Below are positions 1 through 64,000 of a stretch of DNA of 64,000 bases, in pieces. How positions within the stretch are numbered: the first letter of the stretch is position 1; every line of letters begins with the position of its first letter. Under the pieces are notes generated by a model, which worked only from the letters and a program-made list of their open reading frames with translations, ran no database searches and was not told where the DNA came from. The DNA is from Candidatus Endomicrobiellum cubanum (GTDB taxonomy: Bacteria > Elusimicrobiota > Endomicrobiia > Endomicrobiales > Endomicrobiaceae), in assembly GCA_031269735.1 (NCBI GenBank), contig JAISYS010000042.1, positions 62,001 through 126,000 on the forward strand, given 5' to 3'. The position numbers and the translations under genes were made by a program.

Positions 1-989
1 TTTATACAATTTTCTTCAAACGTGGTTGCTCCATTTGCAGGGAAACGTGTTTTTGCATATTGGTCTAAATTAAGTATATCCTCATCCATTGCAAAATTAA
101 ATAACGACATACCATGGTCAAACAACGGAGCTGGTGCAACCACATTTCCGCTATGGTTATTGCGTAACACACCAAAATTACCAAAGTGTCTATCTGTATT
201 GTAAATCACCGCATCAAACACAAGCATGTCTCGTATCTTATTTATAAATTCAACACCATGCTCATTATAATAACGCATTACAGCATCAAGACCACCACTT
301 TTGACAATACGACCAATTGGAACATATGCTGTATTTATACTAGTAAACAATTTACATTTAGAGGCTAGTATACCTTTCCAATTTTCCAAATCATAATGTA
401 CTGCTGAGATACCCATGACATCAGCAATTTGACTGGCATAATATTCACTATAGGGTTCATTTCCCGTATTGACAAAACCGCTTGTACCACCTTTGTACAA
501 ATATATACCATCACCATCAATGTATCGCCATGCTTTCGGTAGCATTCCGTTAGTAGTAAGTTCAGGTGATGTTGTAAAAGATATATCACCTTGTGTTACA
601 CCCGTATAAGCCACTAAAGATAAAATTTCAGAAAAACGGTTCTCGTACAAGTTATAGTCTGCAAATCTACCTTCGAAACCCGCTGGTACAACCCAATAAC
701 TATCGTTGAGAGATAATCCCTTGCACACATCAATTATACCTTTAGTGTCTCCCATAGATAGACCCAACGATTTCAGGATTTCTTCTACAAACTCCCTGTT
801 CTTTGGAATTGTACGATGTTCAAGCCAGATTGGAAGTCCTACATTGTCAGGAGTAAGGTCAAGCGGTAACAAATTTCGCGATTCCCCAAAACTAATAATT
901 TCAGATGTAAGACCACCCCATTCTCCTTTGATAAGTGAGAATGTGATAAGAGTTATATCAAAAAGTCGTAACTCATATAAATTACCCAA
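1..989 (-). CDS. HipA-like Ser/Thr kinase-fold protein (C-terminus runs off the window edge)
   Basis: My own reverse-strand translation, not in the ORF track: TTG start at 989 with AAGGTGAG upstream. Open to the window edge: ...DGIYLYKGGTSGF...VIYNTDRHFGNFGVLRNN...APAPLFDHGMSLFNF. The D-R-H-F-G-N and DHG motifs are HipA-like. Confidence 0.75.
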   Translation of the reverse strand, partial: MGNLYELRLFDITLITFSLIKGEWGGLTSEIISFGESRNLLPLDLTPDNVGLPIWLEHRTIPKNREFVEEILKSLGLSMGDTKGIIDVCKGLSLNDSYWVVPAGFEGRFADYNLYENRFSEILSLVAYTGVTQGDISFTTSPELTTNGMLPKAWRYIDGDGIYLYKGGTSGFVNTGNEPYSEYYASQIADVMGISAVHYDLENWKGILASKCKLFTSINTAYVPIGRIVKSGGLDAVMRYYNEHGVEFINKIRDMLVFDAVIYNTDRHFGNFGVLRNNHSGNVVAPAPLFDHGMSLFNFAMDEDILNLDQYAKTRFPANGATTFEENCI

Positions 990-995
990 TTTATC

Positions 996-2054
996 TCACC
1001 TTATCATTTGCTTCTTTACTGCATCTCGTAGTCTATACGTTTCAAAATTCATGACTCTACTTTTACCTTTTAGTTTTCTACGCCAATAATCTAATAAATC
1101 ACTCATAGTTTGCTCAAATGTGTATTCAGGCGCCCATCCAGTGTGGGAGCCAAATTTATTAAAATCTGAAGTCTGTACATCAACTACGTTGCTTAAAGAC
1201 TTCCTAGTATACTTTACCTTAATATCTTTAACCGTTGAAAAAGACAGCAATATGTCTAACACATCTCCGAGTTTACATGTATGCGTACCTACCATATCAT
1301 AATAGGCACCCGACAAAGGCTTAACGGTCACCAACATATAATAAGCTCGTGCTATATCTCTAACATCTGCCCATGTACACACCAAATCAAGATTATCTAC
1401 CTCTATTACAGGTGCTGATAACCCATCTTCAATCATAACTATTTTCTTTGCAAAAGCAGACTCCGCAAAAACATCTCCTCTCCTTGGGCCAGTATGAACA
1501 CACGTCTTTGTTGTCATTACATGCATATTATAGGCTTCCGCATAATATCTTCCTAATAAATCTTTGCATGTCTCTGAAATCGCATAAATCGATGTAGGAT
1601 TAACACTTAAATTACCATAAGGCGACATACAAAATATCGCATTAGACGAACAAACATGAATAATTGGATTCTGATTTAATACTTTAACACTCTCTAATAA
1701 GCTTGCCGTACCTAGAATATTTATATTCAACGTATCAATTGGAGCCTTAATCCCAGCTAAGGGATAACTTTGTGCTGCCAAATGAAAAATATAATCTGGT
1801 TTAACTTCTGTCAGAATCGTAATTAAAGATACCTGGTCATTCATATCCCCGTAACGCATAAACAACTTATCATTATTATTGACACGTTCTAATAAGTGCT
1901 GGATATTATCCAGCGAACTTCGCCATCTTGCTACCCCATAAACATCCCAATTAGTATTCTTCAATAAATAATCTGCTAAATGCGAACCTGCCATTCCCGT
2001 TATACCAGTAATTAATGCTTTTGTCATAACTCCTCCTGTTCTTTTGCTACACAA
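996..2054 (-). CDS. NAD-dependent epimerase/dehydratase, GDP-mannose 4,6-dehydratase/reductase-like extended SDR
   Basis: Rossmann motif GITGMAGSHL, HLAAQSY, HTGPRRGD, DVRDIARAY. The catalytic YxxxK position reads YAISE. Confidence 0.8.
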   Translation of the reverse strand: MCSKRTGGVMTKALITGITGMAGSHLADYLLKNTNWDVYGVARWRSSLDNIQHLLERVNNNDKLFMRYGDMNDQVSLITILTEVKPDYIFHLAAQSYPLAGIKAPIDTLNINILGTASLLESVKVLNQNPIIHVCSSNAIFCMSPYGNLSVNPTSIYAISETCKDLLGRYYAEAYNMHVMTTKTCVHTGPRRGDVFAESAFAKKIVMIEDGLSAPVIEVDNLDLVCTWADVRDIARAYYMLVTVKPLSGAYYDMVGTHTCKLGDVLDILLSFSTVKDIKVKYTRKSLSNVVDVQTSDFNKFGSHTGWAPEYTFEQTMSDLLDYWRRKLKGKSRVMNFETYRLRDAVKKQMIR

Positions 2055-2446
2055 TGATTAAAAGATTTGATATCCTGCTCAAACTCTTCATCTGACATAC
2101 CGTGTAATCGTCCAACGTATTTATTAATATCTAATGTTTGTGTATCTATTGCACGAAAATAAACCCATACAACGGATAACCCAGCAGAAGTTGTAACTAC
2201 AATATGCGAACGCGTATATAATGGCACTTCTTCCCATTTATCAGCAATTTGTAATTGTAAAGATGACAATTCCAATATTTCACCAACTACTTCTTCTCCA
2301 CTGTAAGGTACAATACTCAAATAACCATCCACACATACAACAGCATGATTTAATAAAACAGCTGTAAGGCTGTGAACATTTGTTCCAAATAATCTCATCT
2401 GTACTGTTTTATCTTGCAATGTACCATAACTAAATAAATATTCCAT
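2024..2446 (-). CDS. gamma-glutamylcyclotransferase-fold (AIG2-like) protein
   Basis: N-terminal LFSYGTLQ motif, VVGEILEL, small single-domain size. Confidence 0.75.
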   Translation of the reverse strand: MEYLFSYGTLQDKTVQMRLFGTNVHSLTAVLLNHAVVCVDGYLSIVPYSGEEVVGEILELSSLQLQIADKWEEVPLYTRSHIVVTTSAGLSVVWVYFRAIDTQTLDINKYVGRLHGMSDEEFEQDIKSFNHCVAKEQEEL

Positions 2447-2915
2447 TCTTAGCGCCAGAACAAATTATATTCTCTACAAAATCACAAAGCTGATATCTAG
2501 CGACATTGGGATTTAGTGAAAAAGAAAAAGACTTTTCTATGTCACATGAAGTATCTGCAGCATAATAAGCTAATAAATGTGCTATATAAAACATACTATA
2601 ACCACCTGGGACTAACTTACTAGTATAATGCACTCGTTTGTAACGTATATCATAACTCTCTAATATATAAACATTATCCGTAACTAATAATAACTCAGCA
2701 TTTGCAAATTCTTTACAACGATTACACAAATATATTGCAAAATCTAATTCTGCCCGATTAATTGCATGAAAACCCTTATCTGCGCTTAATACGCATTTAG
2801 ATATAACAAAACCCTCTCCATTATCACAGTAAATCAGACCGCCTAATCCGATTCTGTCCTCTATAACAGGCCTATAAGAACTTTCAGAAAATATCGTAAC
2901 TTTTATAAAAATCAC
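2430..2915 (-). CDS. putative RNase H-fold protein (divergent)
   Basis: KVTIFSESSYRP..., GLGGLIYC, INRAELDFAIYLC, LLLVTDN are arranged as in RNase H; the first acidic residue is E rather than D. Confidence 0.45.
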   Translation of the reverse strand: MIFIKVTIFSESSYRPVIEDRIGLGGLIYCDNGEGFVISKCVLSADKGFHAINRAELDFAIYLCNRCKEFANAELLLVTDNVYILESYDIRYKRVHYTSKLVPGGYSMFYIAHLLAYYAADTSCDIEKSFSFSLNPNVARYQLCDFVENIICSGAKNGIFI

Positions 2916-2918
2916 CCT

Positions 2919-3683
2919 CTATTGAAATAATGTATTCATAAAATAGTCAAAAACATTATGGCCTTTACTTACTATGCTGAATTGGGTGTTTTTATTTATG
3001 TTCTTTACACCAAATGCAAAATCACTAAATCTAAAATAAAATATATTACCATCATAGTAATAATCTACTGGGTTTACACCATGTATAGCTTCTATAGTAG
3101 CCATACAGTTACTTAGCACAGACGCATAATCAGAAAATTCTTTCTTCGAGTATACAAATCCATCTTCTGTTATCCAAAAAGTAACATTGTCAGTATTTCC
3201 TTGCGGATACCTAGTACCTATAAACGTACCATTGAGAGTAGTGTACATACTAGGTAAGCTGTATATGGCATCCTTACGCACAGAATTTATAGCTAAAGCC
3301 GCATCACTAAAATGTGTATAGATACTATTCTTATTCACGCTATTCAAAGATGGAATTAACCAGCCATCTTTAGAATCAATAGCTAGCCATTTGGCATTCA
3401 ACGGTATAACTATATCAACAACTCTTGGTTTACTATCTACTAACTCTATTAACAGAATATCAAATTTATAATAATTTTCATAATTTGATTCTAGTAATAT
3501 AGCATGAGCTGGCACATCAACATCATAAAACATATTTCTGCCAACATTGATAGTAATAGTCTTTACATTGTCTATTGAACCCCTTAAATCCTTTTTTACA
3601 AAGTTTACATAAACACCTATACCTAATCCGATAGCTATTATAATACTCAATATAAAGGCCATGTGTTTAACCACATATACCAC
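2919..3683 (-). CDS. hypothetical membrane-anchored protein
   Basis: ORF with one N-terminal TM segment (AFILSIIIAIGLGIGVYV). Confidence 0.6.
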   Translation of the reverse strand: MVYVVKHMAFILSIIIAIGLGIGVYVNFVKKDLRGSIDNVKTITINVGRNMFYDVDVPAHAILLESNYENYYKFDILLIELVDSKPRVVDIVIPLNAKWLAIDSKDGWLIPSLNSVNKNSIYTHFSDAALAINSVRKDAIYSLPSMYTTLNGTFIGTRYPQGNTDNVTFWITEDGFVYSKKEFSDYASVLSNCMATIEAIHGVNPVDYYYDGNIFYFRFSDFAFGVKNINKNTQFSIVSKGHNVFDYFMNTLFQ

Positions 3684-3726
3684 ATCCGCTCACATATATT
3701 AGTCTGATTTAACTCTTACTGTATTT

Positions 3727-3993
3727 TTAAGCACTCCGACTTTGAATTAAATACGTATATGCCCCTAAAACAGATAAATGTGTTGTTTGAACTAAACTTT
3801 CTGCTGTATCTCCCTTGACAATTACAGGCACCTCTGCAAACTTTCTTGTACACACCCAATTATAAAACTCATTAGCCAAATCTGTATGTGCATTCAATTT
3901 GTTAATAACATCATTTGCTTTTTCCCTAGATAAGGTTTTCTCATTCACTAAATAATTAAAAAGCCTCTCCTTCATGCTTATTGTCATGTACAA
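3727..3993 (-). CDS. hypothetical protein
   Basis: Intact ORF in a co-directional train. Confidence 0.55.
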   Translation of the reverse strand: MYMTISMKERLFNYLVNEKTLSREKANDVINKLNAHTDLANEFYNWVCTRKFAEVPVIVKGDTAESLVQTTHLSVLGAYTYLIQSRSA

Positions 3994-4001
3994 TCACACT
4001 C

Positions 4002-5195
4002 CTAAAAAACTTCCACTATAGACCCATTCTGCAATAAAGATTCCATCGTTGGAGCTTTTCTTTCTGAATAATCTGGTTCTTCTAAAACTAAATCACTTTT
4101 CTGTTGTAACTCTTCTTGTAATATACTAGGATTGAAGTCAACTAACGAAGAATACATAGGATGTGCCTTTATAAAACTAGCAATTAACCCTCTTTTGTTG
4201 ACTTTAACCAACGCCGCAAATTCATAAATAAACTTTACTAAAACTTCCTCGTCTACATTTGCTAACTTTGTGCGTACTTTAAGCGCATCATCCATATTTA
4301 ACTTAAATGAAGCCAAGCCCTTCTTTATTTTTAATACCTCTAAACATATATCTAGTATACCATCACTGAGATGTAGTGAATTTATATACATCAAACCGTG
4401 TGTCATAGACCCACCTAAATAAGATAATAAATCAATTACGTCATCTACGTCTACATACCCAATAAATTCTTTTATTAAATCAGCAGACACGGCACTGTTA
4501 GACTGAAATCCTGATAACAAATTCAAAGCTATACGAGGTTTACCATCTGCCCAATCAGCTATCAAGCCTAAAGTAGCATCTCCACCTTGTACATTTAGAT
4601 TTCTCTCTCTTACGATATCTTTTAATAAAATCATCAAGTCAACTTTCTTTAACTTATTTAACTTTATTGAAAAAGCCCGAGATTTTAATGTGGGAATCAA
4701 ATTATACGAATTAGTTGTAATCAAAATAACATATACATTAGAAGGCAAATACTCAGTATCTACTAAAAAGACTTCTTGAGCAGCATCCGACATGGCGTGT
4801 GCTTCATCTAGCAGTATCACCTTTGTTTTTATTCCAGATACACCTAAATTAAAATTATCAACAACATCTTTTGCGGAATCTTTTCCACCGTTGATAGACA
4901 TATTAAATAATTTAACATTTTTCGTTTCCATATTTTTATCTATAACATTACTCATTATATCTGTGCAAGTTTTACACGTATAACAAGGCTTATTTTCACT
5001 TTCACAACACAAAGCTAATGATATAAGTTTCGCTATCGTTGTTTTACCTAAACCTTCATCTCCTTCTAAAATTAAAAATCTAGGTAACGTCCCACCCGAA
5101 ACATGATTCTTCAAAAACTCTATCAAATGAGTGTGTCCAACTACATCTTCAAACTTACTTGGCCTCTTTAACATTTTGCACACTCCGCCCATCAT
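4002..5195 (-). CDS. dnaX: DNA polymerase III gamma/tau-like clamp loader ATPase
   Basis: Walker A LEGDEGLGKTTIAKL, zinc-type CCESENKPCYTCKTC, Walker B VILLDEAHAMS, LKSRA. Confidence 0.85.
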   Translation of the reverse strand: MMGGVCKMLKRPSKFEDVVGHTHLIEFLKNHVSGGTLPRFLILEGDEGLGKTTIAKLISLALCCESENKPCYTCKTCTDIMSNVIDKNMETKNVKLFNMSINGGKDSAKDVVDNFNLGVSGIKTKVILLDEAHAMSDAAQEVFLVDTEYLPSNVYVILITTNSYNLIPTLKSRAFSIKLNKLKKVDLMILLKDIVRERNLNVQGGDATLGLIADWADGKPRIALNLLSGFQSNSAVSADLIKEFIGYVDVDDVIDLLSYLGGSMTHGLMYINSLHLSDGILDICLEVLKIKKGLASFKLNMDDALKVRTKLANVDEEVLVKFIYEFAALVKVNKRGLIASFIKAHPMYSSLVDFNPSILQEELQQKSDLVLEEPDYSERKAPTMESLLQNGSIVEVF

Positions 5196-5793
5196 ATATT
5201 CCGCCTAATTTAGCAAAACCATACGCTAACATATTTTCTTTGTCTATACCAAATGGTATTTCTACAGATAATACTTTTTTTGAATCACTTATAAGTAATT
5301 CATTTTTATCTCGCGTAGTGCAATAAAAGTAACCGTTGGGATAATTTGTAACAGTAACAAGCTCTTTTATATCTCCAGGCTTAATATACGGAAAATCATC
5401 TAATTTTCCAAAGTCATTAGAAATATTAGACAGAAAGTCATCAACTTCTTCTCCAACAGCTAAAGTAAATTCAATAAAAGATAAATACCAACCTAATAGC
5501 CTAAACATTGTACTGTAATGCGACAATTTTCCTTTATTAGCCTCTACACAATTTCCATTTCTTAAATCTCTAATCCAACCCTCTCTATATATCAAAGCTG
5601 TACAGCCTGCTATGCTCAAAACATTAGGTGTAGGCAACCAAGAAAAGATTTTTTGCCTTAATTTCTTAAATACTTCCGTATCATCATAAGCTATATTACG
5701 CCTGGCTTTATTAAATTGCAATTCCACTAAAGCTTCATCAGCTGTTTCTCCAAATCCAATAATATTGTGGACACTATCTATTTTTGAATACAC
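5155..5793 (-). CDS. hypothetical protein
   Basis: ORF with GTG start and upstream AAGGA. Confidence 0.55.
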   Translation of the reverse strand: MYSKIDSVHNIIGFGETADEALVELQFNKARRNIAYDDTEVFKKLRQKIFSWLPTPNVLSIAGCTALIYREGWIRDLRNGNCVEANKGKLSHYSTMFRLLGWYLSFIEFTLAVGEEVDDFLSNISNDFGKLDDFPYIKPGDIKELVTVTNYPNGYFYCTTRDKNELLISDSKKVLSVEIPFGIDKENMLAYGFAKLGGIYDGRSVQNVKEAK

Positions 5794-5802
5794 TTTATCA
5801 CG

Positions 5803-5817
5803 TCCTTATTATAAGGA
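5803..5817. repeat. inverted repeat TCCTTAT-T-ATAAGGA
   Basis: Perfect 7-bp arms, 1-nt centre, directly downstream of the 5817-5844 hairpin. Confidence 0.6.
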
Positions 5818-5844
5818 GTAAGGGAGATTTCACTCTCCCTTACT
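5817..5844 (-). repeat. perfect 11-bp stem-loop after the codon-biased gene
   Basis: AGTAAGGGAGA-TTTCAC-TCTCCCTTACT; no U-tract on the minus-strand transcript. Confidence 0.75.
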
Positions 5845-5863
5845 TTTTCGAAGTTTCAGTTAA

Positions 5864-7078
5864 TCACAGTGTAACAGAAGCAGCTTGCGCACTGACAGAA
5901 CCAGCAGCATTTTCTTGCAAGCTTTTAATCACATCATCCAAACCATAAGCGGCTGCAAAACTCGCACCCTTTTGCTGTGCCCATTTCAAAGTCTGTATCT
6001 GGGCTTCCTGAATAGCAGCAATGTCTTCTTTAGAAGTCACGCTAATCGGGTCTTGCAAGCTGCGAATCGGAAACGCATTAACATATTCTTGTTTACTCCG
6101 CTGAAATACAGGAGCTTGTTCCCAAATACCAGTGAAACGAACAGTGCGAGTGCGCTCCACATTCTTGGCATCGACCTCTCCAGTTCTAACTTTAAAGCTA
6201 AGAGCAGTACGCAATCTCCCTTTACGAGTTTCACCCTGCTTAACCTGAGAGGTAACTTCATGCCGCTGGGGGTCTTTCAAAGCATCTGCTTTACCTACGA
6301 CACGAAGTCGAGGCGAACCAACGAGCTGGGTTATAGAAGCTTGTGCAGACTTATTCGCCTTCGGAACTGCCCAAACCAATTTAGCAGAAAGCCCAGAACC
6401 ATTGTCATTAATATAACCAGCCAACTGACTCGAAATATACCCAAGGAGTTTCTTAGTGGAGAAAATTTTCTCTTCTTTTACTCCAGCAGAAGAAGGATGC
6501 TCTGATGGCGTGCTTATTACATAGCCAAGAGTCTTAATACTCTTATCATTGACATATACGGCAACTGGAGTACCATTTTTCACAGCCTGTTTAAGTTGAT
6601 TGAAAGCTGCAATATTCTCTTCATTCTGCACCAACTGCTCTTCATATTTAGCCAACTGGCTATCAGAAACAACCGGAACAACCGCCAATGAAGCAGGTGT
6701 ATACTCAGAGGGTTTTGGTTTATCCAGAAGAATTTTCTCGATAGCCGTCTTAAGAGTACGCTCTTGCTGTATAGGGGCTCTCTTGAGAATATCTTCCTCA
6801 AGGGCCTTAGTCTGTGCCGCTGTAAGCGCCGGCAACGCCGGACTACCGGGTGCGATAGCTGTTTGAGGCGTAAGTGTAGCGCCACTGGACTTATAAGACG
6901 CAAAATACGTGTCTGCAAACTGCACTACTGCCTCTTCTTTGTCTGCTGGGTACATCTCCCTTGTTGCGCTGGGTATGGCCGCATAGATGTTCTCTACGCA
7001 CTCTTCCCATGCCCATGGTTTCCCGTTTGAAGCTGCCTTCACCAAGATTAGTTTTTGAGCTTCCTGTGATACTGCCAT
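5864..7078 (-). CDS. hypothetical protein, codon-biased and probably highly expressed
   Basis: 404-aa ORF, clearly less AT-rich than its neighbours, Ala/Lys/Gln-rich; no family recognised. Confidence 0.8.
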   Translation of the reverse strand: MAVSQEAQKLILVKAASNGKPWAWEECVENIYAAIPSATREMYPADKEEAVVQFADTYFASYKSSGATLTPQTAIAPGSPALPALTAAQTKALEEDILKRAPIQQERTLKTAIEKILLDKPKPSEYTPASLAVVPVVSDSQLAKYEEQLVQNEENIAAFNQLKQAVKNGTPVAVYVNDKSIKTLGYVISTPSEHPSSAGVKEEKIFSTKKLLGYISSQLAGYINDNGSGLSAKLVWAVPKANKSAQASITQLVGSPRLRVVGKADALKDPQRHEVTSQVKQGETRKGRLRTALSFKVRTGEVDAKNVERTRTVRFTGIWEQAPVFQRSKQEYVNAFPIRSLQDPISVTSKEDIAAIQEAQIQTLKWAQQKGASFAAAYGLDDVIKSLQENAAGSVSAQAASVTL

Positions 7079-7162
7079 GATTTGTTGACCCCTCTCAAAA
7101 ATTTTTTATTCGCATAGACGCCTCGTTAACATCTATACTTTGATTCGTTCCTTAGAACGATA

Positions 7163-7327
7163 TCACCAATTTTGGGACTCCAATTCTAAAGCTTCTTTAA
7201 CAATAAGATACTCTAGTGGAGTGTCGATATACTTCACTATAAAGTCAATTCCACATATTTCAATCAACTTAATAGCTTCTTCTTGCCTTAAATTATATTT
7301 ATCTTTGATTATTTCCTTTACTGTCAT
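7163..7327 (-). CDS. small hypothetical protein (54 aa, MTVKEIIKDKYNL...)
   Basis: Start re-assigned from the ORF track (7357) to the ATG at 7327, which has AGGAG upstream. Confidence 0.6.
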   Translation of the reverse strand: MTVKEIIKDKYNLRQEEAIKLIEICGIDFIVKYIDTPLEYLIVKEALELESQNW

Positions 7328-7338
7328 TTTCTTTCTCC

Positions 7339-7372
7339 TAATGTATATGGAAAACAAGATTTATTTTTTTCC
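7339..7372 (-). promoter_or_regulatory. recurrent 34-bp motif, copy A (candidate promoter)
   Basis: Minus strand GGAAAAAAATAAATCTTGTTTTCCATATACATTA; gapless alignment with copies at 30159 and 44823. Confidence 0.6.
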
Positions 7373-7386
7373 TTTTTCTTTATTGA

Positions 7387-8286
7387 TTACATAATATACA
7401 GCCCAGACTCAAACAATGCTTTTACCTCTTCGGATAAATCCATTTTTTGAGAAGGAATTTTATAATTACGCACTTCATATGCCCACCCTTTTATTCTTTG
7501 CACGTTAGACTTATCTATTAATTCATCTGGAATGCTAACCTGCAATGGAAAAGTGAGGTCGAAACGTAATAATAATTCTGGTACTATATGGCCTATAATC
7601 TCTCTCATAAAATCCTTGTCTCCCATAAGCTTAACGTAACTGTTATTGTTTAATAGAGATAAAATTTTATCTTTTTGATTTCCCTTCAAAGGGCTTAATG
7701 ATTTTGTCGAATCCCCCTTTATCATTTTATAGAATAAAATCGAATTATACGGAATAAATTCATTACTTTTTATAACTACTTCATAATTTCTAATATTCAC
7801 CTCTTTTGCCCTAGAATGCGTTGGTAAAATACTAACATTATCTTTAACTAAAAAATACAAATCAGAATCAGCAGTATGAATATAAACATGGTCAAAGTCA
7901 TCTCTAAATTTATCCACGCAAGAACTGATTAAATCATCTGCCTCATATCCTTCCTCAAACAAAACATCAAACCCACAATCTTGTAAAATATATTCAGCTA
8001 CTTGTTTCTGTACTAAAATCTTGTCTTTGTGTGTTCTAGTTATTTTATAATCAGGAAACATACCTCTTTTAACATATGGCACTCTGTCACAACAAAAAAC
8101 CATAGGGCCCGTTTTTAGATACTTATAGATGGAATTAAACAACAAACTAGTACCACCCGTTGGTATTATTTGCTCCCTATAACCACCTTCCGTTTCTACC
8201 ACATCGCCTTGAATAAAACTATGCAAATTAACTGCCCCAGCATAAATCGCTGAGCTTACATCAACAAGATGCAAAACCCTAGGCAT
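7387..8286 (-). CDS. 5'-3' exonuclease (FEN/PIN-like)
   Basis: GYEADDLI, HTADSDLYFLV, KMIKGDSTKSLSP motifs. Confidence 0.85.
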   Translation of the reverse strand: MPRVLHLVDVSSAIYAGAVNLHSFIQGDVVETEGGYREQIIPTGGTSLLFNSIYKYLKTGPMVFCCDRVPYVKRGMFPDYKITRTHKDKILVQKQVAEYILQDCGFDVLFEEGYEADDLISSCVDKFRDDFDHVYIHTADSDLYFLVKDNVSILPTHSRAKEVNIRNYEVVIKSNEFIPYNSILFYKMIKGDSTKSLSPLKGNQKDKILSLLNNNSYVKLMGDKDFMREIIGHIVPELLLRFDLTFPLQVSIPDELIDKSNVQRIKGWAYEVRNYKIPSQKMDLSEEVKALFESGLYIM

Positions 8287-8287
8287 A

Positions 8288-8890
8288 TTAAAACTCCCTC
8301 ATAACTCTCTCTGATATCTTATTTTCATAACAATGTTTGAAAAACCTTAAAGCCGCTAAAATAACTCTCCAAGACTTACCTTTAATTAATGACTGCTTAA
8401 CTGGATATATTGGTATAGATTTAGAATCTATAAACAAACTTTTATTCGCATATAACCTTTTTACCAAATCATTAGTAATGTTTTCATTATCCACTAACGA
8501 TAACACGGCATTATAAAACACCATAAAATCTACTACACTTCTAACTTGACTTGCATACTTTAGAGTATTTACATTCTTCTCTAGCCATTCTAAATTATCA
8601 AGCTCTGTGTTTATGTCTACTGCTAAAGGGTCAAATGGTATACTGGTGTTCTGAACAAACCCTTCTATATTGCGTCTTTTTGCTTCTGCTGTAGCTTCAA
8701 ACACAGCTAATTTGTTCTCCAAAACACTCTTTAATCTCTCTACAACTTTTTTATCCGCATCAGTTGAATTCATATACTTACATAACTCTCCATAGATTTG
8801 AAAATTAACTAATTTAACAAAAGCATCTAACCCCTCGTCATCAATTTTTCTAAATATATCTTCTACTAAAATATTACTCAAAACATTCAT
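8288..8890 (-). CDS. hypothetical protein
   Basis: Intact ORF. Confidence 0.55.
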   Translation of the reverse strand: MNVLSNILVEDIFRKIDDEGLDAFVKLVNFQIYGELCKYMNSTDADKKVVERLKSVLENKLAVFEATAEAKRRNIEGFVQNTSIPFDPLAVDINTELDNLEWLEKNVNTLKYASQVRSVVDFMVFYNAVLSLVDNENITNDLVKRLYANKSLFIDSKSIPIYPVKQSLIKGKSWRVILAALRFFKHCYENKISERVMREF

Positions 8891-8907
8891 ATTTGCACTT
8901 TTTCACC

Positions 8908-9243
8908 TCATTTCATAACATCTCGTAAAAAATCAAACTCTAATGTCTCTTCGTCACCATCATCTATAGCCTCAATTGGAATGAGGGGGAGGGGGTCAGA
9001 TGAAATGTCAATAGCTGGCAATGTTTGCATGGATACATTATTAGTTAGTCTAGGCATATCTGCCGCTATTATTTTTAAGGTATCTAAAACTTGCATATTT
9101 ACATCTTTTGTCCTAAAAGACTTAGCATTTCTCTCCGCTAAAGTCTTTTTGATTAACAAGGTAATCATTTCATTTATACTGCTAATAGGAACATGCTCTA
9201 AATACGGAAAAATATCATCAGGTATTTTGTAAACTATTTGCAC
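8908..9243 (-). CDS. putative ParR-like DNA-binding adaptor
   Basis: Small ORF immediately downstream of the ParM-like gene, with an RHH-like N-terminus (SINEMITLLIKKTLAER). Confidence 0.45.
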   Translation of the reverse strand: MQIVYKIPDDIFPYLEHVPISSINEMITLLIKKTLAERNAKSFRTKDVNMQVLDTLKIIAADMPRLTNNVSMQTLPAIDISSDPLPLIPIEAIDDGDEETLEFDFLRDVMK

Positions 9244-10276
9244 CCATCATCGCTCCCATCACAGCTTCTACATTTGCAGTAGCTAAATTGCTTACCTCAA
9301 ATTCCCGTATAGAGCTTCCAAGAGCCAAACTTAACATTGTTTTTATAGAGTCATTGCCTTCTCCACTAAAGGGTCTTCCTACATACAATACATTGTTAAT
9401 GGCGCGTAAAGCTACACCATTATATGACAGTGTATCTATAATACCATTCTTTAGCTCTGATGCAAATTGAATCTTGGCGTTTGATACATATCTCTTTACA
9501 TCATAGTAATTAGAGCCATTTCGAATACGTTCTTCAACAAAAGCTTCCTTCGCTTCTTCTCTTGTTATATTAAGTCCACTTCTTTCTAATTCTCCAATAA
9601 CAAAAGCCTCCAAATTTATGCCTCCTATAGGTAAAGACCTAGCTCCTTTCCCTAAAGGTTTAAAATTACGAAGAATCGTTATATCTGTAGACCGATATCC
9701 GGCATCTATAATAAGAGATATACCATTAGTGAATTGTCTGTCCTTCAGGAAAGCATAAGCTGCTATTACACCCTCTGGAAATACAAATATATCTGCAGCT
9801 TTTATATTAAAGACAACATCTCTCCCCAATAATGGGAAATTTATTACATAGCTACCTGCTAAATTAGCTCGTATCGTAGCATCATACGCAACCTGCGCAG
9901 AGAAAAACTCTGCAACTGGAATGCAAATACCAATTTTTACATCTACATTAGTTAAATCTTCCGCTATCAATTCTCTGCATATAGCATAAATAGCATTTAC
10001 ATATGTCGGTTTTTGCTCTGTTTTAGGGCTTTGATTATCAATAACTATTAATTTTCCTTGATACAAATCCCCGACCGCACCTTTTACATACCTAGTATTT
10101 ATTAAATCTCTTCTTGGAGCTGCTTTAATGATAAAATCATTAAGAAAATCTTCATCATAAGTTTTTGCTGGTAAATTAATATCGATTTCAAAACTTACAC
10201 TATCAAATATACGAATATTATCCTGCGCCTTAGCTATCCTTGTCTGTGACCCACCAACATCTAGTGCTCTAAGCAT
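9218..10276 (-). CDS. parM: ParM/StbA-family actin-like segregation ATPase
   Basis: Phosphate-1 LDVGGSQTRIAK, phosphate-2 LIIDAGYRSTDITIL, adenosine-like VLYVGRPFSGEG. Confidence 0.8.
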   Translation of the reverse strand: MLRALDVGGSQTRIAKAQDNIRIFDSVSFEIDINLPAKTYDEDFLNDFIIKAAPRRDLINTRYVKGAVGDLYQGKLIVIDNQSPKTEQKPTYVNAIYAICRELIAEDLTNVDVKIGICIPVAEFFSAQVAYDATIRANLAGSYVINFPLLGRDVVFNIKAADIFVFPEGVIAAYAFLKDRQFTNGISLIIDAGYRSTDITILRNFKPLGKGARSLPIGGINLEAFVIGELERSGLNITREEAKEAFVEERIRNGSNYYDVKRYVSNAKIQFASELKNGIIDTLSYNGVALRAINNVLYVGRPFSGEGNDSIKTMLSLALGSSIREFEVSNLATANVEAVMGAMMGANSLQNT

Positions 10277-10282
10277 TTTGTT

Positions 10283-10879
10283 TTATCTCTCCCATATTGT
10301 AAATTTTTTGAAAACATCATAAACACCATTTTTTACTTCTACTACAATACGTCCATATTTCATAAACAGAACATTCTCATTGTAGTCATTCCCAAAGTAC
10401 AATCGCTTTTTGTTTATAGATGTTCTCGTGTCTTGTTGCACACTCAAAATATCAATTGGAGTTTTTATATTAGCTGTTAGTAAATAACCATCTTTTACTC
10501 CAATTATATCTGAGAATGTAAAATAATCTTTATTAATCTTAAATACTACATTGTACTTTTTAAAACTATTACGTTTTACTATCGTGAAATCATTTAACTG
10601 ATTGTAATAAAGAACAAATCTATCGTTTCTTATTAAAGAGAAACCTCTCATATACCGAACAGTATACAGGTTATCTTTTATCCTAACAACATCACCTTCA
10701 AACAAATCCAACATATCAGCACCACAAACTATAGTGTTGAGTTTCAATATTAAAGAATTTGGTTTTGCTGCTAGAATAAAAGCATCGGGCGTAATTCGTA
10801 CAGGTATATCTCCTAATGTAAATATGACATACTCTCCAGTTATTGCTTGTGCTCTGAACCTATACGAAAACAACATCAC
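10283..10879 (-). CDS. hypothetical protein
   Basis: Intact ORF between the parM-like and pilB-like genes. Confidence 0.55.
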   Translation of the reverse strand: MMLFSYRFRAQAITGEYVIFTLGDIPVRITPDAFILAAKPNSLILKLNTIVCGADMLDLFEGDVVRIKDNLYTVRYMRGFSLIRNDRFVLYYNQLNDFTIVKRNSFKKYNVVFKINKDYFTFSDIIGVKDGYLLTANIKTPIDILSVQQDTRTSINKKRLYFGNDYNENVLFMKYGRIVVEVKNGVYDVFKKFTIWER

Positions 10880-11144
10880 GGTCTTTATCTAATAAATAAT
10901 CTATTGGTAACGTAATCAATGGTAACATTACAAGAGTAAACACTTTTCTTCTGTAATCTTTTAACCTATGCGCTGTGATTAAATTTTTGCTTAAAGGGCT
11001 ATACTCCGCTAACGTAATTTGCTGTGTATTATCTAATAAAATGGCATCTGAATCTCTCCTCTCTTGATATGGCTGGACATCAAAATCCAACTGCACAAAT
11101 TTGTTATTAACTATCCTGTAATAGTCAATAATACCCATTACCAA
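10860..11144 (-). CDS. hypothetical protein
   Basis: Intact ORF with short overlaps to its neighbours. Confidence 0.5.
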   Translation of the reverse strand: MVMGIIDYYRIVNNKFVQLDFDVQPYQERRDSDAILLDNTQQITLAEYSPLSKNLITAHRLKDYRRKVFTLVMLPLITLPIDYLLDKDRDVVFV

Positions 11145-12526
11145 TCTCCTTCTAGCTTCATTAAATACTGCTTAATCTCCCCTAATGATTTTCCATATAA
11201 ATCATTTTTCACCTTGTCGCTAAAATATACACACCTATTTTTAGGGTATACTTTGTCCTCATATTCATTTCTTACAAGTTTTTGATACACACAAGAATGT
11301 AGCGATAATATTAGCCTATCAAATGACATACCAGTTATATCTTGCAGTCTAGCTAACACATCTGAAATAGAATTAGCATGAATAGAAGAAAACACAACTT
11401 TTCCAGTATTCGCAGTATTGATAGCATCCACAGCAGTGTGAGCAGTAATTTCGCCAATATACACAATATCAGGATTTTGACGTAATAGTGAAGTAGTATT
11501 CTCTTTATACTCCTCTTCAGTTTCTACATTTATCTGCTCAATTCCATCAACTAAAATTTCAACAGGACTCTCTATTGAAACTACTTTATATACACTTCTA
11601 TTAACCAATTCTTGCAAAGCAGATAAAATTGTAGTATTCTTACCACTCATCGTTTCTCCAACGAACAACCTTAACCCTTTTTCTTCACTTAACATCTCCT
11701 CTCTTATAAAAGCAACTGTACGGTCATTTATGTTTAACTCCTCTAAGGTTAGAGTTAATACATCATCAGGGAGAATTCGAATAGTAATCGCTCGTCCGTA
11801 ATAAGTTCTATTTAATACTACTCTACCTCTAGTATGTCTATCCAGACTTACAGATAAATATTTTGGCATATTATCAATTTCCGTAACTGGGGAATTCGCT
11901 TTTACTGCTAATAAGTTAGCAATTTCCTCTACATCAGATGTTTCTATCACTCTCCTTGACATAACTTTCTTCTTCCTGCAATTATAATATATTAAAGCGC
12001 CAGACGCTATTGTTGTAATAGTAATATCAGAAGCTTTTAGCTGCAATGCTTCCTCTATTATCAAATCTAACTTGTCCCTAATTGGCACCTTGTTCAAATA
12101 CCAAGGCATACCATAATATCTAATAAATAACTTATTAAAATAGTGTATAGGGATATATGATTTTTCTACCCTCAAATTCATAACATCTTGAATATGCGTA
12201 TCGAATTCAGGCAATACGCCAACATGTATAACTTTCTCCCGTAAATCATACCTTAATGGAACACACTTAAATCCCACAAACTGATTAACAATATCTTTTG
12301 GCACATATTGCACCTCTGGTTTACATAACTCCAAACCATATTCTTTTTGACATAAATCAAACAAATCATCTTCGCTTAACAAGTTTTGTTCATATATCAC
12401 TAGCGCTTCTGGCGTTTTGAATTCACCAGCATTCTTGAACATAAAAAATGTATGCGTTCTTACTATGTCCAAAACCGATGCAGAAAGTACTCCATTCAAA
12501 CTTAACATTCTTTGCATCACTCTCAT
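11138..12526 (-). CDS. GspE/PilB-family secretion/pilus ATPase (divergent)
   Basis: MshEN-like N-terminus; LFVGETMSGKNTTILSAL, VVSIESPVEI, QNPDIVYIGEITAHTAVDAINTANTGKVVFSSIHANS. Confidence 0.8.
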   Translation of the reverse strand: MRVMQRMLSLNGVLSASVLDIVRTHTFFMFKNAGEFKTPEALVIYEQNLLSEDDLFDLCQKEYGLELCKPEVQYVPKDIVNQFVGFKCVPLRYDLREKVIHVGVLPEFDTHIQDVMNLRVEKSYIPIHYFNKLFIRYYGMPWYLNKVPIRDKLDLIIEEALQLKASDITITTIASGALIYYNCRKKKVMSRRVIETSDVEEIANLLAVKANSPVTEIDNMPKYLSVSLDRHTRGRVVLNRTYYGRAITIRILPDDVLTLTLEELNINDRTVAFIREEMLSEEKGLRLFVGETMSGKNTTILSALQELVNRSVYKVVSIESPVEILVDGIEQINVETEEEYKENTTSLLRQNPDIVYIGEITAHTAVDAINTANTGKVVFSSIHANSISDVLARLQDITGMSFDRLILSLHSCVYQKLVRNEYEDKVYPKNRCVYFSDKVKNDLYGKSLGEIKQYLMKLEGDW

Positions 12527-12531
12527 ACTTA

Positions 12532-14493
12532 CTACCTAAAAGCCTCTTCGAATGTAGTTAATATAGTGTCGTTATCAAAAGGTTGATATTTTTTCAAGCA
12601 ACAACCACGCATCTCTCTTAAATATGGAATAGGTACTATCTTTACCTTTGTAAAATCAGCATTCAATAGTCTTGTAACCTCTAAAATATCAACAGGAGCA
12701 TCAATAACTACAATTTTTCTAGCTATATTATCATATTTGTGTTCTTGTATAACTTGTTTCATAGCTTCAATAGACCTTATACTGCAATCTGTTAAATATG
12801 ATACAGTTAAAGCATCAGAACTAAGCATTTCTAGTAGCTTATGTTGAGTAGTATCTAAAACTACCACAATACACGGATAATAATCTATCCTAGTTTTCAG
12901 CTCATTTACAAATAGAGTAACTTCTTCACTATCATCTTGATTCAAGACACCTGCTACACACAACAACTGTTGTTGCCTTCTTTCAACTTTGAACTCTTCT
13001 AAAGGCATAGGTTCAATACCATAAGAACTCAATTTAGAGTTTTTAGTAAAATCTAGTAACAAAGTATTATGGCGCCTAGACATCATACCAGCATAAGCTA
13101 AAGCTGTGGATGTTCTTCCTGTATCATCTAATCCAATAAATATTCTAACAATATTTTTTATCAAACTGTCCACAATCACAACATCTTCAACTCTTTGGGC
13201 TTTCAACATAGCAATCATAGTCTGTTGATAATTAATTATATCTTCATCTACTTCTGCTATTTGAAAAATCAATTTAATTATGTTATTCACTTCATTTTCT
13301 AAAGAAGACATTGTCATTCTATGTGTTTGTAAAGAATCCATTAAACTAGTAGCTAATGATGGCGAATTAGTTGGTAGAAACATTGTTTTTGCTGTACCAA
13401 GCATAGAAGATATAAATTCATTTGAAGAGGGTAAACCAGCATCCAAATTTTCAATTTGATAGCTGACAGTACCATCCATAACTTTATAAAGTTCAATTAT
13501 TGACCTTAATAACTCCATTAATTCAAGTTGCACTTCTAATCTACGATTCAATAAAGGCTGTAATTCTACTCCCTCTATAACAGCTTTTTTATCTATAGCT
13601 AATGTATAAACTGCCTCCTTCATCTCATTAACTTTAGCTGTTACTGTCTTAGACGCAGAACTTACTATTGCCGTCATAATAGATTGTAGTTTAGAACAAT
13701 AAATACTGTTTTCGCTAGCTTTTAACACAGACCTCTGTAAACCAAATTCTTTTATTTTATCAAATTTTTCATTAGCGCTAAGGGTTATGTCATTAAAAAT
13801 ATCACGTATCCTAACATCCCACACATCTAACATATTAACTAGACCAGAATACTCTGTATTTTCTTCTATCAGTTTACGTGTTACAGAATCTTTCTCTAAA
13901 GACTTTTTGAACAGTTCCCAGTCACGAAAATCAGATATGGCAGCTATCCTTTCTTCTATACTGGGCCCTTTCTTCTCGAATTGCTGTGGTTGAACTGTAG
14001 AAGGTTCTTCGACTTCTACAGATATAGGCTCTAAAACAGGTTTAGATTCTACTTTCTCTACAGGTGTTACCTCTCTTACAGGTATAACAGGTTCTACTGT
14101 ATCAATATTTATAACTCTATCATGCACTGAAGTAGGTGAATCTTTAGATACTTTAACAACATCGTTACCATAAAACTCACTTACTGCGTCTTTCACGTCT
14201 GGTACTTTTACCTTTTTAACACATTTTTTATGCACATTAGTTAAAAAGTCCTTTTCTTTATCATTTTGATATAAATAAATCACACACACTTTTGGGTGTT
14301 TTTTATTAATAGCTTCTTGCATTTTTTGCTTAATAGGGCCCTGTAAATCTTGTGGAGATAATACAACAATCTCCATACTAGATACGTCAGGGTCTAATGG
14401 CATAGTCTGCATGATGTAATTTACATTTGTTAATTGGCATTTATTTTGAAAGGCATTCTTAGCGACTAACGCTATTGATGCAGCAAATATCAT
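12532..14493 (-). CDS. CpaE/MinD/ParA-like ATPase-domain protein with degenerate P-loop
   Basis: C-terminal FIGLDDTGRTSTALAYAGMMSRRHNTLLLDF, YYPCIVVVLDT, KIVVIDAP; adjacent to the GspE/PilB-like gene. Confidence 0.6.
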   Translation of the reverse strand: MIFAASIALVAKNAFQNKCQLTNVNYIMQTMPLDPDVSSMEIVVLSPQDLQGPIKQKMQEAINKKHPKVCVIYLYQNDKEKDFLTNVHKKCVKKVKVPDVKDAVSEFYGNDVVKVSKDSPTSVHDRVINIDTVEPVIPVREVTPVEKVESKPVLEPISVEVEEPSTVQPQQFEKKGPSIEERIAAISDFRDWELFKKSLEKDSVTRKLIEENTEYSGLVNMLDVWDVRIRDIFNDITLSANEKFDKIKEFGLQRSVLKASENSIYCSKLQSIMTAIVSSASKTVTAKVNEMKEAVYTLAIDKKAVIEGVELQPLLNRRLEVQLELMELLRSIIELYKVMDGTVSYQIENLDAGLPSSNEFISSMLGTAKTMFLPTNSPSLATSLMDSLQTHRMTMSSLENEVNNIIKLIFQIAEVDEDIINYQQTMIAMLKAQRVEDVVIVDSLIKNIVRIFIGLDDTGRTSTALAYAGMMSRRHNTLLLDFTKNSKLSSYGIEPMPLEEFKVERRQQQLLCVAGVLNQDDSEEVTLFVNELKTRIDYYPCIVVVLDTTQHKLLEMLSSDALTVSYLTDCSIRSIEAMKQVIQEHKYDNIARKIVVIDAPVDILEVTRLLNADFTKVKIVPIPYLREMRGCCLKKYQPFDNDTILTTFEEAFR

Positions 14494-14496
14494 GAT

Positions 14497-15006
14497 TTAA
14501 TATACTCCTTCTATTAGCAACCTATTAGTTCGTGTGGGTGTAGTAGCCTCGGCCTCATCCCCTGCTTTTTTACCTATTATAGCCTTACCTACAGGACAAT
14601 TAGCGGCTATCAAATTTATCCATTGATTGGAGATGTCATCAGCAGCTATTTTTACTACTATTTTTTTACCATCATATTGCAATCTCACAGTACTACCTAT
14701 TTCAACAATCCCTGTTGGTGTATAAGACAATTGAAATTGTTCATATAATTGTATTTCATTTTTTGTCTCATCTATAATCTTTTTTAGCTCATAGATATTA
14801 TCCATTGCAATATTTATATCTGCGTTCTCACTTAAATCACCTAATGATTTAGCATACTTAAAAGCTTCTTCTTCTTTTTCTAATTTCACATAATAATCTT
14901 CTAATTCGCCTTTTATCTCCATAATATAACTATAAAAAGCTTTTTGTATATTCTCGCTCTCCTCTCTTAGAGAGTAATCTATGCCACTTGTATACTGAAA
15001 ACCCAC
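14497..15006 (-). CDS. greA: transcription elongation factor GreA/GreB family
   Basis: Coiled-coil tip SLGDLSENADI, VEIGSTVRL, CPVGKAIIGKKAGDEAEA. Confidence 0.85.
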   Translation of the reverse strand: MGFQYTSGIDYSLREESENIQKAFYSYIMEIKGELEDYYVKLEKEEEAFKYAKSLGDLSENADINIAMDNIYELKKIIDETKNEIQLYEQFQLSYTPTGIVEIGSTVRLQYDGKKIVVKIAADDISNQWINLIAANCPVGKAIIGKKAGDEAEATTPTRTNRLLIEGVY

Positions 15007-15037
15007 TACCAGACTCCTCTCTAGTGAAATCCATAGT

Positions 15038-15400
15038 TTATGCTATATCCACAACCACATACTTCGGTTCAGCCTTCATAACTTTCCATAACTGAATAAT
15101 ATTATCCGCAAATCCAATTCTTACCCCCCTTCCGACATTTACAACTTTGTGTGTAACCTCTTTCTTCACAACCAACATAGGATAATTCTCTTCGACTGTA
15201 GTCCATGTTCGCTTTCTATACTTAGGTATTCCAAAATTAACTTCATCTACGCTATTTACTTCTTCTAATACTCTTGTTGTTAAATCACTTGCAGCATACT
15301 TCGAAAATAAATTAATGTTCTTTGATTCGAATGATAACATATATGCATCATCAGCTTCCTCTAAAAATGAAATGACCATATCTTTAGCCATCACAATCAC
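15038..15400 (-). CDS. hypothetical protein
   Basis: Intact ORF. Confidence 0.55.
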   Translation of the reverse strand: MIVMAKDMVISFLEEADDAYMLSFESKNINLFSKYAASDLTTRVLEEVNSVDEVNFGIPKYRKRTWTTVEENYPMLVVKKEVTHKVVNVGRGVRIGFADNIIQLWKVMKAEPKYVVVDIA

Positions 15401-15405
15401 ACCTT

Positions 15406-15567
15406 CTAAACCACAGTTTTCTTTTCCTCTACAGAAGAATTGTTATTTTTAGATTTACTTGATTTTCCGCCACCTACCATCCTATATACTATATATACAA
15501 AGGCTGCAAATCCTACAATTGACCAAATACCAAACGATTCAATAGTTGTAAGCAGTTGCGTAATCAT
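15406..15567 (-). CDS. small single-TM protein (53 aa)
   Basis: Manual translation MITQLLTTIESFGIWSIVGFAAFVYIVYRMVGGGKSSKSKNNNSSVEEKKTVV; below the ORF-track cutoff; fills a gap. Confidence 0.6.
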   Translation of the reverse strand: MITQLLTTIESFGIWSIVGFAAFVYIVYRMVGGGKSSKSKNNNSSVEEKKTVV

Positions 15568-15568
15568 A

Positions 15569-16123
15569 TTATATCAATCTCCAATCTCCGTCTTTAGATA
15601 AATATATAGCCTCTTTGTCTGTTTTTAATAAACTGGCATACTGCTTTATTTGCACATCTACTGAACTAGCTACATCTGTTACTGAAATCCATTTACCATG
15701 TAAGAACAATTCTGCATTTAACCTATCATAAACTAAAAGATAAGGCAATATTGTTATCTCTTTACTTAGCGGTCGTGTTTTTACATATCCAACTGGGTAT
15801 AAATCTCGCACCTTTCTTTTTATATCAACCTCATACATAATAATCTCAGATGTATATACATCTTCTGCTGTTATATAATTACTAAATACTTTCATCACAA
15901 AAGTATTATTAACTGCATAAACTGCATCTATATTGTCTGAATAAAGTAACCTTTTATATAAATTAGTCCAACCTAAATCAGGCCTAGATATATTATATTG
16001 TAATAAATAAGGTATTGGAGATACAAAACCTAAATCCTCAAGACAATTCAGGCTGTAATTGTAACTTGACTTCACTATCTCCGCTCCAAATAAGGGACGG
16101 TACAAACCATTTACCTGCAACAT
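15569..16123 (-). CDS. hypothetical protein
   Basis: ORF overlapping its neighbour by 86 nt. Confidence 0.5.
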   Translation of the reverse strand: MLQVNGLYRPLFGAEIVKSSYNYSLNCLEDLGFVSPIPYLLQYNISRPDLGWTNLYKRLLYSDNIDAVYAVNNTFVMKVFSNYITAEDVYTSEIIMYEVDIKRKVRDLYPVGYVKTRPLSKEITILPYLLVYDRLNAELFLHGKWISVTDVASSVDVQIKQYASLLKTDKEAIYLSKDGDWRLI

Positions 16124-16625
16124 CTTCTCTAACCTTCCCTTCTATTGTGTGTATATGCAACCCTTGTTCTTTTATTAAAGCATTTCCTAATGAAGTATGC
16201 AAAGCTAGAGTGTAATCAAACTCTTTGTTAAACACATAAATTTTATCATTCCTCATCAAATAGCAAACTCTTTTGTTGCTTACATCTAAAAACACCCTAA
16301 TCATGTTATTTACTCTATTAACATACATACCAATAAACTCAAAAGGGCCAAGTTGAGGTAGTTGAAACTGACCAAACCGTACAATAAGGTCATCTTTATA
16401 CCCTGTCCAAGTACCATCACTTCTTCCAACGTAAATTATACCGTCCTGCTTTAATACAAATACAACAGATTGAGAATAAAAAGTATTTATTTGAGCATCA
16501 ATACGTAAGCCAATATTAATCTTATAATTAATTGGATGGGCACTGCATGGATTTTCAACCCATAAATAATCTTGGTCTGTCCAGCAAACCAAAGAAGGCC
16601 CTTCCGGGAAATACTTAAAACCCAT
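16038..16625 (-). CDS. hypothetical protein
   Basis: Intact ORF. Confidence 0.55.
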   Translation of the reverse strand: MGFKYFPEGPSLVCWTDQDYLWVENPCSAHPINYKINIGLRIDAQINTFYSQSVVFVLKQDGIIYVGRSDGTWTGYKDDLIVRFGQFQLPQLGPFEFIGMYVNRVNNMIRVFLDVSNKRVCYLMRNDKIYVFNKEFDYTLALHTSLGNALIKEQGLHIHTIEGKVREDVAGKWFVPSLIWSGDSEVKLQLQPELS

Positions 16626-16840
16626 GAGTAATTCTCCTCTCTGTTGATTCTAATACTAATCGTTCTCTTATAACTCTCTCCGAAACATCCTACAGTAATC
16701 CTTTTGGACTTCAATCTCACACTCTACTATAAGTTGAATAAATTCTTTGTCACTTGGCAGTTTACTTCGTTGCACAGCCTGTAACGCCTTGATATATTCC
16801 ATCCGCAATATCGGAAGTATTGATACAATCTGGTACCTGT

Positions 16841-18463
16841 TTAATACTCTAACTTTTGCAAAGGATATGGCGTTGCCGTATCATATACCCACTCAACAAT
16901 ATTACGTTTTTCTTGGTCAAATAGTACCCCTATTTTTATAATTGGGCATTCACCGACCATATACTGTTCCGCATAGCCTTTATTGTTTATTTGAGCTAAT
17001 GCTGTATCCGCGTCTTTTTTATTCAACTTAAACTCTATTATATAGCGCGTATCAGGCAAAGTTATTTCCAAATCTGAACGTCCTTTGTTGCTATACACTT
17101 CGACTGCTGCATGTTGCCCCATTAACGTAGCTATCACAAACACAATACTCTGATAATGTGCTTCCGCAGTAAACTTGCTTATTAAAATATACGGAATTGA
17201 AGCGAAAAATGACTGAAACCTGTGCATAAAACCATCTACATCCCTATTATGCAAATCCTGTACAAATTTTTCTGCATCAAAATCCTGCCGCTTAGTATTA
17301 GGTGTATAATAATTAAACAATTCTTGCGTAAATCCGTACCGTACTTCTGCATTTGGAAACCCTAATACATATTTCATAGTATATTTATTATTAATACATG
17401 TTTTTATCGTCAAGTATCCGCTTTGATAAAGCAAAGGCGTTACATTATCACTGCCAGCACGGTAATCAGTAAGCTCATCATCAGTCACAGTAATACCATC
17501 ATTGAATTCCACTAAATTAAAACTGGATTTGGCAAGCGACTTAACTAAAAATGTTGGAGTGCCTGTCCTAAACCAATAATTACGAAACTCTCTTATATCC
17601 AACGTATTTAATACACTGAATGGATTATATATACCACCTATTTTGCTACAAAAACTATAACCATCGTAGCGTGCTTTCATTTCGCCCATAACTTCTTCTA
17701 TATTCATACCTTTAGCTTGTGCTAACTCTAATAACTCCGGTTCAAAATTGTTGAATAATTCTTCGGCTGTTATACCACAAATATTAGCATATTTGTAGTT
17801 CATACTTATGTCCGCTAAATGATTCAAATCACTAAACACGCTAACTTGCGAAAACTTAGTTACTCCCGTCAAGAAAGTAAAACGCAAATATTCATCAGCA
17901 CTTTTTAGCGCACCATAAAAATATCTCAACTTTGCACGAAACAAATCATTCGTCTCTTCATCACCCAGTGTCTCTATTAGAGGCTTATCATACTCATCAA
18001 TTAATATAACTACTTTTTGACAAGCCTTTTTGTTAATATTGACAATAAGGTCAATAAATTGGGAAGAAGGTATCCCATCAGTATTATTTGGTAAACCCCA
18101 TTCATTCTCATATCTTTTTAACCTACTCATTAACCAGGCATTAAAAGTATCAATGGTAGAACAATCTGCACCTCCCATATCCAAATGAATAACAGGATAC
18201 GATTTCCATTCGTTTTCCAACTTCTCCATAGCTAATCCCTTGAAGAGCTCTCGTTTACCTTGAAAATATGCTTTTAATGTGGATACGAGCAAACTTTTCC
18301 CAAATCGACGCGGTCTGCCTAGAAAATATTGTTTACTCCCTGTAACCAATTTATAAACCAAATCAGTTTTGTCCACATAAACATAGCCACTAGTAATCAT
18401 ATCCTCGAAATCTTGAACTCCTATTGGTAATCTACGCATACCCTTATTGCTCTCCTTCCTCAA
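16841..18463 (-). CDS. AAA-ATPase/PD-(D/E)XK nuclease fusion (DUF1703/AAA-ATPase_like family)
   Basis: FLGRPRRFGKSLLVSTLKAYFQGK, VVILIDEYDKPLIETLG, C-terminal SDLEITLPDTRYIIEFKL. Confidence 0.85.
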   Translation of the reverse strand: MRKESNKGMRRLPIGVQDFEDMITSGYVYVDKTDLVYKLVTGSKQYFLGRPRRFGKSLLVSTLKAYFQGKRELFKGLAMEKLENEWKSYPVIHLDMGGADCSTIDTFNAWLMSRLKRYENEWGLPNNTDGIPSSQFIDLIVNINKKACQKVVILIDEYDKPLIETLGDEETNDLFRAKLRYFYGALKSADEYLRFTFLTGVTKFSQVSVFSDLNHLADISMNYKYANICGITAEELFNNFEPELLELAQAKGMNIEEVMGEMKARYDGYSFCSKIGGIYNPFSVLNTLDIREFRNYWFRTGTPTFLVKSLAKSSFNLVEFNDGITVTDDELTDYRAGSDNVTPLLYQSGYLTIKTCINNKYTMKYVLGFPNAEVRYGFTQELFNYYTPNTKRQDFDAEKFVQDLHNRDVDGFMHRFQSFFASIPYILISKFTAEAHYQSIVFVIATLMGQHAAVEVYSNKGRSDLEITLPDTRYIIEFKLNKKDADTALAQINNKGYAEQYMVGECPIIKIGVLFDQEKRNIVEWVYDTATPYPLQKLEY

Positions 18464-18472
18464 AAATGTAAT

Positions 18473-18640
18473 TTACTCTCCTTCTGTTCTTTTTGTGCAC
18501 TCGTATCTTTTTGATACTGCCCTGTAATATAGCTGTTCTAATATCACCTGCTCTTTAGTTGAATTAAAAGATTTCTTATAATTGTGTAATCTAACGTATT
18601 TACCCCTATCACTGTCAAAAACTTTACGTGCAGTTTTCAT
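18473..18640 (-). CDS. small basic protein (55 aa)
   Basis: Manual translation MKTARKVFDSDRGKYVRLHNYKKSFNSTKEQVILEQLYYRAVSKRYECTKRTEGE; TAATG overlap with the preceding gene. Confidence 0.5.
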   Translation of the reverse strand: MKTARKVFDSDRGKYVRLHNYKKSFNSTKEQVILEQLYYRAVSKRYECTKRTEGE

Positions 18641-19410
18641 TATTCTATAATCATTTCTAAAATAAACTCAATCGCCATGTCTCCAGCAACAATAATATCT
18701 ATCTTGTCAGCACTCTTACCCAACACAGACAATCTGCCCCCCGCTTCTTCTAAAATGATTTGTGCCGCCGCTATATCCCAAAGATGTAAATCAAATTCTA
18801 TATATCCATCAAGTCTACCTTCTGCCACTTTACAAATATCGGCAGAAGCAGGGCCGATACGCTTTATGTCAAATGCTTTATCTTGTAGCTTTTTAATCAA
18901 ACTAAAAATCTCATCGTTTCTATGCTTATTATATGGACAACCAAACGCTATAACATACTCGCTTAAATCAAAATTATTTGATACACATATATCACTAATT
19001 TGCCCCTTTATAAGATTTAGAAGCTTCGCACCTTTATCTCTTTGGGCATAATAAATTTTGTTTTCAACACAGTCATACACAACTCCTATCTCAGACACAA
19101 AACCACTTTCCGTAAACTCACCATATCCTACTGAAATAGTATAACTGCCCACATTTTTAATAAAATTATTAGTACCATCAATAGGGTCAAGAATAAACAC
19201 CTTCCCCTCTCTTTTACCACCACCCTCTTCGTTATAAAAATTAATACGAGAAAATGTTTTCGAAAGTTCATTCTTTAATAAACTATCTACTTCCATATCA
19301 ACATTTGTAATCAAACTTGAATCCTCTTTTACAGTAATAGTTACACTATCTCTCCTATATCTTGTGTATGCACCGGCAACTTTCACAATCTCAATAATTC
19401 GTTCAATCAT
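18640..19410 (-). CDS. inositol monophosphatase/CysQ-SuhB family phosphatase
   Basis: ILDPIDGTNNF, LWDIAAAQIILEEAGG; start re-assigned to the ATG at 19410 (MIERIIEIV). Confidence 0.85.
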   Translation of the reverse strand: MIERIIEIVKVAGAYTRYRRDSVTITVKEDSSLITNVDMEVDSLLKNELSKTFSRINFYNEEGGGKREGKVFILDPIDGTNNFIKNVGSYTISVGYGEFTESGFVSEIGVVYDCVENKIYYAQRDKGAKLLNLIKGQISDICVSNNFDLSEYVIAFGCPYNKHRNDEIFSLIKKLQDKAFDIKRIGPASADICKVAEGRLDGYIEFDLHLWDIAAAQIILEEAGGRLSVLGKSADKIDIIVAGDMAIEFILEMIIE

Positions 19411-19426
19411 AACATACGCTTCCTTT

Positions 19427-19468
19427 AAGAAAAAGTATGATAGGTGACTCGAGGCATCACCTATCATA
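19427..19468 (-). terminator. intrinsic terminator-like stem-loop
   Basis: 12-bp perfect stem TATGATAGGTGA/TCACCTATCATA (19436-19447 with 19457-19468), followed on the minus strand by CTTTTTCTT. Confidence 0.65.
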
Positions 19469-19482
19469 TAAAATAAGGAGAA

Positions 19483-20061
19483 CTACCACAAAATTAAACA
19501 GCTATGCAATAGCTGTTTAACCCACTTAGAGGCTTGAACAGAATGCGAAACATTGTCTACTTCTATTTGCCACATATCCTCAACACTTTTTGGATATGTA
19601 TAGATAATATCCTTAAAGTCTAACACATTACAATACAATAAAGCTTCGTTAAACGATTTGAAGTATACCATAGACTTTTTAATCCCAGAATACACCTTCC
19701 CATCTATAAAAGTCGCAAAAACAAATCTCTCAAAATAATTATAACTATCAGAGGCAATATCCCCTTCTCTCTCCTTAGAACTCTCTAAATTCATTAAAAT
19801 TTCTTCTGCTTCTTTTTCAGAACCACACATCACATTATCAAAATACTCAATAAACTCCTGCAATAATGTATTTACCAACTGTTTTGTTGTGGCCAATTCT
19901 ATTTTATCCTTATAATTAGCCAATGATATAGTTAGAACAGAACGAGTTATATTCTGACTCTCAACACTCAATACTCGCATACCATATTGCCAAGTACTTT
20001 TTAACTGCTCCAAAGCTATATCTTTTACATCATCTAAACTTTGCTTTAATAAATTGTCCAT
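19483..20061 (-). CDS. hypothetical protein
   Basis: Intact ORF. Confidence 0.55.
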   Translation of the reverse strand: MDNLLKQSLDDVKDIALEQLKSTWQYGMRVLSVESQNITRSVLTISLANYKDKIELATTKQLVNTLLQEFIEYFDNVMCGSEKEAEEILMNLESSKEREGDIASDSYNYFERFVFATFIDGKVYSGIKKSMVYFKSFNEALLYCNVLDFKDIIYTYPKSVEDMWQIEVDNVSHSVQASKWVKQLLHSCLILW

Positions 20062-20067
20062 AATAAG

Positions 20068-20442
20068 TCACGCCCATGCTTTACTGCTGACACATGTAAA
20101 ACCGCTAACTCCTTCCAAATATCTATTAACCATTTCTATCATCATACCAACAGATAAATTTACTTTAGTATAATTGCTTACTTGCATCCACCCATTTTCT
20201 TCCTCAACGTAAAAATTTACACATTCTCCCAATAACTTTGACTTACCTATCACAACATTTACTTTATTGCCTTCTAAATATAAAACTATAAATGTATCAT
20301 CCTCAGATATTGCTAATGTGTCATCTTCCCTGACAACATAAATACTCTTTTCTCCCAATTTATTTACATATCTAAATACAGAAGATGACCTAGTCATGGC
20401 TTCAGGAAACACTTGCTGCAATCGCTCATGTATAGTAGTCAC
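20068..20442 (-). CDS. hypothetical protein
   Basis: Intact ORF. Confidence 0.55.
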   Translation of the reverse strand: MTTIHERLQQVFPEAMTRSSSVFRYVNKLGEKSIYVVREDDTLAISEDDTFIVLYLEGNKVNVVIGKSKLLGECVNFYVEEENGWMQVSNYTKVNLSVGMMIEMVNRYLEGVSGFTCVSSKAWA

Positions 20443-20455
20443 AATTTATTGTCTC

Positions 20456-20785
20456 CTAATAATTTGCTACGTATCTAAATCCACCAAGTTTCAAACAATG
20501 CTGTTTTAAGGCTGTAACAGTACTCGTCATAAATACTACATCTGACATGCATGCTCTACTTTTCTTCACATCTGCATGTAAATCCAATAATATTCTATTA
20601 TATCTATACTCATACCAAATATCAACTGTTTTAATTATTTTACTTAAATTTGAATATAAAACCTCTTGTACTAAATGGTTATCTAAACACCATTTTTGCT
20701 CTTTAAGTGTATTCAATATATCATCACAATAATCAAGCATGTCATATACTATAATATTACTGTCATCTTTCTGGTATAAAATCAT
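20456..20785 (-). CDS. hypothetical protein
   Basis: Intact ORF. Confidence 0.5.
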   Translation of the reverse strand: MILYQKDDSNIIVYDMLDYCDDILNTLKEQKWCLDNHLVQEVLYSNLSKIIKTVDIWYEYRYNRILLDLHADVKKSRACMSDVVFMTSTVTALKQHCLKLGGFRYVANY

Positions 20786-21131
20786 AATTTTGCATAAATC
20801 CTACTATATCTTTTATAACGCTAGAATCATAAAATACAACCAACAAACATATTAAAACTACGAAAATTATAACTACATATGATATTACTCTAAAAATATC
20901 AACCTTTTTAACTTTTTCTGTAACATCTTCAAATAAACCAGTTATACGTTCTCCATCTAAATCTAAAGACTCAATTTTAGTGTTTACATAACTTTCAGTT
21001 TCTGAATCATATGCAGATACTGTAAATCCATCTCCATTTGTAATTAAAGTATACTGGTAATTTGAATCATATTTTTCCCCTAACAGTGTTCTAGCCAGCG
21101 CTGGTGACAACTGTTCCTTATACATTAACAA
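20763..21131 (-). CDS. hypothetical membrane protein
   Basis: TM segment VISYVVIIFVVLICLLVVFY. Confidence 0.55.
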   Translation of the reverse strand: MLMYKEQLSPALARTLLGEKYDSNYQYTLITNGDGFTVSAYDSETESYVNTKIESLDLDGERITGLFEDVTEKVKKVDIFRVISYVVIIFVVLICLLVVFYDSSVIKDIVGFMQNYDFIPER

Positions 21132-23121
21132 CTTCCCCTTTAAAGAAAGATTCGAATGACTCTACATCCGAATATATAATTTTGTGTTGCTTGTATAATT
21201 TATCGTAAGATTCATACACATTCAAACCTGTAAATATTGAAGACAGACCCGCAGTTGAAGATATATACAGCTTTTCTCTGGCACGTGTACAAGCAACAAA
21301 AGCTAAAGACCTCTCGTTTCTTATTTCCCTTGCTTTTTCTATCGCACATCCTTTCTCTTCCATAGCATCTAATTTCTTTGAATTTGGAACTACTCCTTCG
21401 TCTGCACCTATTATATACACTTCATCTGCTTCCAAACCTTTTGCCGCATGAAAAGTGTAACACCTAACACCTCTTCTTACCATCTCACTTTCTCTTATTA
21501 CTTCCATCTTCAATGCTTCATCTTTAATGAATTTAATATATGATTTTTCTTGTGTAAGTTGTCTTACCAACTTAATGTAATAATCTGCCGAATAATCCAA
21601 AAAGTGTTCTCTACCCTCAACATATACTTGCTTGAATGTAGGCCATAGTAGATTAAATATTTCACTCAATTTTGAGTTCTTGAGTATTAAATCTCTAGCT
21701 TCTACTAATAAAGACATAGCAGTTGAGCCTACCTTTACGTCCCTAAACTGATAATTAACCTCAAATGGTGATTTACCAGTTTTACTACAAATCTTATACA
21801 AAGGATGATTATTTAGATTTCCATATACTCTGAATTCAGGAATTAAATACCTTAAATTTAGTATGTTTGATAATGTCGAAGGATTAACAGCGAACTCACA
21901 TAATGCACATAATTCTTTTATTAAAGGTATTAAATTTGCTTGCATATATTTATTTACACGGAATGGCAATCTCCTTACGAATAATTCTTCTACAACAGGT
22001 ATGATTGTAAAATTATTTCTAAATAAGAACAATATGGACTTTTTAAACACTCTTTGATTCTTGTGAAACTCTTCTTCTATGTTATCACAAATCTTCTTTA
22101 TATCAATATTAAGTAATAACTTCATATCTCCACCTGGCCCTGTACCTTTGAACTCTTGTTCATTCATCTCATTTGGTTTTATAATTTCTTTTGCATATGC
22201 AACAATCTCATTTTTACATCTAAACGATTGCGTCAAATTAATTTGCCTAGCTGTCGGGAAATACTTATAATACTGCTCTACTATTTCTTGGCAAGCGCCA
22301 TTAAAAGCATAAATTTGCTGTTTTATATCACCAATAGCTATAACATTGTCAGAAATTAGAGATATAACTCTTAATTGTAACAAAGATAAATCCTGAAATT
22401 CATCTACTACTAAAACCTTGCATTTTTCTTTCATTTGCGCTGATACTTCCGGATACCGTAACATTAATTCCAATGTATATAACAATATATCACTTAAAGC
22501 TATTGTTTCTACCAATTTACTATGTGTGTACAATAAACTGCGTATTCTTGTAAAATCAACATAACTTAATCTAGCTTTTTTGAAGTCATATTTTGATTCC
22601 ACATGCGCTTTGTCAAAAATTAATGAAGAATTTAATGAACGCACAGCATCTACTACATTCTTAACATTGTGTTTATCTATGTTTATACCCATTTCTAAGC
22701 TAGCCTCTAATAGCATATTAGCAGTAGACTCTATGTCATAATCTCCACCTATCTTAAGCGTATTCAAACCTAATAGCTTAAAATTATCTTTTAATATCTT
22801 TCCACATAATTTATGCAGAGTACTAAAGTTAATGGTAGAATGTACGCGTAACAATTTACAACTATCTTCATACCTATTTTTCAATTCTAACGTTGCTAAA
22901 TTTGTAAAAGATAGTGCATAAATATTCTTACCAGGAATCCGATGATATAATTCCGTCACTAATAATCCAACTGTCGCTGATGTAGTTTTACCGGTGCCAG
23001 GAAATGAGAACGAAATTAAAGGCGACGTGAAATCACTAACGAAATTTCTCTGCTCATCAGTAAGCTTTTGTTTTAACGTTACAGACATCATATCTATAAA
23101 GTTGGTAATAGAAATTCCCAC
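21118..23121 (-). CDS. UvrD/PcrA-like superfamily 1 helicase
   Basis: SFPGTGKTTSA, VLVVDEFQDLS, TFHAAKGLEADEVYIIG, LAFVACTRAREKLYIS. Confidence 0.9.
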   Translation of the reverse strand: MGISITNFIDMMSVTLKQKLTDEQRNFVSDFTSPLISFSFPGTGKTTSATVGLLVTELYHRIPGKNIYALSFTNLATLELKNRYEDSCKLLRVHSTINFSTLHKLCGKILKDNFKLLGLNTLKIGGDYDIESTANMLLEASLEMGINIDKHNVKNVVDAVRSLNSSLIFDKAHVESKYDFKKARLSYVDFTRIRSLLYTHSKLVETIALSDILLYTLELMLRYPEVSAQMKEKCKVLVVDEFQDLSLLQLRVISLISDNVIAIGDIKQQIYAFNGACQEIVEQYYKYFPTARQINLTQSFRCKNEIVAYAKEIIKPNEMNEQEFKGTGPGGDMKLLLNIDIKKICDNIEEEFHKNQRVFKKSILFLFRNNFTIIPVVEELFVRRLPFRVNKYMQANLIPLIKELCALCEFAVNPSTLSNILNLRYLIPEFRVYGNLNNHPLYKICSKTGKSPFEVNYQFRDVKVGSTAMSLLVEARDLILKNSKLSEIFNLLWPTFKQVYVEGREHFLDYSADYYIKLVRQLTQEKSYIKFIKDEALKMEVIRESEMVRRGVRCYTFHAAKGLEADEVYIIGADEGVVPNSKKLDAMEEKGCAIEKAREIRNERSLAFVACTRAREKLYISSTAGLSSIFTGLNVYESYDKLYKQHKIIYSDVESFESFFKGEVVNV

Positions 23122-23915
23122 TAGCGTTGTCTCCTTTCCCCCAAGTGTTTAATGTAATCTATAATATTTCCTGCTACTAACTCCTTCAAATGGATATATG
23201 CAGCAATGGCATCCCCATAAACTTTGTCCCACCTTTTGTCTTTGTGTAACTCAATACGCCCAAAATGTGCTGGAATAACCTCATACGATTCAATAAAAGT
23301 ATCAAAAGTACAGTAGCCTCTAAAAGGCATATAAATAGTATCCCCTTCAAAACTTACATTAAGGGTAGTTCCATCTACTAATAAAATCCAATCTTTTTCA
23401 TCTTTGAATTCCTTTAACTTTAACCTTCTTGTGATAAAATTAAATAAATGATTACAGTACATATCATAATCTATTTGTACATTAGGGCGCATCATATTGA
23501 CTAATACCGAAGTTGGAATCAACAAAGATGTTATTTCATCAAATTCTATCTTTGGATTAAGATAAAATTCCAGTCCTTGCCTTTTTATTATATAAACTAC
23601 ATCAGTAGACAATGATGCTAAATAAACTGATAATAATTCGTTTACATTAGGAGCTCTCAACGGTACTCTTGATTCTTTATCTTTTAGTCTACGCATATTC
23701 TCTTTGAATATTTTATCTCTGTACGCATTTTCTGAATCATAATAATTAGTATCCTCTGTCTGAGCAATTCTTATAACATTAGCCACATCCATAGTTATTC
23801 TTGCATCAGCAAAGTCCACAGTTTTATACTCCTCAAGTAATTTAGCAACTTTCCCTGCAAAATTGATTGTTAAATACTTAGTGCCTACTAAATCTACTAA
23901 CTTAACTCCTGTCAT
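23121..23915 (-). CDS. hypothetical protein
   Basis: Intact ORF in the recombination cluster. Confidence 0.55.
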   Translation of the reverse strand: MTGVKLVDLVGTKYLTINFAGKVAKLLEEYKTVDFADARITMDVANVIRIAQTEDTNYYDSENAYRDKIFKENMRRLKDKESRVPLRAPNVNELLSVYLASLSTDVVYIIKRQGLEFYLNPKIEFDEITSLLIPTSVLVNMMRPNVQIDYDMYCNHLFNFITRRLKLKEFKDEKDWILLVDGTTLNVSFEGDTIYMPFRGYCTFDTFIESYEVIPAHFGRIELHKDKRWDKVYGDAIAAYIHLKELVAGNIIDYIKHLGERRQR

Positions 23916-23922
23916 CTGCTTT

Positions 23923-24564
23923 TTATCCTTTCATAACGGTTGTTTTATTGTCCTCTATAAAGAAATTAAAACTCTCGCACACAGTGTTAGTAAAAACTTC
24001 AGGCTTTTGCTCGATTGAAATAATTTGCATAGACTCTCCCAACATACCTAAATACGTAGATAATACAGCAGACCTTTCAGGTGATAACTTAGCAAATATC
24101 TCATCGAGTATAAGTACTCGCATATACTGGGGATTAAGTTGCAAAAACACATTACGCATAAACATAGAAAGCACCGCTCGATATCCTGAGCCCTCCACTC
24201 TATCTAAACTCATCCTATCTGAAGTTTCAAACCATGCTTCTCCATCTTCCATTTTGAACCTAATATCCTGGGAAGATGCCGGAACGATATTCCCTACTGC
24301 AAGCAATACTTGCGCTATAGTGTATAAAGATTCCTTTTTCTTATCTCCTACATACTCCGTCAAATCCTCTATCATCTGTTTTAATTCTTTTTCCACAAAA
24401 GAAAATTTATCTAATATATCATTATATACTATAATGGCATCTTTAATCTTTTTTACTTTCTCCTTATTGTCTAAAGACTGTTTAATTTTAAGATTTGATT
24501 CAGTAACTACTCTTTCTAATCTCGCACAGACATCAAAATATCTGTATTTCGTCCCTGAATCCAT
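23923..24564 (-). CDS. Rad50/SbcC-like C-terminal half (coiled coil, ABC signature, Walker B)
   Basis: Coiled coil, then VEGSGYRAVLSMFMRN (signature-like), MRVLILDEIFAKLSPERS (Walker B), MQIISIEQ. Confidence 0.75.
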   Translation of the reverse strand: MDSGTKYRYFDVCARLERVVTESNLKIKQSLDNKEKVKKIKDAIIVYNDILDKFSFVEKELKQMIEDLTEYVGDKKKESLYTIAQVLLAVGNIVPASSQDIRFKMEDGEAWFETSDRMSLDRVEGSGYRAVLSMFMRNVFLQLNPQYMRVLILDEIFAKLSPERSAVLSTYLGMLGESMQIISIEQKPEVFTNTVCESFNFFIEDNKTTVMKG

Positions 24565-25520
24565 ACCTTATTATCATCCTTTCCTATTTTTACCTCTCCT
24601 GTATCAATAAACCCTAAAATCAAAATAATGTATTCTATGGGTATGTTCAGCATAAATACTATATCTCCCATATATCCAGAAACGTAGAAAGCTTTCAAAG
24701 TACCTCTTTCCGCTAAAATCTTAGTAACCCCTTCGCTATCTAAAGCTAAAGATACAATTCCATCTTTAACGGTATTGTTGAAGGCCTTTAGTCCATTTCT
24801 CAGTAAACCTATTTTCCAGTCAAACATCGCTATATTACGTGGCAATGCTTCTTCAAAGTCTGGTTTCTGCTTTTTCTTAGATAATGGTATCACTAATATA
24901 GTATCTTTGCTGTTTTTAGTAAAAATTAAGGCATCTTCTTCTGTATAACTGCCTGTTGGATTAAACCTTGCTATTCTTCGTATATTTTCTATAGTCAGAG
25001 TTGTATTTAGACTAACTCCTCTGTGACGTAACCAAATAGTAGAGAAATAAATATTAGCATAGTCCCCATCAAAATATACTTCAATATCAGTCTTAAATAA
25101 TTTAGCTATGCTACTTACATACCTTAATTTAGATTCCAAATTAATTAAGTTCATAGCATTAAACATACTAACTCTTTCTTTATCTACAGCATATGCGTAT
25201 AACAAAGAAGAAGCAGGTAGTAACAACACACCAAAATTACTAGATGAAATATTTACCGTATTATTAACTATCTCTATTTCAGCAAAGCCATCTGTTGGTA
25301 ATAAACTAGATACATCCATAAACATAACAGTAGCAGTGTCTGCTTCCTGCACATTCACAGTCATGCTATGTTGAAACAAAACACTTTGCTCTCCTATAAT
25401 ACGAAATATTCCATCTTCTACAGAAAAACATACAGCACTTGCTTTATCTCTACCTTTATACAAAAAAGCTATATAATCTAGCGCTGATTTAAGGGCTCTA
25501 TTATCAATAATAATTTTCAT
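24516..25520 (-). CDS. putative DNA sliding clamp (DnaN/PCNA-like fold)
   Basis: MKIIIDNRALKSALDYIAFLYKGRDKASAVCFSVEDGIFRIIG start, size and replication context. Confidence 0.5.
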   Translation of the reverse strand: MKIIIDNRALKSALDYIAFLYKGRDKASAVCFSVEDGIFRIIGEQSVLFQHSMTVNVQEADTATVMFMDVSSLLPTDGFAEIEIVNNTVNISSSNFGVLLLPASSLLYAYAVDKERVSMFNAMNLINLESKLRYVSSIAKLFKTDIEVYFDGDYANIYFSTIWLRHRGVSLNTTLTIENIRRIARFNPTGSYTEEDALIFTKNSKDTILVIPLSKKKQKPDFEEALPRNIAMFDWKIGLLRNGLKAFNNTVKDGIVSLALDSEGVTKILAERGTLKAFYVSGYMGDIVFMLNIPIEYIILILGFIDTGEVKIGKDDNKVWIQGRNTDILMSVRD

Positions 25521-25992
25521 GCGATGTACCTAATAGTGGATGCCTAGCATTAAGTGTAATGTTTTTATATGATACTAATTTTGTAATTTCACAGTATAAA
25601 TCACTATTAAATATAACTATAGGGATTTCTTTTCCTATAGCAAAAGAAATCTCTTGTAGCATTCCTTCAGAAACCCTATCGCCGCATACATAAATAACAT
25701 CCGTAGTCTCCAGAAATAACCTGCCTATTTCTAAAGCAAAATTACGCTCATCTTCTCTTCCATCATTTAATAAAAGAGGTAAACAAGCATGCGTAGCTTT
25801 TGGTAACACATCCATATACATATAACAATAGTACATGTACAATTTAGCCATTTTCATATTCTTAAGAATATGTTTTACTGTTTCAGCTCTACATGGAGAA
25901 CAAATATACGCCTTGGCCCTATCCTCATTATAAGATTCTAACAATGCCACCTCTAATGTGTGTTCCCAATCAAAATCGAGTACCTTGTACAT
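25504..25992 (-). CDS. nucleoside 2-deoxyribosyltransferase-like (DUF4406-type) protein
   Basis: AYICSPCRAET..., TDVIYVCGDRVSEGMLQEISFAIGKEIPIVIF. Confidence 0.55.
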   Translation of the reverse strand: MYKVLDFDWEHTLEVALLESYNEDRAKAYICSPCRAETVKHILKNMKMAKLYMYYCYMYMDVLPKATHACLPLLLNDGREDERNFALEIGRLFLETTDVIYVCGDRVSEGMLQEISFAIGKEIPIVIFNSDLYCEITKLVSYKNITLNARHPLLGTSHENYY

Positions 25993-26303
25993 TATTGCAC
26001 GCCCCTTAGCAGTTGGAGAGCTTCTTCATTTAATTTATCCGCTAACAAATCTAATTTTTTCTGATATATGTCTATAACTTCTTTCTCCATTAAATACTGC
26101 TCTTTATTAAATGGCTTAATAAATAAAGATGGAAGTAAAGATTTAACATTATCTCCTTTTAGTGGCTCTATATTGTACTTTATAAATAACTCAGGGTCTA
26201 TTTCTCTTGAATTCTTTATTAAAGTATCTATCCATTGGGATATTAATAACCTTTTTTCTATAAATTCTTTTTGTCTTAACTCAATTAAATCTTTTACGTT
26301 CAT
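25992..26303 (-). CDS. hypothetical protein
   Basis: Intact ORF, ATG overlap with the next gene. Confidence 0.5.
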   Translation of the reverse strand: MNVKDLIELRQKEFIEKRLLISQWIDTLIKNSREIDPELFIKYNIEPLKGDNVKSLLPSLFIKPFNKEQYLMEKEVIDIYQKKLDLLADKLNEEALQLLRGVQ

Positions 26304-27308
26304 CTAAATCCCCTTGTTTAACAATTTAACACAATCGAATAAATTTACCTCTGATTGATTAACAGCTTTTATTAATTCTAACCTTTCAGCTGTATAATCC
26401 TTTGCGCTTAAAAAATCAAATAACGTCAGAGATTTTGGAGATTCAACCTTTACAATAGGTGTTTCCTGTTCATAGACTGTAACAGCTTCTCTTTTATTAT
26501 AAAATTTCAATAACTCTGCATAAGTCGAAAACTTGAACAGGTTACAAGTGACATTACAAGCGTCAGAAATTTCGACAACAGGTAATTTTACAACTGTATG
26601 CAAATACCTGCTAGCATTTTTTGTTATACACATAGACCCTGGAATAATCAAAGGAACTCGTTTATTGCCTATTGTAAGATGTTCTACTCCTACATCTACA
26701 TGAATATGTCCTATAATAGCTAAATCTATATTTTCATATATAGATTTCAAATATAAAGAATCTGAATTACCAAAATACCCAGCTAACGCTCTAACATTTG
26801 ATGGTACAACTACATCATCATGATAAACCCCTATATGAAACGTTGTATCATCATCTCTTTGTATCTTATACTCTTTATTATCCTTAGAGTAATGGAACAA
26901 AGAAATTTGTACTGTCCCTATCTTAAATGTAACAGGAGTTTTTATAACTTGCGTAAACGCTACTATATCCTTAATTGGTTTATATTTATCATGCGGTTGG
27001 ATAAGATACATTTCGGGATTGGCATCTCTCTCTAAGAAGAAATGATTTCCAATACACATATAAAAATTACCATTTAATACTTTATTAAATTCTTCATCGA
27101 AATTTCTATCGCTATGACTCCTCCCAACATTCCTATATCCCTTATCATACCAATCTCCAGTAGAAATCATATGAGTAATTTTTTGGTTATCAATAAAGGA
27201 TAATAAATCTTGTTGAACTGCATCTAAAGCTTTAGTATAATTTCCTATAGATGTAAAATCAATATCTCTTTTATGCATATCCGTAACGAATAAAATCTTG
27301 GCTAACAT
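26304..27308 (-). CDS. sbcD: SbcD/Mre11-like metallophosphoesterase nuclease subunit
   Basis: FVTDMHKRD, ISTGDWYDKG, CIGNHFF, IIGHIHVD; between the two Rad50-like halves. Confidence 0.8.
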   Translation of the reverse strand: MLAKILFVTDMHKRDIDFTSIGNYTKALDAVQQDLLSFIDNQKITHMISTGDWYDKGYRNVGRSHSDRNFDEEFNKVLNGNFYMCIGNHFFLERDANPEMYLIQPHDKYKPIKDIVAFTQVIKTPVTFKIGTVQISLFHYSKDNKEYKIQRDDDTTFHIGVYHDDVVVPSNVRALAGYFGNSDSLYLKSIYENIDLAIIGHIHVDVGVEHLTIGNKRVPLIIPGSMCITKNASRYLHTVVKLPVVEISDACNVTCNLFKFSTYAELLKFYNKREAVTVYEQETPIVKVESPKSLTLFDFLSAKDYTAERLELIKAVNQSEVNLFDCVKLLNKGI

Positions 27309-27310
27309 GA

Positions 27311-27928
27311 TTACTTCCTATTTATCAACTTCTTTAATACCTCACAACTTCCCTCGCATATAACTACTCTTTGCGCTTTTACATTAACAGCCCATGAATG
27401 TCTGTTATCTGTACAATAAATATAATTATTGTCAACAAATTTGGGCTCTCCTTTTCCAAAACTTTTTGCATTCTTAAATTTAGTTATATAAACCCATCCA
27501 TTATCTACTCTAAATGGTACTCTATCTCCTGTAACATTAATATCAACAGTAAAATCCAGAACCAAACCGAATCCAACTTCTAATTGTTTTAGAATGGCAT
27601 AAGCATCCAGCATTTTCTTTAAGCTAATCATCTTCACAAAATGTAAAATTATACGGTCACCTAATAAAATTAAAGTGCATTCTTTTATGCCCAATGTCAT
27701 AAGAATTTCTTCAATTTCATTAGCTACAACCTTAGCTTTACCATTGAAATCATAGTTTTCATATTGAGGAATGCTACTCTCTTTAATAACTTTAATATAC
27801 TCTGCATAAATTATTTTGAAAGTCTCAGCATCTCCAGTATCAACATTATCCGGATGAAACTTCTTAGCTAATTCATGCCATTTATTACGTATATCCTGTT
27901 CTGTAATACACCTATCAAAGTTACCCAT
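27311..27928 (-). CDS. J-domain (DnaJ-like) protein
   Basis: LAKKFHPDNVDTGDAETFKIIYAEYIKV; start re-assigned to the ATG at 27928 (MGNFDRCIT), overlapping the upstream stop. Confidence 0.65.
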   Translation of the reverse strand: MGNFDRCITEQDIRNKWHELAKKFHPDNVDTGDAETFKIIYAEYIKVIKESSIPQYENYDFNGKAKVVANEIEEILMTLGIKECTLILLGDRIILHFVKMISLKKMLDAYAILKQLEVGFGLVLDFTVDINVTGDRVPFRVDNGWVYITKFKNAKSFGKGEPKFVDNNYIYCTDNRHSWAVNVKAQRVVICEGSCEVLKKLINRK

Positions 27929-28814
27929 GTTTATGTTGCTCCTCTTCAATAAAATCTCTTCCACACACAGGACACACACCCTGTTGCAGTTTAATTAAAT
28001 CATCAACTATAGGGATGATGTCTGGAAATTTAACAAACATTTTATTATATATTCTAGGATATACCAATGTTGGCATACATCCTGTTTTCTCAATCATCCT
28101 AATCTCAGGTACCGCTTCAATTTCACACAAAGGTCTAGTTTCACATAATCGTAAATTCTTTAACAAGAAAGCAACCTTATCTCGTTTATCAGCCTCCTCT
28201 TCCACATTACATATAACTATAGCATCTAATATAGCTTCACTTGACAACTTTTGTCCATTTGTCTCTTTTTTTCTTCGCTTCACATCTAAATGAAGTCTTT
28301 CTAACTCTACAATAGTATTTTCTGCATATTTATCAATAGCAGCAGATTCTAATATGCTATAATTCGTGGCATATTTAGTTTCTGTGAATAAAAACTTGTC
28401 ATCATCTTTGTGAATATTTACAGACACATCGTGCTTATCGTGATAATGAAAGCCAAACTCTCTTATCAGCATATAAATAGATTTATCAGACAAATAACGC
28501 CTAGTAATAGAAGAATCTTGTCTTTTTAACTCTACAAAGGTTTGAGCCGCTTCTTTGTGTATATGAATTAATAACTCCATACCGTCCCATTTTACACACT
28601 GAAGTTCCCCGAACATACAACCTCTTCGAATTAAAGAAACTCTATTACTCGGTCGTGACATATCATTACTAATAGCATCCCATAGCCCTTTAACTAGTAC
28701 AGACTTTCCATTTGAATTATCTCCATATAACCGTATAACACCAAATTCCGGAAAATCTAATACAGTATCTACATGGGATTGAATATTCGTTAATTTTAAT
28801 TGTTTTATACTCAT
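27921..28814 (-). CDS. Rad50/SbcC-like N-terminal half ending at a zinc-hook CPVC
   Basis: RLYGDNSNGKSVLVKGLWDA (Walker A); C-terminus LQQGVCPVCGRDFIEEEQHKHG*. Confidence 0.8.
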   Translation of the reverse strand: MSIKQLKLTNIQSHVDTVLDFPEFGVIRLYGDNSNGKSVLVKGLWDAISNDMSRPSNRVSLIRRGCMFGELQCVKWDGMELLIHIHKEAAQTFVELKRQDSSITRRYLSDKSIYMLIREFGFHYHDKHDVSVNIHKDDDKFLFTETKYATNYSILESAAIDKYAENTIVELERLHLDVKRRKKETNGQKLSSEAILDAIVICNVEEEADKRDKVAFLLKNLRLCETRPLCEIEAVPEIRMIEKTGCMPTLVYPRIYNKMFVKFPDIIPIVDDLIKLQQGVCPVCGRDFIEEEQHKHG

Positions 28815-28827
28815 ATCTTTTAAGTGG

Positions 28828-28866
28828 GTAGAGAGAGTATTGGGGTGTGAAAAATACTCTCTCTAC
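28828..28866 (-). repeat. perfect 14-bp stem-loop after the codon-biased gene
   Basis: GTAGAGAGAGTATT ... AATACTCTCTCTAC, 11-nt loop, no U-tract on either strand. Confidence 0.8.
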
Positions 28867-28876
28867 AATATAATAA

Positions 28877-30031
28877 TTACAGTTCTACACCTTCAAATTC
28901 GTCCATTTTTGTCAAGTCAGTATCCGGAACTAAATGAACATCTTTCATCAATTGTTCCACTGTAGGCGGTTCGGATGTAAAACTGTACTCTGTCCCGATA
29001 TCTACAACTTTGCCCTTCTTGTCATCAAGTGCTTTGTCAATTCTCTCTTTTAACTCCTCCTTATCAATTTTTATTCTCATATCATTAACGATATCAGCAT
29101 TCCTAACAAGAATATCTTCCCCTTCTTGTGTTAAATAAGATAAATTATCAGAATGTATGACACAAAATGAAGATAATGCTTGCTTAATTTGAGATTCTGG
29201 AACTTCCCTGTAAGAATAATTCCTATGCTCAATTGTAGATGAATCTTTTGGGAGACCCAACAGTCGTCCACGCAAGGCATCAAAAGCTTCTGGAAATCTA
29301 CTAGACATACGATATTCTGGTGCAGTACCTATAGGCTCAGCTCTACCCGCTTCTCCTTTATCTTGCCTAGCAGAAGTGAATGTGTATGTCACTTCTAACC
29401 AATTTTCACCTTTATCTAAATTAGGCGCATACACATTACTATTTATAAGAGTTAGTAACTTAGTTATGCGGTCATTTGATAAAGATTGTGTGACTAATCT
29501 AGCTTTATCTGGTTGTGGGACATCATTTTCTACAGGAACATATAGGCACTCAGTTGTAATCAACAAAGATAACATACCTATTGCCGGTCTCTTTGCTTTC
29601 ATATTGTTTTTTGTATCATATTCATGCTCTATTGTCTCTATAGCTTGAATATAAGCAGACCTAGGCATTTTATCCCACCCGTCTTTAGCTGAAACAACCG
29701 CTTTCCTTTGCTCCTTTTCACCTTCTAAAAATAATTTAGCTATCCTCGAGAATTGAAACGTAATATCAGGAGTTAATGGTTCTCCTCTTTCATTTATAAC
29801 AGAATGAGTTGGAATAAAAGTTACCTTTATTCCCAACTGATTCATATCAACTTGGTGTCCCCATATTGCAGCAACAAGTAAATCCAGTTTTCCAGTCTCT
29901 TCATTTTGTGTAACGGGATAAAACACTGTTCCCTGGTCTCCCACTTTCCACATCTTACCAAAAGCAGTTAATTTCATACTATCTTCCCGCTGCTTCATAG
30001 CCCCAGATGCTGTTAATCTCATTTTGTCCAC
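28877..30031 (-). CDS. hypothetical protein, codon-biased; candidate ssDNA-binding/recombination accessory protein
   Basis: 384-aa ORF with RBS AAAGGTAAG, acidic C-terminal tail (TDLTKMDEFEGVEL), immediately upstream of the Rad50/Mre11 genes. Confidence 0.7.
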   Translation of the reverse strand: MDKMRLTASGAMKQREDSMKLTAFGKMWKVGDQGTVFYPVTQNEETGKLDLLVAAIWGHQVDMNQLGIKVTFIPTHSVINERGEPLTPDITFQFSRIAKLFLEGEKEQRKAVVSAKDGWDKMPRSAYIQAIETIEHEYDTKNNMKAKRPAIGMLSLLITTECLYVPVENDVPQPDKARLVTQSLSNDRITKLLTLINSNVYAPNLDKGENWLEVTYTFTSARQDKGEAGRAEPIGTAPEYRMSSRFPEAFDALRGRLLGLPKDSSTIEHRNYSYREVPESQIKQALSSFCVIHSDNLSYLTQEGEDILVRNADIVNDMRIKIDKEELKERIDKALDDKKGKVVDIGTEYSFTSEPPTVEQLMKDVHLVPDTDLTKMDEFEGVEL

Positions 30032-30080
30032 TTACCTTTCATTTTTTGCATTGTTTGATGAGGAGTTTGTCTAAAATTTG

Positions 30081-30096
30081 TACCTTGCGCAAGGTA
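30081..30096. promoter_or_regulatory. 16-bp perfect palindrome TACCTTGCGCAAGGTA
   Basis: Identical to its reverse complement; lies between motif copy B and the start codon at 30031. Confidence 0.7.
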
Positions 30097-30105
30097 TATA
30101 TAGAA

Positions 30106-30123
30106 ATAAGGAAAATTCCTTAT
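30106..30123. repeat. 8-bp inverted repeat ATAAGGAA-AA-TTCCTTAT
   Basis: Perfect arms, 2-nt loop, in the same leader. Confidence 0.6.
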
Positions 30124-30158
30124 AACTACCAATAAAAATGTTATTTATTTTCTATTTC

Positions 30159-30192
30159 TATTTTATATGAATAAAAAGCTAAATTTTTTTCC
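30159..30192 (-). promoter_or_regulatory. recurrent 34-bp motif, copy B (candidate promoter)
   Basis: Minus strand GGAAAAAAATTTAGCTTTTTATTCATATAAAATA. Confidence 0.65.
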
Positions 30193-30198
30193 TTAATA

Positions 30199-30639
30199 TT
30201 ATCCAAATTTATTACACACCCACACAGAATCTAACTCGTTATACCCTATCGCACTTCTTAAATGTATAATTGGAACAAACCATTTAACTTCTATGGCATG
30301 TTCGACCGCCTCTGTAGCAGCCCTCATATCCAAATCATTATCCCTTGGGTATTTAATAATATTTGCATATTGTGCGAGTTTCCAACAAACTGGTATTAAA
30401 TTTTCAAATTTACAATCTACTTTTTCACATAATTCATTTAAGGCTGGCAATATATGTGATTGTTCTGAAAATTTAATATCATTAAAAATTAAAAAAGCTT
30501 TAAGATACTTCTCAACAGCTTGATGCGAATGAAAACAAATTAACTCAAAAGGTGTAGGACAATGTGATAACATCAACTTTGATTCCCTTACTTCAGTGTC
30601 TGCTACTCTCATTAATGACATTAATTCTTTTCGCTTCAT
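30199..30639 (-). CDS. HEPN-domain protein
   Basis: CFHSHQAVEKYLKAFLIFNDIKFSEQSHILPALNELCEK ... ANIIKYPRDND. Confidence 0.75.
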   Translation of the reverse strand: MKRKELMSLMRVADTEVRESKLMLSHCPTPFELICFHSHQAVEKYLKAFLIFNDIKFSEQSHILPALNELCEKVDCKFENLIPVCWKLAQYANIIKYPRDNDLDMRAATEAVEHAIEVKWFVPIIHLRSAIGYNELDSVWVCNKFG

Positions 30640-30830
30640 TTTCTTCTCACCAATAAATCTGTATAATTATCATAATCCAAGGTAGCAATACGCGCATCTA
30701 ATACAACTTCTTCAGCTCTGCGTTCTAATTCTCGACGCATGCATTCACAAGTTGGTAAATTCTTAATATCTAACACGTTACACTTACAACGATGTTTCAT
30801 TACTCCATCATAAATAACACACCGTGGCAT
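30636..30830 (-). CDS. small Cys-rich hypothetical protein
   Basis: CVIYDG...CKCNVL...CECMRREL; overlaps the HEPN gene start. Confidence 0.5.
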   Translation of the reverse strand: MPRCVIYDGVMKHRCKCNVLDIKNLPTCECMRRELERRAEEVVLDARIATLDYDNYTDLLVRRK

Positions 30831-30842
30831 AATATCTACTCC

Positions 30843-31910
30843 TTACTTGCTATAAAACATGCTTAAAACTAAAATTCCTATAGCACACCAAAATAACGTA
30901 CTACTCCCAATAACCACACCAGCCACTATTCCAACTACAGCACAAAATCTTAATACTAAACCGCTCTTTTTTCTGTCGTCATTAGATTTAGTCTTTACAG
31001 TCTTATAATTATGCCTAAATTGAGATTTAGCTTCATTCTTATGTTTATTCTCAACATAATACCTTTGAATAGAAGATTCTTTGAACCCACTATCATAAAT
31101 AGAAGAACTGCTAAATGCTTTTGCTGCACTTACTTCCCTTAAAATAGTATTGGCTTCTGCTTCAGTTAAATCTTTATTTAACGCATATTTTAATCTAGCA
31201 GTTGTTGGAGTTACATTTAACTGCTTCCATAAATCTATTTTATCACAAAGCAATTCCCTAAAAGAAGGCAATGTATCTACTATATATTTTATATTTTCTT
31301 CGTCTGAATACTTCTTATCTATCTCTACTATGCTTTTATTTATAGATTTAGTGTACTCTGGATATAAAACCTTAATAACTTGAGAGGAAGCATCATAAGA
31401 ATTATTTTTCCATGCTATAGTAGAGGTACTAGGTATACTTTTCATTAAAGAGTCTACTAAAAATTGTTCGCGTTCCCTCATTTCTAATTTTTCGGCTAAC
31501 TCATTTAACATTACTGCCTTATAAAAATTACTCTCCTCTCCTCCCATCAATTCTACTTTGTCTATATTATTAACTAATGAATAGAGTTCTTTTTTCAAAT
31601 CAGTACAATATTGACAATCTAATACAATATTATTATGCTCTAAATAAATCACCAAGGCTTTTATAAAGCTGTACTTACGTCTAACCTCTGTTAAATTCCA
31701 AGCCCTAAGTCTCCATGCTTCTTTTTGTATTTTAAGTACCATATTTTCGTGTTTTCTATAAATACTAACATTATCTGCTTCCACTAGTTCTAACATTTCT
31801 TCTGAAACATCACCAACTTGATTATATGCAGTTTCTGATATATGAAAAGAATCTTCTGCATATTCATGGATTGCTTTTACATACAGTTTTGATAAATTCA
31901 CATTAGTCAT
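30843..31910 (-). CDS. hypothetical protein with C-terminal TM region
   Basis: FCAVVGIVAGVVIGSSTLFWCAIGILVLSMFY. Confidence 0.6.
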   Translation of the reverse strand: MTNVNLSKLYVKAIHEYAEDSFHISETAYNQVGDVSEEMLELVEADNVSIYRKHENMVLKIQKEAWRLRAWNLTEVRRKYSFIKALVIYLEHNNIVLDCQYCTDLKKELYSLVNNIDKVELMGGEESNFYKAVMLNELAEKLEMREREQFLVDSLMKSIPSTSTIAWKNNSYDASSQVIKVLYPEYTKSINKSIVEIDKKYSDEENIKYIVDTLPSFRELLCDKIDLWKQLNVTPTTARLKYALNKDLTEAEANTILREVSAAKAFSSSSIYDSGFKESSIQRYYVENKHKNEAKSQFRHNYKTVKTKSNDDRKKSGLVLRFCAVVGIVAGVVIGSSTLFWCAIGILVLSMFYSK

Positions 31911-32098
31911 TTACTCATAGCTTCCCTTATACAAAAATATTTATTATGATAATTAGCATATAATTGTTCTCTTGCTGCTTTACAATTTTCACAAATAGCT
32001 AACTTTTTACCAATATAATGAATCATTATACTTTTCTTATCGAAAATACTAACATCCTTATTACAATATACACATTTGCACAACATAAAATCAAACAT
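31907..32098 (-). CDS. small zinc-finger-like protein
   Basis: CVYCNKD ... CENCKAA. Confidence 0.5.
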   Translation of the reverse strand: MFDFMLCKCVYCNKDVSIFDKKSIMIHYIGKKLAICENCKAAREQLYANYHNKYFCIREAMSK

Positions 32099-32876
32099 CC
32101 TTAAAGTATTTACTTGACCTAAATGGCGTTGTATACAATAACAACTCTTGAACTAAATTCTTGTGTACTTTTTGAGAATCATCTATGTCCTTTGCTATTC
32201 TTGACTGTATAACCCTTGCATCTTTTAAGTAACGCTTACTCATCTCCGCTAATTTATTTCCTGCATCATCAGAATCTGGTACAACTATACATCGTTTACC
32301 AAATCTACGTAAAATGGCTATAACATAAGTTGATAAATAACTTCCACATAATGCTAAGGCATTAAATCCGTTTTGCCTTAACCATAATGCACATACAATA
32401 CCTTCTGTTATAAAAATTGGCGCAGTATTGGAATAATAATTTTTCATATACTCCATGCCATATAACATAGAATATTTTGCTTTATATCCATAATTTTTAC
32501 TATCCAAATACTTTATATCCTCAAACTTATCGTACCCACACCATCCTGCCACATCACCTCTAACATCTTTTACTGGATAAACAAATCTACCCGCATAAAC
32601 AAAGCTGTTTCCCCTACACATACCTAAAGAATCATGCCTTAGCTCCTCAGGAAGTATAATTACAGGATAATCTAAATCTACCATAAAGGCATCTGCCATT
32701 ATTAAAGTATTTACACTAATTCCTTTTCTCAACTCCGCAAAATATGATAGTTGTTCCATGTAATTATTTTGTAACTTAAAGATACGTACAATTTCATTCA
32801 TTTGCTTTCTTGCATCTTGCATAGAATTATTTTCTACATTAATCTGCATCTGCAATTCTGCAAATATGTTACTCAT
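32091..32876 (-). CDS. DnaG-like TOPRIM primase-domain protein
   Basis: IFITEGIVCALWLRQNGFNALALCGSYLS ... CIVVPDSDDAGNK. Confidence 0.75.
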   Translation of the reverse strand: MSNIFAELQMQINVENNSMQDARKQMNEIVRIFKLQNNYMEQLSYFAELRKGISVNTLIMADAFMVDLDYPVIILPEELRHDSLGMCRGNSFVYAGRFVYPVKDVRGDVAGWCGYDKFEDIKYLDSKNYGYKAKYSMLYGMEYMKNYYSNTAPIFITEGIVCALWLRQNGFNALALCGSYLSTYVIAILRRFGKRCIVVPDSDDAGNKLAEMSKRYLKDARVIQSRIAKDIDDSQKVHKNLVQELLLYTTPFRSSKYFKDV

Positions 32877-33145
32877 ACTATAACACCCTCGTGTGTAATA
32901 GTAATTACATTATTCACATCTTTAACCTCTAAAATAGGAAAAGCTGTAAACACACCATATTCTTTCTCATCTGCATAAAAATAAGGAACTAATTTTCGTC
33001 TATCTCTTTTGTTTATAACTGTACTTCTTATTCTATTGTACTCAGAATTTATCACTTTGGGGTCTAATCCTTGCTCTACCAATTCTTGCCTTTTTTTATT
33101 CAGCGAACCTAAATCTTCACACCCCTCAAATAAATTGTGCAACAT
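32873..33145 (-). CDS. hypothetical protein
   Basis: Intact ORF. Confidence 0.5.
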   Translation of the reverse strand: MLHNLFEGCEDLGSLNKKRQELVEQGLDPKVINSEYNRIRSTVINKRDRRKLVPYFYADEKEYGVFTAFPILEVKDVNNVITITHEGVIV

Positions 33146-33692
33146 TTGTTTTCCTCGCTTTGATTAATAGTAACGCTGTAGCAGTAACATCCCATCTTGC
33201 ATCATGGGTCTGTGCTTTAACTCCAAACCACCTTTCTGTCATAAAAGATACTAATTCATCAGTAAAACCAGACTGCGTAGCTAATTCTTTCAACTTCATA
33301 CTTTTCTTAAAAATAGGCTTAAAAAGTTTCAATGTATCAAAGCATAACACTGGACTTACCATTGGTAACTCATATCTTGCTAAAAACTGATTCAGAAAAG
33401 GTAAATCAAAACTTAGCATATTATGCCCAACTAATATACTTTTATTTAATTTTATATAAATCTCTTTTATACTTTCGAAAAAATCAGATTTATTCTCAAA
33501 TAACCACGATTTAGAAATCTTATGCACAGACTCTGCCTGTTCCGACCAACTCATATTATCTTCGTACAAATAGAAATTATTACTTTCAACTATTTCTAAA
33601 TCTTCTTTTACATTCACGTAAGCTAATTGAATTATATTATCCACCCTAGGATTTAACCCCGTAGTTTCGATATCAAATACAGTATAAAACAT
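33126..33692 (-). CDS. DnaQ-like 3'-5' exonuclease
   Basis: VFDIETTGLNP, VGHNMLSFDLPFL, HDARWDVTAT. Confidence 0.85.
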   Translation of the reverse strand: MFYTVFDIETTGLNPRVDNIIQLAYVNVKEDLEIVESNNFYLYEDNMSWSEQAESVHKISKSWLFENKSDFFESIKEIYIKLNKSILVGHNMLSFDLPFLNQFLARYELPMVSPVLCFDTLKLFKPIFKKSMKLKELATQSGFTDELVSFMTERWFGVKAQTHDARWDVTATALLLIKARKTNVAQFI

Positions 33693-33699
33693 ACACAGC

Positions 33700-34362
33700 C
33701 TACCCTTTCTTGATTTTCTCTAATTTCTTTTCAATTTCTGCTATATTAAGTCTATATTTTTGAGGAACATCAAAATCACATAGACATTGTTTTAATGTAT
33801 TCAAAATTACACATGGAAGATAAAATTTATGCTCATCCGACCTTTCATCATGTAACTCACATCTATCGGTAAAACACACAATCGGCTGTATATATCTAGG
33901 CTCACCGTCAGGTATGACATCGTATAATCTATGATACAAATGTCTAGCATGTTTTTCAGATTGCCAAATTGGATTTTTATGGCCAGACACACCATATTGA
34001 ATGACACCATTCTTTTTTAGATACTTTACAGTTAAATCTAATTTCGCATGATAAGATTTTATCTCTATCGGAAAAATTCTATAATTAGAAATGTAAAGTA
34101 TATCTATCTCGTCCGATAACGATTTTTCACTTATAGCAGTATAACTACCATCTTGTTGTAAAAATACATTGCCAATATACGATTTACTTCTCTTATCTGA
34201 TGCGTATTTATAAGTAAATCCCTTATACAACAAACAACCTTTTTTATTGTAATAAGAATGCACAACTGCTAGAGCAGCATCTTCTCCTAAATCACCTTTT
34301 GCTCTAATATCTTGTAGCCTGCCTGCCTGTCTCATCTGCTTTAATATAGTATTTACACTCAT
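33700..34362 (-). CDS. NERD-like nuclease-related domain protein
   Basis: KGDLGEDAALAVV ... SDEIDILYISNYRIFPIEIKSY ... WQSEKHARHL. Confidence 0.6.
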   Translation of the reverse strand: MSVNTILKQMRQAGRLQDIRAKGDLGEDAALAVVHSYYNKKGCLLYKGFTYKYASDKRSKSYIGNVFLQQDGSYTAISEKSLSDEIDILYISNYRIFPIEIKSYHAKLDLTVKYLKKNGVIQYGVSGHKNPIWQSEKHARHLYHRLYDVIPDGEPRYIQPIVCFTDRCELHDERSDEHKFYLPCVILNTLKQCLCDFDVPQKYRLNIAEIEKKLEKIKKG

Positions 34363-34921
34363 AACAACCTACTTTGTAAAGATAAGGCATAATTCCCCAA
34401 TCTCTCTCTTAAACGCTTCTTAACCTGATTTATTATCCTATTTTCTCCTTTATAATGTGATAACGCATAAAAAATAGCATGGTCAGGCACGACTATATTG
34501 ACATCTATGATATCACCTAAAATATTCAATCCATGAAATATAGCTACCATGTGCCCAAATAGTGAATCGTTATTAGCCACAACATTATTGATTCTTGCAA
34601 GAATCACTTTTGGTGTATACTTAATTATGGCATCATCACTTACTAACTTTACATATCCAAGTTTTGATATATCAAAATTATAGTACAAGGACTCACGTAT
34701 AAAATACTCCATTGTAATATAATGCTTCTCAAAAACATTACCATAAAGTCGTATAGTATCTAATCCCCTGTAATGTTTGTACCTGTTAATAAAATATAAA
34801 CACTCTTCTTTAGTTTTGAATTTACGATACTTTGGATACGGATATATGCAAATTATTTTTTCTACATCTTCCCATCTATCATAGATACCAGAAAATGAAG
34901 AAGCTACTATTGCATACATAA
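34359..34921 (-). CDS. viroplasmin/RNase H1 N-terminal (hybrid-binding-like) domain fused to unknown domain
   Basis: MYAIVASSFSGIYDRWEDVEKIICIYPYPKYRKFKTKEECLYFINRY; start re-assigned to this Met. Confidence 0.55.
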
Positions 34922-34944
34922 TTACTCCTTTTAACATTTCATCC

Positions 34945-35469
34945 TTATGATTGACTAAGACACTCAACAATTTCTTCTATGACGTATTGCGTTTTTGGCA
35001 GTATGCGATTAAGAGGGTAAAATTTCAGTAATACATTCGTGGCTGTTTCGATTGTTTTTATATCTAATTTATTAAAAAGAAACAGAATATCCTCTCTGTC
35101 CTTTTCTCCATACCGAGCGGACATCATTTTCATAGCAAGTAAATATTCAGCAGATACCGTTTGAATACGTAAACTGCCGAATGACATGAAGCTCTCCAAT
35201 GTGGCATTCTGTTCAACAAAACCTTTTACTCCATCATTCAGCCAATTTTCTGGCAACTTCTCTTGTTCTGCAATATCTCTTGCAATACTGTTGATTACGT
35301 CTTTAGGTTCATACAGTGCATCAATGTTTTTTGTCATATCTCTCGCTCCATGGACAAGGCACATCGCCGCCCCACCTGTGAGCAAAATTTCGCCGCATAA
35401 TCCTTGTTCACCAAGCCTATCTGCAATCTGCTTTAGATACCGTAACATTTGGTCTTTAGTCAGCATCAT
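34945..35469 (-). CDS. nucleotidyltransferase-fold (DUF6036/AbiEii-like) protein
   Basis: LLTGGAAMCLVHGARDMTKNIDALYEP; less AT-rich than flanks. Confidence 0.65.
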   Translation of the reverse strand: MMLTKDQMLRYLKQIADRLGEQGLCGEILLTGGAAMCLVHGARDMTKNIDALYEPKDVINSIARDIAEQEKLPENWLNDGVKGFVEQNATLESFMSFGSLRIQTVSAEYLLAMKMMSARYGEKDREDILFLFNKLDIKTIETATNVLLKFYPLNRILPKTQYVIEEIVECLSQS

Positions 35470-35475
35470 ATCCCT

Positions 35476-35844
35476 CTAAATTCGTACAAGCACATTTTCA
35501 TCAACAAATAAATTACGATGTTTAAACTCTGATGGTGATTTATACATAAATAGCAAGCGCAGATTTCCTCTGGCTTTGCAGGCAAAATAAGGTTCATCAC
35601 CTGGCAAATAGCAACGACGCTCAAATGTCCAACGCGGCGGTACAAATCCGTAGTCATTAGCGAGTTTATGTGCTGTTGCTGCTAAAAATGGCACAAGCTC
35701 CGCTTTACTCATTTGCTCAGGATGGGAGCTTAGCATCTCACCTTTTGGTGTTTTATAAAACTCGTCAAGAAAATCACCAAGCAGTAAATAAAAATCCTCA
35801 CCGTCATTTACTCTGAGCGAAACATTGTGTATATTGTTCATCAA
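35476..35844 (-). CDS. hypothetical partner of the nucleotidyltransferase
   Basis: 6-nt spacing to the following gene; similar base composition. Confidence 0.55.
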   Translation of the reverse strand: MMNNIHNVSLRVNDGEDFYLLLGDFLDEFYKTPKGEMLSSHPEQMSKAELVPFLAATAHKLANDYGFVPPRWTFERRCYLPGDEPYFACKARGNLRLLFMYKSPSEFKHRNLFVDENVLVRI

Positions 35845-35883
35845 AATATATAAACCACTTATCCTTTCTATTAAATTGTTTGT

Positions 35884-36106
35884 CTACTCCTTATTTGTAT
35901 TGTTTGACTTTCTTGATGGCAAGTAGTAATAAAATAGATAAACAGCTGGTACTGTAATAGCAGGGACGCCAAGAGTTATATACCATGGTATAGAGGCCCC
36001 AAAACAAAACATCGCAATACCTACACACACAAACCATAAAAATGTCGCACCAGGAAAAAATAACAATTAATGAAAATAACAATGAATAAGATTTATCTTG
36101 ACTCAA
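35884..36106 (-). other. small membrane protein locus split between two frames
   Basis: Frame 1 MSQDKSYSLLFSLIVIF (ORF 35891..36106) and frame 2 FFPGATFLWFVCVGIAMF... (ORF 35884..36066) meet at a T-run (TTATTTTTTCC). Confidence 0.4.
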
Positions 36107-36768
36107 AAATCCACAGACTCCCTTCCCATAAGATATTTCTTATAATAGTTCCTACTCTCTACACAAAATGAAGTTTTAATTATTGGAGTATCTGTTAGCT
36201 TAAAAACACCGTCACAACTTTCAAATCCATTACTAGAGTATTTCATTAAGTCAATTTCTTTAATATCTAAATCATACAAAATGCGCAATCCAATATCCTC
36301 TTCACGTAAATATAAAAGTAGTCCACGTCCAGTAGATTCAATTTTCTCTAATATAGCACCTAATTTTTTATGGCAACCACACTTCACAGAGTGAAAGATA
36401 TCTCCAAACAAGCATTCTGCATGTGTATATACTGGAAGAGGCTCATCACTGTAAATATCCCCTTTAAATATAACTAAATGCTCATTATTGCCTATACGAT
36501 GACATATAGCTTTAAAATTACCATATTCTGTCGGTAAATTTATTATTTCAGGATGTACTTTTTCTCCATGTGCTATCCTAATTTTACTCCTATATCTCAC
36601 TCTTGCGTTTGCTGCAAACTTCTCAGTAACTGATCCCGCGAGCACACAGCTTTGTATATAATCATTCATTAACCCTATTATAAGCTCACTCGAAATCATT
36701 TTCTGTTCATAAAGACCTAGTAAATACTCATAATATCTATCCAAATGCTCTAGGACTATTGTCTCCAT
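36103..36768 (-). CDS. GTP cyclohydrolase II (RibA)-like protein, divergent
   Basis: LPTEYGNFKA, THAECLFGDIFHSVKCGCHKKLGAIL, GLLLYLREEDIGL. Confidence 0.75.
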   Translation of the reverse strand: METIVLEHLDRYYEYLLGLYEQKMISSELIIGLMNDYIQSCVLAGSVTEKFAANARVRYRSKIRIAHGEKVHPEIINLPTEYGNFKAICHRIGNNEHLVIFKGDIYSDEPLPVYTHAECLFGDIFHSVKCGCHKKLGAILEKIESTGRGLLLYLREEDIGLRILYDLDIKEIDLMKYSSNGFESCDGVFKLTDTPIIKTSFCVESRNYYKKYLMGRESVDF

Positions 36769-36794
36769 TTTCTCCCCTTCTCACTTTCTGCATC

Positions 36795-38498
36795 TCACAC
36801 ATGCTCTTTCTTTTCTTTTAACTTGAATTTACCAACAGTTTCATCCAATTCAGTAGATTGTCCTGATAATTCCTCAGAAGAGGCAGCTAGCTCTTGCGCA
36901 GTTGCACTGTTTTGCTGTACAACCTGTGATACTTGTTCAATACCAACATTTACATCGATTATTGAAGTATTCTGCTTTACTGAAGACTCTTGTAATTTTT
37001 TAAGTTGTTCAGCACTCTTTTTAGTTGCTTCCACAACTACACGTAACCCATCACTAACTTTACTTACTAAATCATTTCCTTCTTTGACACTAATTAAATT
37101 ATTCTCAGTTAAAAATGCTGTCTCTTTTGAAGCTTCCGCAGATTTTGACGCTAAACTTCTAACCTCATCTGCTACTACAGCAAAACCTTTACCATGTTGA
37201 CCTGCTCTAGCAGCCTCTACTGCTGCATTTAACGCTAAGATATTAGTTTGAAAAGCTATATCATCTATCACTTTTGTAGTCTTAGAAATATTCTTAGACT
37301 TATCATCTATAACATGCATAGCCTCTAACATTTTATTCATTTGCTCCATAACAGTATTTATAATCTGTTCAGCGCTAATAACCTCTTCAAAAGCCTCAGT
37401 TGCCACAACTGCATTCTCTTTAGCCATTTCTTCTATCTCCTGCATAACAGATTGAATTTCTTCAATTGATGCAGACTGTTCTGAGGCTCCTTGTGCCAAA
37501 TTTTGAGAACCTGCAGATATCTGTTGGGAGCCAGTAGCTACTTGCCAGGCAGCCTCATTAATATTAACTAAGGCACCATTTAAGTCACTCTGCATTTTCT
37601 GCAAAGAATTACCTAAAACATCTTCTGACCCCAACGATACCACATCGAATACAAAGTCACCGTTAGAAACCCTAACCAAATATTCACCGATTTCACGTAT
37701 ACGCTCAATCATATGTCTTAAACTGACCATGCTTACACCGAACTCATCTTTATATGCTGAATATCTGATAATATTTTTCCTTAACTCAGTATCAGTTTCC
37801 AATTTACCAGTATCAGCTACTTGGTCTAATAAAGCTTTAATGTAACTTATAGGTCTAACAATCGACCTAGCTAAAAATAACACCAAAAAGATTGAAATTG
37901 CTACTACTACAATAGTAACTACTACTAAGATTGTACTGTGTGTTTTATACAACTTAGCATTATCCTCATTCTGAACTTTAGCTATATCTAAATTTAAGTT
38001 AAAAGAAGCATCTAAGTAATCCGATAAACCAGAACCAGCACTGTCTACTTCTAAAATAGCATCTGCTATTGCAACCTCATCTCTGCTTTCGATAGCATAT
38101 AAAGCGGCTTCTTTTATACTATTAAAAGCAGTATAATCTCTTTCCAAATTTCCATAAATAGATAGCTCTTCCGAATTTGACAAAAGTTCATAATACCTCT
38201 TTAGGGCATCCTCGAAATCTGCTTCTTTTTCTCGCAAACTTTCAATTTCTCCTAATGCAAATTCATTGTCTACATCGTAAAAAAGTGCTATATTATTGAT
38301 ACAAATACGTTGCACTCCTAATCTATCGTACATTATAGACAGATAATCTAAGGACACCACATTCTCTGCATACATCACATTGTTCTCAGTTTGTAATTCA
38401 TGCATACTGTATATACCAATTGCACTAATTACTATACTCAACACCATTATGATTATGAAACTTACTAATAACTTTGTTCTAACTTTGAAATTTCTCAT
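36795..38498 (-). CDS. methyl-accepting chemotaxis protein
   Basis: Two TM segments, HAMP, hairpin tip [39 protein letters not shown]; start re-assigned to MRNFKV. Confidence 0.9.
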
Positions 38499-38925
38499 TA
38501 AAATCTCTTTCATGTAAACTTAATAGTACAGAACTAGTAATATCACAAAACTTATTTGGATTATGTTCGTTCTGATGTGCTTCGATATACTTACAAGTAA
38601 TATTTCTACCCTTTATTAACTCAAGTATCAATTTCCAAATATCATAATATTTTACATTCATATTTGACATTTTACTTGAATTAAATCTGTTAAACTGTGT
38701 TACTAATACTTTTGCATCACTATATACAATCAAATCTTGAACATCCCATTTACTGACAGCATGATTTATAGCTTGCCAAATACCTAACAATTCTCCTTCT
38801 GTTAATGATTTCACATGCTCATATTCTCCAGTTATCATATCTAAATAATAAGAGTCTGTAATAAATAACGTAGTTGCGACTGCCAACCCATTTTTAATCC
38901 CACTGTCAGTATAAGCATATATCAT
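38479..38925 (-). CDS. rnhA: RNase HI-like
   Basis: [44 protein letters not shown]. Confidence 0.75.
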
Positions 38926-39311
38926 GCAGAAAGTCCTTGCTCCGTATATCTTTTCATGGCTCTAATAACTTCACTGGCTAAATCTTTGAATTCAAATGTA
39001 TTTGGACATTCTTTCAAAAACTTAAAAGCTATTTTCTTAGCTCCTTCTAACGAACCACTAACTTTGACGAAATAATCAAATACTTCATACCCTGACATAC
39101 ACTTCAGATGTATTTTAAAGACATTTACAGTATCATAGTAATTCAATAACACTTGTATTTCTTCTTCATCTACTTCTATGCCAACAAGTATTTTACCAGT
39201 ATCATGGTCTACAGTAATGACATGTGCTTCAGTCCCTGCTTCAACTTCATTGAAATCGTCCAAAAACATTAAATGTAATCCTTCTCTGAATGATTGAAGC
39301 ATATCACTCAC
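38922..39311 (-). CDS. hypothetical protein
   Basis: Intact ORF. Confidence 0.55.
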   Translation of the reverse strand: MSDMLQSFREGLHLMFLDDFNEVEAGTEAHVITVDHDTGKILVGIEVDEEEIQVLLNYYDTVNVFKIHLKCMSGYEVFDYFVKVSGSLEGAKKIAFKFLKECPNTFEFKDLASEVIRAMKRYTEQGLSA

Positions 39312-39314
39312 CAG

Positions 39315-40583
39315 CTATTCCGTTAGTTTCCTACCAATGTGCAAATCAGAACCTATTGGTAACCAACCCTCTACCTCATATGCTACACACTCCTTTAATA
39401 ATCCAGCATAATAATCAACTTTATCCTCCGGTACATAAAAACAACCCTCATCATGTTTGTAATAATTTATCTTGCCTTCACTGCCTAAAACCTTTTTAGC
39501 ATTATACACAGAGAAACACATCAACTCTGAAGCAGTAGTCTGTATTGGATTATTTACACCACACCTAACTAAATGTTCGAACCAACCTGTACCATTCTTT
39601 TTATATTTATTTGTCTCTTCAGGTTTTACAGGTGTACCAAATATACCATAAAATGTATCCGCTCCACTTTTTACTCGCTCTCTAACGTTACGTTCCAATG
39701 CTAACCTTAAAGGATGCCTTACTATCTTTTCGGTGTATGAGGGCCCTAATTCATAATCTATACTAGCTAAATTACTAGACCCATAATTTCCAGCCAATGC
39801 TAATGTCTTTAATTTATCTCTCTTATTTTTCACCTCCTCGTTTATATCAAATTTAGCAGCATCTTTACCTAATGTAATGTAATGTAACAAACCATAATAA
39901 GCATCATCATACATTTTTATTAAATGTATTATGTCTTCATCTCTGATAAAAGCTGAATACGTAATTCTAGGTTCTATTTGACTAGAATCACACGAAATCA
40001 TAGTATAGCCTTCTGGGGCTGTATAAATATCTAAAAGACTACTCGCTACATTTTGTAAACTTGGAGAGCTAGCTGAAATCCTAGATGTGGCTAACAGCGA
40101 CCATAATGGATGTGCAATAACCATTCTATGCTTATCGCACGATTCTGCTACACTAACTGGTAATTCTTTATATTGACCGAGATATGAAACAAGTTGAGAC
40201 CATTCTTTCATTTTTTGGAACAGTCTAAGAAACTCTTTGGCATCTTCATTAATAGATACATCAGCTATTAAAGATGCTACTATCTCTTTTTCTATCGAAA
40301 ATCTCTGCCCACTGTCATCAGCTTGCAACTTATATGAGGGTACATTAAATCTCTGCACTAAAAGTTGCATAATTCTATTTCTATCCGTTATTTTCAAATA
40401 TGGGTCGCCTGTTAAAGAAATCCATTGCTTTCTATTTTTATGAATGTTTAAGAGCAAATCTGCTTCATGCCCTAAAATAAGATATAAATCGAAAAAGCAA
40501 CCAAACGTATCAGTTTCTTGTTGTAAGATACTTCTAACTTCAGCGGGGGTTAAGGGTAACTTTTTATCTGTAATTTTAATCAT
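39315..40583 (-). CDS. family-A DNA polymerase, compact second polymerase
   Basis: Motif A ISCDSSQIEPR, motif B RDKLKTLALAGNYGSS, motif C YYKHDEGCFYV; no exonuclease domain in this ORF. Confidence 0.8.
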   Translation of the reverse strand: MIKITDKKLPLTPAEVRSILQQETDTFGCFFDLYLILGHEADLLLNIHKNRKQWISLTGDPYLKITDRNRIMQLLVQRFNVPSYKLQADDSGQRFSIEKEIVASLIADVSINEDAKEFLRLFQKMKEWSQLVSYLGQYKELPVSVAESCDKHRMVIAHPLWSLLATSRISASSPSLQNVASSLLDIYTAPEGYTMISCDSSQIEPRITYSAFIRDEDIIHLIKMYDDAYYGLLHYITLGKDAAKFDINEEVKNKRDKLKTLALAGNYGSSNLASIDYELGPSYTEKIVRHPLRLALERNVRERVKSGADTFYGIFGTPVKPEETNKYKKNGTGWFEHLVRCGVNNPIQTTASELMCFSVYNAKKVLGSEGKINYYKHDEGCFYVPEDKVDYYAGLLKECVAYEVEGWLPIGSDLHIGRKLTE

Positions 40584-43315
40584 ACTGTCACCTCATAATT
40601 ATATCCAGACTGGTCACATACAACATATTTACGCCCTCTAATCATTTTTACAGGATAACCTCTTTCTTCAAAAGATGCTATTTCAGTATAAGGTAATTCT
40701 CCAAATTCTGATGTATAAAATGTTTTACCCCCATTAGTTATAGTTATTAACTTATCTATATTTACATTTTGAGGTAAACTAGGAATAACCTCAGAGAAGA
40801 ATAAATCATCAGCATCAAATCCTTTGAATTGAATAAAGCCAGAAACTTCTCTATTCCATATTTCTAAATCTACAACGCTCTTGAAATCTTCATTACTAAC
40901 TAATCTAAACTCCCCTATTCTAAATGAGTGTGTTGTAGGCTCTATAGTATCAACATTATTATCATTTTGCTTTAATCCTTCATATAAATAATGCAGGGGG
41001 TGAGTTACCGCTATAAACTCTTTATCTTTCGGATAATACTTCAACTCTTCATACGCTTTTGTAACATAATATAACAACGTTGTTTTCTCTGCGTAACTAT
41101 CCCCTATTTGACGATAAATTAAACTTTTAGCCCCTACTAAATAAGTCCAATACACAAAATTTTGAGATATATCTCCCCTTTTAATCAAGGTGTCTTGTAA
41201 AGGCGTAGGCTCCCACACAGCAGCTAAAGATGTCTCCGGAATCTGATGCATGCCATGCGGTATGATATACTCAGGCGTAACAGTCGCATTTACATAAAAT
41301 CTACGCCATTCCTCGTTACCTGGATACATATTGGTACTTGCTAATGATACAATATCCTCTACATACTCCGTAACAAGCCTGTTCATATTCTGTACGACAG
41401 ATACTTCCTCACTTATTGTACCGCCACCCATCTCATCCGGAAATTTAGCATATCCTTTCGTTATAATGTCAAAAAGGGCTGTGTAAGCCCATATCTTGGA
41501 TGAGTTAATATAAGCTTGTTGTAATCTATTTCCTACAACGTTAAGTTCAACTTCTTCTATAAATCTAGCTTTATATTTTTCTATAATAGTAGCCACTGCA
41601 TCCCGTTTAACTAGCATAAACGAACAAGCAATATGCCGTTTAGCTTTAATCCCACCTAACTCCCTTGCTATCTTAGTAATATATATAATCTCTTGAGCTT
41701 GCTGAGCTTGCTGTATACGGTATAAGGATAAATCCTTGTAATATCCGTTAACTTTATTATCCAATTTTTTAAGTTTAATCCTTAAAAATTTATCTTCTAA
41801 ATTAAAAGATAAAATTTCTTGATTTTCCTTTATATCTCTAACAGTACGATAAATATCACTAGCAGAAATCTTAAATATTCTATTAACAGCCAGCAATGCT
41901 TTATAATACTGACTACTATCCACCATTAAATCTACTTTCTGCCCTTCATCTACATTATCAATATTAATATCTCCATTAAGAATGGCTTCAATGTCCTCTA
42001 GCTTCTCGGTCTTCTCTCCAGAAAAATCATCTCCTCTAAGGTAAGCGTTAATATCATTATCATCAATTGTAGATAAATTTCCATCTACCCCGTCTGATAA
42101 AACTTCTTTTGTTTTTGGTTTCCATGTATTATTTATCTTAGACAAGGCCACGTAAGGCGAACACCCACTTCTAGTTAAAGCTAGGTAACTAGAAACCTCA
42201 TAATTAGATTCCATTTTACTAAGTATTAAATTCGTGCATGCTTTTAATAATAAATCATTTTTAAGCAGTCTCCAATTTGAAATATTCCAATATTGAGGAT
42301 GCACAACAAAGCTAGCTATATCCCCTGTTATATAAAAGGAAATCACTTCTTGCTTGCCAATATATAATACTGTACTGGAATACTGTATAAAACAAGCATC
42401 AGTTTGAATGTTATAAACTTCTTGCGTACTGACCTTACGAATGTCTATAACTGATACTTCATCTTCCCCTAAAGACATACGAATATCATTCAAAATGGCA
42501 TCACTCACAACCGGACGATAACCTTTACCCTTTAATGTCTCTTCTAGTAAAAACTCATTATGCTTAGTTATAAAACACAAATCTGTTTCATACGCTCTAA
42601 GAGTGTCTAACTGTTCTGGATTTACAATTGGTGCACCTAAATAAGTATTTCTTTCCTTTTTCTCTTTAGATATATATCTTAAGTTTAACCCGTCAATACC
42701 CCAACTAAAATAGAAATCAACTAGCTCTAACGGACTAAAATTCTCACTCAATCCTTTACTTAAACACCAGGCTACTAATTTCTTAAATTTATCAAAAGAC
42801 ATTCTTCTTCTATCAGCAATAATAGAAAAATATTCGGCATATTCAGGATTACTAAATTCAGAATATTCAAATAAGGCATTTGGATGCACAAAATAATTCA
42901 AAGGTAAATAATCATCTGCTAATCTTACTGTTTTTAGTGTGTTCAAATACTTTATAAAATCTTCTCTTTGAAAAATTGTGTACTTTGCCTCAGGGAATTT
43001 CATATAAATATCTTCTGCAGGTGTAATTCTACTTTGCAATTCTTCACGAGTTAATTCTCTGCCAATTTTATCCCACATTCTTTGCTCAACCTCTACACTC
43101 GGATTCCAAACTACAGAAGGTAAGTCACTTAACTTAACTCCATTTTTTCTAAAGTCATAAGGGAAATTACAAAGCTTCCAACCGCTGTTTATTAATTTAT
43201 CACATATAACATCGTTAATCAATGATTCTAAAAATAAGGGATAAATGTTTCCATCTTCTTCTAATTCTACTGCAAAAACTTTACTATTCCTAATAAAACA
43301 CTTATTAATATTCAT
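40580..43315 (-). CDS. large hypothetical protein, translationally coupled to the second polymerase
   Basis: 911-aa ORF; 4-nt overlap with the polymerase ORF; no family recognised. Confidence 0.65.
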   Translation of the reverse strand: MNINKCFIRNSKVFAVELEEDGNIYPLFLESLINDVICDKLINSGWKLCNFPYDFRKNGVKLSDLPSVVWNPSVEVEQRMWDKIGRELTREELQSRITPAEDIYMKFPEAKYTIFQREDFIKYLNTLKTVRLADDYLPLNYFVHPNALFEYSEFSNPEYAEYFSIIADRRRMSFDKFKKLVAWCLSKGLSENFSPLELVDFYFSWGIDGLNLRYISKEKKERNTYLGAPIVNPEQLDTLRAYETDLCFITKHNEFLLEETLKGKGYRPVVSDAILNDIRMSLGEDEVSVIDIRKVSTQEVYNIQTDACFIQYSSTVLYIGKQEVISFYITGDIASFVVHPQYWNISNWRLLKNDLLLKACTNLILSKMESNYEVSSYLALTRSGCSPYVALSKINNTWKPKTKEVLSDGVDGNLSTIDDNDINAYLRGDDFSGEKTEKLEDIEAILNGDINIDNVDEGQKVDLMVDSSQYYKALLAVNRIFKISASDIYRTVRDIKENQEILSFNLEDKFLRIKLKKLDNKVNGYYKDLSLYRIQQAQQAQEIIYITKIARELGGIKAKRHIACSFMLVKRDAVATIIEKYKARFIEEVELNVVGNRLQQAYINSSKIWAYTALFDIITKGYAKFPDEMGGGTISEEVSVVQNMNRLVTEYVEDIVSLASTNMYPGNEEWRRFYVNATVTPEYIIPHGMHQIPETSLAAVWEPTPLQDTLIKRGDISQNFVYWTYLVGAKSLIYRQIGDSYAEKTTLLYYVTKAYEELKYYPKDKEFIAVTHPLHYLYEGLKQNDNNVDTIEPTTHSFRIGEFRLVSNEDFKSVVDLEIWNREVSGFIQFKGFDADDLFFSEVIPSLPQNVNIDKLITITNGGKTFYTSEFGELPYTEIASFEERGYPVKMIRGRKYVVCDQSGYNYEVTV

Positions 43316-43340
43316 AATGGATTAACTCCTTTTATTTGTT

Positions 43341-43370
43341 TGGCGTTGTGAGTGTAAACCCACAACGCCA
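43341..43370 (-). repeat. perfect 10-bp stem-loop after the codon-biased gene
   Basis: TGGCGTTGTG-AGTGTAAACC-CACAACGCCA. Confidence 0.75.
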
Positions 43371-43385
43371 TTGCACCTACTGTTG

Positions 43386-43730
43386 TTAGTTTCTACGAAG
43401 CCTAGCTTGCTCAATTGTTTCCACGTGAGCATTCGCCTTTTTGTTAGCCAGCGAAGCTATTGTTAAGCCCAACTTCTCTTCCAGCTTAACTTTAAGTTGC
43501 TCCATAATACGCTTATTTTCCTCTAAATGACGTTTAATGGCAGCATAAGAATTTACAATAGCTTCCCCTTCTCCACCTGCTGTCTGCGTCTCAGCTTCAT
43601 TCTGTAGAATATTAATATTACGAAGAATAGTTTGACTGTACTCCTCACTTTCTTCATAATAACGATTAACAGCTGTGGAAACGCCTTCCATTATTTCTTT
43701 GCTAAGTGCTTTTTGTCCCTTAAGAGCCAT
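43386..43730 (-). CDS. small helical WXG100/ESAT-6-like candidate
   Basis: 114 aa, two predicted helices around AETQTAGGEGEAIVNSYAAIKRHLEENKRIMEQL; codon-biased; upstream of the EssC-like locus. Confidence 0.45.
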   Translation of the reverse strand: MALKGQKALSKEIMEGVSTAVNRYYEESEEYSQTILRNINILQNEAETQTAGGEGEAIVNSYAAIKRHLEENKRIMEQLKVKLEEKLGLTIASLANKKANAHVETIEQARLRRN

Positions 43731-43750
43731 AATATAATCTCACTCCCTTC

Positions 43751-44056
43751 TTATTCAAACGTGCTTTTGACTGCAGAAGCATCATCGATTTCATCTACAT
43801 GCGTAATATATTCTTGCAAAGCATCATGTATATTCGCATTAGCTTCAGTCAAAATCTGCAATCTAGGAAGCAAACTCTTGAAAAATTCCGCAGTAGAAGA
43901 AAGTGACGCCAAACCTGTAGCCTGCGCAGCCTCATCAATCTTACTTTGCACTTTCATAGTACTAGAATACCATTGGTCAATAACTTCCGTAATCTCAGTT
44001 TGTGCTTTTAGTGTCAACTCCTTGTTGAAAACGGCAACATCGCTCATACAACTCAC
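43751..44056 (-). CDS. small helical WXG100-like candidate, second member
   Basis: 101 aa, all-helical by composition, codon-biased; adjacent to the 114-aa protein. Confidence 0.45.
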   Translation of the reverse strand: MSCMSDVAVFNKELTLKAQTEITEVIDQWYSSTMKVQSKIDEAAQATGLASLSSTAEFFKSLLPRLQILTEANANIHDALQEYITHVDEIDDASAVKSTFE

Positions 44057-44092
44057 CTCTTACATCTAATACAACCTTGCATTGACCATTTA

Positions 44093-44120
44093 TCAATAAT
44101 ATAACGAGGAATATTATTGA
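44093..44120. repeat. 10-bp inverted repeat TCAATAATAT-AACGAGGA-ATATTATTGA
   Basis: Perfect arms overlapping the stop codon of the M23-like gene. Confidence 0.6.
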
Positions 44121-44809
44121 GTGATGCTATAATACATCTCATCGTATGAAATTCTTACATTCTTGCCATTCTCTTCCTTCTTGTAACAAATGAAATCTGT
44201 ATTTATGGTAGAGAAGCCTATAACCTGTCCTTTTCCAATTTCTTGTCCAGCTCTAGGAAAAGACCCTCTATGCACATAAAACTTATCTAATGGTTCCTCT
44301 CTATCCTTACAACAATACCATTTTTTCAAATTAACAAATTGTACAATATATTTTTCTCCTTCACCCGTTGACTCTAAAGACATAGCCATACCATTATCTC
44401 TATATTCAGAAGAATTAGCAGACGTTATTAAAATACAATCGAAGGGAGCAATTAACTCTTTATTATCTTCAGCTTTGAAATCACATTCTTCGTATGCTAA
44501 TCCTTTATAGCTATCTACATATTTATTAACATCTCCCACTTTAGGTTCTATCCATACATATCCCTTTACTCCTACAAATTCTACATTAACGTTACTAGCT
44601 ACGTATGGGATATTATTACAAGAATCTTCCTCAAATATACCATGTTGAAAAACAGCTGTATTCAAATCTCTGTAATCCAAAGCAGATTCTGATTCAACTA
44701 CTTGATAATAATTATCATCAAAAAATAATTCCTCTTTAGGTAACACTAACTCTAAATCATTAAAAACCGCCATTAACGCTGCTAGAGCTAAACTCAAAAG
44801 TTTTGACAT
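44114..44809 (-). CDS. M23/LytM-like (lysostaphin-fold) domain protein with N-terminal signal/anchor
   Basis: Hydrophobic N-terminus; LIAPFDCILITSANSSE..., YIVQFVNLKKWYC, VHRGSFPRAGQEIGKGQVIGFS. Confidence 0.5.
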   Translation of the reverse strand: MSKLLSLALAALMAVFNDLELVLPKEELFFDDNYYQVVESESALDYRDLNTAVFQHGIFEEDSCNNIPYVASNVNVEFVGVKGYVWIEPKVGDVNKYVDSYKGLAYEECDFKAEDNKELIAPFDCILITSANSSEYRDNGMAMSLESTGEGEKYIVQFVNLKKWYCCKDREEPLDKFYVHRGSFPRAGQEIGKGQVIGFSTINTDFICYKKEENGKNVRISYDEMYYSITQ

Positions 44810-44822
44810 TTTCCTTTCCTTT

Positions 44823-44856
44823 CTTTTTATATGAAATGAAAGTCAAATTTTTTTCT
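44823..44856 (-). promoter_or_regulatory. recurrent 34-bp motif, copy C (candidate promoter)
   Basis: Minus strand AGAAAAAAATTTGACTTTCATTTCATATAAAAAG. Confidence 0.65.
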
Positions 44857-44863
44857 CAAATTA

Positions 44864-44998
44864 CTAAAACCAATAAACTAGCAAATAGGCTGCAAGTATT
44901 AGCATCACTAGGCTCAATGAGAGTTTGAGCGATAGGTGTATCACTTTGAAAAATAGAAAAACGAATAACAATATAGAAATAACAATAAATAAAGTCAA
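44864..44998 (-). CDS. small hydrophobic protein (44 aa, likely two TM segments)
   Basis: Manual translation from TTG: LTLFIVISILLFVFLFFKVIHLSLKLSLSLVMLILAAYLLVYWF; AAGGA upstream. Confidence 0.4.
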   Translation of the reverse strand: MTLFIVISILLFVFLFFKVIHLSLKLSLSLVMLILAAYLLVYWF

Positions 44999-45011
44999 AA
45001 CTCACACATCC

Positions 45012-45410
45012 TTAATAATATACACATCTTAAATATCCAGTTGTCTCTAATGATGAAATAAACCCAATAGCTTTATTTTTATATAAAACTTTTATCCCTG
45101 ATAAACCACGTCTAATTACATGTTTATTCTTGACATCTATATAAAAATAATCACCATCATTTTTTATAACTTCTGCAACTTCATCTTCAAAAGTGACTAT
45201 TGACCCTATTGCTATAACATTAGGTTGATATTTTTCATTTATATAAACAGCTATGTCTTTTTGTACATCTTTATGAATTAGCTTATACCTACTAAAAGAA
45301 TCTTCTGAAATATGGGCTACTGTAATCATAATCCTTGAATTATTAATTTCACTCCCTACTCCTGCACCTGTAAGTATAAGACATAAGAATATAGGAAATA
45401 AAGCCTTCAC
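45012..45410 (-). CDS. hypothetical exported protein
   Basis: Signal-like N-terminus; overlaps the EssC-like gene end. Confidence 0.55.
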   Translation of the reverse strand: MKALFPIFLCLILTGAGVGSEINNSRIMITVAHISEDSFSRYKLIHKDVQKDIAVYINEKYQPNVIAIGSIVTFEDEVAEVIKNDGDYFYIDVKNKHVIRRGLSGIKVLYKNKAIGFISSLETTGYLRCVYY

Positions 45411-48400
45411 AAAACAATCTCTCTCCCTTCTAATGTTCTTGTAAATTCATGCTGATATATTTTGAATTTATATTGAGTAGACCCATATGCATAAATAGCA
45501 AAACCTAAACTTTCTGGTAATTTAGACGCTCTAGCATTATCCAAAAATTTATATGATGTCTGTTCATCACACTTTGCTGCTATTTTATGGTTACATAAAC
45601 TGTGTAAACTACTCGGTATTTCTTTTGCTATTCTACATGCGAATATGAAATGAATATCAACAAGAGAACAAGCTTGTAACACACGCTTAAACCTATCAGT
45701 TAGTTTATAAACTTCTTCACGCCCAAAACCTTTATATTTTTCCCATTGTATGGCAATAAAATAAATAGGGACTAGTTCTTTACTGTTTCTTTCTTTTCTG
45801 GCATCCACCATACCTTCTAACGCCTCAATCCAAGACTCAAACTCAAATGAAGGTAAAGACATAGTAACTAAAGACTCCTCTACTAAATCCTCCACTCCTA
45901 ATAGAATATGTGTGTCTTTATCAGCAGAATGTATAATCATCTTTACATTATCACGCATATTTATATTATCAACAAAAGTCATAACAAGATTCATCAAATC
46001 AACTCTCTCAAATGCATACAGTAATATATGTTCACCATCTTCTATTGTCATATTAAAATTATGAGGCGCTTTATTTAATGAAAAACCAGTTCTCTCTCCT
46101 AATATAAATAATCTAGGTTTAGATACCAACCCATCATTATCTGCATAAAAAGAAAATAAGTCACTTGCGTAGTGTAAATTCTTCTCGTTATAGAATACAG
46201 CTGGTTGATTAGTGTAACCATATTTTATATTTAAGTCGTTTAATATAACTAAAGTATCTTCTAACACTTTATTTGATGCAAATGGAACTCTCCAAAGAGT
46301 AGTAGACGATTGCTCCTCACCACCACTCGTATTAGTATACAAATATCCAAACTTAGTTTTTATAGTACCAGCTTGTGGACTTCCTATTATACTAGTAGAA
46401 ATGTCTTTTGAGCATCTCAAAGCTACCCGTAACGAGAACTGGTCTAGTATATCCTTAGACAAAGTACCTTTCATTGACTGAGAAGTAAACCACATATGGC
46501 ATCCACAAAATCTGGCTAACTTTGATAAAGAAGTTATGGCTGTTGAAATTTTATCGACACTTTTTGGGTCAACTTCTGTGAACATAACTTGAAACTCGTC
46601 TATCAACACCAATATTCTTGGAATACACAAGTGCTCAGTATTAGAATTTATCATCTTATTGTTGTACTCTTCTAACTTCTTAACACCAGTTTTAGCGAAT
46701 ATCTCAGTACGTCTATTCATCTCACTCAATAAATAATCAAATACAGATATTGCGTATTCGCCATCTTTCGTACCTGCAATTATTTTAGTATGAGGTAATC
46801 TGGATAACCCAGTTTCTATATCCACATACATAGCAAACTCAACATTCTTAAAATCAACCATAACTAACTCGAGTTGTCTTGGAGAATATTTACGTAATAA
46901 GGAAGCTAGCATTTGATTTATAGCTGCTGATTTACCCGCTCCAGTTGTGCCAACCATAAGTGCATGAACATTCCCATCTCCTAGAACTATCTCATAACCT
47001 TTAGTTGGGTCACCATTTTCTAACCCGAAATTTAACCCTATACCTTTATTAGTTGAATATGTCCAATATTTTTGTTCTGGTATAAATATATCAGAAAATC
47101 CAGTTACATAATCTATAGAATCTACTTTGCTATTTTCTACAGCATCGATAAAAGTAGATACACAAGAATGTAATAATTCTAAAGTAACAGGTAAGGGATT
47201 ATCAATACCTTGAAATGGTTTATCGTAATAAATAGTATTACTCAAACCAAAATCATGTATAATCCATACGAATACTCCATATCTAGCGGAGTATTCCATA
47301 AATTTTAAGATGCTTTTTGACTCTAACACCTTTTTTATATCTGAGCATAATATTAAAAGTTTATAATCACGTGTTACTTTTCCTACAGCGTAGGCTTGCT
47401 CATTATACTCATTTATATTCTGTTTTCCAATAATCTTTACATTCTCTTGTGCATAAGTTCTTAACTCATCTATTATTGTTTCTATACCTTTTGTTTTTAC
47501 TTCGATGTAATCCGAAATTTTATTATTAAAAAACTCAGAGAAATCAGCACCTAATCTATCTGGGTCATAAATAGTTACTTGTAAACATTTCTCTTTCACA
47601 GCTAATATTGCATTACATAACATTAACTTAACAAAATCTAGCATGCCCTCAGCTTTAACGTTAAATACTATGTTCGCTAGCTGCATAGTAACTTTCAACT
47701 CTATGGCATCTTTATATTTTCCTAATACGAAATCTAAATTAAATATTGGCTTATCATTTATAAAAGTACCAAATGCCTTATTAGCATTTATAATTGAGTT
47801 GATAGTCTCTTCTATATTATTATATCCTTCCGTTATAACATCTAATATAGAAGTGTATAACCTATTAACTATCTCATTAGCTTTATTTATATCCGAGTCT
47901 ATACTTTCAATATTACTGGCTATATATCTCTTTTCTTCTTGAATCGCCAAATCTGGATTTTTCTTTTCTAACTCTACTAAAGTCTCTTTATAACTTTGCT
48001 CAATGTCACTCACATCTAACTCAATAACATCAGGAGTAACAACATATTTATCAAAATTTATATTAAACATAACAGATTGAGCTATACGCAAAGAATCTAA
48101 AGCTTTATTCAATCCCCAGGCAGACTTATACATCCTATAAAACAAATATACCAAAACAAAAGGAGAAAAGATGAATACGCTACAAATAACACCAAACATA
48201 AACATAAATTTATCTTTATTTCCTGTATCATCTATAAAATCCTCCAAAATAGTCATAAATTTAGTATTTTGTCTCTTTTCTAAACTTTTACATCCTTTTA
48301 ACCCAGTATCAATTAATACCTCTAACTCTTGTTTTGAAACATCTTCCGTTATCTTTAAGTCTGATGGGGATACATCGTAAACATCAATCACTTTATCCAA

Positions 48401-48796
48401 TTTATCTTTATACATTAACAATTCTTCATGCTTCTTCACTAAACCTAACACTTCATTATTAGCTTCACGGTTAAGTCGTTCTAATTCTTTGTCATATTCT
48501 AAACGTCTACTATCCATTTTGGTACTAGCATCACATTTAAGTTGTTCTAATGAATTTTCATAATCTATTTTTTCTTTATTAAAATACTCTACTAAAATAT
48601 CATTCAAATTTATAACAAGCGGTGCAGGTTTATTGATTTGCAAGGATTGAAGCATACTTCTTAGTCTGTCTCTTTCTTCAACTAACTGAATTAAATCGTA
48701 ATGTTCGAAATTCTGTAAATAGTATTTTTCATACTTCGTTTTGTTAGATTCTAAATAATTAGATATATGTGTCTGTAATAACTCTTTATAAATCAT
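45407..48796 (-). CDS. EssC/EccC-like FtsK/SpoIIIE-type membrane ATPase
   Basis: TM pair near residue 200; MVGTTGAGKSAAINQML, LELVMVDFKNVEF, ILVLIDEFQVMF, second degenerate FtsK-like module (PRLFILGERTGF ... EDGEHILLYAFERVDLMNLV). Confidence 0.75.
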   Translation of the reverse strand: MIYKELLQTHISNYLESNKTKYEKYYLQNFEHYDLIQLVEERDRLRSMLQSLQINKPAPLVINLNDILVEYFNKEKIDYENSLEQLKCDASTKMDSRRLEYDKELERLNREANNEVLGLVKKHEELLMYKDKLDKVIDVYDVSPSDLKITEDVSKQELEVLIDTGLKGCKSLEKRQNTKFMTILEDFIDDTGNKDKFMFMFGVICSVFIFSPFVLVYLFYRMYKSAWGLNKALDSLRIAQSVMFNINFDKYVVTPDVIELDVSDIEQSYKETLVELEKKNPDLAIQEEKRYIASNIESIDSDINKANEIVNRLYTSILDVITEGYNNIEETINSIINANKAFGTFINDKPIFNLDFVLGKYKDAIELKVTMQLANIVFNVKAEGMLDFVKLMLCNAILAVKEKCLQVTIYDPDRLGADFSEFFNNKISDYIEVKTKGIETIIDELRTYAQENVKIIGKQNINEYNEQAYAVGKVTRDYKLLILCSDIKKVLESKSILKFMEYSARYGVFVWIIHDFGLSNTIYYDKPFQGIDNPLPVTLELLHSCVSTFIDAVENSKVDSIDYVTGFSDIFIPEQKYWTYSTNKGIGLNFGLENGDPTKGYEIVLGDGNVHALMVGTTGAGKSAAINQMLASLLRKYSPRQLELVMVDFKNVEFAMYVDIETGLSRLPHTKIIAGTKDGEYAISVFDYLLSEMNRRTEIFAKTGVKKLEEYNNKMINSNTEHLCIPRILVLIDEFQVMFTEVDPKSVDKISTAITSLSKLARFCGCHMWFTSQSMKGTLSKDILDQFSLRVALRCSKDISTSIIGSPQAGTIKTKFGYLYTNTSGGEEQSSTTLWRVPFASNKVLEDTLVILNDLNIKYGYTNQPAVFYNEKNLHYASDLFSFYADNDGLVSKPRLFILGERTGFSLNKAPHNFNMTIEDGEHILLYAFERVDLMNLVMTFVDNINMRDNVKMIIHSADKDTHILLGVEDLVEESLVTMSLPSFEFESWIEALEGMVDARKERNSKELVPIYFIAIQWEKYKGFGREEVYKLTDRFKRVLQACSLVDIHFIFACRIAKEIPSSLHSLCNHKIAAKCDEQTSYKFLDNARASKLPESLGFAIYAYGSTQYKFKIYQHEFTRTLEGREIVL

Positions 48797-48799
48797 AAA

Positions 48800-49498
48800 T
48801 CATACCAATCTTCTTAAATCATACGTAGAATTGCACACTCCTATATAACCCTCCATAAATTTCAAATAGATATTACGAAGCTTTAATCCTTGCTCATCAA
48901 CATCCAAATCCATAACATTATGATAATTTAATCTTTTACTTATTTTTGTAGGAATACAAGCTATCATGTCAGTTTTCCACACATATACTTCACTGTATTC
49001 TTCATACTTATTAATTAAATTTGATTTCGACACTGGCTCGTAATTTTCATCACAAAATGTTCTAATAACATCAATTAAATAAAAATTATTAACGAAGTAT
49101 CCTTTACAAAACATAGGTAACAAAACATCTTCTGGAATCAACTTCACAATTAAATTACAAATTCTATACAAATCGTATGCCTTTTTAACATAAAAAATGC
49201 ACTTTGCTGGAACATACGGAGAATAAAACCCATTTTTGAGAGAATAAAACATCTCTTCTCTTTCATTTCTAGGTATCAAGCCTTTAAAATCTATATTAAA
49301 ATCAAAAAACTGTTTAGAAACTTCTGTTCTATACAAGATAGCTTTAGCCACTTCGTCACAATTTATCATATCTACCCATTTATTAAAATCTTCTTGTGTA
49401 GCTCTAAATGGATGATTTTCTTCCTGAATAAACTTACCTCCTATAACGTATATAGCATAATCTACAATCCTAGATGCTCTTATACTTAATTTATGCAT
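48800..49498 (-). CDS. hypothetical protein
   Basis: Intact ORF. Confidence 0.55.
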   Translation of the reverse strand: MHKLSIRASRIVDYAIYVIGGKFIQEENHPFRATQEDFNKWVDMINCDEVAKAILYRTEVSKQFFDFNIDFKGLIPRNEREEMFYSLKNGFYSPYVPAKCIFYVKKAYDLYRICNLIVKLIPEDVLLPMFCKGYFVNNFYLIDVIRTFCDENYEPVSKSNLINKYEEYSEVYVWKTDMIACIPTKISKRLNYHNVMDLDVDEQGLKLRNIYLKFMEGYIGVCNSTYDLRRLV

Positions 49499-49510
49499 AT
49501 ATCTCTACCT

Positions 49511-49996
49511 TTACTTAAATTTCATATTAAACAATTTTTCCAAGACATGCTTTACTCTAACTTCATGTATAGCTTTATTCGTATATTTAGCCGCATCATA
49601 TTTGGCTATCCAAGTATCTGGCGTATCCCCTGTATATTCCCGACGGTTAAAAGAGATAGGGGGCCTATTGTACTTTTCAAGCGGTAGATTATCTAAAATA
49701 TATTGATTCCAAGTTATATTTGAATGATAAAAGAAACTAGGTAATATTAAGACAGGTAAAAACCCTATATCTAAATAACCATTTTTTTCTTTCACATTAA
49801 CAAAGGTTGTAATCACACTTAAATAATTTACATATTGCTGTAAGGAATAATCATTATTACATGAATAGATGTGATGTCGTTCATCATATTCATATTCAAC
49901 TTCCTTTTTATCTTTCAGTAAAACTCTAAAATTATCATAATAAAATGTTTTCATTTTCGTTTTCCACCTTCCATGTATGCAAAGGCCTATTTGCAT
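49511..49996 (-). CDS. hypothetical protein
   Basis: Intact ORF. Confidence 0.5.
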   Translation of the reverse strand: MQIGLCIHGRWKTKMKTFYYDNFRVLLKDKKEVEYEYDERHHIYSCNNDYSLQQYVNYLSVITTFVNVKEKNGYLDIGFLPVLILPSFFYHSNITWNQYILDNLPLEKYNRPPISFNRREYTGDTPDTWIAKYDAAKYTNKAIHEVRVKHVLEKLFNMKFK

Positions 49997-50576
49997 AAAC
50001 TAAATCTAATAAGTCTATTATATCGGTGCTATAGCCATTTATATATCCGTTTATAATAAAATTACCGTTATGAACATGTAATATTATCTTATCGTCTCCT
50101 TCTTTTGGCTCAACACTATACGCAGCATTATTTGGTGTAAATATGTTTATTACAAACTTAAATTTCTCTATTATTTTCTTAGTAACAAAATGCTCTCTTT
50201 GTAATACAACATCAAATCGTTGCTCTCTATTTAATTTTTCCTCAACAGGAAACTTTTTTCTAGCTAATGTGTATAAATCATTATAGCTTATTAAATTTGG
50301 ATATTCTTTACCCATATTATCACAATTTGTTCGGATAAAAAAGTAATCTTCCTTTGGTACAGTCAAAATCCACTCTACACCTTTTGGGTTTAGCAAAACT
50401 GCAACTTCATCCGTAACAAAGCACTTAAGCTGTATTTTTCTTATTTCACAAAATGAAAGTAAGTTATTAACCGCTTTTCTTAAATCTAAATGGTATGTCT
50501 CACTTCTATGCTCATAAGACTCCACCTTTGGCAATAGAAGTAAGCCATCGTCTGCATATCCATACATGATTTTCAC
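49935..50576 (-). CDS. hypothetical protein
   Basis: Intact ORF. Confidence 0.5.
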   Translation of the reverse strand: MKIMYGYADDGLLLLPKVESYEHRSETYHLDLRKAVNNLLSFCEIRKIQLKCFVTDEVAVLLNPKGVEWILTVPKEDYFFIRTNCDNMGKEYPNLISYNDLYTLARKKFPVEEKLNREQRFDVVLQREHFVTKKIIEKFKFVINIFTPNNAAYSVEPKEGDDKIILHVHNGNFIINGYINGYSTDIIDLLDLVYANRPLHTWKVENENENILL

Positions 50577-50974
50577 TCCATTCCTAAATAAATGCCATTC
50601 AAATGGTCTAATTCATGAGATATAATTCTTGCTATAATATACTCTGCAATAAAATAAAATAACTCTCCTTTCTCGTTAAAAGCTTTAACTACAAGAGAAG
50701 TAGGTCTAACTTTGTAAACTCTAATACCAGGTCTAGAAATACAAGATTCTTTACATAAACAAAACCTACTTTCTTTTAATAACATTGGATTTATAAATAT
50801 CAAGTCAGGATTACGCAATCTAAATATACGCAAAGGCACACCTAGCTGTATAGCTGATAAACCAATTCCTTTGTTAAATTTTTTCATTTGTATAATTAAA
50901 TCTTTTGGTATGTTTTCTAACTGAACTTCTTTACTTATCAAAGATAAAATAGTTGTATCGGTTATTATACTCAA
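50573..50974 (-). CDS. def: peptide deformylase
   Basis: GIGLSAIQLG, ESCISRPG, ISHELDHLNGI. Confidence 0.85.
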   Translation of the reverse strand: MSIITDTTILSLISKEVQLENIPKDLIIQMKKFNKGIGLSAIQLGVPLRIFRLRNPDLIFINPMLLKESRFCLCKESCISRPGIRVYKVRPTSLVVKAFNEKGELFYFIAEYIIARIISHELDHLNGIYLGME

Positions 50975-50975
50975 T

Positions 50976-51449
50976 TTATAAAATAAGCCTCACTAATCCA
51001 TAAACCACAACACAACTGAATACTATTAAGGCAATACTGTGAAACCTTTTAGTATACCAATTATTAATCATATCCTCATTCAAACAAACTAAATGCGTAA
51101 CATTTGTGATAGCCACCCTGTTTTGATGATGACCTAATTTACCATACAAAACTACCCTGTCGCCAAAAGATATATTACCATTCGGATTAAATATAGTGTT
51201 AAACATCTTAGGCTTTAAATGAACATCAATTGCATTATCTAACTTCCACACATCTTTAACTTCAGGATATATCCCTATAAAATTACCTGTAACCTTCATT
51301 TTTCGTCTTTTAGTAGTATTTATCATATCTACTAATGTGAAACTTCGTTTCTTCAAAAATATACGCATACTTAAAGTCAAAATATAAAATATTATTAAAG
51401 ATATTAAAGACCCCGCTACATATAAATGCACAATTTCTATAAAAATCAT
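50976..51449 (-). CDS. hypothetical membrane protein
   Basis: N- and C-terminal TM segments. Confidence 0.55.
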   Translation of the reverse strand: MIFIEIVHLYVAGSLISLIIFYILTLSMRIFLKKRSFTLVDMINTTKRRKMKVTGNFIGIYPEVKDVWKLDNAIDVHLKPKMFNTIFNPNGNISFGDRVVLYGKLGHHQNRVAITNVTHLVCLNEDMINNWYTKRFHSIALIVFSCVVVYGLVRLIL

Positions 51450-52438
51450 AGCAAACCACCCTTTTTTACTTTCAGGATAGTATTTGCGAGCCTTTTAATA
51501 TCCTCGAAAACAAGCCTCTCGCTACTAACAGTTGTATTTAACGAATCAAGCACTAAAGAAGTTTCTTTTCGTTTATCTATATCGTATTTTGACAAAAGTA
51601 CAATATTTGTTACATCACGCGAATACACCGATTCAGTATTCAATACAAAAATCTTATCCATTAGTATAGCTTGTTTTATCACAGCTATATCAACATCTTC
51701 AAAAATATTTACTAATTCTCCAGCTATAGCTAATTCTATAGCTGTTCTAACTGTAAGGTAACCAGGCTCATAATCAACATACTCTTCCATTTTTACAAAC
51801 AGTTTTGACTTATATATAAAATCTAGCACTTTCTCGTTATTCGCAAAAACATCCGTAATATACCTCTGTGCTATATTCACTTCCGGATTTATTGCAAACT
51901 TGTCACGCATAGGAGAGATAACTTGTGTAGAAAATCCATATTGCGAACGCCTGATATCACATTGCACATAATTTCCCTTAAATTTTGGTTCTCTGGTGTC
52001 TGGGTCAAATAATCTTATATGTGCAACCCTTCTCATCTTATCTACACAAGTTAAATCTGCCCATTGCGCTTTTTGAGAGGATTGGAAGCTAACATCGGAA
52101 CAAAAAACTACTGCGTTTAATACTACATCTCCTTCTGCTATATCCTTAAAACAAATAGTACAATTATTATCCACATCTTTCGAAAATAACTTTATACTCG
52201 AAGTTTTAGAAAGCACATTTATTTTGGATAACTCAGTAAAAGTATTTATAAAAGTAACAAGGCTTCCTTCTAATAAATCTTGTCTATAAGTAACAACAAC
52301 TTCTTTATCTACAAACTTCAAAGCTTCTCCATATGAATTTACCATATAAGCTTCGATGGTGTCGTCTATTCCAACTTTCATTAAGTCAACATTTTCATCT
52401 AAAGCTTTGATGTATTCAATTTTCGTACAAATTGACAT
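51446..52438 (-). CDS. hypothetical protein
   Basis: Intact 330-aa ORF. Confidence 0.6.
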   Translation of the reverse strand: MSICTKIEYIKALDENVDLMKVGIDDTIEAYMVNSYGEALKFVDKEVVVTYRQDLLEGSLVTFINTFTELSKINVLSKTSSIKLFSKDVDNNCTICFKDIAEGDVVLNAVVFCSDVSFQSSQKAQWADLTCVDKMRRVAHIRLFDPDTREPKFKGNYVQCDIRRSQYGFSTQVISPMRDKFAINPEVNIAQRYITDVFANNEKVLDFIYKSKLFVKMEEYVDYEPGYLTVRTAIELAIAGELVNIFEDVDIAVIKQAILMDKIFVLNTESVYSRDVTNIVLLSKYDIDKRKETSLVLDSLNTTVSSERLVFEDIKRLANTILKVKKGGLL

Positions 52439-52443
52439 TGTAA

Positions 52444-52767
52444 TTACTCCTCTTTGTAATCCTCAGTGACATACACATAAAATTTTTGGTCTATTATATA
52501 TATTACGCTACAAACTAAACTAAACCCCATACAGGCTAACAAAAATGTTAATTTTTGTAAACTGGCCGCCATTACCATTATTATTAAAATACACGCCAAA
52601 CTTGCTATCTCAAACCCTATTAAAACCTTAATATCTATACTTTTGCCAACAACACGTAACATAAATAAAATTCGTGCAATTAAAGCAATAAATATACTAA
52701 AACCGAAACCCAATAAAACTATCTGAATTATTGTAATTAACGGAAACCACCTAAACACCCAATTCAT
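52444..52767 (-). CDS. multi-TM hypothetical protein
   Basis: Three to four hydrophobic segments. Confidence 0.55.
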   Translation of the reverse strand: MNWVFRWFPLITIIQIVLLGFGFSIFIALIARILFMLRVVGKSIDIKVLIGFEIASLACILIIMVMAASLQKLTFLLACMGFSLVCSVIYIIDQKFYVYVTEDYKEE

Positions 52768-52927
52768 TTACTAACTTCATAAATGCTTGCTCATTTTCTA
52801 TAAATTCGGGGTTTAATTTCATTTCTAAATCCATAACCAAATCTCTAGTCTCTAATAATTCATTTTCATCTGGTTTATTTATTAGCATGAAAACTAAAGC
52901 CGTTATCAAAATAAGAACAGCATCCAT
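52751..52927 (-). CDS. small single-TM protein (58 aa)
   Basis: Manual translation MDAVLILITALVFMLINKPDENELLETRDLVMDLEMKLNPEFIENEQAFMKLVNELGV; fills a gap. Confidence 0.6.
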   Translation of the reverse strand: MDAVLILITALVFMLINKPDENELLETRDLVMDLEMKLNPEFIENEQAFMKLVNELGV

Positions 52928-52930
52928 GAA

Positions 52931-53245
52931 TTACACCCCCTTTACCCAAAATCTATCAACATCTAACAACTCCTCTACGCTTTTCACCGTAACTACTTCA
53001 TCCTTGCTAAATAAAATGTCTATATTGTATAACTTTAATAACTTTTGAAGGGTTAAAGGTGATTTATCAATAGTTTTATCTAGCTGTACAACCTTATCGT
53101 TCATCTCTATCAAAACTCGTAAAGTTCCAGGTTCCAATATTGACATAATTATAGGGAATTCATCACCTGGACTTCGTATCCTAATACACGGATACTGTGC
53201 TTTTACTTTTTCATGTTGAAAATCTTCACCCAGCGAAAGTCTCAT
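52931..53245 (-). CDS. hypothetical protein
   Basis: Intact ORF. Confidence 0.5.
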   Translation of the reverse strand: MRLSLGEDFQHEKVKAQYPCIRIRSPGDEFPIIMSILEPGTLRVLIEMNDKVVQLDKTIDKSPLTLQKLLKLYNIDILFSKDEVVTVKSVEELLDVDRFWVKGV

Positions 53246-53729
53246 TTATCTCGTCCTTTACGCTCTTATAATAAGGAACTATACGCAATCCTAAATAATA
53301 CAAGGCTATTGGCGGACACACAAAACACAAAGTAAATTGTAAAAATCCACAAGACAGCATCAAAGAAATATCAAAAGCGTTAATCATGTAACAAATATAA
53401 AATACAACAATCGCTACAAACATTCCCACAGCACTTAATATAACTAAGTCAGGAAGTATTGCAAACGATAATAAAATAAGAGATACAACTCTAAATAAAG
53501 CAAGCACTAAAAAGGCTATAATACTTATCGTAAATACAGGAGACCTCTGATACAACATTTTTCTCAAATATAATATATTGTAAAAAGGCAATAATACTTT
53601 AAGCATAGTTATAGTGGAAGTATTTACTGCAAGCACCTTCTGTACCCTGAGTATCAGAAAGATTAAGGGGCCAAAAAGTACCCCATACACAACTAAGGAA
53701 AGTATAATAACACTTATGACATCAGACAT
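53226..53729 (-). CDS. multi-TM hypothetical protein
   Basis: At least four hydrophobic segments. Confidence 0.6.
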   Translation of the reverse strand: MSDVISVIILSLVVYGVLFGPLIFLILRVQKVLAVNTSTITMLKVLLPFYNILYLRKMLYQRSPVFTISIIAFLVLALFRVVSLILLSFAILPDLVILSAVGMFVAIVVFYICYMINAFDISLMLSCGFLQFTLCFVCPPIALYYLGLRIVPYYKSVKDEINETFAG

Positions 53730-53732
53730 ACT

Positions 53733-54401
53733 TTACCACCCTTTCAAGACATCTAATCCAGAAGTCTTAACTTCTACTTCTTCTACTTCTACTTCTACCT
53801 TCTCTTCTACTGGGTTCAAAATGTCACTAAAATCGATGTCATCATTCCACTTTTCCCATAACTCTTCAGATACAGGTTCATTGGTTTCTTGTATCATTTC
53901 TTTACTCTCCTTAAATAATTTATCATACTCAAATGACTCTGTAAAAAACTTATGCCACGATAGACTGTATTCATTCAATATTGACATACTAAACCTTACT
54001 GAAAGTCTAATTTGCATATCTACTTTCAACAACTTCCTAAAATCAAGTGTTGTTGATATTACATGTATAATACCTGATAAAACTTCCAAATCTTCTTCTA
54101 ATTCTTCCATAGAATCCAATAAATCTAAAAATAATCCAAGTATATTTATTGGAACTGGAGCATTCTCATAAAAATACAATGCCGCTTTCTTCTTAAATGT
54201 ACCAGCAATCATATTTCTGAGCATACCTATGTCTTTATTATATAAATCATATAAAACTACAGCTTGGTCATATAAAGACCTGTGTATATAAAAATATTTA
54301 TTAAACTTATCCTCTAAAACCATAGTATTCGTATATGTTGGAACATACCTAGTATCACTATAAACTAACATTCTAACATTTTCCTCTTTTCTATTGCCCA
54401 T
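53733..54401 (-). CDS. hypothetical protein with acidic VE-repeat tail
   Basis: PVEEKVEVEVEEVEVKTSG, encoded by a short CTTCTA-type repeat tract. Confidence 0.55.
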   Translation of the reverse strand: MGNRKEENVRMLVYSDTRYVPTYTNTMVLEDKFNKYFYIHRSLYDQAVVLYDLYNKDIGMLRNMIAGTFKKKAALYFYENAPVPINILGLFLDLLDSMEELEEDLEVLSGIIHVISTTLDFRKLLKVDMQIRLSVRFSMSILNEYSLSWHKFFTESFEYDKLFKESKEMIQETNEPVSEELWEKWNDDIDFSDILNPVEEKVEVEVEEVEVKTSGLDVLKGW

Positions 54402-55138
54402 AAAATAGATAACAATTGCTTTGGAGAAGTAGCTTGTGTAAACAAATAATAAGCATAATTTATTGTATAAGCATCAACCTTTTGTACTAATTTATCCCTA
54501 TATGACTTATTTGACAAATAATTAAGCTTTTCCTCAAACAACATGTACATGTATCGTCTCATACTATAAAAAGCTATGTCTATACCTATATCTTCCTCTA
54601 ATGTGCTATATAGCTTCCACGCATACCGCATATCTTGTAATAAGAACAGTCTTAATACTTGCCTAGCATAAACTTTATTTACACTTAAAAATCTACTTGT
54701 TATATCTTTATAGGATATATACTCTAAACCTTTTAGACTATCAAGTGCTTTCTCCAAATCATCTGTCTTTGGGCCCACTCTTTTATAAAGTTCATTCATT
54801 GCTTTCTTTTCAAACAAAACTGGAAATTCTTCTATTAAGCGCATGAATTTATCCCAATCAGAAATATCACTAATTTCTAAACTAGGATACTTCAACAAAA
54901 GACTTTGTAATGTGTTTACATCCAAAAATATTGTCACATCTAAATATTCCGGAATAAACCCATCCTCTAAACACTTATTTACCTCTGCTATTGATTTACC
55001 TAAAATGTATATTGTCCAGTCTCCCTTTAATTTTGGTGCTAAATAGGGTAAAATTGTATAAAAATCCTCAATGTCATTATACACATAATCTGCACCATAC
55101 ATTTTTACTGCTTTTGTTAATCGCTGAAACTTTACCAT
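54365..55138 (-). CDS. hypothetical protein
   Basis: Intact ORF. Confidence 0.55.
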   Translation of the reverse strand: MVKFQRLTKAVKMYGADYVYNDIEDFYTILPYLAPKLKGDWTIYILGKSIAEVNKCLEDGFIPEYLDVTIFLDVNTLQSLLLKYPSLEISDISDWDKFMRLIEEFPVLFEKKAMNELYKRVGPKTDDLEKALDSLKGLEYISYKDITSRFLSVNKVYARQVLRLFLLQDMRYAWKLYSTLEEDIGIDIAFYSMRRYMYMLFEEKLNYLSNKSYRDKLVQKVDAYTINYAYYLFTQATSPKQLLSILWAIEKRKMLEC

Positions 55139-55503
55139 TATCTTAACTCTAATGGTAACTGCATTATCAAATCCATTTCCTCTTTTTGTTGAGCTAGTAA
55201 TTTCCTCACACGATGTAAAGCATCCTCCCCTTCAAAAAACACATAAGAATCAATATAAGTGTCATAAACGTCGAGAGAGCATAAATCAGGATACATTTTT
55301 TGAAATTCTAATCTCTCCAATCCTAGAATATCCTGAATAGGAATTTCATTTTTTCCAGCATACACAATTTTTACTGGAATACCGTCCTCATCATAAATAA
55401 TATCATCGTAAGCAAAATCGTCATCGTCAAATAATTCTCGTCTTTTTTTGTAAACAGCAACAATATCCTGACAATATTGCTGAATAAACTCAGTCATTAT
55501 CAT
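55138..55503 (-). CDS. hypothetical protein
   Basis: Intact ORF. Confidence 0.5.
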   Translation of the reverse strand: MIMTEFIQQYCQDIVAVYKKRRELFDDDDFAYDDIIYDEDGIPVKIVYAGKNEIPIQDILGLERLEFQKMYPDLCSLDVYDTYIDSYVFFEGEDALHRVRKLLAQQKEEMDLIMQLPLELR

Positions 55504-56272
55504 TAGTATGCAAACTCCTTTCTTTTATCTCCCTCTCTTTATATGCCGAATAAGCTATAACTTTTTCCAAAAATTGAAGGGAAGATACTATCATAATGTC
55601 ATTATCAAGAGCTATTTTTGTCTTATCATGGTCTTTTGTGTGCGGTTCCTTTATTAAATAATCAACTTCAGTTTTTCTTTTACCAATGTCTATAACATTT
55701 ACATAATTACCATAATCTTTGTTTATTGCCGCTATAAAATCACTACGATTATTAAAGTTATTTATAGAACCACTAATCATAACCTTAACTACCTTACCAA
55801 CCAATGGAACTCTAGTCTCAAAAAATGTAGAAACATACAATAAAATGTCTGCGTAGTGCCTTAAATCTTGAGGACAATAATGAGAGTACAAAAACTCACT
55901 CATTGTTCTACAAGGCCCAGTTAGTTTACGCCAAACTTTGTCATATCCTTGTATCATAGCGAGCTCTCCGATTTCCCACAAATACAATTCTGGCTTTTGT
56001 CCAAACAAATACGGAATTATTTCTATATGTGAAGTTAAATTATACTGCTCTATATAACTTAACGCTGTTTTTGCGCCTATATTTTTTATCTTAAACCATT
56101 TAACCAACTTATTTATTTTTTCTGCCATATGACCTTTACATTTATTATTACTGCATTTACGAACAGTTAAATTTTCATTATCTACCATGTCACCCCCACA
56201 ATAAGGACAACTCAACCAAATATTCAATTTTAACCAACTTGGAATTTTTTCATTTCTTTCTGTCGCTATCAT
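55490..56272 (-). CDS. LigA C-terminal-like protein (C4 zinc finger, HhH-like, BRCT) without adenylation domain
   Basis: CPYCGGDMVDNENLTVRKCSNNKCKGHMAEKINKLVKWFKIKNIGAKTALSYI ... KVMISGSINNFNNRSDFIAAINKDYG (BRCT-like). Confidence 0.65.
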   Translation of the reverse strand: MIATERNEKIPSWLKLNIWLSCPYCGGDMVDNENLTVRKCSNNKCKGHMAEKINKLVKWFKIKNIGAKTALSYIEQYNLTSHIEIIPYLFGQKPELYLWEIGELAMIQGYDKVWRKLTGPCRTMSEFLYSHYCPQDLRHYADILLYVSTFFETRVPLVGKVVKVMISGSINNFNNRSDFIAAINKDYGNYVNVIDIGKRKTEVDYLIKEPHTKDHDKTKIALDNDIMIVSSLQFLEKVIAYSAYKEREIKERSLHTNDND

Positions 56273-56739
56273 ATAAACATATCCTTAAAAGTTATAATAT
56301 TTTGTACCAATATACCTAGCTCAATCGTATCAGGCTCTCCTTTTAACAACTCAGCTAATTTTGCTCTGTTTACTGTAAAATATGGGCCAAATTTATTATA
56401 TACATCATTAAACTTTTCTTCTAGTGAAGTCATCCGATATACTGGAGTAAATGCTCCAGGAAAACTAAATACAGGAAATAAAGAATACGTATCTTCTTGT
56501 TTATCATATAAACAAGACACAAATCTTCGTTTACTTATATTTAATACATAATCCAAAGTTGAATATAGATGTAAAGATTGAAAAATTTTCTCGTCACGCA
56601 CAATTTTTCCTTCATGCATCATATCCACTCCATTACTACAACTTAATCTTACTAAATCTGGGTGACTTTGTCTTTTGAATGTGTACTGCGTCTTATCTAA
56701 AGTAGAACATTCAAGCACTTTTGCAATAAGATGCAACAT
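56269..56739 (-). CDS. hypothetical protein
   Basis: Intact ORF. Confidence 0.5.
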   Translation of the reverse strand: MLHLIAKVLECSTLDKTQYTFKRQSHPDLVRLSCSNGVDMMHEGKIVRDEKIFQSLHLYSTLDYVLNISKRRFVSCLYDKQEDTYSLFPVFSFPGAFTPVYRMTSLEEKFNDVYNKFGPYFTVNRAKLAELLKGEPDTIELGILVQNIITFKDMFI

Positions 56740-58145
56740 TAAACCCGCCTACCCCCTCCCGTTGCTGTACTTATATTATAATCAAAAGACGATATACGTC
56801 TTCTTTCCTCATCAAGAATCATATCTATATAAACATACGGTTTATCTGTGTATACTACTTCAAAATCGTTAGACCTTTCATGTTGTAATAAAGCTTGAGT
56901 TACTACAAAATTTATAAACTGTAGTCTTATCACAATTAAAGTCGTACCTTCATCGTAGTATACTTCTACACCTTGTGTTAGATTAGCCATCACATACAAT
57001 GTCATCTTTATTAACTTTTTATTTATCTTACGTGATAAACTATCGTAGAACTTATCTAAATCGCTTTTGAATGACAGCACATTACTCTCAAATAATTGTC
57101 TAAATAAATTCGGACTGTTCCTTAACTCTCCCCAATCATACATAAACTCGCTACATAAACGTTTAGCGCAATAAGCATCTACAAAATCAAATTTACCCCT
57201 CCTCATAGTAAAAAATCCTAATTTATATAAAACAGAAGTTTGCCCTATCTTATTAGGCAAATCTGTGAACACAATACCATTATTTCTTATTATATACCTA
57301 AATACATATTCCATTGTATCACTGTACACATAGTTAATAGGGTATTTTCCATCTTTATAACACTGCGCAACGATACTGATTGGATACATTTGCTCACCTT
57401 GTGCAACAAAATTATAAGTCCCGACTTCGTCTAAAAAATACGCTATTTGTGGACTGACATCAGCCTTTGCAACTCCCAATAACGTATTATATTTTACATC
57501 TACGGATAAATCCTTTACCCCTGCTGGTCTCTTGTTAGATACCCCACAACCCACGAAAAATGCAAATTCTATCTCTTTTTTACAATTACCTATTAGGGTT
57601 GAATAAAACCCTAACAATTCCTCTGCAACACCCTCAAATACTCGCAAACTTAAAACATCCATAATCGGTTTATCATAAAAATCAAATAAAAATACAATTT
57701 TAATTCCAGTTTCTATATATTTTCTTTTTATATTACTAATTATATGATGTAGTAACTCTTGTCTTGATGAAACTTTACACGTAAGTAATCCAACTCTAGT
57801 GAATTCTGGTTCCAAAATTGTTTTATACATTTTTCTTTTTAGGTCATAAGTAGCCTCATAATCAAAACCTACACGAATTTTGGGTCTGGTGTATAAAGAG
57901 TAAGAAGAAAAATCTATCATGTATACATCATAGGATTTAAGAGACGCAACTTCGCTTTCTATATCAGTTCCTTCAAAACTACTAACATTACCTAAAAAGT
58001 ATTCCCTAAACATACTAATTAAAGTTGTATATCCAAACCTAACTGGCCTATTAAATACACACCAAGTATTTTCTTTTATCATCTCCAGCATTAATCTAGT
58101 TCTATCTATAAAAATACCACTAGTTCCAAATTTACCATTATTCAT
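56739..58145 (-). CDS. degenerate paralogue of the DUF1703 AAA-ATPase/PD-(D/E)XK family
   Basis: VFNRPVRFGYTTLISMFREYFLGN and IVFLFDFYDKPIMDVL align with the 16841 protein, but the P-loop Lys and Walker B Glu are lost. Confidence 0.7.
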   Translation of the reverse strand: MNNGKFGTSGIFIDRTRLMLEMIKENTWCVFNRPVRFGYTTLISMFREYFLGNVSSFEGTDIESEVASLKSYDVYMIDFSSYSLYTRPKIRVGFDYEATYDLKRKMYKTILEPEFTRVGLLTCKVSSRQELLHHIISNIKRKYIETGIKIVFLFDFYDKPIMDVLSLRVFEGVAEELLGFYSTLIGNCKKEIEFAFFVGCGVSNKRPAGVKDLSVDVKYNTLLGVAKADVSPQIAYFLDEVGTYNFVAQGEQMYPISIVAQCYKDGKYPINYVYSDTMEYVFRYIIRNNGIVFTDLPNKIGQTSVLYKLGFFTMRRGKFDFVDAYCAKRLCSEFMYDWGELRNSPNLFRQLFESNVLSFKSDLDKFYDSLSRKINKKLIKMTLYVMANLTQGVEVYYDEGTTLIVIRLQFINFVVTQALLQHERSNDFEVVYTDKPYVYIDMILDEERRRISSFDYNISTATGGGRRV

Positions 58146-58829
58146 TTACTGTGGCACCTCTTTAATGCTTGTAATAACTTTTGCTCCCCCATATTCAATT
58201 ATAGTATACTCTATCACTATATTACCATTATCCTTTAACTGTACCCATCTAGTTGGATGCATAGACATAAAGGCATACTGCCCATCAGGTAACTCACATC
58301 TAATGTACAATTGCATACCATGAGGTGGTACTTTGTCGAAATCCACATTTTCTTTGAAAGTTGCTGCAGAGTAATCCGTGTAATTACCTGTATCAGTTAT
58401 CTGGATAGCTTTACCCCCCACCCACGTCATATTTTCCAACTCTCTATACTCATCACTAGCAGCATCAAAAATCTTATCGTATATAGCCTTAAGCTCTACT
58501 TCTTGTACTGCTTTCGCATCTTCTATTAACAATTGGGCAGGTGTTTCTTGTGCCTGATGGTACTCTATCTCATCTCCTGTATACCCAACTGCTCTCAATT
58601 GCTCTACCTCTTCTGGAAAATACTCAAAATACCATACTATAGGGTCTTCTTCAACAGGCACCTCTTCCACCTCTTTTGCTTTGAAAAATCTCAAAGATAC
58701 CGCAAAAATCACAACCACAAAGATACCAGCTATAATTAGAATTACTAACTTCTTATTTAACCTGCTAGGTTCTTTATCAATTGATTCCTCTTCCATTGAT
58801 TGATTATACTCTTCTCCTTGTTTTAACAT
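58146..58829 (-). CDS. membrane-anchored hypothetical protein
   Basis: Single TM LVILIIAGIFVVVIFAVSL, then an acidic linker and soluble domain. Confidence 0.6.
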   Translation of the reverse strand: MLKQGEEYNQSMEEESIDKEPSRLNKKLVILIIAGIFVVVIFAVSLRFFKAKEVEEVPVEEDPIVWYFEYFPEEVEQLRAVGYTGDEIEYHQAQETPAQLLIEDAKAVQEVELKAIYDKIFDAASDEYRELENMTWVGGKAIQITDTGNYTDYSAATFKENVDFDKVPPHGMQLYIRCELPDGQYAFMSMHPTRWVQLKDNGNIVIEYTIIEYGGAKVITSIKEVPQ

Positions 58830-58835
58830 ATAATA

Positions 58836-61800
58836 TCACCCAGCCTTACTTATAATCAATTTACTAATAGCTTCTTTTGGAATATTTTCAACTCTAAATT
58901 TGGCATCAATAATACTTTGGTTAAAATAGAGCAATACCTTAAAAAAGCCAGCATCTTCTCTATACTTCCATAACTCCTGTATTATTTCATTAACATGAGC
59001 TAAATCCAGGCCATTGACATCGATACACATTGCATCTCCCAGTTCCCAAACCTTTATTATTTCACCACTGGTCATGGTGTAAATAAAATTGGCATCCTCT
59101 TGCGTAACAGAATCATAAACATCTTCTTGTTCTTCATCTATTTCATATATAATGTCTCCATTATTGTCAAAATTAACTAAAGCCTCCAATGACTCGAAGA
59201 AATCATCAGATAATATCTTTACTTCCTTCATTTCTCCTTTATCAATTTCTTTTCCTTCTACATACATTTTAGCAGCATACTTGATGTGTTCTTCATGAGA
59301 CATGTCAGAACCTTTTTGTAATTCATATCTAGCTAAAAGTTCATGTGTAAGCGTTGGATGTCGTATATAATCGCTAAAATTACTACCATGTTCTTTGATT
59401 AACGATTCCATATATGCAAATAAGAGTTCATTTCTATATTGATGTATAATACCTAAATAGTTCTCTTCATTTAACACCGATACACCTGTTTTCACGTATT
59501 CGGCTATCAATTTGTCTCTTAGCCTCACTGGCATAACAACGCTATCGTCATCATGCTCTTCCCAGGATTGTACTTTAGATGGGCAACAAAAGAAAGGCGG
59601 CGCATCCTTAACTGGTATTTCCATACAAGTACGTATCATTAACAATATTTCTTCATAAGGTATAGACTTGTCTGCCATCAACAAGACCTCATCGTGTATC
59701 GATAGTGCTAATCTTACAAAAGGCAATCCATCTTCTCGTATTTTATCCCATCCTTTTGCCCGAATATAACTATCAAAATTGGTTTCCGCTATCTTTAAGT
59801 AATCAGCAGCAGACCCTTGTACGGGAGTGTTATTTGCTTTTCTTATTATGGATGCTTTCTCTCCGCTGGATAACTCTGGATTAAATATCTCCTTAAAATA
59901 TCTGTCTCGTCCAAATTTAGTAGTAATAAACCCATCACGTTTAACTAAGTCTGCATTGTTTTTTACATACTTTCTAATTCGTTTGAATTTATTATAAAAA
60001 TCATCTAAAGACTGCTTAGCTGCCATCAATTGTGATTTATCTCTTTCTGCTCCTGCACCAAAAAGCTGCTTAGCTAATCCATATTCTGAAATTAAATACA
60101 CGACACCGAAATTACGAGTCTTTCCTATCTTTCTTTCTGAAGCAGATATTTCCCACATTTCTTTACCCGTAATCAACGAACCTATAACTCTATGAATATC
60201 ATTGTCCGGGTCATGAAACGAGGTAATTAAATCTTTCTCTCCTGCTAGATATGCAATCATTCTTAATTCCATCTGACTATAATCTATGTCCCACATAACA
60301 TGAGTATCACTATCAGCAATTATGGTACCTTTCAACTCTGGAGGTAATTGATGCATGGGCGAAGATTGTCTCCCTGAACTAGCGCCATTTTGATTAATCC
60401 AAAAGAATATTCTTTCGCTTTTCATTGTACGCTCAAATCTAGCATAGAAAGAATTACGTAATTTATTATACACTCTATATTTTTCTAAAATAACTAAAGC
60501 TGGATATTTGGCTACATTTAAGTCTGTTGCTTTAACTATTACAGTTCCAAACTTATCCACTATATCATCAGCTACATTACTTTCTTTATCCATTTTAATT
60601 TTTGCCAATTTTTTTATAGCAAGGGCTCCTGTCGAAGCTTTTCCTGTCTTTTTTGTTCGTACAAGTACAGGACATTTCATTTTATAGTACATCAAATCAG
60701 AAATAACAGCAGGACTATTTATATTTCCATCTATTCTAGTCAATTGTCTGAACGCTCTTATTAAAATATCTAAAATATATTCACAATTATCATAATTCTT
60801 TAAGTATGAATCTACGTCTACACGTAATCCATAGTATTCTTGGTCTGCTTTAACATGAGCTAAATCACATTCCACCTCATATATATTTCTGGAATACTTA
60901 GGTAACTTATCATATAAATACTTAAATATAGCAATAGTATTACTCGCGTCTGGACAAGCATATAGCCTAACTATGTCTACTGGTAATATGCCAAAATTAA
61001 TCAACTGCTTTGATACAAATATATCTTCTAGCTCTAAGTACTTTAGACCATTATATTCAAACATCAAATTCTTCAGCATATGAACACCTTTTTCCATCAC
61101 CGGATTAACCAAATAGCTCAAAACTAAGGAATCCCATTTACACCTTACATCATATCCTTCTTTTTTCATAACCTTTCTATCAAATTTACCGTTATGCATT
61201 ATTAGAATATCTTGATGCTTGATAACAACATCCATTATTTCTTTCAAGAAAGAAAGTGGTAAATTATCTATTTCAGAGTGCCTAAATGGGAAGTATGTTG
61301 ATTGATTTTCATTACAAGCTAAAACTACACCCACCATTTTATCATCATCTAACATATCTACTCTTAATCCAGTTGTCTCTGTATCAAACCCAATATACTC
61401 TTTTTCGGCAACATCAATAGCATGTAATCTTTCTCTAGCTATTTTTATAGAATCTGCAACAACATCATCTCTTTTTTCCAAATGTGATAAATTAAATTTA
61501 GCTCTCAATATACGCAAAGGATAATAAGGAGTATCTACATCTATTGTATCTGTTAAACTTATAACATCTTCAGCATACTGCATCACATTAATGGGGTCTA
61601 AACTGACATTATTATATTCAGCTATCATATATAAAGTATATGTTCTATTTCCATATTGCACAGAAATAACTTCCACTTTTCCATTACAATGAGTACATTT
61701 ACTAGCATATGAGACATCTATTTGTTCTTGTATACTGACAGTATAAAACTTACCATCTTTCCAGTACGACTCCTTATTTATTGGCGCATGTATAAATGTA

Positions 61801-62030
61801 GACATATTTTGTAACTCTCTAAAATCTTCATATAAGCCTAAATTACCAAAAGTGAGAGTTTTACGCTTTTTTACTACAGAGAATTCCACAGCCTCTACGT
61901 CAACATGATAATTAGCTCCAGGTTTTACTATATCTAACCTATAAAACCCTTTAGTTTCTTGCACGTATAACGTGTGCGCCTCTCCGGATTTGTCTACAAA
62001 TACTCCTTGTTTTAGCATATGACAGTACAT
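58836..62030 (-). CDS. polA: family-A DNA polymerase with 3'-5' exonuclease domain plus N- and C-terminal extensions
   Basis: FDTETTGLRVD, LIMHNGKFD, MWDIDYSQMELRMIAYL, RKIGKTRNFGVVYLISEYG, LSIHDEVLLMA. Confidence 0.92.
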   Translation of the reverse strand: MYCHMLKQGVFVDKSGEAHTLYVQETKGFYRLDIVKPGANYHVDVEAVEFSVVKKRKTLTFGNLGLYEDFRELQNMSTFIHAPINKESYWKDGKFYTVSIQEQIDVSYASKCTHCNGKVEVISVQYGNRTYTLYMIAEYNNVSLDPINVMQYAEDVISLTDTIDVDTPYYPLRILRAKFNLSHLEKRDDVVADSIKIARERLHAIDVAEKEYIGFDTETTGLRVDMLDDDKMVGVVLACNENQSTYFPFRHSEIDNLPLSFLKEIMDVVIKHQDILIMHNGKFDRKVMKKEGYDVRCKWDSLVLSYLVNPVMEKGVHMLKNLMFEYNGLKYLELEDIFVSKQLINFGILPVDIVRLYACPDASNTIAIFKYLYDKLPKYSRNIYEVECDLAHVKADQEYYGLRVDVDSYLKNYDNCEYILDILIRAFRQLTRIDGNINSPAVISDLMYYKMKCPVLVRTKKTGKASTGALAIKKLAKIKMDKESNVADDIVDKFGTVIVKATDLNVAKYPALVILEKYRVYNKLRNSFYARFERTMKSERIFFWINQNGASSGRQSSPMHQLPPELKGTIIADSDTHVMWDIDYSQMELRMIAYLAGEKDLITSFHDPDNDIHRVIGSLITGKEMWEISASERKIGKTRNFGVVYLISEYGLAKQLFGAGAERDKSQLMAAKQSLDDFYNKFKRIRKYVKNNADLVKRDGFITTKFGRDRYFKEIFNPELSSGEKASIIRKANNTPVQGSAADYLKIAETNFDSYIRAKGWDKIREDGLPFVRLALSIHDEVLLMADKSIPYEEILLMIRTCMEIPVKDAPPFFCCPSKVQSWEEHDDDSVVMPVRLRDKLIAEYVKTGVSVLNEENYLGIIHQYRNELLFAYMESLIKEHGSNFSDYIRHPTLTHELLARYELQKGSDMSHEEHIKYAAKMYVEGKEIDKGEMKEVKILSDDFFESLEALVNFDNNGDIIYEIDEEQEDVYDSVTQEDANFIYTMTSGEIIKVWELGDAMCIDVNGLDLAHVNEIIQELWKYREDAGFFKVLLYFNQSIIDAKFRVENIPKEAISKLIISKAG

Positions 62031-62515
62031 CCTCTTATATCTGTTGGATACTTATCTTGAGTCAGTAAAAAGTAAGAATAATCTAAGTCATTAGCCATAT
62101 AGGTAGCCTTTACTCTCTGCATTTTTAGTGCGATATCGTACTCATAAACTGCAATTTTATCTCGAAGTGGTTTAATTAAACCACGAACTAAATTATCTTC
62201 ACAATCTCTGTCAAATAGAACTCGTCTTTCTACATAATCAGCAAATTTTATATGTCGCCTGTAAAAAGATATCATCAAATCTTTATAATCTCTATCGCCA
62301 CAATCTCCACTTACTAGCTGATATAAAAGATTTCTATTCTCAAACATTGTATTATCTACTACACCCCATAAACCAAATAAGGTATCTACTTTAAGATATA
62401 CGTTTTTGGTGTCTTTCAATAGAGATATAAACCATTCAGGAAGTTTCTTTGCTCCAAATACTGTTAATACTGTATTCTTCTCCAACAACTCCTTCATCGT
62501 CCATATCGATAACAT
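62012..62515 (-). CDS. hypothetical protein
   Basis: AAAGGAG upstream of the ATG. Confidence 0.55.
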   Translation of the reverse strand: MLSIWTMKELLEKNTVLTVFGAKKLPEWFISLLKDTKNVYLKVDTLFGLWGVVDNTMFENRNLLYQLVSGDCGDRDYKDLMISFYRRHIKFADYVERRVLFDRDCEDNLVRGLIKPLRDKIAVYEYDIALKMQRVKATYMANDLDYSYFLLTQDKYPTDIRGCTVIC

Positions 62516-62585
62516 AAAATCTTTCTCCTTTCTCTATTAGCTCATTTAATTTCTCTATAGAAAGACTTTTTAAGTCTATTAACAT
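62436..62585 (-). CDS. small hypothetical protein (49 aa), out-of-frame overlap with the next gene
   Basis: Manual translation MLIDLKSLSIEKLNELIEKGERFYVIDMDDEGVVGEEYSINSIWSKETS; AAGGTG upstream. Confidence 0.45.
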   Translation of the reverse strand: MLIDLKSLSIEKLNELIEKGERFYVIDMDDEGVVGEEYSINSIWSKETS

Positions 62586-63922
62586 AATGACACCTTATTC
62601 CATGAACCAAATAGTTCATTATTGTGAAATTGTGCAGTAAGTTCTTGTTTATATTCAACAGCAGATATATAAGCCATAATATCATCTATGCGTTTATAAT
62701 ACAAAATATTTGTATCAGAAACAATAAACAAAAACCCACTTCTATGCACCAAAGCCATTTTATGCAACAGGGGTTCTGTGCACACTGAAGACACATCCAC
62801 CAAAACTTCCATCTCATTATTATAATGCAGAAAACCACTCCTAAATTTTAACGCAGTTTGATTTAACTTCTTACCTAATTTACCCAAACACAATAATATG
62901 TCCTCTGTTCTGTCAATGCTCATATCATTATTTAGCGCTACAGTATGCTTAAATAATTTTTTAGCATTTCTTATCATAAATTCTACATCAACAACATTAC
63001 TAGTAGCTTTACTCACATACTCATCAATAGATATCGTACTCAGAGATTCTTTTACTTCTGCTATTTTGTTATTTATCTTTATATCCCTTCTAAATTCCAA
63101 ATAATGATTAATCAATTCCTCAATTATATCCTCATTATACATTTTCATGTTTTCTCTTAACAAGTTTAAACCCTTCACTTCTATACAAGACCTGTATAAT
63201 GTATCTAAATCTTCTATTACAGGGTCAGCTGCTCTTCTTGTTACTATTTTTATAGCCTCAACTAAAGTCTGTCTCTTATTGTCATCAATTGTAATTCTTC
63301 TTCCAATATAACCTTCCGAACTCATAAAATAACATTCACTAGCTACTATATCCTTAGCACTTGGAATTCTATCAATAGCACTATCTTTTAATAATTTTTC
63401 AGCTTTTTTATATCCGACATAAATCGATAACAAATGAATTTTAAGCTCTTTGCTTCTTTTATGAATACGATATAAAGATTTTACTATATTAAAAGCAGAT
63501 TTAGCATAAAATACAGAATTCTCCACTAGAGAATTTTCTTCAGCTATCCAATCTACTCCCCCATCGTCCTCGTTTTCGATATATCCAGCTAATTTTACTT
63601 CTTCCAAGTACTTATGAGCATCTAATCCATAAAGTATTTGGTCTATATATTTTTTTGGATATTTTTCATCAATATCGTCTAGCCTTGAAAGTAATAACCC
63701 ATCACGTTCTAATTTCTGCTTTTCCGGATTATAATCGGCATACAAATCTTGCATCAAAGTAGTTATTGACAGTATATCTCGTTCAGGAAATTTTTCTAGT
63801 ACATGTATAATTAAACCATCATAAGGAGATAAGCTGTCCATTTGTGGCCGCCCATGCCTCAAGACTAAATCCACTATCATCGGCTTGCAAGGCCCTCGTA
63901 CAAGGCTCGTGTGTCTCAGCAT
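62579..63922 (-). CDS. hypothetical protein (start may be the ATG at 63841)
   Basis: Long intact ORF; its 5' end overlaps the upstream partial ORF. Confidence 0.55.
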   Translation of the reverse strand: MLRHTSLVRGPCKPMIVDLVLRHGRPQMDSLSPYDGLIIHVLEKFPERDILSITTLMQDLYADYNPEKQKLERDGLLLSRLDDIDEKYPKKYIDQILYGLDAHKYLEEVKLAGYIENEDDGGVDWIAEENSLVENSVFYAKSAFNIVKSLYRIHKRSKELKIHLLSIYVGYKKAEKLLKDSAIDRIPSAKDIVASECYFMSSEGYIGRRITIDDNKRQTLVEAIKIVTRRAADPVIEDLDTLYRSCIEVKGLNLLRENMKMYNEDIIEELINHYLEFRRDIKINNKIAEVKESLSTISIDEYVSKATSNVVDVEFMIRNAKKLFKHTVALNNDMSIDRTEDILLCLGKLGKKLNQTALKFRSGFLHYNNEMEVLVDVSSVCTEPLLHKMALVHRSGFLFIVSDTNILYYKRIDDIMAYISAVEYKQELTAQFHNNELFGSWNKVSLC

Positions 63923-64000
63923 TAGTAGCTACTCCTTCCAATGTTTTTATTATAAATGATACATCTTCACTGTCCTTAAGTATATCATAAACTACAGTCG
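63819..64000 (-). CDS. partial hypothetical protein (start beyond window)
   Basis: Open frame to the edge: TVVYDILKDSEDVSFIIKTLEGVATNAETHEPCTRALQADDSGFSLEAWAATNGQLISL*. Confidence 0.5.
   Translation of the reverse strand, partial: TVVYDILKDSEDVSFIIKTLEGVATNAETHEPCTRALQADDSGFSLEAWAATNGQLISL

What the first reader, a model, noticed from the sequence alone, without database searches (positions are those of the whole stretch)
43386..48796. Type-VII-secretion-like locus on a virus/plasmid-like replicon
The 1129-aa protein (45407..48796) has an N-terminal coiled coil, a TM region, one intact FtsK/SpoIIIE ATPase (GTTGAGKS, VLIDEF) and a second module with a lost P-loop. That resembles EssC/EccC tandem architecture. 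The same run holds a small exported protein, a tiny two-TM ORF, an M23-like protein and two ~100-aa all-helical codon-biased proteins, one with GGEGEAIVNSY at the helix turn where WXG100 proteins carry W-x-G. No EssB, EsaA or YukD homologue is obvious. The locus could secrete WXG-like proteins, help the element transfer between cells, or be a new membrane DNA/protein pump. Coupling of the small proteins to the ATPase is inferred from proximity.
Basis: partly seen in the sequence, partly recalled or inferred. Interest (0 to 1): 0.75.

Follow-up and report, generated by a model that had tools for sequence, protein, structure and literature searches.

The report
Plasmid-borne EssC-like ATPase with hairpin proteins
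A 156-kb circular plasmid-like element in an unnamed bacterial genome bin carries a probably membrane-anchored motor protein of a little-studied type VII-like secretion family, next to two small proteins that may be its cargo; it is an unusual variant of a known kind, and its export function is untested.

Summary
The 1129-aa protein (45407..48796, -) has a coiled coil, one hydrophobic stretch, and three ATPase-like modules, not two: degenerate D0, active D1, degenerate D2. Structure search ranks EccC/EssC first, ahead of FtsK and the coupling protein TcpA. By sequence it belongs to neither the EssC/EccC nor the FtsK clade. It falls in a family of coiled-coil, single-active-site EssC-like ATPases of Clostridia, Bacteroidales and Planctomycetes, many next to WXG100 proteins, a kind described near CoCoNuT islands (PMC11090510). 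Unlike those, it carries a membrane segment.
The 114-aa protein models as a helical hairpin; EsxA-type folds are among its nearest solved structures, but not significantly, and neither small protein has WxG or detectable WXG100 homology. The M23 and two-TM claims fail.
The contig is a circular 155,735-bp, almost one-stranded plasmid-like element with its own RNA polymerase beta and beta', DNA polymerases, a VirB4-like module and a Tad-like pilus cluster; no terminase, portal or major capsid protein was seen.
Best reading: a T7SS-like exporter of hairpin proteins (0.55). Main rival: coupling ATPase of the element's conjugation machine (0.20). Novelty: new variant of a known kind.

The parts
45407..48796 (-). 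EssC-like FtsK/SpoIIIE-superfamily ATPase, 1129 aa
   Evidence: PF01580 1.6e-25; NCBIfam EccCa 104 bits, cut-off 509; fold search EccC 5e-28; tree
48377..48607 (-). N-terminal long helix / coiled coil (aa 64-140)
   Evidence: AlphaFold2 secondary structure, low confidence
48134..48208 (-). hydrophobic, probably membrane-spanning segment (aa about 197-221)
   Evidence: hydropathy scan
47249..47740 (-). D0, degenerate ATPase-like module (aa 353-516)
   Evidence: AlphaFold2; D0 region alone matches the WXG-associated family profile at E=3e-7, not EssC, FtsK or T4CP profiles
46217..47074 (-). D1, intact FtsK/SpoIIIE ATPase module (aa 575-860)
   Evidence: AlphaFold2, pLDDT about 90 over much of it; PF01580
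46928..46951 (-). Walker A GTTGAGKS (aa 616-623)
   Evidence: G616, G621 and K622 invariant in the 40-sequence alignment
46592..46615 (-). Walker B region ILVLIDEF (aa 728-735)
   Evidence: I728, L729, V730, D733, E734, F735 invariant
45413..46114 (-). D2, degenerate ATPase-like module without P-loop (aa 895-1128)
   Evidence: AlphaFold2; D2 region alone matches the family profile at E=1e-4
45012..45410 (-). 132-aa protein with N-terminal hydrophobic segment (probably exported), start overlaps the ATPase stop
   Evidence: coding-like codon use
44856..45005 (-). 49-aa frame (GTG); more coding-like than the overlapping two-TM frame 44864..44998
   Evidence: weak because short
44114..44809 (-). 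231-aa protein with N-terminal hydrophobic segment; M23 relation not confirmed
   Evidence: coding-like
43751..44056 (-).
   Evidence: codon use 0.20; synonymous score ambiguous; no Pfam match
43386..43730 (-). 114-aa helical hairpin protein, candidate cargo; hinge residues TAGG at aa 50-53
   Evidence: AlphaFold2 pLDDT 77; EsxA-type folds among nearest PDB matches, E about 0.2

Best explanation
The run encodes a reduced, type VII-like export module. The ATPase is thought to form a ring fixed to the membrane by its hydrophobic segment and coiled coil. D1 hydrolyses ATP; the dead modules D0 and D2 serve as scaffold and docking sites. It would export the 101- and 114-aa proteins as a pair, and the two proteins with N-terminal hydrophobic segments (132 and 231 aa) may sit outside the membrane and complete the path. 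On a conjugative-looking plasmid its benefit would be rivalry with other cells or help with mating. Shown: the ATPase's family, its three modules, the intact D1 motifs, the hairpin model of the 114-aa protein, gene order. Inferred: ring, membrane topology, export, cargo identity, pairing, benefit.
For: Nearest relatives are a clade of coiled-coil EssC-like ATPases; 15 of 36 small neighbour proteins chosen from these loci match WXG100 (PF06013, E<=0.05, best 1.4e-7; three of the 36 come from a canonical EssC locus, L107), and 23 of 52 loci have a neighbour with W-x-G/D at a hairpin-like position. The window ATPase aligns with that family over aa 254-1115 (E=5.5e-48), whereas EssC/EccC, FtsK and T4CP profiles align significantly over the active ATPase region only. 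Fold search: EccC/EssC hold ranks 1-7 (5e-28 to 3e-21), FtsK follows at 7e-17, TcpA at 2e-13. The 114-aa model: S. aureus and Geobacillus EsxA hits at Foldseek probability 0.84-0.98, LapD2 TM-score up to 0.65. The literature describes EssC homologues with N-terminal coiled coil, three ATPase domains of which only the central is active, and two WXG100 proteins, one lacking WxG (PMC11090510).
Against: Neither small protein has W-x-G or a WXG100 match; the profile signal does not beat reversed sequences; the Foldseek E-values are about 0.2. The closest relative, L049, has no recognised WXG100 neighbour. No YukD, EssA/B, EsaA or EccB/D/E was recognised (lists partly truncated, ORFs under 120 aa outside the operon not scanned). 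The element is almost all on one strand, so tight gene order is weak evidence of an operon. It also carries a VirB4-like module, for which this is the only FtsK-family ATPase found on the contig.
Confidence: 0.55

Rival explanations
1. The ATPase is the coupling protein (T4CP) of the element's own conjugation apparatus, pumping DNA to the VirB4-like/large-membrane-protein machine; the small helical proteins are accessory or nucleoprotein factors.
For: It is the only PF01580 protein found on C51. C51 has a VirB4-like ATPase, lytic enzymes and very large membrane proteins, in an order resembling a B. velezensis 215-kb plasmid where an 1114-aa FtsK-domain protein sits 1.3 kb past the VirB4-like gene. 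Gram-positive coupling proteins can be FtsK-like (TcpA structures).
Against: The gene lies about 61 kb from the VirB4-like gene. A clade with the T4CP-like plasmid proteins is rejected, though only just (AU p=0.047). TcpA-type proteins match the D1 region only and more weakly. Relatives sit beside WXG100, ThiF and JAB genes; no conjugation genes were recognised there. Apart from the VirB4-like gene, homology to the B. velezensis module is not significant in the four gene pairs compared.
Confidence: 0.2
2. A defence-type ATPase working inside the cell, like the EssC homologues tied to CoCoNuT islands or the FtsK-like parts of SspH/MADS, rather than a secretion motor.
For: PADLOC matches to SspH (1.3e-19) and mad8 (4.6e-13). 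The CoCoNuT paper places coiled-coil EssC homologues in defence islands.
Against: The PADLOC matches cover only the FtsK-type domain. This copy has a membrane segment and neighbours with N-terminal hydrophobic segments, and no McrBC or VWA gene was recognised among the families listed (partly truncated).
Confidence: 0.12
3. A DNA-moving FtsK/SpoIIIE-type pump used for segregation or packaging of the element.
For: D1 is a genuine FtsK/SpoIIIE domain; phage FtsK-like families match it (phrog_1358, 5.8e-38).
Against: A clade with chromosomal FtsK is rejected (AU p=0.014); EccC/EssC folds match better; no terminase, portal or major capsid match seen.
Confidence: 0.08

Closest known systems
Coiled-coil EssC homologues with WXG100 genes near CoCoNuT islands, also reported as stand-alone systems (PMC11090510, citing Anantharaman et al. 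2012)
   Same: N-terminal coiled coil; three ATPase modules with only the central one intact; two small proteins nearby (one modelled here as a hairpin)
   Different: One hydrophobic segment here; no WxG in either small protein; neighbours with N-terminal hydrophobic segments; plasmid-like carrier; no VWA or McrBC gene recognised
T7SS ATPases EccC/EssC (T7SSa, T7SSb, T7SSc-j)
   Same: Best fold match, tandem ATPase modules, small hairpin protein nearby
   Different: No D3, no FHA domains, separate clade (AU p=0.027), NCBIfam scores far below cut-offs, accessory proteins not recognised
TcpA-type conjugation coupling proteins
   Same: FtsK-like motor on a plasmid with VirB4-like genes
   Different: No match to the D0/D2 modules; weaker fold and sequence match; gene far from the VirB4-like module
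Chromosomal FtsK/SpoIIIE
   Same: Intact motor domain
   Different: No match outside the motor region; clade rejected by AU test (p=0.014)

Membership tests
T7SS (EccC/EssC type) | ATPase in the EccC/EssC clade or above the family score cut-off | tested here: not met
   AU p=0.027; EccCa 104 of 509 bits, EssC 65 of 778
T7SS (EccC/EssC type) | C-terminal chain of four ATPase-like domains D0-D3 (PMC11217815) | tested here: not met
   Model shows D0, D1, D2 and ends
T7SS (EccC/EssC type) | Two transmembrane helices before D0 | tested here: inconclusive
   One hydrophobic stretch by hydropathy; model has two short helices there at low confidence
T7SS (EccC/EssC type) | WXG100 protein with W-x-G at the hinge | tested here: not met
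   No PF06013 match, no W-x-G in either sequence; the hairpin fold itself is predicted for the 114-aa protein
T7SS (EccC/EssC type) | EsaB/YukD and EssA/EssB/EsaA or EccB/D/E partners | tested here: inconclusive
   None listed in Pfam/PHROG scans, but lists were truncated and ORFs under 120 aa outside the operon were not scanned
T7SS (EccC/EssC type) | ATPase-dependent export of the hairpin proteins | not testable with these tools
   Needs secretion assays
Coiled-coil EssC-like / WXG100 family | ATPase belongs to the clade | tested here: met
   98/97 and 99/95
Coiled-coil EssC-like / WXG100 family | Homology beyond the motor, over D0-D1-D2 | tested here: met
   hhalign aa 254-1115, E=5.5e-48; D0 3e-7, D2 1e-4
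Coiled-coil EssC-like / WXG100 family | Only the central ATPase module active | tested here: met
   Single Walker A, in D1
Coiled-coil EssC-like / WXG100 family | N-terminal coiled coil | tested here: met
   Long helices at aa 64-140 and 262-326, low to moderate confidence
Coiled-coil EssC-like / WXG100 family | Two WXG100-type proteins encoded alongside | tested here: inconclusive
   Two small proteins, one modelled as a hairpin; homology not shown
Coiled-coil EssC-like / WXG100 family | No transmembrane segment (as reported for CoCoNuT copies; varies in the clade, so not taken as defining) | tested here: not met
   Hydrophobic stretch at aa 198; Pirellula members of the clade also have two
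T4CP (TcpA type) | Groups with conjugative FtsK-like coupling proteins | tested here: not met
   AU p=0.047, borderline; the comparison group is two plasmid proteins assumed to be T4CPs
T4CP (TcpA type) | Gene lies with the conjugation module | tested here: not met
   About 61 kb from the VirB4-like gene on C51
Chromosomal FtsK | Groups with FtsK translocases | tested here: not met
   AU p=0.014

The most novel reading that the evidence does not exclude
A membrane-anchored, three-module EssC-like exporter with cargo lacking WxG, carried by a plasmid that also encodes a VirB4-like conjugation module and its own multisubunit RNA polymerase, acts as a minimal type VII system that opens the envelope or manipulates the partner cell during plasmid transfer.
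Probability: 0.2. Interest if true: 0.75.

Novelty: new variant of a known kind. Interest (0 to 1): 0.5.

Why it matters
T7SS research centres on systems with four ATPase domains and WXG100 cargo in Gram-positive bacteria. This locus belongs to a less-studied sister family found across Clostridia, Bacteroidales and Planctomycetes, and is a copy with a membrane segment. If it exports protein, it would show a much smaller machine than T7SSa/b. Co-location with a VirB4-like module recalls mycobacterial plasmids that carry both a T7SS and a T4SS (PMC4791881), and would make a role for type VII-like export in plasmid transfer directly testable.

Tried and rejected
Relatives in IMG/VR: six scans (ATPase three times, alone and in two alignments; VirB4-like protein; DNA polymerase; RNAP beta) gave none. 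Relatives of the ATPase above chromosomal FtsK in the host's family, class and phylum (up to 341 genomes): none; VirB4-like protein in the order: none. WXG100 homology of the small proteins: the 114-aa ranks first and the 101-aa third of 174 element proteins against a profile of relatives' neighbours, and shuffles rarely match the 114-aa score, but reversed sequences score 6.8 and 10.0 against 8.7 and 5.8 for the real ones, so this signal is rejected. M23 relation of the 231-aa protein: no support. A two-TM mini-gene at 44864..44998: rejected on codon use. The control for the neighbour count is weak, because most control FtsK loci have short flanks.
Full report
WHERE IT IS. The window is bases 62001-126000 of contig C51 in a 1.33-Mb, 60-contig bin. 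C51 has 155,790 bases with a 55-base exact terminal repeat, so it is probably a circular element of 155,735 bp; 167 of 171 ORFs lie on one strand and cover about 95% of it. Its tetranucleotide profile is nearer to the bin than to the other genomes compared, but distinct from it (0.217, against 0.139 within the bin), so the host assignment is uncertain. The element carries RNA polymerase beta and beta' genes, two DNA polymerase A genes, helicase, primase and clamp loader, a VirB4-like ATPase with very large membrane proteins, and a cluster with prepilin-like proteins and a weak TadA match. No terminase, portal or major capsid match was listed in PHROGs scans of ORFs of 120 aa or more outside the operon; the 2477-aa ORF was not scanned and some weaker families were not displayed. 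Apparent 'minor head' and 'tape measure' hits appear together with peptidase and endolysin families and probably reflect those domains. I regard the element as plasmid-like.

THE ATPASE. The 1129-aa protein matches PF01580 (1.6e-25). In NCBIfam the best model is EccCa (104 bits, cut-off 509), then EssC, then FtsK; in the PDB, EccC5 chains lead the phmmer list. A genome-collection scan with an alignment of it and a faecal-contig relative gave 63 loci. A tree of motor domains puts it with L049, a Lachnospiraceae contig (100/99), in a 55-row clade (98/97) apart from chromosomal FtsK, EssC/EccC and plasmid coupling-type proteins. A leaner tree without most long branches agrees (99/95), and AU tests reject grouping with FtsK (0.014), EssC/EccC D1 (0.027) and, barely, T4CP-like proteins (0.047). 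Two cautions: the relatives were fetched with a query that includes this protein, which favours like sequences, and the tested groups were named after the first tree had been seen.

MODULES. Profile comparison with the relatives, window sequence excluded, aligns aa 254-1115 (5.5e-48); the D0 region alone (3e-7) and the D2 region alone (1e-4) match only this family, not the EssC/EccC, FtsK or T4CP profiles. AlphaFold2 with 40 sequences (mean pLDDT 68, pTM 0.55) shows a helical N-terminal third at low confidence, D0 at aa 353-516, D1 at 575-860 with pLDDT near 90 over much of it, and D2 at 895-1128. Foldseek gives EccC/EssC ranks 1-7, FtsK at 7e-17 and TcpA at 2e-13; the long EccC alignments have high rmsd, so relative module placement is unsure. 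A profile of the family aligns with YukB over about 600 positions. One hydrophobic stretch lies at about aa 198; whether it spans once or forms a hairpin is open. Most relatives lack one before the ATPase modules, though Pirellula members have two.

NEIGHBOURS IN RELATIVES. Of 36 small neighbour proteins selected from the loci, 15 match WXG100 at E<=0.05; three of the 36 belong to a canonical EssC locus (L107). Among 64 mid-size neighbours, 9 match ThiF and 9 match JAB. A crude W-x-G/D hairpin test is met by 23 of 52 loci; the control set was too short-flanked to be informative. The usual motif in these proteins is W-x-D. The sister locus L049 splits the protein: coiled coil with a D0-like part in one gene, D1-D2 in another, with a 241-aa helical protein between (my reading).

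THE SMALL PROTEINS. The 114-aa protein models, without an alignment, as two helices hinged at TAGG, and EsxA, LapD2 and HP0062 are among its nearest solved structures, but no match has E below 0.1 and helical hairpins are common. The 101-aa protein was not modelled. Sequence homology to WXG100 is not shown: a profile of the relatives' proteins scores reversed sequences about as high.

INTERPRETATION. I favour a type VII-like exporter (0.55): family, modules and the hairpin model are shown; ring formation, topology, cargo and benefit are inferred. The main rival is a coupling ATPase for the VirB4-like module (0.20), because no other FtsK-family protein was found on the element and a B. velezensis plasmid has an FtsK-domain protein beside a similar VirB4-like gene. 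Against it stand the distance of 61 kb, the tree, the fold ranking and the relatives' neighbourhoods.

KNOWN OR NEW. A 2024 eLife paper describes EssC homologues with N-terminal coiled coil, three ATPase domains of which only the central is active, no transmembrane helices, and two WXG100 genes, and cites earlier work on stand-alone copies (PMC11090510). T7SSc-j ATPases have four C-terminal NTPase domains (PMC11217815), and the same is proposed for S. aureus EssC (PMC9436818). This locus is therefore best described as a variant of the coiled-coil kind with a membrane segment, not a T7SS by the tested criteria. Mycobacterial plasmids that carry both a T7SS and T4SS parts are a precedent for the pairing seen here (PMC4791881).

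Noticed in passing
L027:6209-9535 and L027:10648-14307 (contig C51 132206-140307, outside the window): RNA polymerase beta' (NADFDGDQM present) and beta genes, 1109 and 1220 aa, on a plasmid-like element; beta is about 28% identical to the nearest records of the phage collection.
   Followed up: partly
L025 (C51 39-59 kb): VirB4-like ATPase, glucosaminidases, M23 peptidase and very large membrane proteins, in an order resembling a 215-kb Bacillus velezensis plasmid (L029).
   Followed up: partly
L023:319-11562; window 11138..12526: Prepilin-like small proteins, a GspF-like protein, a TadA-like ATPase, a MinD-like protein and a CpaB-like protein by eye; a separate T2SSE/PilB-like ATPase lies in the window with an altered Walker A.
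   Followed up: partly
L049 (CAMJKC010000068.1): Closest relative of the ATPase, in a split arrangement on an 8.7-kb AT-rich Lachnospiraceae contig with one-stranded genes; may be a piece of a related element.
   Followed up: partly
L051, L064, L087, L093, L110 and others: W-x-D motif instead of W-x-G in many WXG100-like neighbours of this ATPase family.
   Followed up: partly
window 36795..38513; 50573..50974: Probable chemoreceptor (MCP) and peptide deformylase genes on the element.
   Followed up: no
L040 (MN270261.1): A Streptococcus suis phage record with an annotated T7SSb cluster (EsxA, EssB, EssC).
   Followed up: no
C51, several: Five Fic-domain proteins and four PDDEXK-family transposase-type proteins among the scanned ORFs outside the window.
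   Followed up: no
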